Under the pieces are notes generated by a model. That model had not been told where the DNA came from and searched no databases. It was given only the letters and a program-made list of their open reading frames with translations. From Gemmataceae bacterium (GTDB lineage Bacteria; Planctomycetota; Planctomycetia; Gemmatales; Gemmataceae): 43,325 bases of DNA. The DNA is taken from assembly GCA_025055215.1 (NCBI GenBank), contig JANWYO010000263.1, forward strand, positions 1-43,325. Direction: 5' to 3'. The position numbers were made by a program, and so were the translations under genes. Shown here in pieces: positions 1 through 43,325 of the stretch; position 1 is the first letter of the stretch, and each line of letters starts with the position of its first letter.

Positions 1-820
1 AGGCGAAGAGCAGACCGGTCACGGTGACCATGGCACCGGCGAAGTTGGCGTCCGCCAGCCCCCACGCCAGCCAGCATCCCCCCAGGGCACCGGCCGCCGC
101 CAACGCCGCACTCCACCCGAGCATCGCAGACAGTCGGTCGGTCAGCAGGTAGGCCGTCGCCGGTGGTCCGATCATGAACGCAACCACCAGGATCGAGCCG
201 ACGGCATCGAAGGCCCCGACCGCGGTCAGCGAGACCAGCGTCATCAGCCCGTAATGCAACACCCCGGGGGCGAAACCCAGCGTGGCTGCCAGCGCCGCAT
301 CGAACGTCGCCAGCTTCAGCTCCTTGTAAAACACGAGGATGAACAGCAGGTTGACGAGGAGGATGCTGGCCATGACCGCGAGGGTCTGCGGTCCCAGGTC
401 GCGGCCGCCGATCACCAGCCGTCGTTCAAACACCGAGATGGCGAGGTTGCCGGCCAGGACCGCGTCGGTGTCGAGGTGAACGTCGCGGGCGCTGGAGCCG
501 GAAATCAGCAGCACACCGACGCTGAACAACACCGGGAAGACCAAGCCGATGGCGGCGTCCTCGCGGACCAGTCCGGTGCCCTGGAGGAGTTCGACGAGGC
601 TGACGGTGAACACCCCGGTAAGAGCGGCGGCGAGGACGAGCCAAGGAGAGGCGAGGTTGTGGGTCACGAAAAAGGCGAGGACGATACCGGGCAAGATGGC
701 ATGGCTGATGGCATCGCTGATGAGGGCCAGCCGCCGCAGCACCAGGAAGACGCCGGGGAGGGCGCAGGCCACGGCCACGACCACGGCGATCAGTTGCGCT
801 TCAATCTGCCAGGCAGGCAT
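1..820 (-). CDS. Metal ABC transporter permease 2 (3' part cut by window edge)
   Basis: Inner-membrane permease of a manganese/zinc/iron-type ABC importer (ABC-3 family). Translation from the ATG at 820 begins MPAWQIEAQL and continues as an open hydrophobic frame to the window edge, so the C-terminus is missing. It shares with the next gene the family motif in which LRR..LISDAISHAILPGIVLAF follows the first membrane helix. It starts inside the last 20 bases of the preceding permease gene, which implies translational coupling. Two different permeases in one operon is the arrangement of TroCD/MntCD-type systems, where they probably form a heterodimer. The family is clear; the metal is not visible from sequence. 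Confidence 0.88.
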   Translation of the reverse strand, partial: MPAWQIEAQLIAVVVAVACALPGVFLVLRRLALISDAISHAILPGIVLAFFVTHNLASPWLVLAAALTGVFTVSLVELLQGTGLVREDAAIGLVFPVLFSVGVLLISGSSARDVHLDTDAVLAGNLAISVFERRLVIGGRDLGPQTLAVMASILLVNLLFILVFYKELKLATFDAALAATLGFAPGVLHYGLMTLVSLTAVGAFDAVGSILVVAFMIGPPATAYLLTDRLSAMLGWSAALAAAGALGGCWLAWGLADANFAGAMVTVTGLLFA

Positions 821-1721
821 GGCGAGCCTCGCGAAGCTGGCGGCGCTGGCGCCACTGCCGCAGTCGGCGCCACACCAGGCCCCGTGACGGCGCCCCAAGC
901 AGCGACGCCAGCACCAAGGCACTGGCGCACAGCGTGGTCGTCGGGCCGGTGGAGAGCCGGGGACTGAGGCTGCTGAGGACTGCGCCGCTGACCGTCGCCC
1001 CAGCACCGAAGAGAGCAGCGAGGAGGACCATACGGCCGAGCCGATCGGTCCATTGCCGGGCTGCCACGGCCGGGGCGATCACCAGGGCGCTCATGAGCAC
1101 CACGCCAACGGCCTGCAAGCCGATCACGATGGCCATGACCACCAGCGATGTCAGCAACACCTCCAGGCCACGAATCGGAAAGCCGAGCGCGGCCCCGAAT
1201 TCCGGGTCAAAGCTCAGGAGCTTGAACTCTTTCCAGAAAAGGAGCATCAGGAGCAGCGCCGCTGTTCCCAGGCCGGCCATTACCAGCACATCGCTCTCCA
1301 GCAGGGTAGCGGCTTGGCCGAAGAGGAACGTGTTCAACCCGGCCTTGCTCGCCTCGGGCACGTTGCGCGGGTTCTGCACGTAGGTCAGCAGCAGCAATCC
1401 CCAGCCAAAAAACACCGACAGAGTCAGGCCGAGGGCACTGTCATACTTGATCCGGCTGGCGCGAACGATGGCCAGCACGGCCAAGGTGGCGGCCCAGCCG
1501 GCCCCTGCGGCCCCCAGCAGCAAGACGATCGGGGCCTTGGAGCGGGTCAAGTAAAAAGCCAGGACGATGCCGGGAAGGGCAGCGTGCGAGATGGCATCGC
1601 CCAGCAGGCTCTGCTTGCGAAGGACGGCGAAGCTGCCCACGGCACCACTGACGACGCCGAGCAAGCCCGCGCCGGCCGCCACGATGACGAGCGTGTAATG
1701 TTCCCCGAGCCAGTCACTCAT
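801..1721 (-). CDS. Metal ABC transporter permease 1
   Basis: A 306-residue ABC-3 family permease with many hydrophobic helices. The motif around LLGDAISHAALPGIVLAF (residues about 38-56) is diagnostic of manganese/zinc/iron importers. The start ATG overlaps the stop of the ATPase gene (ATGA at 1718-1721), and its own end overlaps the second permease by 20 bases. With its partner it would form the channel for metal delivered by the binding lipoprotein encoded at the head of the operon. The C-terminal tail is basic and cytoplasmic, with no extra regulatory domain. Confidence 0.93.
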   Translation of the reverse strand: MSDWLGEHYTLVIVAAGAGLLGVVSGAVGSFAVLRKQSLLGDAISHAALPGIVLAFYLTRSKAPIVLLLGAAGAGWAATLAVLAIVRASRIKYDSALGLTLSVFFGWGLLLLTYVQNPRNVPEASKAGLNTFLFGQAATLLESDVLVMAGLGTAALLLMLLFWKEFKLLSFDPEFGAALGFPIRGLEVLLTSLVVMAIVIGLQAVGVVLMSALVIAPAVAARQWTDRLGRMVLLAALFGAGATVSGAVLSSLSPRLSTGPTTTLCASALVLASLLGAPSRGLVWRRLRQWRQRRQLREARHACLAD

Positions 1722-2494
1722 GGCTTACCCGGCCAGCCCCCCGCAGCGCTGCCGGCGATTGGCAGCAGCCCGTGCCGACCGCCGTAGGTCCGCCGCAGGT
1801 TCTCCTCGGTGAACACATCGGCCACCGGCCCGTTGGCCATCAATTGCACGTTCAGCAGCGTCACCCAATCGAAGTACTCCGGCACCGTCTGGAGGTCGTG
1901 GTGAACGACGACGACCGTGCGTCCGGCGGCGCGCAAGTCCCGCAGCACCTCGATGATGGCGCGTTCAGTGGTGGCATCCACGCCCTGGAATGGCTCATCC
2001 ATAAGATAGACCTGCGCATCCTCGACCAACGCCCGGGCAAGAAAGACCCGCTGCCGTTGGCCACCGGAAAGCTGGCTGATCTGTCGGCGGGCCAGGTGCA
2101 CCATGCCCACCTTGTCTAAAGCGGCGAGCGCCTGGGCGTGTTCGGCCTTGCCGGGGCGCCGAATCCAGCCGAGCCGACCGTAACAGCCCATGAGGACCAC
2201 GTCGAGGACATTGGTGGGAAAGTCCCAGTCAACGGTTCGCCGCTGCGGTACATAGCCGACCAAGCGACGCTGTTCGCGATACGGTCGGCCGAGGACCAGG
2301 GCCTGGCCGGCCGCCGGCCGGACCAGGCCGAGGACGGCTTTCAGCAGCGTGGTCTTGCCGCCGCCATTGGGGCCGACCACCGCCGCCAGCACCCCCTGGG
2401 GGACCGTCCAGTCGATGTCCCACAGGACGGGGCGCTCGTCGTAGGCGACGGTCAGGTCGGTCACTTCGATGGCCGGCGTCGGGGCGGCGTTCAT
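1718..2494 (-). CDS. Metal ABC transporter ATP-binding protein
   Basis: A 258-residue ABC ATPase that energises metal import. Visible motifs are Walker A GPNGGGKTT (residues 41-49), the signature LSGGQRQRV, and Walker B VYLMDEPFQGVDA, then the switch histidine in VVVHHDL. CYGRLGWIRRPGK before the signature is typical of the manganese/zinc subfamily. The start codon overlaps the stop of the substrate-binding gene by four bases (ATGA at 2491-2494), so the operon order is binding protein, ATPase, permease, permease. Confidence 0.95.
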   Translation of the reverse strand: MNAAPTPAIEVTDLTVAYDERPVLWDIDWTVPQGVLAAVVGPNGGGKTTLLKAVLGLVRPAAGQALVLGRPYREQRRLVGYVPQRRTVDWDFPTNVLDVVLMGCYGRLGWIRRPGKAEHAQALAALDKVGMVHLARRQISQLSGGQRQRVFLARALVEDAQVYLMDEPFQGVDATTERAIIEVLRDLRAAGRTVVVVHHDLQTVPEYFDWVTLLNVQLMANGPVADVFTEENLRRTYGGRHGLLPIAGSAAGGWPGKP

Positions 2495-3435
2495 GGCTCT
2501 CCCTGCGCGGGCGCCAGGGCCTTGACGATGGTGTCGATGTTGTGGCGGATCATGCCGATGTAGGTACCTTCCGGGGTGCCGGCATCGCCCAGAGCGTCGG
2601 AAAATAGCTCACCGCCGATGGCGACCGTGTGTCCCCGCGCCGCCACCGCCCGCTGCACCGCCTGGATCGTCCGCGGCGGCACCGACGACTCCACGAAAAT
2701 CGCCGGTAACCGCCGCTCTGCAATGAACGCCGCCAACGACTGCACCGCCTCGACGCTCGGCTCCTCCGCCGTGCTAATCCCTTGGAGACCGCGGACTTCA
2801 AAGCCATAGGCCTGGCCGAAGTAGTAAAACGCATCGTGGGCGGTGATGAGGACCCGCTGGCCCCGCGGGACCTGCTCGGCTTTCCGCCGCACCTCTGCAT
2901 GCAAGTCGGCCAGCTGGGCCAAGTAGCGGTCGGTCCGGGCCTGATAGCTGGCCGCATGGGTTGGGTCAAGCTCCTTGAGCGCCTCGCAGACATGGCGGGC
3001 CGCTTTCATCCACAACCGGACGTCGAACCAGACGTGTGGATCGTGCGGGCCGTGCATCCCGTCGGCAGCGGGCCGCAGCTCCGTGGCCGACAAGGCATCG
3101 GTGACAGCCACCGTGCGGATGCCGCGGCGGCGCATGTCCTCGAAGATGGTGCTCATTTTGCCTTCGAGGTGCAGCCCGTTGTAGAAAATGATGTCGGCCC
3201 GTGCCAGTCGCCCCATGTCGGCGGCGGTCGCGGTGTACAGGTGCGGATCGACGCCAGGGCCCATCAGGCCGGTCAGCTCCAGACGTTCGCCGCCAATATT
3301 ATCGACGAGGTCGGCGATCATCCCCGTGGTGGCCACCGCGCGGATCGGCCGATCCGCCAGGGGCGGATCGGCCGCCGCCCGACAACCCAACCCCGTCAAC
3401 GCCACTGCGAATCCAAGAAGAAGATGGTGCTTCAT
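2491..3435 (-). CDS. Metal-binding lipoprotein of ABC importer (TroA/ZnuA-like)
   Basis: A 314-residue cluster A-I solute-binding protein with a lipoprotein signal; lipobox LTGLGC puts the lipidated Cys at residue 18. Candidate metal ligands are His65 (DPHLY), His134 (DPHVWFD), His200 (TAHDAF) and Asp280 (ELFSDAL). Three His plus one Asp is the TroA pattern; Mn-specific PsaA has Glu in place of the third His. There is only a short acidic/His stretch (around GMHGPHDPH) in place of the long His-rich loop of many ZnuA proteins. It captures Zn(II) or Mn(II) outside the membrane and hands it to the two permeases; the metal cannot be settled here. First gene of the operon, preceded by a palindromic operator candidate. 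Confidence 0.92.
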   Translation of the reverse strand: MKHHLLLGFAVALTGLGCRAAADPPLADRPIRAVATTGMIADLVDNIGGERLELTGLMGPGVDPHLYTATAADMGRLARADIIFYNGLHLEGKMSTIFEDMRRRGIRTVAVTDALSATELRPAADGMHGPHDPHVWFDVRLWMKAARHVCEALKELDPTHAASYQARTDRYLAQLADLHAEVRRKAEQVPRGQRVLITAHDAFYYFGQAYGFEVRGLQGISTAEEPSVEAVQSLAAFIAERRLPAIFVESSVPPRTIQAVQRAVAARGHTVAIGGELFSDALGDAGTPEGTYIGMIRHNIDTIVKALAPAQGEP

Positions 3436-3500
3436 GCTGCTTCACGACCCCAGCAGCGGGCACGCAACATTAAGTCTCCCGGCGTGCCCGGTGCGCCTCC

Positions 3501-3580
3501 CATCCTCGCGCCAGCCCGAACCGATCAATCCCCCTCCGCCGCTGCACCCGCGCCCCGCCGAAATCCAGAGAGACGCTCCC
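3501..3580 (+). repeat. Dispersed intergenic repeat, copy A
   Basis: About 72 bp alignable by eye (59 matching positions) to the reverse complement of 7200-7272, and also to 10931-10995. Shared blocks are CCGATCAATCC, CTCCGCCGCT, CACCC.CGCC and ATCCA..GAG. It sits between the operator candidate and the start of the metal-binding lipoprotein gene, so it would be in the untranslated leader of that operon, in antisense orientation. No coding frame is conserved among copies. Confidence 0.7.
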
Positions 3581-3625
3581 GCAATGAGCTGCGTCGCCAC
3601 CCAGGTCGTCTGTCTTAAGTGTCGT

Positions 3626-3660
3626 GTTATAGTTTAAGCTAATCGGCCGATTAGCTCAAG
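3626..3660 (-). promoter_or_regulatory. Candidate metal-repressor operator with overlapping -10
   Basis: AGCTAATCGGCCGATTAGCT at 3637-3656 is a perfect 20-bp palindrome, with two further matching pairs outside it (TT at 3634-3635 and AA at 3658-3659). On the minus strand a -10-like TATAAC (3626-3631) follows at once; no good -35 is seen at normal spacing. It lies about 200 bases upstream of the metal ABC operon. Perfect dyads over promoters are typical of MntR/DtxR or Fur-type repressors of such operons; assigning a repressor here is inference. Confidence 0.6.
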
Positions 3661-3824
3661 CAAAGGGTGTTGCAAAGCGCTATCTACCACGTTCAATTCG
3701 GCTTTCCGCTTCGAGTTCGGGGCATGACTTGAGGATCGGCCAGGGTCGCAGGAAACCTGCCGTGGGCCACCCGACGGGGTTACTTAGTCGGGGAGAGCGG
3801 AGGAGCTAATAGCGTTGACAGGCG

Positions 3825-4688
3825 CTAAGGCCCAGCCTGTTTCGGGGGGTACGGGAAATCGGCATCGAGCGGGCCAGCGTGGGTGGTATTGGCGCCTGGT
3901 ATCTTCTCCTGTTTCGGGGGGTACGGGAAATCGGCATCGAGCGGGGCGGCGGCCAGCTCGACGAGGAAGCGTGCCAAGCGATCTGTGACGATGGCCAGCA
4001 ATTCGAGTCCTTTTTCGGCAGTGGCGGCCTGCGGATTGCCCAAGCCGGTGTTGTTGGTGGCGAGGTGCCAAGGTCGGGTAATGCTGACCCAGCCGCGGTT
4101 GATGGCCTCGAACCGGGTGGGGCGAGCGGCGCCGGGGTCCGCTAGCTCCGGCCGAACCAGGTGTGGAAAGCAAGCCAATCCCAGGCTGGTTTCCACTTCG
4201 TCGGCGTGTTCTCCCGCTTCGGCGAAAATCCGCGGGTAAACGTCCGCCACCATGCGATACCAGTCGCAAAGACACAGGAAAACCCGGGTCCGGTGGTGCA
4301 GTTCCCGCATCAGTGGCTTCAATTCGTTGCCCCCGTGGCCGTTGAGGAGTACCATCTTGCGGATTCCCTGGCGTTCGAGCGAATCGACCAGGTCCGTCAG
4401 GAGGCGCAGCAGCGTGCTCGGCGTCAGGCTGCACGTCAGGCCACCGGGAATGTGAAAATAGTTCGTGTTCACGCCGAACGGGATCGTCGGCAACAACACC
4501 ACCTTGGCTCCGGCGCGGTAGGCCTGCTCGCACGCACGGTTGCCGATGACCTCCACCTGATAGTTGTCGGTGCCGTAGGGCATGTGGAGGTTATGCGGCT
4601 CGGTGGCACCGAACGGCAGCACGGCCACCTCCCACCGTTGACTGCGGGTGAAGGCGTGGTGCTGCTCCGAGAGGACCCATTCGCGCAT
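3825..4688 (-). CDS. Creatininase-family amidohydrolase
   Basis: A 287-residue protein from the ATG at 4688; an upstream in-frame start would add 12 unrelated residues. Creatininase-family metal-site motifs are visible: FGATEPHNLHMPYGTDN (Glu30, His32, Asp41), NGHGGNE (His118) and HADEVETS (Glu166). Relatives hydrolyse small amides such as creatinine or formamidopyrimidines, or act in mycofactocin maturation; the substrate here cannot be read. The C-terminus carries a 12-residue segment, PLDADFPYPPKQ, twice because of an in-frame 72-bp tandem duplication. It is downstream of a Gfo/Idh oxidoreductase on the same strand, with a strong hairpin between them. Confidence 0.85.
   Translation of the reverse strand: MREWVLSEQHHAFTRSQRWEVAVLPFGATEPHNLHMPYGTDNYQVEVIGNRACEQAYRAGAKVVLLPTIPFGVNTNYFHIPGGLTCSLTPSTLLRLLTDLVDSLERQGIRKMVLLNGHGGNELKPLMRELHHRTRVFLCLCDWYRMVADVYPRIFAEAGEHADEVETSLGLACFPHLVRPELADPGAARPTRFEAINRGWVSITRPWHLATNNTGLGNPQAATAEKGLELLAIVTDRLARFLVELAAAPLDADFPYPPKQEKIPGANTTHAGPLDADFPYPPKQAGP
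3836..3945. repeat. 38-bp direct duplication inside the creatininase gene
   Basis: Identical 38-bp copies at 3836-3873 and 3908-3945, offset by 72 bp (24 codons), near the 3' end of the creatininase-family gene. The frame is kept, so the protein ends with the same PLDADFPYPPKQ segment twice. Identity at the DNA level, synonymous sites included, suggests a recent event or an assembly duplication. Confidence 0.9.
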
Positions 4689-4707
4689 AGGACGTCGGAC
4701 ACACGCT

Positions 4708-4740
4708 GGCCCTGCCGCCCCCAACGGGGGCGGCAGGGCC
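4708..4740 (-). terminator. Strong intergenic hairpin
   Basis: A perfect 15-bp stem (4708-4722 with 4726-4740) and a 3-base loop, almost all G/C, between the Gfo/Idh gene and the creatininase gene transcribed in the same direction. There is no T-tract after the stem on the minus strand. It may act as a pause, a partial terminator or a 3'-end stabiliser and not a classical intrinsic terminator. Confidence 0.6.
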
Positions 4741-4760
4741 GCCTGACACCGCTCGCTGCC

Positions 4761-6278
4761 TCAACCCCCTGCCGGATCCTTGCCGTTGATCCACGGGCCG
4801 GCCAGCTTCTGGTACTCCGGCGGCTCCAACAGGCTGCCCGTGTCGCCTGCCATCCAGCCGATGATCTGATTCGGCTTCCCCCGCTTCTTGCTGCGGTTCT
4901 CCCACGCCTCCGCCCAGCTGGCGTCCGCCGGCACCGGCTTCCGCCGTTCCTTGTCCCAGAAAAGAACCTGCCCCTGGCGATAGCTGAGCACCCCCATCGC
5001 CACGGTCGTGAACGCCGCCGCGCCGAGTTCCGGCGTGCTCAGGGTGTTCCGGTCCCGGTTCCGCACGCATTTCAGGAAGTCCAGCCACAATGCCTCCGTG
5101 TCGGCATGGCGTCCGCTCGGCGGGTGGCAGTCGACGTATTCTCCGCGAATCGTTTCTTCCAGCCGCGAGGGGATCCCTGGACTTGAAACCGGATTGTCCG
5201 GGATGATTTCGAACCCAGCCTTCATGAACTTGATTGTCCCCAGGTGCCCGCGAATGACCTCCTCGATCGGGTAGCGGTTGATCATCGTGGCGGTAATGAT
5301 CAGCTGGCAGCCCTCGTCGTAATCGGCCACGACGGTCGCCACGTCGGGCACGTCGCGTTCGTCGTATTCGAGGTAGATGCCCCCGGCCCCGACGACGCGG
5401 CGGGGATAACGAACGCCCATGGCCGCAATCAAGTGGGTCGTCTGGTGCACGAAGAGGTCGGTGAAGACGCCGCCCCCGAAGGGCCAGTAGCAGCGCCATT
5501 GCCCGTAGACGGCCCGGTCAAAGGGAATCTTGGGTCCGAGCGGCACCCCGGGGAAGACCTCAAAAGCGTGGCCCAGGAACATGTCCCAATCAATCGTCTT
5601 CGGGGTCATGTCGCGGGTCAGCTTGTAGTAGCGCCATTGGCCGACATTGGAGTTGCGGTAATAGCTCGTCTGGCCCTGGGCGACGTGACCGATTTTGCCG
5701 GCGCGGATCAACTCATACGCCCGGTTCCAGCGCGGGTCGGCCATCGACTGTACCCCGACCGTCATCACCCGGTTGTACTTCTTCATGGCATCGACGACGG
5801 CATGGGCCTCGTCGATGGTCCGGGTCATGGGCTTTTCGCAGAAAACGTCCTTGCCGGCAGCCGCGGCGTCGATGCACATCTTGGCGTGCCAGTGGTCGGG
5901 CGTCGCCACACAGACCACGTCCACCTCCTTGAGGTCGAGCAGCCGACGGTAATCCTTCGTCACATGGGCCTTGTCATCGGGATTGAGGCCGACCTTCTTG
6001 GCGGAGGGGTAGAGTCCGCGGCCGCCCTTCTGGACTTCCTCGTTTCCGTCCCAGACGTCGCAGACGGCCACGGGGGCGGCCCCTTGGCCGGTCTGGCTGA
6101 ACTTGAGGATGATCTCGAGGTGGGCTTGGCAGCGGCCGCCGACACCAAGGAAGGCGACCCCCAGGCGGTCGTTGGCCCCGAAGACTCGCCGAGCGCTGGC
6201 GGCGGTCAGCGACAGGGCCGTGGCCCCGGCGGCAGTGGACTTCAAGAAATCACGGCGATGCACCTTCGGACGTGGCAT
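4761..6278 (-). CDS. Gfo/Idh/MocA-family oxidoreductase, Tat-exported
   Basis: A 505-residue NAD(P)-dependent oxidoreductase of the family acting on sugars and inositols. The N-terminus has a twin-arginine signal (HRRDFLKST, then a hydrophobic run ending near ARRVFGAN), so export through Tat is likely. The Rossmann motif GVGGRCQAH follows at about residues 46-54, and the substrate-side motif CEKPM at about 150-154. The length and C-terminal extension fit the planctomycete secreted subgroup. An AGGAG Shine-Dalgarno lies 8 bases before the ATG at 6278. It probably shares a transcript with the esterase upstream and the creatininase-family enzyme downstream. Substrate unknown. Confidence 0.9.
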   Translation of the reverse strand: MPRPKVHRRDFLKSTAAGATALSLTAASARRVFGANDRLGVAFLGVGGRCQAHLEIILKFSQTGQGAAPVAVCDVWDGNEEVQKGGRGLYPSAKKVGLNPDDKAHVTKDYRRLLDLKEVDVVCVATPDHWHAKMCIDAAAAGKDVFCEKPMTRTIDEAHAVVDAMKKYNRVMTVGVQSMADPRWNRAYELIRAGKIGHVAQGQTSYYRNSNVGQWRYYKLTRDMTPKTIDWDMFLGHAFEVFPGVPLGPKIPFDRAVYGQWRCYWPFGGGVFTDLFVHQTTHLIAAMGVRYPRRVVGAGGIYLEYDERDVPDVATVVADYDEGCQLIITATMINRYPIEEVIRGHLGTIKFMKAGFEIIPDNPVSSPGIPSRLEETIRGEYVDCHPPSGRHADTEALWLDFLKCVRNRDRNTLSTPELGAAAFTTVAMGVLSYRQGQVLFWDKERRKPVPADASWAEAWENRSKKRGKPNQIIGWMAGDTGSLLEPPEYQKLAGPWINGKDPAGG

Positions 6279-6366
6279 GAGCGGTTCTCCTAGTCAGCAA
6301 CGGCGTGTCGTCTTTTGCCTGGACTCCCGGCCGCGACGGCGATCCCGCCGCGGAGGTGGGGGGCAA

Positions 6367-7044
6367 CTATTTCTGGCGCTGCCTCAGCAGCCAATCGTAT
6401 AGCTCGTCGTTGTCGTATGCCAGATCCCAGCAATGGTGGTCGACGCCGGCGTATTCGTCGTAGCGGGGCTGGCCGCCCGCCGCCCGCAGGGCGGCCACCA
6501 TGGCTCGGGAGTGCTCCACTGAAACGACGCCATCCAGTTCCCCGTGGACGCACCAGCACGGGATGTGGGCAATGCGCCCCGCCTGGAGGCGATAGCCACC
6601 ACCGCCGCAGACCGGCACCAGGGCCGACCAGCGATTGGGAAAGTTGATTGCCCAGCTCCACACCCCGGAGCCTCCCATCGAAATGCCGGTCAGGCCGACC
6701 CGCCGCCGGTCGATGTGGTACTCCCGCTGCACCTGGCTCAGGATGCGCAGCGCTCGGCGGGCGTCGTCGGAATCGGCGTGCCAGTTGTATTCCTGGGACT
6801 GCGGAAAGACCACGAAAAACGGGAAGTCCTTCTCCCGCCGCCGCACCGCCGGCCCCAGGCCAACGGTGGTCGGCCGTCGGCCGTCGCGCCCCGTTTCCCC
6901 CGCTCCGTGGAGGAAGATCAACAGCGGGTACGGTTTCTCCGCCCGGTAATGGTGGGGGACAAACAGGACGTACGCCGCCTTCGCTCCGTCGGGGTCGTCA
7001 ATCCAACGATCGACAAACCCCCGGTTGGGACCGTGTGCCGTCAT
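6367..7044 (-). CDS. Alpha/beta-hydrolase esterase (prolyl-oligopeptidase/PHB-depolymerase type)
   Basis: Serine hydrolase of about 225 residues. The nucleophile elbow is GISMGGSG, the acid is probably Asp in HGELDGVV, and the base is His in VDHHCWD, giving a complete triad in order. HGAGETG near the N-terminus fits the oxyanion-hole strand. Two upstream in-frame ATGs (7089, 7128) are possible; 7044 is preferred because homology-like sequence begins just after it and GGGGAC lies upstream, but the start is uncertain. No clear signal peptide appears from any of the three starts. Such small esterases in planctomycetes often sit near carbohydrate genes, matching the Gfo/Idh neighbour; the substrate is unknown. 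Confidence 0.82.
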   Translation of the reverse strand: MTAHGPNRGFVDRWIDDPDGAKAAYVLFVPHHYRAEKPYPLLIFLHGAGETGRDGRRPTTVGLGPAVRRREKDFPFFVVFPQSQEYNWHADSDDARRALRILSQVQREYHIDRRRVGLTGISMGGSGVWSWAINFPNRWSALVPVCGGGGYRLQAGRIAHIPCWCVHGELDGVVSVEHSRAMVAALRAAGGQPRYDEYAGVDHHCWDLAYDNDELYDWLLRQRQK

Positions 7045-7194
7045 GGCTGTCAGCAAGTCCCCGCAGGAATGGGCAACCACGCGACTCATCCCGGGCCGGG
7101 CCCGAATGGGTCGCCGGCCCGATGCCACTGGCCGCAGGGTGCTGCCCTCTTAGATACCAAGTTCGCCGACGGGTTGCCATTGCGACCGGCAACG

Positions 7195-7352
7195 GGGTGA
7201 CTCGCTGGATCTTGGGGCGGCGAGGGTGCAGCGGCGGAGACGGATTGATCGCTTCGCGCTCACGCCAGGATGAGAGTTGCGATGAGCAGGCAGGGAAATT
7301 GATCGTTTGGCGCTTGCTTCGTGCCCCGTGAGCGCAAAACGAGGAATCCGCG
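7195..7352 (-). repeat. Dispersed intergenic repeat, copy B plus degenerate partner
   Basis: Reading the minus strand, 7272-7200 carries GAGCGCGAAGCGATCAATCC followed by CTCCGCCGCTGCACCC.CGCC and ATCCAGCGAG, matching copy A at about 59 of 72 positions. Immediately upstream on the same strand, 7352-7290 holds an imperfect inverted pair: CGTTTTGCGCTC and AGCGCCAAACGATCAAT. The element fills the space between the esterase and sigma-factor genes. It has no conserved reading frame. Confidence 0.7.
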
Positions 7353-7505
7353 GAGCGGGGAGTAGAGAAAAACGCCGCCTGGACTGCGCCCCCCTCAAAC
7401 GATAGGTGCACCGTGGCTGGGTCCGTGGCACGGAGGAAAGGACCTGACCCGACGAACCGAGGAGTGGGAAGACAATGAACTTGTGCAGATTTCAAACAAT
7501 AACTC

Positions 7506-7534
7506 TTGATACGAGAATGAATGATTTTTACAAT
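7506..7534 (+). promoter_or_regulatory. Sigma-70-type promoter
   Basis: TTGATA (7506-7511), a 17-base spacer and TACAAT (7529-7534) make a near-consensus housekeeping promoter in a locally A/T-rich patch, which stands out in this GC-rich DNA. Transcription would begin near 7541, giving about a 290-base leader before the sigma-factor ATG. That leader contains the small ORF at 7590-7691. Confidence 0.65.
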
Positions 7535-7589
7535 TGAGCGACCATGCAACGCTGGTCCGACGAGCGCTTCGGGAGGAAGCGGCCAGCCA

Positions 7590-7691
7590 ATGAATGGCAG
7601 CCAGTTCGCGCACAAGGAGGTGCCCATGGTCGGTGCCGGCATCACGCGGATTGCGGAGAAGCTGTTCGACGGTGCGATCGGTGGAGGTTAG
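7590..7691 (+). CDS. Small ORF upstream of sigma factor (33 or 21 residues)
   Basis: Two in-frame starts: ATG at 7590, with GGGAGGAAG upstream, and ATG at 7626, with a textbook AAGGAGG at 7614-7620 and a 5-base spacer. Both end at the TAG at 7689-7691. The peptide from 7626 has 21 residues: a likely amphipathic helix (GITRIAEKLFDGAI) then GGG. It follows the promoter at 7506-7534 and precedes the sigma factor by 141 bases. It could be a leader peptide that couples translation to sigma expression, or an independent small protein. It has no recognised family. Confidence 0.45.
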   Translation: MNGSQFAHKEVPMVGAGITRIAEKLFDGAIGGG

Positions 7692-7832
7692 ACAGGGGAG
7701 TGGTTGCCGACTTCCCCTCTGCCTTGCCGACAGTGACAGTCTGATGTCCGCCATGCGGTGACGCGACCGCAGACTTCGCCACTGCCATCGGGGCTTAAGA
7801 AACCATTGGGAAATCGTATGGGAAGGACGGCT

Positions 7833-8837
7833 ATGAAGCCACGACGTCGGAAGCGCCAGGCGGCGCGCGAGGATGTTGTTTCGGTTGTTCCCACCACCTT
7901 TTCGTCCGACCTGCTCACGCCGGAAGAAGAGCGGGAATTGCTGGCCGGCTTCTGGGAGGTCAAGAGCGAACTGGTCCGGCTGCTCATCCGTCATTTCCCG
8001 CGATTGCGGGCCCATCGGCCACCGATGGAGCCTTGGCCGATGGCCCAGTTCATCCGCGACCATTGCACAGCCGAAGCGCGGCAGGTGCCGGCCATTCGCC
8101 GTTGCCACGACCGCTATGTGCATTACAAGCATCGCTTGGCGTCGGCGAACATTCGTTTGGCGGCCCATGTGGCGAAGAGGTTTCGCCACCACGCGCTCGC
8201 CTACGCCGACCTCCTCCAAGAGGCGGTCTGTGGCCTGATGCAGGCCATCGACCGTTTCGACGTCAGCCACGGCACGCGCTTGGCCACCTACGCCACTTGG
8301 TGGATCCGGCAGACGCTGCAAATCGCCGTCGCCCGGCAAAGCCACTTGGTCAGCTTGTCGCCGCACCACCTTCAAGAGTTGGGGCTGCTCCAACAGGAGT
8401 CGGAAGCACTCGCTCACGGCGGCAAGCACCTCCCCAGTCCCCAGGAGTTAGCCTCCCGCACCGGAAGCAGCCTGGAGCACCTGACGCACCTTCAGACAGC
8501 AACCCGGGCGCCGGTGTCGCTGAATGCCGTCCTCGACGATGATAGCGATTTCAAACTCACCGAGGCCATGCCCGACAACGAAAGCCAGCAGCTGCGCATG
8601 AACTCGGAACGGCAGGAGGCGCTCAGCTTCCTCATGGAAAACCTGCGGCCACGGGAACGCCGGGTCTTGGACCTGCGCTTCGGTCTGACGGGCAACGGCA
8701 CCCACAGCCTGCGACAGATCGGCCACCTGCTCCGCATCAGCAAGGAACGAGTCCGCCAGATCCAGAATCGGGCCTTGGAGAAGCTGCGGGCTTCCGCCGA
8801 GCGTGTGGGTTGGGAGCCGAGCCTGCTGCTTGGTTGA
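7833..8837 (+). CDS. Sigma-70 family RNA polymerase sigma factor
   Basis: A 334-residue group 2/3-like sigma factor. Region 2 spans about residues 106-167 (NIRLAAHVAKRF, DLLQEAVCGLMQAIDRFD, then TYATWWIRQ of region 2.4), followed by region 3 with SLSPHHLQ and PSPQELA. Region 4 is at about 268-320 (LRPRERRVLDLRFGL and the DNA-reading helix ISKERVRQIQNRALEKLR). The N-terminus lacks the long region 1.1 of a primary sigma factor. The ATG at 7833 is chosen because GGAAGGA lies 7 bases upstream; an ATG at 7818 and a GTG at 7758 are in frame. No anti-sigma gene is adjacent. It probably directs an alternative regulon. Confidence 0.93.
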   Translation: MKPRRRKRQAAREDVVSVVPTTFSSDLLTPEEERELLAGFWEVKSELVRLLIRHFPRLRAHRPPMEPWPMAQFIRDHCTAEARQVPAIRRCHDRYVHYKHRLASANIRLAAHVAKRFRHHALAYADLLQEAVCGLMQAIDRFDVSHGTRLATYATWWIRQTLQIAVARQSHLVSLSPHHLQELGLLQQESEALAHGGKHLPSPQELASRTGSSLEHLTHLQTATRAPVSLNAVLDDDSDFKLTEAMPDNESQQLRMNSERQEALSFLMENLRPRERRVLDLRFGLTGNGTHSLRQIGHLLRISKERVRQIQNRALEKLRASAERVGWEPSLLLG

Positions 8838-8886
8838 GCGGCTTGACTCACGGTTTAGCCGCGGATTGACGACGATCCGAACGGTT

Positions 8887-8918
8887 AACGCCTCCCGGCC
8901 TGTCGGCCGGGAGGCGTT
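8887..8918. terminator. Bidirectional intrinsic terminator
   Basis: A perfect 14-bp stem (8887-8900 with 8905-8918) with loop TGTC. The flanks allow a short T run on each strand (GTTTT on plus, GTTAACC on minus). It lies between the convergent sigma-factor and uracil-DNA glycosylase genes. Confidence 0.85.
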
Positions 8919-8946
8919 TTGGTTGCTGGTGCGCCGAGCCTGTTCG

Positions 8947-9756
8947 TCAGTTCTTCGGCACCGGCCGACCCATGCGGGCCAGCAGTTTCTTCATGTCCTC
9001 CCAGACGTCGCGTTTCGCGGATGGGTTCCGCAGCAGGTACGCGGGGTGATAGGTGCACAGCACCGGAATGCCCCGGTAGCTCTGAAACGAACCGCGGAGC
9101 CGGCTGATCGACACCGACTTTCCCAACAGGTTCTGGGCAGCCACGGCCCCCAGAGCACAGAGGAACTTGGGAGCCACCAGTTCCAGCTGCCGCTCCAGGT
9201 ACGGGCGACAGTTGGCGGCTTCGTGGGGCAACGGCTGCCGATTCCCAGGAGGCCGGCATTTGATGATGTTGCAGATGTAGACCTCTTCCCGCTTGAAGCC
9301 GCACGCGGCGATGATGCGGTTGAGCAGCTGGCCGGCCGCCCCGACGAACGGCTCCCCTTGGGCGTCTTCGTCGGCGCCCGGGGCCTCGCCGACGAAACAG
9401 AGTTCCGCCCCCACCGGACCGACGCCGAAAACGGTCTGGGTGCGGGTGGCATACAGCTCCGAGCAGCGTGCGCAGCGAGCGACTTCCTTGGCCAACAGCT
9501 GCAATTCCCGACGGCGGTCGTCCGGACTTTGGGGAGGGGCCTCAGGCTGGGCAAGGCTGAACAGATCGACCGGGACCGAGACGCCGGCGGGTGACGGCTC
9601 AGGCGTGGGGCGGGCCGGCTCCCTTGAGCGTGCCGCGGCCGGCGGCCGCCGCCCGGCGGCCGCCGGCAGCCATTCCACCCCCGCCAGCTTCAGGGCCTCC
9701 AGATGTTGCCGCACCTGCCGGCTCAAAGATCGGGTATCGTACCCTTCGTCCGCCAT
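8947..9756 (-). CDS. Uracil-DNA glycosylase, family 4 (Fe-S)
   Basis: Removes uracil from DNA at the first step of base-excision repair. The 269-residue protein from the ATG at 9756 (AAGGGG upstream) has an N-terminal Pro/Ala-rich linker of about 80 residues, then the catalytic domain. Four cysteines suited to a 4Fe-4S cluster are at 95, 98 (CARC), 167 and 183. The family motifs GEAPGADED (123-131), FVGAAGQLL and HPAYLLR (237-243) are intact. Family 4 enzymes are common in thermophiles and in many bacteria lacking family 1 Ung. It is divergent from the next gene and convergent with the sigma factor across a terminator. Confidence 0.95.
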
Positions 9757-9872
9757 CCGCTCATCCCCTTGCTTCAATCCCGGCAACGTCGCAGAAAGAA
9801 CCGTGAATCTGCCGAGGTGATCGCGGAGGGACCGGCCCCCGGCTTTCGTCCAGGAACGCAGGTGTTGTAGCC

Positions 9873-10760
9873 ATGGCTGCCGTTGCTGACCAATTTACCG
9901 TCGCCCTCGTGCAAATGCGCTGTGGCCCAAACCCGGAGGAAAACCTTCGACGGGCGCTGGCCCAAATCGAGGCCGCGGCAGCCAGCGGCACCGACGTCGT
10001 CTGCCTCCCGGAACTCTTCCGCACGCCGTATTTCTGTCAGCGTGAGGCCCCTGAATTCTTCGACCTTGCGGAGCCGATCCCCGGTCCCACTTCGGAGCGG
10101 TTGGCCGAGGCGGCTCGGCGGGCCGGCGTTGTCGTCGTCGCCTCCCTTTTCGAACGCCGCTCTCCGGGCGTGTACCACAACACCGCTGTTGTCTTCGACA
10201 CCGATGGCTCCCTCCTGGGTCGGTACCGGAAGATGCACATCCCCGACGACCCGCTCTACTACGAAAAATACTACTTCACCCCGGGCGATCTGGGTTTCCA
10301 AGTGTTTCAGACCCGGCGGGCGCGGATCGGCACGCTCGTCTGCTGGGACCAATGGTTTCCCGAAGCCGCCCGGCTCACCGCCTTGCGCGGGGCCGAGATC
10401 CTGGTCTATCCGACGGCCATCGGCTGGCACCCCCGCGAAAAGGCAGCCTACGGCACGGTGCAGCATCAGGCATGGGAGTTGATGCAGCGCTCCCATGCCA
10501 TCGCGAACGGAGTCTGGGTGGCCGCCGTCAACCGCGTCGGCCACGAAGGCCCATCCGACGGCGGGCTGGAGTTTTGGGGAGCGTCTTTTGTTTGCGACCC
10601 TTTCGGAGTCGTCGTCGCCCGGGCCAGCCACGACCGCGAAGAACTCCTTCTCGCCACTTGCGACCGCCGACGCATCGAAACTACCCGCCGCCATTGGCCG
10701 TTCCTCCGCGACCGCCGCATCGACGCCTACGCCGACCTGGCCCGGCGATGGCTGGAGTGA
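9873..10760 (+). CDS. aguB: N-carbamoylputrescine amidase-like carbon-nitrogen hydrolase
   Basis: A 295-residue nitrilase-superfamily enzyme with a complete Glu-Lys-Cys triad: Glu47 (CLPELF), Lys120 (YRKMHIPDD) and Cys157 ([13 protein letters not shown]). The run [18 protein letters not shown] and the VCWDQWFPE context are characteristic of AguB, which converts N-carbamoylputrescine to putrescine, CO2 and ammonia in the arginine-decarboxylase polyamine route. Agmatine deiminase (aguA) is not adjacent in this window. The Shine-Dalgarno is weak. It is alone on its strand, followed by a repeat-filled gap. Confidence 0.88.
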
Positions 10761-10868
10761 CACTGGGCGACCGCCTCCGGCCCCAAAGGACGAACGGCGG
10801 CAAGGACGCACCGATCTTGTAGCGGGGTTGGGCGCTCGAGGCGGTGGTTTTTGCCCCCACCGGGTCCT

Positions 10869-10995
10869 CGTTCCGCGCTCACGATTGATCGTTTTGCGCA
10901 CCCCGCGGGCCCAGGACACGTGTCGCAGCCTCGCGCGAGCGCAAACCGATCAATCCCTTTCCGCCGCTCCACCCTCGCCTCCGGAATCCAAGAGG
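10869..10995 (+). repeat. Dispersed intergenic repeat, copy C, with hairpin arms
   Basis: The clearest copy. GATTGATCGTTTTGCGC (10883-10899) and GCGCAAACCGATCAATC (10939-10955) are inverted arms with one mismatch in 17, around a 39-base GC-rich loop. They are followed by the family tail CCGCCGCTCCACCCTCGCC and ATCCAAGAGGGACAC. The tail matches copies A and B; the left arm matches the partner motifs in B and D. It sits between the AguB-like and DUF1232 genes. Confidence 0.75.
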
Positions 10996-11094
10996 GACAC
11001 CGTGGGAAAGTCGGGCTTCAACCAAGCTGGCTAATAAAAAAGCTCCCGTGCGGATCGCCCATGTCAGCGCCGGCTCAGTGTGAGCGTATGCATG

Positions 11095-11200
11095 GTAGAG
11101 GGTGAGTTGAACGTGCCCCGCTTGTGGGACGACTCCAGACCGAAAGGAACGCCGGACATGAGCGGATTCGTGTTAGAGAGCAAGTTGAACGTGTCCCAAT
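11095..11200 (+). repeat. Direct repeat in the DUF1232 leader
   Basis: TAGAG..TGAGTTGAACGTG.CCC (from 11096) recurs as TAGAGAGCAAGTTGAACGTGTCCC (from 11174), offset 78 bp, just upstream of the DUF1232 start. The shared core is AGTTGAACGTG. The frame is open across both units, but the spacing and position also suit a pair of regulatory sites. No promoter is obvious within it. Confidence 0.5.
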
Positions 11201-11214
11201 ACGGAGGAGTTGCG

Positions 11215-11544
11215 ATGAACCAAGAACACTATTCCGAGGAGGGTTTCTGGGGGAAATTGCGTAGCTCGGCGCTCCGGGCCGGTCGAGAGTTGGTACGCAT
11301 GGCCCTGTGTCTGTACTACGTCATGATCGACCCTAAAACCCCTCTGTGGGCTAAAACCACGATCGCCGGCGCACTTGGTTATTTCATTCTGCCGATCGAT
11401 GCCGTTCCGGATTTCCTCCCGGTCGTCGGCTACTCCGACGACTTGGGGGCGATGATGGCCGTATGGACCTCAATCCAATCCTTCTGCGGTGACAAGCATC
11501 GCCGGCGCGCCGACGAGAAGCTACGGGAATGGTTCGGCGAATAA
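11215..11544 (+). CDS. DUF1232 (YkvA-like) membrane protein
   Basis: A 109-residue protein from the ATG at 11215, chosen because GGAGGAG lies 6 bases upstream; an open frame extends 45 codons further 5' but reads like a repeat-derived leader. The DUF1232 signature is present: LYYVMIDPKTPLWAKTTIAGALGYFILPIDAVPDF then the acidic GYSDDLGAM. This predicts one or two short membrane helices with a polar turn at LPIDAVPD. The molecular function of the family is unknown. It stands alone, between a repeat region and a hairpin. Confidence 0.88.
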   Translation: MNQEHYSEEGFWGKLRSSALRAGRELVRMALCLYYVMIDPKTPLWAKTTIAGALGYFILPIDAVPDFLPVVGYSDDLGAMMAVWTSIQSFCGDKHRRRADEKLREWFGE

Positions 11545-11623
11545 CCGTTGGCCGCGATTCGACTCAAGGGCATCCTTGGGCCTGCTTTGGGGTCACTATG
11601 ACCCCGGCCGAAGCGCTGCTGAC

Positions 11624-11654
11624 CCGGCCGAAGCGGCATCGCCGCTTCGGCCGG
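11624..11654. terminator. Convergent-gene hairpin
   Basis: A perfect 14-bp stem (11624-11637 with 11641-11654) around ATC, in the gap between the convergent DUF1232 and sulfatase genes. A second small dyad, GGGGTCA-CTA-TGACCCC, lies just upstream at about 11589-11605. There is no T-tract, so its strength as a terminator is uncertain. Confidence 0.6.
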
Positions 11655-11682
11655 CCCAGCTAAATCGACGCGCCCGTCCGGA

Positions 11683-13149
11683 TCAGTTCGAGCTTTTGGG
11701 CAGGTCAGACTTCTTGATGACACCACTGGGAGTGGCAATGTAGCTGGGATCGTCGTGGACGCCGTATTTGGCCCGACGGTCGCGTTCACTACGCTCCGTG
11801 GAGGTGAAAGTGCCTTCGCGCGCCGGCTCGTGGGCATGCTGAGCCGCCGCCTGAAGGCGAGCCAGTATCTCGGGCCGTCTGGCGGCGAGGTTGGTTCGTT
11901 CGCCCGGGTCGGCCGCGACGTCGTATAGCTCCCACTCCCCCTTTTTGCCGGGCTTTACCGCCCGCCAATTCCCCTCCCGCACTGCGACCCAGCCGTTGAA
12001 TTCCCAATAAAGCATGTCGTGGCGTTTCTGCTCACCTTTGCCCAGCAGCGTCGGCACCAGCGAGATGCCGTCGGTGGGAGCGGACACCTCAGCCCCTGCC
12101 AATTCGGCGAGCGTCGGCAAGACGTCTGGAAAATAACACAAGAGGTCGGTCTGCCGGCCTGGGGCGATGGTTCCGGGCCAATACGCCAAGAAGGGGATGC
12201 GCAGCCCGCCTTCGTATAGATCCCCTTTCTTGCCGCGATATTCCCGCCCGGTCCCCAGATGCTTGTTGGCCGAGTGGAAGCCCCGAGGATGCTGCGGCGA
12301 CGCGAAATAATCTGCCCCGCCGTTGTCGCTGGCAAAAAGCAGTAGCGTGTCCTTCTCGATGTCTAGCTTCTTCAAAAGCCCTGCGATCTCGCCTACGTGC
12401 CGGTCGAGCATCGTACACATGGCCGCGTAACGCTTCGCCTCTTCCGGCCAGGGCTTGTGCTTGTAAAGGGCCCACGCAGGATCGGTATCCGGGATCTGGA
12501 AATCGCCATGAGGCGGCGTGTAGGGCAGGTAAGCGAAGAATGGCTGGCGGCTGTTGGCTTCGATGAACTCGAGGGCGGCCCGGTGGATGACGTAGTGGGA
12601 GTACGTTTGCCGCCGTGCTTTGCCGTCGTTGCCCGGTAACGGCACCTCGGCACTGTTACGGATCAAGTAGGGCGGGTAATAGGAGTGGGCGTGGACTTGG
12701 TCGTAGTAGCCGAAGAAGACATCAAAGCCGTGCTTTTCAGGCACGCCGGTGGAGCCTCGGCCGCCGCAGCCCCATTTACCAAACCCACCGGTGGCATACC
12801 CCTGTGACTTCAGGACGGCCGCAATCGTGCGCTCGTCCGGGCGAAGTGGCGTCGCCCCACCGTTGACCCGAACCGACGTGTGCCCGGCGTGTTTGCCTGT
12901 CAGCAGACAGGCACGCGAGGGGGCGCACACCGGGGCGCCGGCGAACATGTTGCTGAAAACCAACCCCTGACCCGCCAAGCGGTCAAGGTTCGGGGTCTGG
13001 ATCGTGGTGCCGCCCATGAATCCGGGCTCGAAGTAGCCCAAGTCGTCCGCCACCACCAGGATGATGTTGGGTTTCGAGGCTGCTCCGACCCCTCCCACCG
13101 CGAACAGGATGGCCCACAGGACGGCCACGACGCTGAGACAATACCGCAT
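11683..13149 (-). CDS. Secreted sulfatase (arylsulfatase type)
   Basis: Hydrolyses sulfate esters, probably on sulfated polysaccharides, outside the cytoplasm. The 488-residue protein has a signal peptide (residues 1-24, cleavage near GAASK), metal-binding Asp35-Asp36 in VVADDLGY, and the formylglycine motif Cys75-x-Pro-Ser-Arg79 (GAPVCAPSRACLLTG). The second metal site is in FASDNGG. The Cys-type motif needs conversion to formylglycine by FGE or anSME. It is the last gene after the DUF1592 and DUF1552 genes, 40 bases downstream, so it is probably co-expressed with them. Confidence 0.94.
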   Translation of the reverse strand: MRYCLSVVAVLWAILFAVGGVGAASKPNIILVVADDLGYFEPGFMGGTTIQTPNLDRLAGQGLVFSNMFAGAPVCAPSRACLLTGKHAGHTSVRVNGGATPLRPDERTIAAVLKSQGYATGGFGKWGCGGRGSTGVPEKHGFDVFFGYYDQVHAHSYYPPYLIRNSAEVPLPGNDGKARRQTYSHYVIHRAALEFIEANSRQPFFAYLPYTPPHGDFQIPDTDPAWALYKHKPWPEEAKRYAAMCTMLDRHVGEIAGLLKKLDIEKDTLLLFASDNGGADYFASPQHPRGFHSANKHLGTGREYRGKKGDLYEGGLRIPFLAYWPGTIAPGRQTDLLCYFPDVLPTLAELAGAEVSAPTDGISLVPTLLGKGEQKRHDMLYWEFNGWVAVREGNWRAVKPGKKGEWELYDVAADPGERTNLAARRPEILARLQAAAQHAHEPAREGTFTSTERSERDRRAKYGVHDDPSYIATPSGVIKKSDLPKSSN

Positions 13150-13189
13150 CAGATCACTCGCACGCGGGGGATAATGACGCCTTGGGCAA

Positions 13190-14521
13190 TCACGACGCCA
13201 GGAGCTCCGGCAACGGCCCGGTGCTGTCGCCGAAGCGATCGAGTTTCAACCCTGCCAGCTGGGCCGTTGTCACGAACAAATTGCACATCGGGGTTTCGGC
13301 ATTGAGGGCAATGCACCGGCCACCGGGCACCGCCCCACCCGCATGGCCCGCAACCACCACCGGAATGTCGTGGTGGTCGTGGGTCCGGCCATCGCCTAAG
13401 CCGGAGCCGAAGGTAATGAGGCAATGGTCGAGCAGTGAGCCGGTCCCTTCCGGCGTGTCTCGCAGCTTGGCGATAAACCGGGCTAACTCTTCGATCTGGA
13501 ACTGGTCAATCTTCTGGATTTCGGCTTCCTGCCCGGTGCTGTGCGTCAGCTGGTGGTGGCCTGACTTCACCCCCAGGTTGCTGTAAACCCGGTTGGTCTG
13601 CGAGTTCGCCAGCATGTAGGTGACTACCCGCGTGACATCCGTCTGCCACGCCAGGAGTATCAGGTCGTACATCAGCCGAATGTGGCTGACGAAGTCCGGC
13701 GGTTCCGCTTCCGGCCTGCGATCAGCGGCGACTGCCACGGGCGGCAGGCTGGTCATTTGGGCGATCTGCTTTTCCAGTGCCCGGACACTTTCGAGGTATT
13801 CGGCCAGCTTGCGGCGGTCGTTGGCCCCAAGCTGGCGGCGAAGCCGGTTTGCATCCTCGGCCACGAAGTCGAGCACGCTTTGCCGATCCGCCGCACGCTC
13901 CTGAAACCGCCGACCTTCCTCACCCGGAATGCCGAACAGTCGGTCAAAGGCCCGGCGGGGACTGATTTCCACGCCGCTTGGCTGGGTTGGACTGCGCCAC
14001 GAGATGTTCGACAGGTAAATGCAGCTGTAGCCCGAATCGCAGCGCCCTTCCCTGCGACTGGGCTCAGTCCCCAACTCGAGCGACGGCAGGCGGGTCTCTC
14101 GGCCGACGTGCCGAGCGATGACCTGATCGATGGAAATGCCCAGGTAGATGTCTTTGCCCCCCGTCTTCTTGGCTTGAACGCCGGTGAGGTACGTGGCGCC
14201 TTCCCGAGCATGGTCACCTGGGCCGTCCCCGTTGGGCCGGGCCTTGTCGTGGGCCAGGTTGGTAATGAGCGTGACGTGCTCACGCACTGCGGCCAAGGGA
14301 GCGTTTGTCTTATTGAACTGGAAGCCCCGCCCCGATCCTTGAGGCGTCCAGAACTCCCGCACCATCCCGTTGGGGAAGTAGATCCAGGCAAGTCGAAGCG
14401 GCGGCTTGACCGGCGGGTCGGCCGCAAAGCCGACCGGCAACATGCATTCCAGAAGCGGCAATCCCAGGGCGACTCCGGAGCCGCGCAGGAACGTCCGACG
14501 GGAAATCAACGGCTGCCTCAT
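13190..14521 (-). CDS. DUF1552 protein, Tat-exported
   Basis: A 443-residue planctomycete DUF1552 protein. It begins with a Tat signal (ISRRTFLRGSG, then a hydrophobic run to GFAAD). The ATG at 14521 is chosen because it overlaps the stop of the DUF1592 gene (ATGA at 14518-14521) and places the Tat motif at the N-terminus; the longer open frame upstream is a shadow of the DUF1592 gene. Typical DUF1552 features are the line LAWIYFPNGMV and the C-terminal LITFGSGLGDGRTHDHHDIPVVVAG. Function unproven; the conserved pairing with DUF1592 cytochromes suggests one extracytoplasmic complex or pathway. Confidence 0.93.
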   Translation of the reverse strand: MRQPLISRRTFLRGSGVALGLPLLECMLPVGFAADPPVKPPLRLAWIYFPNGMVREFWTPQGSGRGFQFNKTNAPLAAVREHVTLITNLAHDKARPNGDGPGDHAREGATYLTGVQAKKTGGKDIYLGISIDQVIARHVGRETRLPSLELGTEPSRREGRCDSGYSCIYLSNISWRSPTQPSGVEISPRRAFDRLFGIPGEEGRRFQERAADRQSVLDFVAEDANRLRRQLGANDRRKLAEYLESVRALEKQIAQMTSLPPVAVAADRRPEAEPPDFVSHIRLMYDLILLAWQTDVTRVVTYMLANSQTNRVYSNLGVKSGHHQLTHSTGQEAEIQKIDQFQIEELARFIAKLRDTPEGTGSLLDHCLITFGSGLGDGRTHDHHDIPVVVAGHAGGAVPGGRCIALNAETPMCNLFVTTAQLAGLKLDRFGDSTGPLPELLAS

Positions 14522-16938
14522 GGTTGGCGTTCCTCCTGTTCGGGGCGCTGCCAGCGGAAGGGCCGGCTCAGCACCACCTCCCGGATCATGTCCTGAAAGC
14601 GGAACCGGTCGGCGCGGGTCCGCTCCACGATGACCTCTATGGCGGGGCGATCGGTGTATTCCAATCCACGGCCCAGAGCATATGTCAGCAGGCGACTGGC
14701 CAGATGCCGCGCGAAGTCCCCTTCCCGTTTGGCAAGGATGGCGATCAATTCCCGGGGGCTGGAGAACGACTCGCCGCTCGGCAGCTGGCCGGTGGCGTCG
14801 ATCGGCTTGCCACGATCGGTGTCGCGCCAGCGACCGATGGCGTCGAAATTCTCCAGACCAAAGCCGATGGCATCGATCGTCTGATGGCACGAGGCACACA
14901 GAGCATTGGTGCGGTGCAGCTCCAGCTGCTTCCGCAGGGGCAGGTCGGGTTGCGCCGCCTGCGTCTGGGCCAACTCGGGCACGTTAGCGGGGGGCGGTGG
15001 CGGCTCCTCTCCGAGGAGAGTCTCCAGGATCCAATTACCTCGCCGCGTGGGCGAGGTCCGGTTCGGATACGAGGGAAGCATCAGTATAGCGCCGTGCGTC
15101 AGGATCCCCTGCCGCGGCGTCCCCGCCAGCGACACCTTGCGGAAGTCAGCTGCCGATTTGTCAACCCCGCGGATGCCGTAGAACTCCGCCAAACGGCCAT
15201 TGACAAACGTGTACTCCGCCTGGAGCAGGTCCAGCGCGCTGCGGTTTTCCCGCACCAGCGACGCGATGAACAACTCCGTCTCCCGTCGCAGGTCCTCGCG
15301 CAGTTCGGTGCTGAACGCTGGAAAGAGTTTGCTGTCGAAGCTGACGTCGGGAAGCTTGCGCAACCCCAACCATTGCCCGAAGAATCCCTCCAGAAACGCC
15401 GCGCTCCGCGCATCGCGCAGTAGCCGCTCCACCTGGGCGGCCAAAACTTCTGGCTGCGAGAGCTTCCTGGCCGACGCCAACGCCAACAATTCGTCATCTG
15501 GCATGGAAGACCAGAGGAAATACGACAGCCGCGATGCCAGGGCATAATCGTCAACGGGCACGGCGACGCCGGGCTTGGCGTCGGGCGGCAACATCTCGAG
15601 CCGGAAGAGGAATTGCGGCGAGATGAGGATCGTCTGCGTGGCAAGCTCCAGGGAGTCTTCAAAGCTGCGACCACGAGTTCGCTGTTTCTCAAAGAACTGC
15701 ACCAGGCGGTCCAGTTCGGCGTCCGTAGCCGGCCGACGCCAGGCGCGATCGGCGATGATGCGCAAGGCCCGACGGGCTGCTTCGCTTGGAGGCAGCCCGT
15801 CGGTCGGCTGACGGGTCAACAAGGCCCGATGGGCCAGGGCCAAGGGAACGTCACCGAAGCCGAACGGGCCGCGCACCCGAATCTGCCGCAGGCCGAGCCG
15901 CGGAGCGAGGAGGGGCTTTTCGAGATGCCGCGCGACCTGTTCTTGCGACATCTCCCGGGAAAAGCGATGGCGCACCCGCATCGTGTGATAGCCCGCCGCG
16001 GCCGTGAACCGAACGGTGTACACTTGTTTCAAGGCGGTGGTGGCATTGCCCGGCATCACCGGGACATGCCCAATTTCACGGTCGTCGCAGAGAAACGTGG
16101 CCTCGACCGGCGGCTTCGCCTTCGGGTCCGGCCGAAACTCCGCCTCCTCCAGCCAGCGCTCGTTGACGCCGAGGTCTTTTTCGCGCGGCTTTTCGATCCC
16201 CCAGGCGTTGATGGCGACCTCGTAGACGCCCGGCAACGGGAACTCAAAGATGGCATACAGCTCCGACCCCGGCACCAGCTCTCGGCCGCGGTCGCTGCTG
16301 TTGCGGGGGGGCACGCCGTTGTGTCGCAAGTGACCGCCCTCGATGAAGTCATCGAAGATGGGCTGGTTACCCTTCAACAACAAGGCAGCCGTCAGCTTTT
16401 CCGCCGCATTGAGGTACTGCTCCATCCGCAGCGGCGAGATGCTGAGCACGTCGCCGATGTTGTCGAAGCCGTAGCCGAGATCGTCCGCGGGAAAGTCGTC
16501 GGCCAAGGGCATGGACACGCCGAAGAGGTCCCGGATGGTATTGTTGTACTCAGTGCGGTTGAGACGCCGCACGGTGACCCGGCCAGGGTCGGGGGGCTTG
16601 TCGGGATCGACGTAAACCAACGCCTGCTCCAGCCACGCCACGACGGCTCGGCGATCTCCTTCGTGCGCCGGGTCCAAGCCGTCCGGCGGCATGGCCCCGG
16701 CCTTCAACTGCCGAACGACTCGCTGCCAGGGCTTGCGATTGTTCAGGAGGTCCTCCACCTTCTTGAACGCCGTCAAGTCAAGCCGACCTTCGGCGTCCGG
16801 ACCACGATGGCACTCGACGCAGTGTCGGCGGACGAAAGGCAGGAGCCGCGCATCGAAACCTTTGAGCGTAAACGGCTCACCCGCGCAAGCGACCATTGAA
16901 ACGGTCAACGTAGCCAACCCACTCAAGAGCCAACGCAT
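14518..16938 (-). CDS. DUF1592-type planctomycete cytochrome c protein
   Basis: An 806-residue exported protein with signal peptide (residues 1-19) and a c-type heme motif Cys40-Val-Glu-Cys43-His44. The family domains follow in order: DUF1587 (VRRLNRTEYNNTIRDLFG, about 125-150), a carbohydrate-binding-like middle, DUF1595, DUF1592 (ASRLSYFLWSSMPDDELL), DUF1588 (GILTHGAILMLPSYPNRTSPTRRG) and DUF1585 at the end (LTYALGRGLEYTD). A second CxxCH, in CASCHQ at about residue 680, could hold another heme. These proteins are abundant in planctomycetes, and a periplasmic redox or degradation role is generally inferred. First gene of the unit with DUF1552 and the sulfatase; GAGAGGTGG precedes the ATG. 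Confidence 0.94.
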   Translation of the reverse strand: MRWLLSGLATLTVSMVACAGEPFTLKGFDARLLPFVRRHCVECHRGPDAEGRLDLTAFKKVEDLLNNRKPWQRVVRQLKAGAMPPDGLDPAHEGDRRAVVAWLEQALVYVDPDKPPDPGRVTVRRLNRTEYNNTIRDLFGVSMPLADDFPADDLGYGFDNIGDVLSISPLRMEQYLNAAEKLTAALLLKGNQPIFDDFIEGGHLRHNGVPPRNSSDRGRELVPGSELYAIFEFPLPGVYEVAINAWGIEKPREKDLGVNERWLEEAEFRPDPKAKPPVEATFLCDDREIGHVPVMPGNATTALKQVYTVRFTAAAGYHTMRVRHRFSREMSQEQVARHLEKPLLAPRLGLRQIRVRGPFGFGDVPLALAHRALLTRQPTDGLPPSEAARRALRIIADRAWRRPATDAELDRLVQFFEKQRTRGRSFEDSLELATQTILISPQFLFRLEMLPPDAKPGVAVPVDDYALASRLSYFLWSSMPDDELLALASARKLSQPEVLAAQVERLLRDARSAAFLEGFFGQWLGLRKLPDVSFDSKLFPAFSTELREDLRRETELFIASLVRENRSALDLLQAEYTFVNGRLAEFYGIRGVDKSAADFRKVSLAGTPRQGILTHGAILMLPSYPNRTSPTRRGNWILETLLGEEPPPPPANVPELAQTQAAQPDLPLRKQLELHRTNALCASCHQTIDAIGFGLENFDAIGRWRDTDRGKPIDATGQLPSGESFSSPRELIAILAKREGDFARHLASRLLTYALGRGLEYTDRPAIEVIVERTRADRFRFQDMIREVVLSRPFRWQRPEQEERQP

Positions 16939-17141
16939 GTGGCCACCTCTCGTAGCTTTGTTCGATCGAGCCCGTGGCTAAGCCACCGTATCATGTCGCG
17001 GGCGCTTCGTCAAGCAGTTCCCGCGCGGATTATCCTCGTGCCTCTTCACTACATTCCACGGCGCACGAGGAGCCGCCCCTGGCACCGCGGTCAAAGGCGC
17101 GAATCCGCCCGTCGGCGGCGTCCGGTTTCGGGCGCGCCGTT

Positions 17142-18752
17142 TCAACCGGTGGGGTCGTTATGCGAGGGTTGCCACCAGGAAGGTCCGGTGGGGTAAGACG
17201 GCCCGCTGGGCCAATCATGGCTGGCCCACCAGATGGTGCCGGCGATGGCAGCCGCCAAAATCAGCAAGACGATCACAGCCACCAGCGGGTTGACGGCCCC
17301 GGTTGGGGGCAGGCCGATCAGCGGTTCCGAATCACTCGGCCGGGAAGGGCCGAGGGAAACCCTGGGGCTGATTCCAGGGATGTGAGTCGGCATGAGCGGG
17401 GGTGAGCCAGTGGGGGGTAGCATCGCCGCCGCGTCGGGGATGAAAGTCCGGGCCAGCTGCGGCGCTTCGGGAGCGGCGGGCGCAAGCCGCGGTGCGTCGG
17501 CCGGCGGCTTGGATGGAGGTGGCCCGGCCGCCGGACGGGCCGCCTCTACCCCCTTCTCCTCCGCCCACGCTTCTCCCGGCAGCGACATCCGTGTCCGCAC
17601 CAACGCCTGCGGCAGCGACACCTGCGTCGGCGCCCCCGGCATCACCTCTCGGCCCCATTCCTCAGGGGCGTCGTCGGTACTCCACGGCGCTAGGGCCGCC
17701 GCCAATTCCACCGGCCGGCTGTACCGCTCCTCCGGCTTCTTCGCCAGCAGCCGCCGGACAATCGCCGAGATTTCCGGGGGAACCTCCGGCCGAAGCGACT
17801 CCACCGGTGTCGGCTCCTCGCACCAATGGCGGTACAACTTTTCGCCCACGGTCCCGCCGGGGAAGGGTACTCGGCCCGTCAACAAGTAGTGCAGCGTGCC
17901 GCCGAGGCTGTAGAGGTCGGCGCGGATGTCCACCGTCCGTGAATCGCGGGCCTGCTCGGGGGCCATGTAGTCCGGTGTGCCGACCACTCCCCCTTGCTGC
18001 GTCAGGGCAGTGAGGCCTTCGTCGTGGTCGCTCAGGTCTGATCGCAACCGCGCCAGCCCTAGGTCGAGGATCTTCACGAGCCAACGGCTGGGTACCGGCC
18101 CAAGACCGCCTGCGGCTCGCAGTGTCGATGCCGGCTGGTGCGTCACCAGCAGGTTGGACGGTTTGATGTCGCGGTGGATCAGCCCATGCTCGTGGGCGTG
18201 TTCCAGGCCACACGCGGCTTGGCGGATGAACTCACAGGCCAGCCCCACCGGCAACGGCCCGCGCCGCTCCACGAACCGGGCCAGGTCAAGACCCTCCACG
18301 TATTCCATCACCAGAAAGTGCGTGTTCCCTACCTGGTCGGCATCATAAGCCAGGACGACGTTCGGGTGGGCCAGCTTGGCCACCGCCTGGATTTCCCGTT
18401 GGAAGCGTCGAATGCTTGTCGGGTTCTGGAGGCACTCCGAACGGATGACTTTCAAGGCGACAACCCGGTTCATGATGCGGTGCCGCGCTTTGAAGACCTG
18501 CCCCATGCCTCCTTCGCCCAACTTGTCGAGCAGGACGTATTGCCCCAGCACCAGGTCGGTGCCTTTTCCCTGAATGATCTGCTCGACTTGGTATGAGGTG
18601 ATCCAGCCGCGGCGGATGAGTTCCACTGCCAACTCTTGGGGGTCAGGAAAGCGCGCTTGCAGCGTGCGGGTCAGCTCTTCGAGTTGCACCCCATCCAGAA
18701 GCGGCAGTTCGCTCAGGACCGCCACCAGGTTCCCGAGGCCGTTTGGAGACAT
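17142..18752 (-). CDS. Membrane-anchored Ser/Thr protein kinase (PknB-like)
   Basis: A 536-residue Hanks-type kinase. Residues 1-68 form a helical N-terminal module common before planctomycete kinases. The kinase domain runs about 72-335: GEGGMG loop 79-84, Lys101, HRDIKPSN 193-200, DLG 230-232 (DFG variant) and APEQ 264-267. A loop insertion follows HRDIKPSNLL (about 203-224). A Pro/Ala-rich linker of about 110 residues leads to one membrane helix (AVNPLVAVIVLLILAAAIAGTIWW, about 488-511) and a short Trp/Pro-rich tail, probably periplasmic. Substrates unknown; it has no operon partner. Confidence 0.94.
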   Translation of the reverse strand: MSPNGLGNLVAVLSELPLLDGVQLEELTRTLQARFPDPQELAVELIRRGWITSYQVEQIIQGKGTDLVLGQYVLLDKLGEGGMGQVFKARHRIMNRVVALKVIRSECLQNPTSIRRFQREIQAVAKLAHPNVVLAYDADQVGNTHFLVMEYVEGLDLARFVERRGPLPVGLACEFIRQAACGLEHAHEHGLIHRDIKPSNLLVTHQPASTLRAAGGLGPVPSRWLVKILDLGLARLRSDLSDHDEGLTALTQQGGVVGTPDYMAPEQARDSRTVDIRADLYSLGGTLHYLLTGRVPFPGGTVGEKLYRHWCEEPTPVESLRPEVPPEISAIVRRLLAKKPEERYSRPVELAAALAPWSTDDAPEEWGREVMPGAPTQVSLPQALVRTRMSLPGEAWAEEKGVEAARPAAGPPPSKPPADAPRLAPAAPEAPQLARTFIPDAAAMLPPTGSPPLMPTHIPGISPRVSLGPSRPSDSEPLIGLPPTGAVNPLVAVIVLLILAAAIAGTIWWASHDWPSGPSYPTGPSWWQPSHNDPTG

Positions 18753-18879
18753 CAGCCGACCTCACCTGCTGCCACGTCGCCCGGCGACTGAGGATCATTG
18801 TACCGGCGCGAAAAAACTCCGCCACCACCGCCGCCCCCTCCGCACGGCCATTTCCCCGCCTGTCCCCCTCCCGACTTTC

Positions 18880-19275
18880 GGCCATTGTTTCGCGCTCGCT
18901 TTGCCGGCCCCCCGATTCATCGTTTCGCGCTCGCTCCACCCCTCCCGATTATTTTCACCGTCGACCGAGGACCAAACATTTCCCGAGGTCCGGCGCGTGT
19001 CGGTGGGTTCGAGTCTGGGACGCGACTTCATGCAGGCAGGGCTTCAATGGCGACGCGCGACAAAAGGAGTGCCCGCAGCGCGGGGCCAAGCCTCTGGGTT
19101 GGAGGACGGCTGAAAACAGGACCGACGCCGCATAAGCTAACAGCAGGCTGAGTTCGTCGGGCAGTTTGTCCGAGCTAATGGTTCGGAAAACCGGGCATCG
19201 GCCCGAAACTCGAACCCAGAAGGGGGCGGAAGGCACCGGCAGGTGACGGGCAAGCGCGAAACGATCCATCGGCCT
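18880..19275. repeat. Degenerate dispersed-repeat cluster (copies D and E)
   Basis: CGATTCATCGTTTCGCGC (from about 18926) and GCGCGAAACGATCCATCG (19254-19271) are near-perfect inverted partners of the repeat core. A further TTTCGCGCTCGCT lies near 18889. Nested inside is a second inverted pair, TGGGTTCGAGT (about 19002) and ACTCGAACCCA (about 19208). The stretch between the kinase start and the DUF971 gene has no convincing coding frame. The family tail seen in copies A-C is not clear here. Confidence 0.5.
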
Positions 19276-19358
19276 CGCAGGGGAAGATCGCGAGTCGGAA
19301 CGACTTCGCCGAGTAAAGTTGCGAGCCTGAACCGCATGATCTGCTTTTGGTGGTCGAG

Positions 19359-19709
19359 ATGGAGCCGGGAGCAACAAAGCTGCGACCGCTGGCGCTCCGG
19401 AAAGAGGGGAGCGAACGCCTGATCATCGAGTGGAGTGATGGGCATCGCAGCGTGCACACCTGGAAGCACTTGCGGGAGAACTGCCCGTGTGCCAGCTGCC
19501 GTGGTGAGCGTGAGCGGCCGCCTGACCCGTTCCGCATCCTGAAGCCGAGCGAGTTGGTCCCCCGTCCGCCATTGGCGCCGGTCGCCGTGACACCGCTGGG
19601 TCATTACGCCTACAAAATCACCTGGAACGATGGCCACGACAGCGGCATCTACACGCTGGAGCACCTGCGCCAGCTGTGTGAATGTGCCGCCTGCCGTGCC
19701 TCACGTTGA
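19359..19709 (+). CDS. DUF971 protein (BBOX N-terminal-like, Zn-binding)
   Basis: A 116-residue protein with one DUF971 domain, the fold of the N-terminus of gamma-butyrobetaine hydroxylases. The Cys-x-Cys-x2-Cys site is in HLRENCPCASC, and the partner His lies in the WNDGHDSGIYTLEHLRQL segment, as in the zinc site known from that family. A second CECAAC cluster ends the protein. ATG 19359 is preferred over an upstream TTG at 19347. It lies 13 bases before the Mrp/ApbC gene. DUF971 is often fused to or next to Mrp-type ATPases, so a joint role in Fe-S protein biogenesis is inferred. Confidence 0.87.
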   Translation: MEPGATKLRPLALRKEGSERLIIEWSDGHRSVHTWKHLRENCPCASCRGERERPPDPFRILKPSELVPRPPLAPVAVTPLGHYAYKITWNDGHDSGIYTLEHLRQLCECAACRASR

Positions 19710-19722
19710 ATGGGAGCCTGGC

Positions 19723-20535
19723 ATGCACCCGTCTGCCACCCCGAAGATTCGACTTCCCGGCGTCAAGCACGTCATTGCCGTGGCCAGCGGCAAGGGAGGT
19801 GTCGGCAAATCGACCGTGGCCGCTAACCTGGCGTTGGCCTTGCATATGCAGGGCCAACGCGTCGGCCTTATGGACGCCGACATCTATGGCCCCAGCATTC
19901 CCATTATGATGGGCTTGGGTACCGTCGATCCGAACAAGACCGTCTTCCCTCTGGAGAAATACGGCCTGAAGCTGATGTCGATGGGCTTCATCGTCAATCC
20001 GAACCAGGCGGTCATCTGGCGTGGGCCAATGGTCCATAAGGCCGTGTCGCAATTCCTGACCGACATTGCCTGGGGCGAGCTTGATTACCTGGTGATCGAC
20101 CTGCCGCCGGGGACGGGGGACGCGCAACTGACCTTAACGCAAACCGCCCCGCTGTCGGGGGCCATCATTGTCACCACGCCGCAGGAAGTGAGCCTGATCG
20201 ACGCTCGCAAGGGGCTGGAGATGTTCCGCCAGGTGCGCGTGCCGGTCCTGGGCATTGTCGAAAACATGAGCTATTTCATCGGGGCGGACGGCCAACGCTA
20301 CGATATCTTCCGGCACGGCGGCGGCCGGAAGCTCGCAGCGGAAGCGGGGGTGCCGCTGCTTGGGGAAATCCCCATCGACCCGCGCGTGGCCGAATGTGGC
20401 GACACGGGCGAGCCGATCGTACGCAAATATCCCGATTCGCCGGTTGCCAAGGCATACCTCGAACTGGCGACCACCGCGGTGAAAGAGTTGCAAAAACAAG
20501 GCGAGCAGCCGGCGTTACCCACCTTGGAAATTTGA
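19723..20535 (+). CDS. Mrp/NBP35-family ATP-binding protein (ApbC-like)
   Basis: A 270-residue P-loop NTPase of the Fe-S carrier family. The deviant Walker A GKGGVGKST is at residues 23-31, followed by DADIYGPSIP and DLPPGTGDAQLTL. The N-terminal MIP18/DUF59 domain of many Mrp proteins is absent: the ATPase core starts almost at once. The segment ENMSYFIGADGQRYDIFRHGGG lacks the CxxC found there in E. coli Mrp, so the usual bridging-cluster cysteines are missing. The start at 19723 has GGGAG 7 bases upstream and sits 13 bases after the DUF971 gene, giving a two-gene operon. Confidence 0.93.
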   Translation: MHPSATPKIRLPGVKHVIAVASGKGGVGKSTVAANLALALHMQGQRVGLMDADIYGPSIPIMMGLGTVDPNKTVFPLEKYGLKLMSMGFIVNPNQAVIWRGPMVHKAVSQFLTDIAWGELDYLVIDLPPGTGDAQLTLTQTAPLSGAIIVTTPQEVSLIDARKGLEMFRQVRVPVLGIVENMSYFIGADGQRYDIFRHGGGRKLAAEAGVPLLGEIPIDPRVAECGDTGEPIVRKYPDSPVAKAYLELATTAVKELQKQGEQPALPTLEI

Positions 20536-20576
20536 GGCTGGCCCCGCAGCGCACGAACGGGCGGTGCTGACCCCAG

Positions 20577-20597
20577 CAGCGTGGCGAGGCCACGCTG
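20577..20597. terminator. Convergent hairpin
   Basis: CAGCGTGGC / GCCACGCTG, a perfect 9-bp stem with a 3-base loop (20577-20585 with 20589-20597), between the convergent Mrp and secreted-protein genes. No strong T-tract follows. Confidence 0.5.
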
Positions 20598-20607
20598 GCT
20601 GTGGGCG

Positions 20608-21549
20608 TCAGCGTGGCCGCTCCTCGGCCTTGACGACGATCACCGGCTTGACCACCAGCACCGGCACCCGGTTGGCCGCCGCAGCCGCCACATAGCGCAC
20701 AGGCACCAGAACGATCTGACCGTCGTCGAGGGTCAATTCGTCGGTCTGGCTCGTCAGCCGGAACCGGGGGGACTTGATCGGCACGTTCTTGTCCGTGATG
20801 GGATCCACCACTTCTTTGGTGTCGAGGCGGGCCAGCTCCTTGACGGACTGGGTCAGCTTCAGGCCGAGGCGCCGGCGATCCGCCGAGGTCCAACCTTGGG
20901 CGCGGATGGAGACGCCCGTCCAGTCAACCACGACGGCATCAACCGGGCGCGCGGCGGGTTTACCCGGGTAAATGAGTGGGTCGTGCACCGCAAAGACGAC
21001 AACGTCACTGGAAGCGACGATCCGGACCTGATGGGTCGGTCCGGTGGAGCTATGACGGCGAAGGGACTCCACCAGGGCCTCGTCCACGGGGAGCACCGCC
21101 TGCTTGCCCAGCTTTGGCTGGACTTCTTTGTCGAACCAAGCCCGATCGACCTGGTGCAGGACTGCTTCGACGTCAATGGCCGCGTCGAACAGGCGGCGGA
21201 GGGCCTCGAGAAGTTGGCGGATTTGTTCATGCGCTTTCGGCGAGGCCCGTACCTCCAGCTGGGTCCCTTGCCAAGCCCGAATCGTTCCGCCATTCTCGGC
21301 AACGCCTTTCCACGAGCCGGGCTCGACGACAAAGACGATCTGCTGCATGAGCAGGTCGATCGGCTCGGCATCGCGCGCCCGCGGCTCACCCAGGCTCCCC
21401 CAGAGGCCCGGTCGGCGGACGAGGTCGGTGACATCGTAGACCACGGTGGTCATGTCAGACCGCGGCTTGGCCCCTTGCCCTAGGGCGGGGCCCCACGGCA
21501 CCAACAAGCCGGACCACAGCAGCAGGACGGTCGGTCGCATCGGGCACAT
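20608..21549 (-). CDS. Secreted protein of unknown function (secretin-N-like segment)
   Basis: A 313-residue protein from the ATG at 21549 (GGGAG 8 bases upstream; an ATG at 21540 is also possible). It has a signal peptide (TVLLLWSGLLVPWGPALGQG). The mature start reads TTVVYDVTDLVRR, then IDLLMQQIVFVVEPGSW and AHEQIRQLLEALRRL. This pattern recurs in planctomycete proteins resembling short secretin/STN-type N-domains. The C-terminal half has no recognised domain. It is divergent from fhcA, but nothing ties it to C1 metabolism. Confidence 0.7.
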   Translation of the reverse strand: MCPMRPTVLLLWSGLLVPWGPALGQGAKPRSDMTTVVYDVTDLVRRPGLWGSLGEPRARDAEPIDLLMQQIVFVVEPGSWKGVAENGGTIRAWQGTQLEVRASPKAHEQIRQLLEALRRLFDAAIDVEAVLHQVDRAWFDKEVQPKLGKQAVLPVDEALVESLRRHSSTGPTHQVRIVASSDVVVFAVHDPLIYPGKPAARPVDAVVVDWTGVSIRAQGWTSADRRRLGLKLTQSVKELARLDTKEVVDPITDKNVPIKSPRFRLTSQTDELTLDDGQIVLVPVRYVAAAAANRVPVLVVKPVIVVKAEERPR

Positions 21550-21701
21550 GTTGTCGCTCCCGCGGTTTCCCTCGTGTCCCCCGAGGAGAACGTCATCGGC
21601 CTGATACTTTGCGCCCCCGATCCATAAAATGTCCGCTGGACGAGCCCGGCGTCCGCCGCCCACGACCCGACCAGCCGTGACACTGCTTTGCCCTTGCTCG
21701 C

Positions 21702-23363
21702 ATGTCGCTCTTCCTGATCGCGAACGGAACAGTCTACGATCCTGCTAACGGCATCGACGGCGTGGTCCGCGATGTCTGGATCCAGGACGCCAAGATCATC
21801 GCCCCTCCCACCGATCCGGCAATCGAGCCGGATCGGGTGTTGGATGCCACGGGGCTGGTGGTGATGCCCGGCGGCGTGGACATGCACGCGCACATCGCGG
21901 GGCCGAAGGTGAACGTGGCCCGGAAAATGCGGCCGGAAGACAAGCGCAAGGCCCCGGTGGTCCGGCGGACACCGCGGACGCGCTCGGGCACAACCGGGAG
22001 CGTGCCGAGCACGTTCGCGACTGGATATCTGTACGCCGGGCTTGGCTACACCACCGCTTTCGACGCCGCCATTCCGCCGCTTGGTGCCCGTCATGCGCAT
22101 GAGGAGTTTGCCGACACTCCGGTCATCGACAAAGGCTTCCTGGTGCTGTTCGGGAACAATCATTATGTGCTGCGGCAAGTAGCAGCCGGCGACCGCGACA
22201 AGCTCCGGGCCTATGTCGCCTGGCTTTTGGGGGCCGCCAAGGGGTTCGGGGTCAAGCTGGTCAATCCCGGTGGCGTCGAGGTCTGGAAACAAGGCCGCGA
22301 CAACATCCACGACCTCGACGCCCCGGTTGAGCACTTCAACACCACCCCGCGGCAAATCATCACCGAACTCGCTCAGACCGCGATGGACCTCGGTTTGCCA
22401 CACCCGGTCCACATCCACTGTAACAACCTCGGCTTGCCGGGGAACTGGCTGACGACCAAGGCGACGATGGAAGCCCTGGAAGGCCGACGTGCTCACCTGA
22501 CGCACATCCAATTCCACAGCTACGGCGGGGGCCCGGACGATCAGGGGACCTTCTGTTCTCACGTGCCTCAGCTGGCTGATTACGTCAACAGCCATCCGAA
22601 TCTTACCGTCGATGTCGGGCAGGTCCTTTTCGGCTCAACCACCTCGATGACGGGCGACGGTCCGCTGGGCTATTACCTGCACAAGGTCACGGGGCATCGC
22701 TGGGCCAACATCGACACGGAGATGGAAGCGGGCTGCGGTATCGTGCCGATCGTGTACCGCGACAAGAGCTTTGTCCACGCCCTGCAATGGGCCATCGGCC
22801 TGGAGTGGTACCTGCTGGTGAAGGACCCCTGGCGCGTGGTGATGAGCACCGACCACCCCAACGGCGGCTCGTTTCTCGCCTACCCCGAGATTGTCCAACT
22901 CCTCATGGACCGCACGTATCGGCAGGAAGTCCTCCGGCGTGTCCATCCCCGGGTATTGGAGCGGTCGGTCCTCAAAGACCTCGACCGCGAGTATACGTTG
23001 TACGAGATTGCCATCATCACCCGAGCAGGGCCGGCACGGATCCTCGGTCTGAAAAACAAAGGCCACCTGGGCCCAGGTGCCGACGCCGACGTCACCATCT
23101 ATACCCCGAGCGCCGACAAACGGGCAATGTTCGAGTTGCCGCGCTACGTCATCAAGGCTGGCGAGATCATCGTCGAGAAGGGCGAAATCCGCCAAGACGT
23201 CTACGGCAAGACCCTGCACGTCGCTCCGCCATACGACGAGGGGGTGCTTCCGGACATTCAGAAGTGGTTCGAGTCGTATTACACCATCCAATTTGCCAAC
23301 TATCCGGTGGATGAGTCGTACCTGGCTCATGGGAGTGAGAGGATCGAGTGCCGCCGCTCGTGA
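21702..23363 (+). CDS. fhcA: Formyltransferase/hydrolase complex subunit A (FwdA/FhcA)
   Basis: A 553-residue amidohydrolase-fold subunit homologous to FwdA/FmdA of methanogens and FhcA of methylotrophs. In bacteria FhcABCD takes the formyl group from formyl-tetrahydromethanopterin to free formate. Metal-site candidates are His62 and His64 (DMHAH), Lys185 in GVKLVNPGG (the position carboxylated in FwdA), His239 (HIHCNN) and Asp384 (MSTDHPNGG). NPGGVEVW and STDHPNGGSF are strongly family-specific. Planctomycetes are known to carry H4MPT-linked C1 genes. The B, C and D subunits are not in this window. A PII gene follows after 54 bases. Confidence 0.95.
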   Translation: MSLFLIANGTVYDPANGIDGVVRDVWIQDAKIIAPPTDPAIEPDRVLDATGLVVMPGGVDMHAHIAGPKVNVARKMRPEDKRKAPVVRRTPRTRSGTTGSVPSTFATGYLYAGLGYTTAFDAAIPPLGARHAHEEFADTPVIDKGFLVLFGNNHYVLRQVAAGDRDKLRAYVAWLLGAAKGFGVKLVNPGGVEVWKQGRDNIHDLDAPVEHFNTTPRQIITELAQTAMDLGLPHPVHIHCNNLGLPGNWLTTKATMEALEGRRAHLTHIQFHSYGGGPDDQGTFCSHVPQLADYVNSHPNLTVDVGQVLFGSTTSMTGDGPLGYYLHKVTGHRWANIDTEMEAGCGIVPIVYRDKSFVHALQWAIGLEWYLLVKDPWRVVMSTDHPNGGSFLAYPEIVQLLMDRTYRQEVLRRVHPRVLERSVLKDLDREYTLYEIAIITRAGPARILGLKNKGHLGPGADADVTIYTPSADKRAMFELPRYVIKAGEIIVEKGEIRQDVYGKTLHVAPPYDEGVLPDIQKWFESYYTIQFANYPVDESYLAHGSERIECRRS

Positions 23364-23417
23364 GCACGCACGCCGTGGCATGGCGCGGTTGGGGGGTGGA
23401 CCGACAAAGGAGCAGCC

Positions 23418-23765
23418 ATGAAATTGATCCTGGCGATCATCCAACCGTCGAAGCTGGAAGCCGTGAAGGAAGCGTTGAACAAGGTGGAAGTCTTCCGCCT
23501 GACGATCGTTGACGTGCACGGTTTCGGTCGGCAGAAAGGGCATTCCGAGGTCTACCGCGGCCACGAACTGACGGTGAATCTGCTGCGCAAGGTACAGCTG
23601 CAAATCGCCGTGAACGAGGACTTCGTGGAACCGACGGTCAACGCCATCATGGAGGCGGGCCGGACGGGTCCGGAGGGGAGGATCGGCGATGGCAAGATTT
23701 TCATCCTGCCGCTGGAGGACTGCATCCGCATCCGCACCGGGGAGCGGGGCCCCCAGGCGATCTGA
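23418..23765 (+). CDS. PII signal-transduction protein, Tyr51 missing
   Basis: A 115-residue GlnB/GlnK-family trimeric signalling protein that senses ATP/ADP and 2-oxoglutarate. Visible features are MKLILAIIQPSKL at the start, the T-loop HGFGRQKGHSEVYRGHE with Tyr46, the B-loop GRIGDGKIF and the C-loop RIRTGERG. Position 51, the uridylylated Tyr in E. coli GlnB, is Leu here (YRGHEL). Before the B-loop there is a short insertion (TGPEGRIGDGK against TGKIGDGK). AAAGGAG lies 7 bases before the ATG. No amtB, glnA or glnD is adjacent; the upstream neighbour is fhcA, suggesting co-expression. Confidence 0.93.
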   Translation: MKLILAIIQPSKLEAVKEALNKVEVFRLTIVDVHGFGRQKGHSEVYRGHELTVNLLRKVQLQIAVNEDFVEPTVNAIMEAGRTGPEGRIGDGKIFILPLEDCIRIRTGERGPQAI

Positions 23766-23902
23766 TCAGAAAGCGGTCGAGCCACGCACGAAACAGGCTT
23801 TGGAGTCAGATTGACTGCCCCAAGTAGCGGTTAGGGCCCGCATTCAAAGCGGGGACGCTTTCCGGCACGGCACAAAAGTGTGGCATGGCCCGAGGGTGAA
23901 GG

Positions 23903-24271
23903 ATGGAAGGCTTACTGCTCTCCGACGACCTGTTGTTTGCGAGCCGGGTGATCGGGACGGCCCACGGCCTGGGGCTGACGATCAAGGCGGTTCGCAGTCC
24001 GGAGGCCGCCCTGGCGGCGGCGCGAGACGCGCCGCCGGCGCTGGTGCTCATCGACCTGGCGAACCCGGGGCTGGTGCTGGAGGAGTTGATCGCCGGGCTA
24101 CGATCGGTCTGTGCGGTGCAGCCTCGTCTGGTGGCATACGGTTCTCATGTCCACGTGGCCCAGCTCGAGGCCGCCCGCGCCGCGGGCTGCGATCCGGTGC
24201 TGCCGCGGAGCAGGTTCGTCGAGGAGTTGCCTCGGCGGCTGGCCGATTGGGCCAAGCCGCCGACCTCGTGA
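23903..24271 (+). CDS. Receiver-like (CheY-fold) stand-alone protein
   Basis: A 122-residue protein that fits a response-regulator receiver fold: acidic pair Asp8-Asp9 after the first strand, phosphoacceptor-like Asp51 in LVLIDLANPG, Ser81 after the fourth strand (VAYGSH), and VLPRSRF at the fifth strand where a Lys is expected. The conserved Lys appears replaced, so phosphorylation may be weak or absent. There is no output domain. It lies 137 bases after the PII gene on the same strand. The assignment rests on pattern and not on strong similarity. Confidence 0.65.
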   Translation: MEGLLLSDDLLFASRVIGTAHGLGLTIKAVRSPEAALAAARDAPPALVLIDLANPGLVLEELIAGLRSVCAVQPRLVAYGSHVHVAQLEAARAAGCDPVLPRSRFVEELPRRLADWAKPPTS

Positions 24272-24388
24272 TCCCCCACGTTCCCCCAGTTCGGCGGCTG
24301 CCGCGGGGCCGCATCGCCTCATTTTCTCGTCCCCGTCCCGCGCCGGCGGGTCGTGCTCAGTCTCTCCAGGGCAGGATGACGCCGCCGG

Positions 24389-25918
24389 TCATGGGCTCTC
24401 GGTCAGGGTCGCGGACTGCCGCAGCCGGTCGCCAACCTGGTTGACGATGTGAAAGGCCACCTGGTTGGGACTGTAACCGGCCGGGAGTCGGACGAGTGGT
24501 TTGTTGTATTTGTCGCAGAACGACTTGACTTCGCCGAAGCCGTGGCTCGACCAACGGATGGCGAGGACGACGAGGGCGACGTCGGGGCGGGCGACGTGGG
24601 GTTCAAAGACGGCGTGGGTTTGGTGCTCGCGTGTTTCGATCCAAATCAGTTCGCTGAGGCCGAAGGCGTCCAACAGGGCCTGTTCGGCGTATGGGCGGCG
24701 ATCGCCGCCGATCATGACCAGGGCCCGGCCCCGGAGCAACTCGGCCACCTCCCGGACCTCGCCATTGTTGCGCTCGTTGCCACCGAGCGGTTCCAGACGG
24801 GTCGGCCGCGAAGCCGCGTAGCGGTCGATCTCTCGGAGCACGAGTTCAAAGTTTTTCGGCACGGACTCGAAATCGGGAACGTCGTCGATGACGGGCAAAA
24901 GCAACTCGCGGAGTTCGACATTGCTGGGGGGCAAGCCGCCGGCGACCAGTTCATCGACACAGCGAGCGATCGTCTGCCAATCGTGGGCGTGGTCGCGCTC
25001 AGGATTGGCGCGGATCAGTTTCAGGTGGTAGCGGATGCGGTTGAAAAGGCTACGGCGAGCCTTGTCGCGGTCTTTCAGGTCCTTCAGCTTGCGTTCCAGC
25101 TGGCGGAGGCGCTCCAGGCGTTCCGGCCAAGCGACGGGATCGGCGATGTCTTCTTGGCGCATGTAGCGGGGGATGAGGATCTTGACCTTCGCCGCCAGGT
25201 TGCGGAGCCAATGGAAGAGACGCAGCTGATCGCGGTCGGGGTTACGGTTCAGGAAGCCGACAATCACCCGCAGGGCGGACTGCGCCTCGGCCGCTAGGAG
25301 CATGGCCTCGGCGAGGGTGTCGGTGTCGCGCGGCGAAGAGTCGGTCAAGGTGCGCAGGAGGTTGACGGCCAAGGCCGCTGCGTCGAAGCAGCCGGCGAGG
25401 ATTTCGTATTGCGACAGATCGTCGGGGATGGGGTGGTCGGGGTGGCACATCCACAGGAAGCATTCGGGGAGTGCCTTGGCGCGGGCGATGATGTCGCGGT
25501 CGCGAGGCTCAATCTCCGTGCGGTAATCGACGTCCGCGCGCAACCAGCGTTGGCGGGTGGCGGCCCACCGGGCGCCTTCAGCTTTCAACCGCAGACGATC
25601 CTCCAAGAGCGTCAGGTTCTCTTCCTTGTCGGTTCGGGGGACCGGCGCTGAAGGGGCGTTGAGGTAAGCGCCGCCGACATGGCCTGAGACCGCTTCCAGG
25701 AGCGGGGCCAATTTGTCGGCCAAACTCTCGCCCGGTGCCGGCGGCCCCGGTGCTTCGGGCTGGCCCGAGGCGGCCGGTTGCTGCTCGGGCTCAACGATCA
25801 ACGCGGCCACCGCCCTGCCCAGTTCCCGCAGCTGGGCACGAAACTCGGCATCGGTCGCCGCCAACGCTTGAAAGCGCTCAATAAGTGGTTTGCAAGCCGA
25901 TAGTAGGTCGCAACTCAT
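24389..25918 (-). CDS. Unknown protein with C-terminal DUF2325 domain
   Basis: A 509-residue cytoplasmic protein. The first 330 residues are mostly helical and charged, with a Pro-rich linker at about 45-65 and a possible coiled coil at about 270-295 (ERLERLRQLERKLKDLKDRDKARR). The C-terminal 100 residues match the DUF2325 Rossmann-like pattern: ALVMIGGDRRPYAEQALLDAFG, then PDVALVVLAIRWSSHGFGEVK and a final strand with CDKYNKPLVRLP. GGGAGAGG precedes the ATG. DUF2325 has no settled function. It is convergent with the receiver-like gene and possibly last in the ApbE-led group. Confidence 0.75.
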   Translation of the reverse strand: MSCDLLSACKPLIERFQALAATDAEFRAQLRELGRAVAALIVEPEQQPAASGQPEAPGPPAPGESLADKLAPLLEAVSGHVGGAYLNAPSAPVPRTDKEENLTLLEDRLRLKAEGARWAATRQRWLRADVDYRTEIEPRDRDIIARAKALPECFLWMCHPDHPIPDDLSQYEILAGCFDAAALAVNLLRTLTDSSPRDTDTLAEAMLLAAEAQSALRVIVGFLNRNPDRDQLRLFHWLRNLAAKVKILIPRYMRQEDIADPVAWPERLERLRQLERKLKDLKDRDKARRSLFNRIRYHLKLIRANPERDHAHDWQTIARCVDELVAGGLPPSNVELRELLLPVIDDVPDFESVPKNFELVLREIDRYAASRPTRLEPLGGNERNNGEVREVAELLRGRALVMIGGDRRPYAEQALLDAFGLSELIWIETREHQTHAVFEPHVARPDVALVVLAIRWSSHGFGEVKSFCDKYNKPLVRLPAGYSPNQVAFHIVNQVGDRLRQSATLTESP

Positions 25919-26160
25919 GGCAGACCTCTCCCATTAGCCAAGGAATAAACCTCGGGTTTGTCCGAAGGGCGAACGCCATCGGCTCCTCAGCGAGAACGGC
26001 ACGGGAGGGGGGAGGACAGGCGAAGGGCGAACGGGAAATGCCGCCGGGCTTGCGGGCGTCAAGCCGACGGTGATCCGTGGTCCTGAGCCGTCGCCGCGAG
26101 CGGACAGCAGCGGGTCAACGGCGGGTTGGGACGGCGATCGGCCGCCCCAACGGTCATGCC

Positions 26161-26571
26161 TCACCGCTTCTTGAGGATGTTCTTGATGGCATCGGGCCCC
26201 TGGCTGTCGGTCGGTTCCGGCGTCGCGGGAGCGGCAATCGGTACCTGCCCGCCCAGGCTGGGGTTCACCTTCTGCCTCACCGCCATGCCAATCCACAGGC
26301 TGACGACGGTAATCGCCAACCCCATGACTAAGTATACCAACCTGGCCTTCGCCATCCCTAGACGGAACTGCAACAGCCGTGAAGTCGGATGAGCCCAGAA
26401 CCAGTCCCAGTCGGACATCCCGCCCCAGGCGAGGAACAGACCACTGGTCAAGCAGAAACCGATAACGGCCGCCGGCGTCCAGGGGACGCCGAAGAACCAG
26501 AAAAACACCGTCCACAGGGCGGTCGCACCCAGCACACTGCCGACAACGATCGGCCAGAAGGCGTACGACAT
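26161..26571 (-). CDS. Small membrane protein, unknown
   Basis: A 136-residue protein from the ATG at 26571 (GGAGAAG 6 bases upstream). Three predicted membrane helices: about residues 5-25, 28-48 and 75-97. A charged, Pro-rich tail ends in ILKKR. There is no recognised family. It lies between the conserved unknown gene and the DUF2325 gene on the same strand, with gaps of 128 and 242 bases. Confidence 0.7.
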   Translation of the reverse strand: MSYAFWPIVVGSVLGATALWTVFFWFFGVPWTPAAVIGFCLTSGLFLAWGGMSDWDWFWAHPTSRLLQFRLGMAKARLVYLVMGLAITVVSLWIGMAVRQKVNPSLGGQVPIAAPATPEPTDSQGPDAIKNILKKR

Positions 26572-26699
26572 GGGTACTTCTCCTGGTCGCGTACTGCTCC
26601 TTTGGGAACCAGGCCGAACTCTCGGCGACCTTCCTTTCCCAGGCCACCATCCTGCGGCTTCTTCGCTGCATCCCCATCCTGTGCTGCTCTCAACCAATT

Positions 26700-27902
26700 T
26701 TAGTTCATTTTCTGACGATTTTCAGGTGCCTTGCCCGGAATCGGGTCGGTAGCGAAGGGCCAATCCACGGCTTGGTAACGAATGTCCAGGTGAGGCGTTT
26801 CCACGCGGCGGTGGCGCTCGACCCGGCTGGTGATGACGGCATCCAGAACGCCGGTGGTCAGCAAGGTCCGCTCCACCGGGTAGGCGGCGTGCCCCGTCTG
26901 GATCGTGGCATCGATGGCCTTAACCAGATAGGCGAAGTGGGCGAATGGCTTGGGTTGCTGCATGTAGAACTGCGTGGCCACCGGCCGGTCCTGGCCCCGG
27001 AGTTTGCCGGCAAAAATAAATGCGCCGCCATCGCCTTCGTAGACCCAGCCGTTGGCCAGGAACACGGCCGCGCGCAGGCCATCCCGGTACTCGATGAGAA
27101 ACAACCCGGCATCGTTGGCCTTGGCGGTGAGCACTCGGATGTCGCCTTTAGCGTGGGCCGGCACTAACGCCAGGGCGGCGTCGAGGAGCGTCCGCGACCA
27201 GCGGCCTTGATCGAGCGCCTGCCACATCGCCTCGCCTTGGAGGCACTGCACTGCCCGGACCCCGGTTTCGCCCCCGCGGCGACGCTCCACCATGCACTGA
27301 AGCCCTTCCAAGGCGTGAAAGCCGTACCCTTCAAACGGCCCATAGCCGAGCTGCACCGCCTCTTCCAACTCGCAGCCGAGCGGCAGCTTCAGTTCAGGTC
27401 GCCGCCAGGTCAGCGGGATCGACGACCCCGCCAGCAAGGGCACGAATAACTCCCGCGCCCGGTCGTACATCCACTTGGCGTCGCTCCACCGGTAAGCGAG
27501 ATGCTTGTCGTTGAAGACGGGCACAGATCGGCCGCTGGCCTCGAAAACCCGGGCCACTTCCTCGAAGAACCGTCTTCGCGGATATTCGATCTGCCCCCGG
27601 TCGTTGATCGGGTATCGGCCATGCTCGCCAATGCACAAAACCCCGTCCACCCCCAAGCGGGGGCCGCCGCGGGTCACGGCGGCGGCGATGGTGTCGTAAA
27701 TGGTGAATCCGTGTTTCTTTGCTAATCCCCGGCTCAGGTCGTTGGCCGGGAACTGATCGACATACATGGAGACGACTTGGAGGTTGGGCCCCGCGCCCCC
27801 ATCGTGGTGATAACCCTCGAGGATCTTGCCGACGATGACATCGGCGTGCGAATTGGGCCGGTACTCGGTGACGATGGCCGCGACGGTTTTGCGGTGAGTC
27901 AT
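26700..27902 (-). CDS. Conserved planctomycete-type protein, possible Gfo/Idh-like fold
   Basis: A 400-residue soluble protein. The N-terminal strand and helix VAAIVTEYRPNSHADVIVGKILEGY, followed by GVLCIGEHGRYPIN, recall a Rossmann-like arrangement, but the GxGxxG signature is absent, so no enzymatic call is made. The middle contains an ELEEAVQLGYGPFEGYGFHALEGLQ block that looks conserved, and the C-terminal part reads as beta-rich. There is no signal peptide. It begins 31 bases after the ApbE gene, so probably shares its transcript. Confidence 0.65.
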   Translation of the reverse strand: MTHRKTVAAIVTEYRPNSHADVIVGKILEGYHHDGGAGPNLQVVSMYVDQFPANDLSRGLAKKHGFTIYDTIAAAVTRGGPRLGVDGVLCIGEHGRYPINDRGQIEYPRRRFFEEVARVFEASGRSVPVFNDKHLAYRWSDAKWMYDRARELFVPLLAGSSIPLTWRRPELKLPLGCELEEAVQLGYGPFEGYGFHALEGLQCMVERRRGGETGVRAVQCLQGEAMWQALDQGRWSRTLLDAALALVPAHAKGDIRVLTAKANDAGLFLIEYRDGLRAAVFLANGWVYEGDGGAFIFAGKLRGQDRPVATQFYMQQPKPFAHFAYLVKAIDATIQTGHAAYPVERTLLTTGVLDAVITSRVERHRRVETPHLDIRYQAVDWPFATDPIPGKAPENRQKMN

Positions 27903-27933
27903 GGTAGATGGTCGTCAAGGGAACGTCGAGGTT

Positions 27934-28995
27934 TTACCGGGCCTCCTCCCGGTAGGCGAGCTGGGAAAAGCGTTGCGACATCCGGGCCTCCTCGCCGGCC
28001 TCGGTCTTGCGGATGAACAGGGCGGCGGCCCCCTCCGTGGCATCAATGACCGGCATTCCTTTATCCGGTCCGAGGACGACCAAGGCGGTCGCCAAGCTGT
28101 CGGCGGTGGTGCCGTCTCGGGCCACCACGGTGGCACTCACCCGCCCCACCAACCCGATCCCGGTTCGAGGGTCCACGATATGAGAATAGCGCCGACACTC
28201 GATTTCCACGTACTGCTCCGCGTCCCCCGAGGTCGAGACGGCGGCGTTCTGGAGAGTCAAGTAGCGCTTGGGTGGCGTCGTGGGATCGTCGTCCAAGGGG
28301 GTAATGCCGATGGTCCAACCTCGGGGAGCTTCCGGGGGTGGACCGCTGACGACGATGTCTCCGCCAGCCGCCACCAGGGCACGGTGGATGCCGTGTTTCC
28401 GTAGCACCTGCTGGGCGGCATCGGCGGCATAGCCCTTGGCGATGCCGCCGAGATCCAGCTGCATACCGGGCTGGAGCAGCTGCACGCTTCGGGTCGACTC
28501 ATCGAGCCGCAGCCGCTGATGGCCCACCAACTCCAGGGCCTGCCGCAGCGCCGTCGGCTCGGGCAGGCGCAAGGTCTTGCGGCTACGCCGCCAGAGCTTG
28601 ACCACCGGGCCGATGGTCACGTCGAAGGCCCCATCGGAACGGCGCGACATCTCCTGGGCACGCAGCAAGACCCGGAACAAATCCTCGGAAACACGGACCG
28701 GCGGGCCGCCGGCTTTCCGACACAATTGCATCAACTCACTGGCCGCATCATAGTCGCTCATGATACGATCAAGCTCGGCGACGCGCGCGAAGGCCGCCCG
28801 CGCCGCCTGCTGCGCCGTCGCCTGATCGGGAGCATAGAGGATGATTTTGAAGCGCGTGCCCATGTGCGGCTCGGCGAACGTGTGCCGCTCCAGGGCCGGC
28901 TCGGCGGCCTGGCCGGCCGCCGAGCCGCTGAGAAAATGCATGGCGACGACGCCCACCAACGGCAGCAGCCCGAGGTCTCTTGGGATGGCGGTCAT
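27934..28995 (-). CDS. apbE: FAD:protein FMN transferase (ApbE), exported
   Basis: Transfers FMN from FAD to a Thr on target proteins such as Nqr/Rnf subunits or FMN-binding-domain reductases. The 353-residue protein from the ATG at 28995 has an N-terminal signal sequence ending near SGSAAGQA. Family motifs are MGTRFKIILYA, MSDYDAASEL, LDLGGIAKGYAADAA and YSHIVDPRTG (Mg site). The much longer open frame upstream covers the divergent gene and is not coding. The target flavoprotein is not in this window. The start lies only 45 bases from the divergent SUMF1-fold gene. Confidence 0.92.
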   Translation of the reverse strand: MTAIPRDLGLLPLVGVVAMHFLSGSAAGQAAEPALERHTFAEPHMGTRFKIILYAPDQATAQQAARAAFARVAELDRIMSDYDAASELMQLCRKAGGPPVRVSEDLFRVLLRAQEMSRRSDGAFDVTIGPVVKLWRRSRKTLRLPEPTALRQALELVGHQRLRLDESTRSVQLLQPGMQLDLGGIAKGYAADAAQQVLRKHGIHRALVAAGGDIVVSGPPPEAPRGWTIGITPLDDDPTTPPKRYLTLQNAAVSTSGDAEQYVEIECRRYSHIVDPRTGIGLVGRVSATVVARDGTTADSLATALVVLGPDKGMPVIDATEGAAALFIRKTEAGEEARMSQRFSQLAYREEAR

Positions 28996-29040
28996 GGCGA
29001 ACTGTGAGCCTGGAGGACCATCAACGGAGTTAACGGATCG

Positions 29041-30051
29041 ATGTCTATGATGATACAGCGCCTGGCGATGGTCGGCTTGACGGTCCTGGCGGCGGGTGGG
29101 TTCTTCCTGGTTGCCCCGGCGCAGGCGCCACCAGATTTCAAGCCGTACGTCGAGACCATCCCGGGCACCGATATCAAGTTTGAAATGCTGCCGATTCCCG
29201 GAGGGACGTATCTCAGGGGAAGCCCGGAGGGGGAGGCTGGCCGCGGGGCCGACGAGGGGCCGCAGCACCCCGTCACCATCCGTCCTTTCTGGATGGCCAA
29301 GACCGAAGTGACCTGGGATGAATACAACGTCTGGCGGGCGGAGGTCGGTGTTGAGGAAAATCAACAGAACGAAGAGCGCCTCAAGGCCGACGCCGATGCC
29401 TTGACGGGCCCGACTCCCCCCTACGCGGACGAGACCTTCGGCCACGGCAAAGAAGGGCACCCGGTGCTGTGCATCACGCACCACGCGGCGATGGAATACT
29501 GCCGCTGGTTGTCGAAAAGGACCGGCAAGGTCTACCGCTTGCCCACGGAGGCGGAATGGGAATATGCCTGCCGCGCTGGCGCGCAGACGGCTTATTGCTT
29601 CGGCGACGATCCCGCGCTGCTGGGGGATTACGCCTGGTACGTCAAGAACTCCGAGGATACCACTCATCCCGTCGGCACGAAAAAGCCCAACCGCTGGGGA
29701 CTGTGCGACATGCACGGCAACGTCGCCGAGTGGTGCATCGACCAGTATAAAAAGGATGCTTACGCCAAGGCGCCGCGCGACAAACCGGTGATCGGGCCGG
29801 TGGAACTGCCGGGACCGGACCGTTTCCCCCACGTGGTTCGCGGCGGTTCCTGGGCCGACGAAGCGGACATGCTACGGAGTGCGGCCCGACGGGCTTCGGA
29901 CAAATCGTGGATCAAGCGCGATCCGCAGCGACCTCAAAGCATCTGGTGGCTGACCGACGCAGAGATCGTCGGCTTCCGAGTCGTTCGTCCCGTGGAGGAG
30001 CAAGAGAACCTCCGCGGGTTCAAATCGAAGGTCACACGGGAGAGCAAATAA
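29041..30051 (+). CDS. SUMF1/FGE-fold protein without the FGE cysteine pair
   Basis: A 336-residue exported protein; signal peptide about residues 1-29. The SUMF1 fold is clear: PIPGGTYLRGSPEGEAGR, KTEVTWDEYNVW, RLPTEAEWEYACRAG, NRWGLCDMHGNVAEWC and VVRGGSWADEADMLRSAARR. In true formylglycine-generating enzymes two copper-binding cysteines lie shortly after GGSW; here that stretch has none. It is therefore unlikely to activate sulfatases and may have another role, as do many planctomycete family members. It is followed 74 bases later by a Gfo/Idh gene. Confidence 0.9.
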   Translation: MSMMIQRLAMVGLTVLAAGGFFLVAPAQAPPDFKPYVETIPGTDIKFEMLPIPGGTYLRGSPEGEAGRGADEGPQHPVTIRPFWMAKTEVTWDEYNVWRAEVGVEENQQNEERLKADADALTGPTPPYADETFGHGKEGHPVLCITHHAAMEYCRWLSKRTGKVYRLPTEAEWEYACRAGAQTAYCFGDDPALLGDYAWYVKNSEDTTHPVGTKKPNRWGLCDMHGNVAEWCIDQYKKDAYAKAPRDKPVIGPVELPGPDRFPHVVRGGSWADEADMLRSAARRASDKSWIKRDPQRPQSIWWLTDAEIVGFRVVRPVEEQENLRGFKSKVTRESK

Positions 30052-30125
30052 GCCGCGGTTTCCGGCCACGCCGGGAAGAAGAACCGAAGCCGCAAGTTAG
30101 CCCCGAGGCATCGAGGACTATTTCC

Positions 30126-31460
30126 ATGACCAACCGCGTTTCCTCCACTCGTCGTGACTTCCTTAAGAGCACGGCAGCGGCCGGCACCGCCTGGGCCGCC
30201 AATTTGAGCCTGCTGAGCAACGTCCATGCGGCCGGCTCGGACACGATCAAAGTCGGCGTCATCGGCTGCGGCGGCCGCGGCAAAGGGGCCGCCGACAATG
30301 TCTTGCACGCCGCCCCGAACGTCGAAATCGTCGCCATCGGTGACGTCTTCCAATACCGCGTCAACGAGGCTCGTCGCCGACTGAAACAGGCGGCCGAGGA
30401 GGAAGTGGTGAAACAACTCGGCAATCGCGTCAACCTAAGCGACGACCGCTGCTACGTCGGCCTCGACTGCTACGAAAAGGTAATCAACACCCCCGGCGTC
30501 AACTACGTCATCCTGGCGACGCCCCCAGGCTTTCGACCGATGCATTTGGAAGCGGCCGTGGCCGCCGGCAAGCACATCTTCACCGAAAAACCGGTCGCGG
30601 TGGACGGCCCGGGCGTCCGCAAGTGCCTGGCGGCCTATGAAGAGGCCGTCAAGAAAAAGCTCTGCATCGCCGCCGGCACCCAACGCCGCCATCAGCTTGG
30701 CTACATCGAAACCATCAAACGCATCCACGACGGCGCCATCGGCGACATTGTCGCCGCCCGGTGCTACTGGAATGGCTCGGGGATCTGGTTCCGGCCGCGC
30801 CAGGAGCTGATCAAGAACGGCTGCCCCAACACCGACCTCGCCTATCAGCTCAACAACTGGTACCACTTCCTCTGGACCTGCGGCGACCACATCGTCGAGC
30901 AGCACGTCCATAATCTCGACGTCATCAACTGGGCCTTGAAAGCTCACCCGACCCGCTGCGTCGGTGTCGGGGCGCGGCAGAATCGGCCCCAGGGCGATCC
31001 CAAGGACGTGGGCAACATCTACGACCACTTTGCCATCGACTACGAATACCCGGGCGGCATCCACGTCTTCAGCATGTGCCGGCACACCCCCGGCTCGGAA
31101 AGCAACGTCTCCGAGGCCCTGGTCGGCACCAAGGGGATGTGCCAAGTCAACGCCTACACAATCAACGGCCAGCGGGTCATTGATCGCGGTACGGACCGCA
31201 AGAGTACCGATCCGTACGTGCAAGAGCACACCGACCTGATCAATGCCATCCGCAACGGGCCGCCGCTGAATGAGCTGAAGAACGTGACGGAGAGCACGTT
31301 GACGGCCATCATGGGGCGGATGTCGGCGTACACGGGCAAGCCGGTGACGTGGGAGCGGGCGTTGGCCTCGGAGGACAACACCATGCCTGCCAAACTTGAG
31401 TGGGACATGAGTTTGCCGGTACCCCCGGTGCCGGTGCCGGGCAAGACGCCGCTGCTGTGA
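30126..31460 (+). CDS. Gfo/Idh/MocA-family oxidoreductase, Tat-exported (second copy)
   Basis: A 444-residue oxidoreductase with Tat signal (STRRDFLKSTAAAG, then a hydrophobic run to SNVHAAG). The Rossmann motif is GVIGCGGRGKGA (about residues 42-53), the substrate-side motif is FTEKPVAVDGPG, and AAGTQRRHQLGY follows. The C-terminal half has the beta-sheet substrate domain. ATG 30126 places the Tat motif at the start; 73 upstream codons in frame belong to the preceding gene region. It is more distant from the copy at 4761-6278 than a recent duplicate would be. Substrate unknown. Confidence 0.92.
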   Translation: MTNRVSSTRRDFLKSTAAAGTAWAANLSLLSNVHAAGSDTIKVGVIGCGGRGKGAADNVLHAAPNVEIVAIGDVFQYRVNEARRRLKQAAEEEVVKQLGNRVNLSDDRCYVGLDCYEKVINTPGVNYVILATPPGFRPMHLEAAVAAGKHIFTEKPVAVDGPGVRKCLAAYEEAVKKKLCIAAGTQRRHQLGYIETIKRIHDGAIGDIVAARCYWNGSGIWFRPRQELIKNGCPNTDLAYQLNNWYHFLWTCGDHIVEQHVHNLDVINWALKAHPTRCVGVGARQNRPQGDPKDVGNIYDHFAIDYEYPGGIHVFSMCRHTPGSESNVSEALVGTKGMCQVNAYTINGQRVIDRGTDRKSTDPYVQEHTDLINAIRNGPPLNELKNVTESTLTAIMGRMSAYTGKPVTWERALASEDNTMPAKLEWDMSLPVPPVPVPGKTPLL

Positions 31461-31475
31461 TGTTCGCCGGCCGCC

Positions 31476-31510
31476 GGTAGGCGGGCTTGCCCTTGGCAAG
31501 CCTGCCTACC
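31476..31510 (+). terminator. Strong hairpin between Gfo/Idh and efflux genes
   Basis: A 16-bp stem with one mismatch (31476-31491 with 31495-31510) and a 3-base loop, between the Gfo/Idh gene and the RND adaptor gene. No T-tract follows. It probably separates the two transcription units or stabilises the upstream mRNA. Confidence 0.6.
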
Positions 31511-31549
31511 CGGCCGACTCGGTTCCCTGTCGCCGAGTCAGGGCCACCC

Positions 31550-32770
31550 ATGAACTTGCAACGTCTTTCCGTGCTCGTGATCGTCGTCGGAGTGGTCCTC
31601 ACCGGCTGTGGGGGTCCTCATCCCAGTGCGGTCCCTACCCCGCCTCCGGTGGTCCTCGTAGCCCGTCCCGTCGAGCGCACGGTCACAGAATACGACATCT
31701 ACACGGCTCGCACCCAGGCGGTGCAATATGTGGACATCAAACCACGGGTCACCGGCTACCTGACGAAAATCCATTTCAAGGACGGCGACCTGGTCAAGGC
31801 CGGCGACCTCCTCTTCGAGATCGACGACCGCCCCTACAAGGCCCAGCTTGACGAAGCGAAAGGCGACGTCGACGCCAAGGCCGGGGCCGTCATGAAGACC
31901 AAGGCGCTGCTGGACATCGGCTTGGCGACGCAAAAGGAAAACGTCGGGGCCATCAGCCAGCAGGAAATCGAACGCCGCCGCGGCGATTACGAAGAAGCCA
32001 AGGGGGCGCTCGAGGCGGCCAAGGCTGCCCGCGACAGGGCCCAGCTCTTTTACGACTGGTGTCGCATCACCTCCCCGATCTCGGGCCGCATTAACCGCCA
32101 TTTTGTCGATGTCGGCAACCTCGTCACCCAGGACTTCACCCTGCTGACGAACATTGTTTCGCTTCAGCCGATGTGGGCCTATTTCGACGTCGACGAAAAC
32201 AGCCTCATCCGCTATCAGGCCCTCATCCAGGAAGGCGCCATCCCCTCGCCTCGGAAAACGCAACTCCCCGTGCAGCTGGCCTTGGGGACCGATTCGGCCT
32301 TTCCCTTTCACGGCTTCATTGATTTCGTGAGCAACCAGGTCGATCCCAATGTGGGCTCGATCCGGGTCCGCGCCGTCTTCCCCAATGACGACGGCAAACT
32401 CCTGCCGGGGCTGTTTGGCCGCGTCCGCGTCCCCGCCAGTCGACCGCACTCCGCTCTTCTCGTCCAGCCCCGGGCGATCGGCGTTCGCCAGACCATCAAC
32501 TACGTCCTGGTCGTCAACGACCAGGACGAGGTTGAGTATCGCGAGGTCGAACTGGGCGGCATGCACGACGGCTTGCGCGAAGTCCTCCGAGAACGCCGTC
32601 TCTTTGAGACCGACGCCGCCGGCAACGTCACCGAACGGAAGGTCGTGGTGCTGAAACCAACCGATCGCATCATCGTCGATGGCGTGCAGCGGGTGCGTGC
32701 GGGCGCCCGGGCATCGCCCAGGCTGGTGGACATGGAAACACTGCTGCCCCGGCAATCGGCGGCACGTTGA
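31550..32770 (+). CDS. RND efflux periplasmic adaptor (HlyD/AcrA family), lipoprotein
   Basis: A 406-residue membrane-fusion protein linking the RND pump to the outer-membrane factor. Lipobox VLTGC puts the lipidated Cys at residue 20. The barrel-sandwich half-motif VDIKPRVTGYLTKIHFKDGDLVKAGDLLFEID (about 60-92) is followed by an alpha-hairpin rich in Ala/Lys/Glu (95-160), then SPISGRINRHFVDVGNLV and a beta-barrel domain. The frame upstream of 31550 includes hairpin sequence, so the ATG at 31550 is used. The pump gene begins 80 bases downstream. Confidence 0.94.
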   Translation: MNLQRLSVLVIVVGVVLTGCGGPHPSAVPTPPPVVLVARPVERTVTEYDIYTARTQAVQYVDIKPRVTGYLTKIHFKDGDLVKAGDLLFEIDDRPYKAQLDEAKGDVDAKAGAVMKTKALLDIGLATQKENVGAISQQEIERRRGDYEEAKGALEAAKAARDRAQLFYDWCRITSPISGRINRHFVDVGNLVTQDFTLLTNIVSLQPMWAYFDVDENSLIRYQALIQEGAIPSPRKTQLPVQLALGTDSAFPFHGFIDFVSNQVDPNVGSIRVRAVFPNDDGKLLPGLFGRVRVPASRPHSALLVQPRAIGVRQTINYVLVVNDQDEVEYREVELGGMHDGLREVLRERRLFETDAAGNVTERKVVVLKPTDRIIVDGVQRVRAGARASPRLVDMETLLPRQSAAR

Positions 32771-32850
32771 TTCACTTATTTTCCCGACCAGCCCACCGAC
32801 CTGGGCCGCCGAGGCACCCCTGAGTCGGCCCGGCGGATTGAGGACAGAGC

Positions 32851-35800
32851 ATGGCCCGTTTTTTCGTCGACCGTCCCATCTTTGCCTGGGTGTTGTCGAT
32901 CCTCATCACCATCGTCGGGTTGGTCTGCCTCTGGCGGCTACCCATTGCCCAATACCCGCCGATCGTGCCACCCAACATCCAGGTATCGTGCGTCTACCCC
33001 GGTGCCAGCGCCACGACCCTTGCCAACACCGTCGCCATGCCGATCGAGGAGCAGGTCAACGGTGTCGAGGGGATGATTTACATGTCCTCGACCTGTTCCA
33101 ACAACGGCTCCTACCAGCTGAACGTGACCTTCGAGGTGGGCACCGACGTGCACACCGCCTTGATGCTCGTGCAGACGCGCGTGCAGCTGGCGATGCCGCA
33201 GCTGCCCGATGTGGTGCAGCGGCAAGGCATCAACGTGGAGATGCAAAGCCCCAGCATCCTCCTGGCGGTCAGCCTCTACTCCGACCGCGACCCCAGCACG
33301 GGAACCTACCGCTACGACCCCCTCTTTCTCAGCAATTACGCCGAAATCTCCATCTACGACCGCCTGGCCCGCCTGCCGGGGGTGGCAGCCGTCAATTACC
33401 TCGGACAGCGCCAGTACAGCATGCGCGTCTGGCTCGATCCGCAGAAGTTGGCAGCCTTGAGTCTCACCGCCAGCGACGTGGTGCAGGCGATTCGCGAACA
33501 GAACGTGCAGGTGGCCTCCGGCAGCATCGGCCAAGAGCCGGTGCCGCCTGGCCAGGCCTTCCAGCTGACACTCAACACCCTGGGCCGGTTGACGACTCGG
33601 GAGGAATTCGGGGCCATCATCGTCAAAATCGGGGACGATGGCCGGCTGGTCCACCTCCGCGACGTCGCCCACATCGACCTCGGCGCTCAGAATTCCGACC
33701 TGATCGGCACCATCGACGGCCAACCGGCCGTGACCCTGGCCGTGTACGCCCTGCCGCAGGCCAACTCGCTCGCCGTGGCTGCCGAGGTGAAAAACCTCCT
33801 CCGGGAGTTGTCGCAGCATTTCCCACCCGGCTTGCGCTACTCGACCGCCTATGACACCACCCCCTTCATCCAGCATTCGATCGAAGACATTTTCTACACC
33901 CTCATCATCGCCGCCATCCTCGTCATCGTCGTGGTCCTGGTCTTCCTCCAGGATTGGCGGGCGATGCTCCTGCCGATGATCGACATTGCCGTGTCGCTCA
34001 TCGGCACCTTCGCCGTCATGGCCGCCCTCGGCTTCTCGCTGAATAACCTGTCGATGTTCGGCCTGGTGCTGGCCATTGGCATCGTGGTTGATGATGCGAT
34101 CGTCGTGGTGGAGAACATCGAGCGCTGGATGGGCAAGGGGCTGCCGGTGCGGGAAGCGACCGTCAAGGCGATGGAGGAGATCACCGGGCCGATCATCGGC
34201 ATCACGCTGGTGCTCAGTTCGGTGTTCCTTCCGGCGGCGCTCATCCCGGGGCTGACAGGGGAGTTTTTCCGCCAATTCGCCTTGACGATCGCCACCTCGA
34301 TGTTGATTTCAGCGACCAACGCCATGACCATGGCCCCGGCCCGGGCCGCCGCCTGGATCAAGCCGCACGGCGTAGGCCACGAACACGTCGAGCGCGAGGC
34401 CCTGCCGCGTGTCGGCTACATGGCCCTGCTAGGGGCGGTCTCGTTCGCGCTGCTGTCACCGCTGCTGGGCCACTTAACTCTGTCCGAGGCGGGACACGGC
34501 TCGCTCGTCTGGCTTGCTCGCCTGGCCTTGGCAGCCCCCGGGGCGGTCGCCGGCTGGTTCCTGGCCCGCCCGATCAACCGCGTCTTGGCCGGCTTCTTCA
34601 CACTCTTCAACCAGGCCTTCGATGCGTTTGCCCGCGGCTACACCCGGCTGGTCGGCATGTTGCTGCGGGTGAGTGTCGTCGTGCTCGTGGTCTATGGGGG
34701 GCTGCTGGTGCTGACCTACGTCGGTCTGACGACGGCGCCAACAGGCTTCATCCCCGTCCAAGACCAGGGTTACCTCCTGTGCGTGGTCGAGTTGCCCGAC
34801 GCCGCCTCCGTGCAGCGGACCGCCGCGGTGTTAGAGAAAATCAACCGCATCGCCCACCAGGTTCCCGGTGTCCGGCAGACGGTGGGCTGCGCCGGCTTCT
34901 CCGTGTTTTACCAATGCAACGCGCCCAACTGGGGTACCATGTTCATCGTCCTCGACGACTTCGTGCAGCGGAGGGAGCCCGAGCGGCAAGCCAACGCGAT
35001 CATTCAGACGCTGAATCAGCTGTGTTACCAGGAAATCCCCGAGGCCAAGGTCGCGGTCCTCAGCGCCCCGCCCGTGCCCGGCATTGGGCAGTCGTCCGGT
35101 TTTCAGTTGCAGATTCAAGACAGTGCCGGTTTCGGCTACGACGCCCTCGAGGAAGCTGCCGCGGGCCTTGTCGCCCAGGCGAATCAGCAGCCGGAGCTGC
35201 AAAACGTCTTCACCTCGTTCAAGGCCAACAGCCCGCAGTTGTGGGTCGAGATCGATCGGGAAAAGGCCCGGCAGATGGGCGTGGCCTTGAGCGACGTCTT
35301 TGAGACCCTCAACGTCAACATCGGGTCGTATTTCGTCAACCTGTTCAACAAGTTTGGCCGGGTCTGGCAGGTCAACGTCCAGGCTGACGGCCGGTTTCGC
35401 ACCGACCCGGAGCAACTCAGTCTTTTATACGTCCGCAATAACCGGGGGCAAAGCGTGCCGCTCGCTTCGCTGGTGACGGTGCGCAACGACTCGGGTCCCG
35501 TGTTCGTCATGCGCTACAACGACGAAGCGTCGGTGGCGGTGATCGGCGCGGCGGCGCCGGGGTATAGCTCCGGCCAGGCCATCGCCGTCATGGAAGACCT
35601 CTGCCACAAAAACCTCCCAGAGGGAATGCACTTCGAGTGGACGAGCATCAGCTACCAGGAGGTGAAAGCCAACCGACAGGGATTGTCGGTGGGCGGCGTG
35701 TTCGTCGGCATGACGATCCTGGTGTTTGCCTTTGCAGTGCTGCTGGTCTTCCTAGTGCTGGCGGCCCTGTACGAAAGCTGGGCCCTGCCGCTGGCCATCA

Positions 35801-36234
35801 TGTTGGTGGTCCCTATGTGCCTGCTCAGTGCCGTGGGCGGGTTGGTCTGGATCGCCGGCAAAGATGTCGACCTGTTCAGCCAGATCGGCTTTGTGGTGTT
35901 GGTGGGGTTAGCAGCCAAGAATGCGATCCTGATCGTGGCATACGCTGAGGAGCAGCAGGCGGCGGGGCTGTCGCGCCGCGAGGCGACGCTTCAGGCGTGT
36001 CTGTTGCGGTTGCGCCCGATCCTGATGACTTCCTTTGCCTTCATCCTGGGGGTCTATCCGCTGGTGGTGGCGGAAGGGGCCGGCTGGGAAATGCGGCGGT
36101 CGCTGGGGACGGCGGTCTTCAGCGGCATGATCGGCGTGACGGCCTTCGGCATCTTTCTCACTCCGGTGTTTTACGATGTCATCGTGGGGTTGCGGGACCG
36201 GCGGCGGCCGATGCCGCCGCCGGCATCAGCGTGA
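32851..36234 (+). CDS. RND multidrug efflux permease (HAE1/AcrB-like) with extra hydrophobic block
   Basis: A 1127-residue proton-driven inner-membrane pump. Proton-relay residues Asp414-Asp415 (GIVVDDAIVVVEN) and Lys1023 (AAKNAILIV) are present, as are FFVDRPIFAWVLSI at the N-terminus and the porter-domain repeats. It is about 80 residues longer than AcrB-type pumps. The excess lies at about residues 510-585, where AcrB has a short cytoplasmic linker; here it holds two hydrophobic stretches (YMALLGAVSFALLSPLLG and LARLALAAPGAVAGWFLA). GAGGACAGAGC precedes the ATG. The last 9 bases overlap the convergent small-protein gene. Confidence 0.95.
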   Translation: MARFFVDRPIFAWVLSILITIVGLVCLWRLPIAQYPPIVPPNIQVSCVYPGASATTLANTVAMPIEEQVNGVEGMIYMSSTCSNNGSYQLNVTFEVGTDVHTALMLVQTRVQLAMPQLPDVVQRQGINVEMQSPSILLAVSLYSDRDPSTGTYRYDPLFLSNYAEISIYDRLARLPGVAAVNYLGQRQYSMRVWLDPQKLAALSLTASDVVQAIREQNVQVASGSIGQEPVPPGQAFQLTLNTLGRLTTREEFGAIIVKIGDDGRLVHLRDVAHIDLGAQNSDLIGTIDGQPAVTLAVYALPQANSLAVAAEVKNLLRELSQHFPPGLRYSTAYDTTPFIQHSIEDIFYTLIIAAILVIVVVLVFLQDWRAMLLPMIDIAVSLIGTFAVMAALGFSLNNLSMFGLVLAIGIVVDDAIVVVENIERWMGKGLPVREATVKAMEEITGPIIGITLVLSSVFLPAALIPGLTGEFFRQFALTIATSMLISATNAMTMAPARAAAWIKPHGVGHEHVEREALPRVGYMALLGAVSFALLSPLLGHLTLSEAGHGSLVWLARLALAAPGAVAGWFLARPINRVLAGFFTLFNQAFDAFARGYTRLVGMLLRVSVVVLVVYGGLLVLTYVGLTTAPTGFIPVQDQGYLLCVVELPDAASVQRTAAVLEKINRIAHQVPGVRQTVGCAGFSVFYQCNAPNWGTMFIVLDDFVQRREPERQANAIIQTLNQLCYQEIPEAKVAVLSAPPVPGIGQSSGFQLQIQDSAGFGYDALEEAAAGLVAQANQQPELQNVFTSFKANSPQLWVEIDREKARQMGVALSDVFETLNVNIGSYFVNLFNKFGRVWQVNVQADGRFRTDPEQLSLLYVRNNRGQSVPLASLVTVRNDSGPVFVMRYNDEASVAVIGAAAPGYSSGQAIAVMEDLCHKNLPEGMHFEWTSISYQEVKANRQGLSVGGVFVGMTILVFAFAVLLVFLVLAALYESWALPLAIMLVVPMCLLSAVGGLVWIAGKDVDLFSQIGFVVLVGLAAKNAILIVAYAEEQQAAGLSRREATLQACLLRLRPILMTSFAFILGVYPLVVAEGAGWEMRRSLGTAVFSGMIGVTAFGIFLTPVFYDVIVGLRDRRRPMPPPASA

Positions 36235-36588
36235 CCCGCGGCAACCGGGCGGCAGCGGGCACCGATACCACGCCTCACACAGCCTGCCCAGCCGCAGCGG
36301 GCATGTCTTCGGGCAGTAGTCGTCCTCGCGGCCGCGGGGATTGGCTGGGACCGGGGGAAGGCACTTGGCGTCGTAGTCATCACCGCAGCCCCGGGGCATC
36401 GGCACGATGCGGGGCGGGCACTTGGCGTCGTAATCATCCGGGCACCAACATCGCCGCGCCTGCCAGGCAGAACGCAGCGGCGGCAGCGACCAACGGCCGC
36501 CATCGAACAGCGGGGGTGGCGTTTGAGCGCGGGCCGTCACCACGGCGAGCCCGACGCCGAGAAAAAGCCCCATCAGACGCTTCGCCAT
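36226..36588 (-). CDS. Small secreted Cys-rich repeat protein
   Basis: A 120-residue protein with signal peptide (MAKRLMGLFLGVGLAVVTARA) and GGAGCG before the ATG. The mature part holds ten cysteines and a 19-residue repeat: CPDDYDAKCPP..P.PRG, CGDDYDAKCLP..P.PRG and a degenerate REDDYCPKTCP. The repeat is also visible in DNA with a 57-bp offset. It is downstream of the outer-membrane factor by 31 bases and overlaps the pump gene tail to tail by 9 bases. Acid-Tyr-Cys repeats suggest metal binding or disulfide-linked envelope material; there is no recognised family. Confidence 0.75.
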   Translation of the reverse strand: MAKRLMGLFLGVGLAVVTARAQTPPPLFDGGRWSLPPLRSAWQARRCWCPDDYDAKCPPRIVPMPRGCGDDYDAKCLPPVPANPRGREDDYCPKTCPLRLGRLCEAWYRCPLPPGCRGSR

Positions 36589-36619
36589 GGCCTACGCTCC
36601 TGAATGCGGGAAGGAGACC

Positions 36620-38200
36620 TCAGCTTGGCTTTGTGTCGCCGGGTTGTTGCGGCAACGGCTGGGGCAAGGGCAGCTCCTCCCGGCGCGGGCTGGGGGCTGG
36701 TTCGGAGGGCATCGGCAGGCCGTCACAGCGCATCTGCCACCCTCCACCTAGTGCCCGGTAAATCTGGATCAACCCTTGGGCGACTTCTCCCTCGGCCTGG
36801 GCCAGGAGGTCTTGCCGCTGCACGAGCCGTTCCTGAATCAACGCCACCCGGTTGAAATCGACCAGACCGTTGCGATACTGAGTGATCGCTTCCCGGACTG
36901 CCCGCAACTCGGCGTCGGCCGCCTCGCGTAGCAGCCGGGCCTTGCGCTGCGCCCGCAGGAAATTGACGATGCCATCCTCGACCTCGGCATTGGCGGTCAG
37001 CACCGTGTTTTGGTACTTCGCCACCAGTTCCTGGAACCGGGCGTCCTCAGCCCGGACGAGGTTGAGGAGTCGGCCATAGTTGAAAAGGTTCCAGTTGAAC
37101 CCCGGGGCGAAGATGCCCCGAAACGCTTGGCTGGTGAACAGGTCGGCGAACTCCTGCGCCGACCAACCGAAGGAGCCGGTAATGGAAAGGTGCGGATAAA
37201 GCAAGGAGTCAGCCACGCCGATGCGGGCACACTGGGCGGCCAGCTGCCGCTCGACCCGGCGGACGTCGGGCCGGCGGCGGAGGAGATCGGCGGGAATGCC
37301 GAGGGCGACCTCCGGGGGAGCGGTTGGAATGGGGCGCTCGCCGAGGGAGGGGCGGAGTTCCTCGGGAGGGATGCCGAGGAGTACGCAAAGTCGGTTGTTC
37401 GCCTCGCGATGCAGGATTTCCAACTCCTCCACCCTTGACTCGGTGGTCGAGACGTCGCTTTGGGCTTGGTTGACGTCCACTTCGCTCGCTTGGCCACTCT
37501 TGAAGCGGGCCTGAGCGATCTTGAGCGATTCGCGCTGCAAGGCGACGTTTTGCCGGGCGTAGACCAGACGTTGCTGCAAGGTCCGCAGGGTCACATACTC
37601 CGAGGCAACGTCGGCAACGAGCGTGACTAAGACCTGGTCGTAGTCTTCGACCGAGGCATTCAACTCGGCGCGAGCCGCTTCGATGGTCCGGCGAAACCGG
37701 CCCCAGAAATCAAGTTCCCATGCCAGGCCGAAGCCGTAGTTCCACTGGTTGTAAAAAGCCTCGGCGATGAACTGGCGGTTGGCGACCTGGGTGCTGAGGG
37801 CGACGCGATTGTAGCTGCCGTTCATGAATTGTTCTTGGGGAAAGAGCCGGCCCGTGGCGATGCCGAGCAGGGCGCGACGTTCGAGGACGCGGTAGCCGGC
37901 CTCCTTCAAGGTCAGGTTCTGCTCATAGGCGGTGCGCACCAGGGCGTCGAGAACAGGGTCGTTGAAGACCTGCCACCAGTGGCTATCGTCGGTGGGGACG
38001 CTCCGGACGCGGACATCGTCGGCGTCGATCCAATGGTCGGCGACAGGGGCGGGAGGCCGGGCGTAGTTGGGGCCGACTTTGAATCCGTTGCGGACGTAAT
38101 CCCGGAGAGGCGTGCAGCCGGCCAGGACAGCCAAGGCGCCGGCGGTCAGGGTTAACCGCACGGCGTACCAAGTCCGGCGGCTTTTACTGTGTGCGGTCAT
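36620..38200 (-). CDS. Outer-membrane efflux factor (OprM/NodT family), lipoprotein
   Basis: A 526-residue TolC-like trimeric channel protein completing the tripartite efflux pump. Signal with lipobox VLAGC (Cys29) from the ATG at 38200. Family features are FKVGPNYARPPAPV, WWQVFNDPVLDALV, the first helical repeat LAWELDFWGRFRRTIEAARAEL, and the second-half LGIPADLLRRRPDVRRVERQLAAQCARIGVADSLLYPHLSITGSFGW. It faces the adaptor-pump pair from the opposite strand, so it is expressed separately. The small Cys-rich protein follows it. Confidence 0.94.
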   Translation of the reverse strand: MTAHSKSRRTWYAVRLTLTAGALAVLAGCTPLRDYVRNGFKVGPNYARPPAPVADHWIDADDVRVRSVPTDDSHWWQVFNDPVLDALVRTAYEQNLTLKEAGYRVLERRALLGIATGRLFPQEQFMNGSYNRVALSTQVANRQFIAEAFYNQWNYGFGLAWELDFWGRFRRTIEAARAELNASVEDYDQVLVTLVADVASEYVTLRTLQQRLVYARQNVALQRESLKIAQARFKSGQASEVDVNQAQSDVSTTESRVEELEILHREANNRLCVLLGIPPEELRPSLGERPIPTAPPEVALGIPADLLRRRPDVRRVERQLAAQCARIGVADSLLYPHLSITGSFGWSAQEFADLFTSQAFRGIFAPGFNWNLFNYGRLLNLVRAEDARFQELVAKYQNTVLTANAEVEDGIVNFLRAQRKARLLREAADAELRAVREAITQYRNGLVDFNRVALIQERLVQRQDLLAQAEGEVAQGLIQIYRALGGGWQMRCDGLPMPSEPAPSPRREELPLPQPLPQQPGDTKPS

Positions 38201-38897
38201 ACGGATACCTCGTCCAGGTGGGGTGCCTAAGCACCCTGGGGACAGCGAGTTTGTGTCCTTCAATTCGTGGCTTGGCCGCACGCGGGGCCGTGCCTGGTAG
38301 GCCTCACGTGGAGTCTCAGGTCACTCTTGACGCTCCCCGGGTTGACGCTTGGCGCCCGCCGCCGTCGCCCGCTGCCTTCTTCCCGTGCTGTCAACTACTG
38401 AACGAGCGAGGCCGCTTGAGTTCCCGAGAGCGCCATTGCCGGGGTGGCACGAGGAGCGAACGCCACCCCGCTGGTCGAGACTGCCAGCACCGTCTTTGTC
38501 CACGAACTCGTGGCCCGCCCATTCAAGGACGAGTCCCGGGCGTTTCCCTTGAGGTTATCGGCACGATCGGCAAAGGCGCTACATTCCAAAGGGTCGCTAC
38601 CTACGGAAAAAACTGTGAAGTTGGTGGTGGATTTTTGCGCCCGGGAAGCAGCCAAAAGGGGACGGAGGTGGCGGCGGCCGGATCGGCCCCGCCACGGCAT
38701 GCTCAAGTGCCCTGACTTTTCTGCCGATTTCAACTAGCGTGGTCCGCGATTCTGGGCAAACACGGCAGCCCAACTAGGCTGAAAGCCCGAATCCGACCGG
38801 GAGCATTAGGCAAAATGATCGGACGCACACCAATTGCGGGTCTCGGCAAAGCGATCAGCGCCGGCCGGTCCCGAAAACCTATTGGGGAGCACCATTG
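38201..38897. other. Non-coding stretch with small dyads
   Basis: No convincing gene in about 700 bases: the open frames on both strands are short, overlap each other and lack family patterns. Seen are GGTGC-CTAA-GCACC near 38220, CGGGGTGGC...GCCACCCCG (38440-38448 with 38462-38470), and CCACGA-AC-TCGTGG near 38501. It might hold the promoters of the divergent outer-membrane factor and lipoprotein genes; no consensus promoter was identified. A decayed gene or small RNA cannot be excluded. Confidence 0.5.
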
Positions 38898-39320
38898 ATG
38901 AACCTGACCAAAAAAGCGCTGTTTGTGCTGGCCGTGGCGAGCCTGGGCCTTTGGGGCTGTGCGAAGGGCGCCAACAACGGCGCGGCGCAGAACGAGCGGA
39001 TCAAGTCACTGGAGCAGCGGAATGCGCGCCTGGAGCAGGACTTCCGGGCCTTGGCCCAAACCCGGGACGAGCTGCGGAAGAAGCTGGCGTGGGCCGAAGA
39101 GCAACAGGCACGCCTGCGGCGGGAAGTGGACCAGCTCAAGTCGGTCGTCAAGGAGCGGGACGAGCTACGGCAGCAGCTGGAAGCGCGGATCAGCGAGCGG
39201 GACCACCTGCAAGCCCAATACGAACAGTTTCGGAGACAGTTGAAGGAGCTGCTCGGGCAGGCCGAAGCCGCGGTGACCAAGCCGGCGGCTACGTTGACGA
39301 GCTACCCCGGCTCGCTTTGA
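38898..39320 (+). CDS. Coiled-coil lipoprotein, unknown
   Basis: A 140-residue protein from the ATG at 38898 (GGGGAG 8 bases upstream; a TTG one codon earlier is less likely). Lipobox LGLWGC with Cys21. Residues about 33-120 form an uninterrupted heptad-like helix rich in Glu, Arg, Gln and Leu (IKSLEQRNARLEQDFRAL and on), then a short TKPAATLTSYPGSL tail. It resembles envelope-spacing or tethering lipoproteins in form only. It is followed by a bidirectional hairpin. Confidence 0.8.
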   Translation: MNLTKKALFVLAVASLGLWGCAKGANNGAAQNERIKSLEQRNARLEQDFRALAQTRDELRKKLAWAEEQQARLRREVDQLKSVVKERDELRQQLEARISERDHLQAQYEQFRRQLKELLGQAEAAVTKPAATLTSYPGSL

Positions 39321-39396
39321 GCCGGTCGCCCCCTGACGGAGGAACGGCATCCCGTTGCCGCGCCGGAGCGCGTAAGCGGGGGTCCAGGAGGAAGAG

Positions 39397-39429
39397 ACGG
39401 GGCAGAAGCGGCCTCCGCTTCCGCCCCGT
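39397..39429. terminator. Bidirectional terminator hairpin
   Basis: ACGGGGC-A-GAAGCGG, loop CCT, CCGCTTC-C-GCCCCGT: a 15-bp stem with one mismatch between the convergent lipoprotein and foldase genes, followed on plus by TCCTTGTTG. Flanking T runs are weak. Confidence 0.7.
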
Positions 39430-39447
39430 TCCTTGTTGCAGCGCTGC

Positions 39448-40614
39448 TCACGGGTCAGCGCTGGAGATTTCGATGGTCGCCTTCCGCTTGAGTTCGTTGA
39501 CGATCCGCTTGTACTCGCGGTCGGCGATCAGCCCCTGGAGTTTCTTGCGGATTTCCGCCTGCGTTTTCTCGTCCAACGGTCGCAGCCCTGCCACGTCGCG
39601 CTGCACCAGGCGAATGACGTGAAAGCCTGAGGGCAGCTCGATGATCGGCCCGACCTGACCATCGGCGAGCTGGAAGAGGATCGGCTCGGCTTCCGGGGGC
39701 TTGATCTCACCGCGGCGTTGGCCGATCCCTTGGCCGTTGTTGTACTTCGCCAGGCCGTCGTCGTATTGGGCTGCCAGCGCGGCGAAGTCTTCGCCTTTTT
39801 GTGCCCGGGCTGCCAGCTGTTCCGCCAGGGACCGGGCCGCTGCCCGGCTAGGGTGTCGGCTGGCATCGACAAAGATGTGCTGCCAGACCACCCGGTCCTC
39901 GACCTGAAATTCCCCCGGGTGTTCCTCGTAGTATTGCCGAATCTGTTCGTGGCCGATGCGCTCGATGATGGGGAAGATGCGGCTGCGCATGTATTCCATG
40001 GCCATGAAGCTGCGTTCGATCTGTCGGCGGACGCCTTCCAGGGTCAGTCCCTGCAGGCGGAGGACGGCCTTGAAGTCTTCATCGGTTTCGATGTTGATCC
40101 CCTGCTGGGCCGCCCGGGCCTTCATGGAGCGGACGGTCTTCTCGAACTCCTTGGCCGCCGCTTCCTTCAGCTTTTCCAGGTATTGGGGTTTGATTTTTTC
40201 GAGCTTGGCGAAGGCATCGGACAGGATCACCTCTCGTTCGATGATCCGCTCCAGCTCGCGGCGGAGGATTTCCTTCTGGACTTCGGAGCGGCGTGGCTCG
40301 GGGAGGTGGAGGGTTTCGGCCAGGTAATGATACGCCGCCTGCCGGACTTCTTCGTCGAGGATGGGTTGGCCATTCACCTGGGCGCGGATGCGGACGACGG
40401 TCTGGGCGTCGGCGGGGCCGCGGACTTGATGGATGCCGCTGTCGAGGGTGGAGCCGACGGTCGGTCGCGGCGAGGCCGGGGTTGGCGGGGCAGCTGCGGG
40501 CGGCTCGGTCGGCCGCCCCGCCGTCGGCGGGGCGGCCGACACCAGCGCCGGTCGCGCCGTGCAGCCGACGGCAATCGTGACTCCCACCACCCCCAATAGC
40601 CGCGGCCACCTCAT
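39448..40614 (-). CDS. Periplasmic peptidyl-prolyl isomerase/foldase lipoprotein (SurA/PpiC type)
   Basis: A 388-residue envelope foldase. Lipobox IAVGC (Cys18), then a Pro/Ala-rich linker (about 25-55). A SurA-N-like helical domain follows (VNGQPILDEEVRQAAYHYL to about residue 225). The parvulin domain is at about 235-335: VVWQHIFVD, then LAEQLAARAQKGEDFAALAAQYDDG, GQRRGEIKPPEAEPILFQLADGQVGPIIELPSGFHVIRLVQR. It helps fold or assemble outer-membrane proteins. Upstream on the same strand is mfd, 76 bases away; co-transcription is possible but not implied by function. Confidence 0.92.
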   Translation of the reverse strand: MRWPRLLGVVGVTIAVGCTARPALVSAAPPTAGRPTEPPAAAPPTPASPRPTVGSTLDSGIHQVRGPADAQTVVRIRAQVNGQPILDEEVRQAAYHYLAETLHLPEPRRSEVQKEILRRELERIIEREVILSDAFAKLEKIKPQYLEKLKEAAAKEFEKTVRSMKARAAQQGINIETDEDFKAVLRLQGLTLEGVRRQIERSFMAMEYMRSRIFPIIERIGHEQIRQYYEEHPGEFQVEDRVVWQHIFVDASRHPSRAAARSLAEQLAARAQKGEDFAALAAQYDDGLAKYNNGQGIGQRRGEIKPPEAEPILFQLADGQVGPIIELPSGFHVIRLVQRDVAGLRPLDEKTQAEIRKKLQGLIADREYKRIVNELKRKATIEISSADP

Positions 40615-40690
40615 CGCCCAGACCTCCGTGCCCTCCTTCCCGCTTGGGCCGAACGCCGCTCGCCGCCGGCGACCTGGCGCCGGCCGCGGA

Positions 40691-43325
40691 CTATACCGAG
40701 GCCGTCGGCCAACGCAAGAGGTGTTTCAGGCACGCGTACAGGGCTTCGGGCGCTTGCTCGCCCGGCGCCAGCCGGAAGTACGCACTGCCACCGTCCACGA
40801 CGCGCAATCGGCCGGCGCTCCGGGCCGCGAGCTTTTCGATTTTGCGGGGCTGGCGAAAGCCGATGACGACGTCGATGGGGGCCAACGGACTGAGTTGCTC
40901 CAGCCGCAGCGTGGCGATCTGCCAGCGCGAGGCCAGGATTCGCAACTCCGCCATGCGGAGCAGCCATTCCACCGTCTCCGGCACAGGGCCGAAGCGGTCG
41001 CGCAGCTCCTGACGGAACTCCGCCAGCCGCTCCGGCGTGCGCACGCGAGCCAGTCGGCGATAGACCTCGATCCGTTGCCGCTGCCCTGGAACATAGTCAC
41101 GCGGCAGGAGGGCCGGCCACGGCAATTCCACGGTGACATCCAACGGCGTCTTCACCGGCAGGTTCTTCAGCCGGCGCACGGCCTGTTCGAGCAGCTGGCA
41201 GTACAACTCGTAGCCGACCGCGGCGATGTGTCCGCTCTGCTGCGGGCCGAGGATGTTGCCGGCGCCGCGGATTTCCAAGTCGCGAAGGGCAATCTTGAAC
41301 CCAGCCCCCAGCTCGGTGAATTCCTCAATTGCCTTGAGCCGCCGCGCCGCGGTGGGCGATAAGGCCCGGTCGTCGGCCAGCAGCAGGTAAGCATACGCCC
41401 GGTGCTTGTACCGGCCGACCCGGCCACGGAGTTGGTGGAGGTCGGCCAGGCCGTACCTATCGGCTTGATTGATGAAGATGGTATTGGCGTTGGGGATGTC
41501 CACGCCGCTCTCGATGATCGTGGTGGCCACGAGCACGTCGGTTTCGCGGCGGACAAACTGGAGCATCCCATGTTCCAGTTCGTCTTCCGGCATCTGCCCA
41601 TGCACCACCCCGACCCGGGCTTCGGGGACGATGCGGCGGATTTGGTCCGCGATTTCGTGGATGTTGTAGACGCGGTTGTGGACGAAATACACCTGCCCCT
41701 CGCGGTTCAGCTCCCGCAGGATGGCGTGGCGGATCAACACCGGGTCAAAACGGGCGATGCGCGTCTCGATGGCCAGCCGGTCCGGCGGCGGTGTCTCCAG
41801 ATTGCTGATGTCGCGGATCCCCAAAAGCGACAGGTGCAGCGTGCGCGGGATGGGCGTGGCCGTCATCGTCAGCACGTCCACCGTTTGCCGCAGTTTCTTA
41901 AGCCGCTCTTTGTGTTCGACCCCGAAGCGTTGCTCTTCATCGATGACGACCAGGCCGAGGTCTTTGAAGCGGACATCGGCACTGAGGAGGCGATGGGTCC
42001 CAATGATGATGTCGATGCCGCCGTGGGCCAGGCGGTCGAGGATGCCGCGCTGCTCGGCGGGGGAGCGGAAGCGGTTGAGGCATTCCACGGTGAAGGGGTA
42101 CTCGGCCAGGCGGTCGCGGAAGGTGCGGTAGTGCTGTTCGGCGAGGATGGTCGTGGGGACGAGGACGGCGACTTGCTTGCCGTGGTCGACGGCCTTGAAA
42201 GCGGCCCGGATGGCGAGTTCGGTCTTGCCGTAGCCCACGTCGCCGCACAGCAGCCGGTCCATAGGTCGAGGCCGTTCCATATCGCGCTTGATCTCGGCGA
42301 GCGAGGCGAGCTGGTCGGGGGTTTCCTGGTAGGGGAAGGAAGCCTCAAACTCAGCCTGCCACTCGGAGTCGGGCGGGTACGCCACCCCCGGCTGCGACTC
42401 GCGCAGGGCCTGCAACTCGACCATCTCGGCGGCCAAGTCGAGGACCGCCTCTTCAACTTTCTCCTTTCGCCGCTGCCAGCCGGTGCCACCGAATTTCGAC
42501 AATTCCGGCTCGCCCCGACCGCCGCCAACATATTTCTGCACCAGGTCGATCTTGCTGGCCGGGACGTAAATCCGCACCCCGTCGCGGAACTCCAAGACCA
42601 GGTGTTCCTCGACGTGGCCGTTTTTCTCCAGCGCTTGCATGCCGCGGTAGCGGGCGATGCCGTGGCTGACGTGGACGACAAAGTCCCCTTCGGCGAGGTC
42701 GAGGAAGCTGTCGATGGTCCGTGATTCCACGCGCCGTCGCGGCACCACCGGGCGAACATCCTCCCGGTGAAACAATTCCTGGCCGCCCAGCACGACCAAG
42801 CCCGCATCCACTAGGCGGAAGCCCGCCCTGACCCGGCCGACCAGCAATCGCAGACGGTCCGACTGCGCCAGCTGCCCGGCGGCCAAGACGTCGGTCAGGC
42901 GTTTGATTTCCGCTTCGTTGTGGCAGGCAATGAGCACCCGATCGCTGGCCGCCGCTTGGTCCAACTCGTCTCGCAGCCGGGACACCTGGCCGCTGAAGCG
43001 CTCCACCGATTCCACCCGCAGGTGGCAGGCCGCCTCCACCGACACACTTGGCAGGGCCGTCAGCGTCACGCTCGGAAAGCGCAACAGCTGCTGCACCACC
43101 GCCGACACGGAAAAAAGCCCACGGATGTCCACCACCCGCTCGAGGTAGTGCTTCCCCTGCTCGTCAAGTTCGTCCGGCTCCACGAGGATCGTCCAGGAGT
43201 GGGGCGGGAGGTAGTCGCACAGATGACCGGTGTCGCGGGGTTCGGCGGGCGGGACACCGTCGGGGGGCCGGCCCGGGGCGGCCGCCCCCCCCCCGGGGGC
43301 CCCCCGGGGCCGGGGGGTGAGGGAC
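40691..43325 (-). CDS. mfd: Transcription-repair coupling factor Mfd (N-terminus cut by window edge)
   Basis: DNA translocase that removes stalled RNA polymerase and recruits UvrA. The frame is open to the window edge, so the annotated GTG at 43183 is internal and the N-terminal UvrB-like region is incomplete. Visible in order are the RNA-polymerase-binding CarD-like domain (LAEGDFVVHVSHGIARYRG), Walker A GDVGYGKTE, DEEQRFG, TMTATPIPRTL, the second RecA-like domain with IIESGVDIPNANT and QLRGRVGR, and the C-terminal TRCF domain ending LLRWPTASV. The last 65 bases before the edge are low-complexity and their translation should not be trusted. Confidence 0.96.
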   Translation of the reverse strand, partial: SLTPRPRGAPGGGAAAPGRPPDGVPPAEPRDTGHLCDYLPPHSWTILVEPDELDEQGKHYLERVVDIRGLFSVSAVVQQLLRFPSVTLTALPSVSVEAACHLRVESVERFSGQVSRLRDELDQAAASDRVLIACHNEAEIKRLTDVLAAGQLAQSDRLRLLVGRVRAGFRLVDAGLVVLGGQELFHREDVRPVVPRRRVESRTIDSFLDLAEGDFVVHVSHGIARYRGMQALEKNGHVEEHLVLEFRDGVRIYVPASKIDLVQKYVGGGRGEPELSKFGGTGWQRRKEKVEEAVLDLAAEMVELQALRESQPGVAYPPDSEWQAEFEASFPYQETPDQLASLAEIKRDMERPRPMDRLLCGDVGYGKTELAIRAAFKAVDHGKQVAVLVPTTILAEQHYRTFRDRLAEYPFTVECLNRFRSPAEQRGILDRLAHGGIDIIIGTHRLLSADVRFKDLGLVVIDEEQRFGVEHKERLKKLRQTVDVLTMTATPIPRTLHLSLLGIRDISNLETPPPDRLAIETRIARFDPVLIRHAILRELNREGQVYFVHNRVYNIHEIADQIRRIVPEARVGVVHGQMPEDELEHGMLQFVRRETDVLVATTIIESGVDIPNANTIFINQADRYGLADLHQLRGRVGRYKHRAYAYLLLADDRALSPTAARRLKAIEEFTELGAGFKIALRDLEIRGAGNILGPQQSGHIAAVGYELYCQLLEQAVRRLKNLPVKTPLDVTVELPWPALLPRDYVPGQRQRIEVYRRLARVRTPERLAEFRQELRDRFGPVPETVEWLLRMAELRILASRWQIATLRLEQLSPLAPIDVVIGFRQPRKIEKLAARSAGRLRVVDGGSAYFRLAPGEQAPEALYACLKHLLRWPTASV
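43255..43325. other. Low-complexity G/C-only window edge
   Basis: From about 43261 nearly every base is G or C, in homopolymer runs (for example ten consecutive C at 43284-43293), unlike the codon texture of the rest of mfd. It looks like error-prone sequence at a contig end and not biological sequence. Confidence 0.7.

Follow-up and report, generated by a model that had tools for sequence, protein, structure and literature searches.

We propose that the sigma-factor gene at 7833–8837 of the window (the whole 43,325-nucleotide stretch analysed here, which comes from a genome of Gemmataceae, Planctomycetota) is transcribed with a long leader, and that translation of the sigma factor is probably controlled there by a CsrA-type mechanism together with RNA structure, the small peptide encoded in the leader being incidental. 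All of the leader features described below lie on the plus strand.

The sigma-factor gene and its promoter

The gene codes for a 334 amino acid member of the sigma-70 family with regions 2, 3 and 4, as identified with Pfam and NCBIfam. The RpoD and RpoS models are among its best NCBIfam relatives, all of which score under the cut-off. Since the orthologs have GGAAGGACGGC-ATG-AAG in common, the ATG at 7833 is the start codon, and the protein begins MKPRRRKR. A single ortholog with 80–92% identity was found across the Gemmatales in 96 of 102 genomes (E ≤ 1e-120), and in the sigma tree, with a midpoint root, the window is the first Gemmataceae branch.

A promoter of the sigma-70 type, TTGATA-17-TACAAT, is located at 7506–7534 (-35 at 7506–7511, -10 at 7529–7534), where a preliminary description of this DNA had placed it, and is the sole match of this type within 7100–8900 (shuffle mean 0.2). 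Promoters scoring at least 11.5 and placed 190–460 nt 5' of the sigma start were discovered in 61 of 86 unique upstream regions; for the other regions a fixed 330-nt stretch was taken as the leader. Motifs were counted on 85 leaders, one of the 86 containing N, and TTGNNN-17-TACAAT occurs in 42 of these 85 regions upstream of sigma orthologs, compared with a mean of 0.08 and a maximum of 1 in 100 shuffles. Judged by its conservation this is a genuine, strong promoter of the sigma-70 type. Transcription would be expected to start near 7541, judging by the promoter position, and the leader between the promoter and the sigma gene is some 290–300 nt long. Since the promoter recurs before orthologous sigma genes, the long leader is a conserved feature. 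The preliminary description had combined a consensus promoter, a long sigma leader and regulation in that leader with a small peptide; the first three are retained here, and the peptide, which is unconserved and whose reading frame is at chance level, is not.

The window leader folds no more stably than its shuffles (z +0.5) and holds no terminator-like site. The identity of a tRNA or tmRNA was ruled out, none being found. Eight upstream regions of more distant sigma homologs were also inspected: a promoter-like match lies roughly between -225 and -277 in three of them, and none has a CANGGANG hairpin of at least 3 bp.

A CsrA-type hairpin in the leader

About 80 nt past the -10 box, nucleotides 7610–7623 can form the hairpin GCAC-AAGGAG-GUGC with its loop at 7614–7619. 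This fits an ANGGAN hexaloop with AC/GU flanks (GC-AC-AAGGAG-GU-GC). According to PMC7652899, the CsrA site obtained by SELEX is RUACARGGAUGU, which usually sits in a loop of six bases and in which AC pairs with GU; for RsmE the site is an ANGGAN hexaloop. The apparent Shine-Dalgarno sequence AAGGAGG is most likely better read as the loop of a CsrA/RsmA-type hairpin. Exactly two ANGGAN words are present in the window leader, namely the hairpin loop at 7614 and AAGGAC at 7823–7828, which lies within the Shine-Dalgarno sequence of the sigma gene; some 205 nt separate one GGA site from the other. ANGGA is found at -18 to -4 in 34 of 61 orthologs, a figure that has no baseline from other genes. 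The hairpin appears in the minimum free energy fold with a pairing probability of just 0.18 across the full-leader ensemble; loop bases 7614–7618 are mostly unpaired (0.75–0.99), and base 7619 has a value of 0.23.

The pattern GCACAAGGANGTGC occurs once in the 4.58 Mb of the window genome. Genome-wide it is not enriched, the backward-read pattern being equally common or commoner, and three of its 69 places fall in sigma leaders, which make up a tiny share of the sequence. A further CsrA-type hairpin word, ATTC-AAGGAC-GAGT, was noticed at 38521–38534 on the plus strand of the window.

The orthologous leaders were screened with WCANGGANGW, a form of the CsrA site. It was found in 16 of the 85 leaders (mean 1.5 and maximum 5 in 200 shuffles), CANGGANG in 33 (mean 7.1, maximum 15) and CAAGGASGTG in eight (0.065 in shuffles). 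An AAGGAN hexaloop closed by a stem of at least 4 bp is present in 8/85 leaders, compared with a mean of 0.6 and a maximum of 4 in 200 shuffles. Reversed patterns, complemented patterns and three of the four scrambled controls showed no enrichment in the leaders; the fourth of these, GANGGANC, showed a slight excess (19 against a mean of 10.5 and a maximum of 18). At 10 of 33 distinct sites the stem reaches at least 4 bp, while re-dealt flanks gave 2.7 and none of 5000 trials was as high. Eleven CARGGANG hairpins fall in 17,607 nt of leader and seven in the 684,048 nt of the remaining loci, where both strands were counted, a density about 60-fold higher in the leaders; for WCANGGANGW the density in leaders is 13-fold (Fisher P 8e-13).

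The stem GCAC/GUGC is common to the window, L044 and L048. Elsewhere the letters vary and the pairing is kept, as in L042 (UCGGUC/GACUGA), L013 (UCAAUUC/GAGUUGA), L072 (CAGCAC/GUGUUG) and L024 (GGCAACGC/GUGUUGUU). The leader of Zavarzinella formosa DSM 19928 (L043), a named type strain that is in culture, has the same kind of hairpin as the window with other stem letters (GACAC/GUGUU). Where the stem has at least 4 bp, the loop lies 64–118 nt past the -10 box, with the exception of L032 at 175. The predicted GGA hairpins in these leaders are maintained by compensating stem changes among orthologs. Alternatively, the CsrA-like sites could be Shine-Dalgarno decoys.

Several leaders have features of their own. 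In that of L013, a 66-codon frame opens with a TTG behind the GGA hairpin and closes on, or close to, the start of the sigma gene, apparently with a CTATGA overlap that possibly permits translational coupling. Gemmata-type leaders contain a terminator-like hairpin in mid-leader, GACTC...GAGTC followed by GGGGATTTTT (for example at 2866–2890 of L067), which is largely conserved in 10 aligned leaders of this type. The Gemmata-type clade may thus use attenuation or make a small RNA here; its leaders, with their terminator-like hairpin, seem to be built on a different design. The sigma leader of L035 contains a long imperfect inverted repeat with letters of the GAAGACGAATTACGAAAG type.

A structured element between the two GGA sites

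Nucleotides 7692–7803 match covariance model R1, which was built from eight relatives with the window left out. The putative element consists of a hairpin, P1 (7694–7718), followed by the single strand GCCTTG, a long hairpin, P2 (7733–7782), with GTG/CAC and AGTCTG/CAGACT pairing, and a closing GCC/GGC pair (7721–7723 with 7792–7794). Within the 43 kb of the window no other R1 match scores as well (22.9 bits, E 0.0029). Over 87 sources totalling 562 kb, the only better match outside the training sequences is L054, which is also directly 5' of a sigma gene. In a 10-row alignment of the element, 94.4% of the cells pair and six pairs are changed on both sides; in P2 the window has AGTCTG/CAGACT where its relatives have letters of the GGTTCG/TGGACT type. 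None of 500 shuffles reached the pairing or the covariation score, although the alignment was fitted to the structure and is hence biased towards it.

When 95 genomes were searched with the R2 model, matches were obtained in nine sigma leaders and at two places inside genes. The latter (L169 and L170, 29–35 bits) were rejected as extra copies of the element, since they lie inside open reading frames, and were taken as chance. Because chance matches of this kind arise, R2 scores of about 30 bits mean little genome-wide. The element is limited to one clade plus the window. Since the window branches outside that clade, the element is probably old and has elsewhere been lost or changed beyond recognition. 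We regard 7692–7803 as a candidate new sigma-leader RNA element of the Gemmataceae (R1/R2), matched with covariation.

Perhaps the leader is instead a structured regulatory RNA (a thermosensor, riboswitch-like or sRNA-responsive) comparable to the leaders of rpoS or rpoH, with 7692–7803 as its active part and the GGA hairpin secondary. The conservation of R1/R2 with covariation argues for this, as does the recovery of the window by a model from which it was absent; in addition, most other leaders retain the promoter and the length without a strict CsrA site, WCANGGANGW being missing from 69 of 85, most Gemmata-type ones included. A possible switch would have the pyrimidine strand of P1 pair with the Shine-Dalgarno sequence of the sigma gene. 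P1 pairs with its own Shine-Dalgarno sequence at a mean of -18.9 kcal/mol and with those of other species at -17.0 kcal/mol (permutation P 0.019), a difference that is only suggestive with 10 species and a segment holding both P1 strands. Against a structured RNA of this sort, Rfam found no family in the window at gathering level, the leader having a single sub-threshold match with E 4, the element is confined as described above, and the enrichment of GGA hairpins is left unexplained. We therefore consider this reading rather unlikely, and prefer CsrA-type control in which RNA structure takes part.

The small open reading frame

The preliminary description had drawn attention to a 21-residue open reading frame, MVGAGITRIAEKLFDGAIGGG, at 7626–7691, and this is present as reported: AAGGAGG at 7614–7620 precedes its ATG (7626) with good spacing, and an upstream in-frame ATG at 7590 would extend it to 33 residues. 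Conservation of the peptide before orthologous sigma genes had been named beforehand as a check, and no ortholog has the peptide. Among 111 loci the pattern of the peptide core was found in the window's own two, the few others being unrelated matches to a loose pattern, and in the window's own genome the peptide occurs once. Such a frame is also not beyond chance: when the window leader was put through 500 dinucleotide shuffles, 61 of the products contained one of at least 20 residues with a Shine-Dalgarno sequence and ATG; two of the 61 promoter-bearing leaders contain one. A stretch that aligns with the L042 leader (7667–7735; z 6.0 against 60 shuffles) covers the last codons of the frame, and here the indels of relatives break the reading frame. 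A conserved small peptide was rejected on its absence from orthologs and on the chance-level frequency of the frame.

It is improbable that CsrA controls translation of the 7626–7691 frame with the sigma gene coupled to it, the GGA hairpin serving as a repressible ribosome site. The ATG is well spaced after AAGGAGG, and PMC7652899 provides a precedent in E. coli iraD-idlP, where CsrA acts on a short upstream open reading frame. However, the frame stops 141 nt 5' of the sigma start, so that there is neither overlap nor coupling, and of 17 leaders with CARGGANG only that of the window has an ATG 4–9 nt 3' of the motif opening at least 20 codons, no peptide being common to them.

Leader-peptide attenuation, or an independent amphipathic-helix microprotein, is very improbable: the frame exists with a Shine-Dalgarno-like sequence and a plausible helix, but it is conserved in none of the 111 loci beyond the window's own two, is at chance level in a leader without a terminator-like site, and overlaps in its 3' part with RNA conservation having frame-breaking indels. 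These proposals of the preliminary description were abandoned on this evidence, together with the reading of AAGGAGG as a CsrA-type loop; for the same reasons the leader probably acts as RNA. The frame is most likely not a gene and would be a by-product of the AAGGAG loop plus a chance ATG, although it may still be translated in the window species. If so read, a CsrA hairpin may mimic an ideal Shine-Dalgarno sequence and create a phantom small open reading frame, and a likely mis-annotation is corrected here.

CsrA proteins and the proposed mechanism

CsrA (PF02599) was found in all 95 Gemmataceae genomes searched and in three of 14 control genomes. The window genome has four matches, the best of which is canonical (MLVLSRK...VPVHRQEV) and exceeds both csrA equivalog cut-offs; these two ends of the protein bind RNA. 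One match (L191, C228:4451–4600) is the N-terminal part of a 285 amino acid open frame. The later part of this frame resembles a response-regulator receiver, to which CsrA is apparently fused. CsrA has been described as widespread and conserved in the Planctomycetes (PMC10729762).

Under CsrA-type and RNA-structural control, the sigma-70-type promoter would give rise to a sigma mRNA whose leader, about 290 nt in length, works as RNA. The leader would present GCAC-AAGGAG-GUGC, to which one of the genome's four CsrA proteins would bind. A CsrA dimer held on the hairpin would also occupy the Shine-Dalgarno sequence of the sigma gene and so block ribosomes, as in glgC, and the sigma factor would be made once CsrA had been titrated away. 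The folded segment 7692–7803 between both sites probably draws them closer to each other or masks the ribosome site. Several of the observations above weigh against this mechanism: the low pairing probability of the hairpin in a leader that folds no better than its shuffles, the lack of the strict motif in 69 of 85 leaders and of the CANGGANG hairpin in the eight more distant homologs, the seemingly different design of Gemmata-type leaders, the slight excess of one scrambled control, the wide spacing of the GGA sites, and the presence of the R2 element in nine sigma leaders of 95 genomes.

More tentatively, this may be an ancestral CsrA-sigma circuit of the Gemmataceae, in which several CsrA paralogs set the level of a conserved sigma factor through a GGA hairpin, an RNA element and a GGA-bearing Shine-Dalgarno sequence; at present we would hold this as possible rather than probable. 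The accessible part of the literature on CsrA in Planctomycetes names no mRNA target in Planctomycetota, and such a circuit, if true, would be a concrete one. A candidate CsrA-type site before a near-invariant sigma factor offers a direct and testable way into the CsrA regulon of these bacteria.

Comparison with known systems

Stress-type sigma factors such as those encoded by rpoS and rpoH have long structured leaders through which translation is controlled. The window resembles them in having a long structured sigma leader, and differs in that there is no sequence relation and no Rfam match.

The remaining systems are compared as they are described in PMC7652899. In the E. coli glgC leader, CsrA anchored on a hairpin extends to the Shine-Dalgarno sequence (PMC7652899). 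As in the window, there is an upstream hairpin loop with GGA, a second site in the Shine-Dalgarno sequence and a CsrA encoded by the genome. Unlike in glgC, the window sites, at about 205 nt, are farther apart and enclose a structured element, a planctomycetotal sigma factor is the target, and binding is predicted. The mRNA of E. coli rpoE, coding for sigma E, is repressed by CsrA (PMC7652899) and shares with the window a sigma-factor target, leader control by CsrA (predicted in the window) and one site at the Shine-Dalgarno sequence; the window factor differs in having regions 2, 3 and 4 and in being RpoD/RpoS-like, belongs to another phylum, and has an upstream hairpin distant from the Shine-Dalgarno sequence. 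Finally, iraD-idlP also has CsrA-type sites beside a short leader open reading frame; that of the window, in contrast, is unconserved and falls short of the downstream gene.
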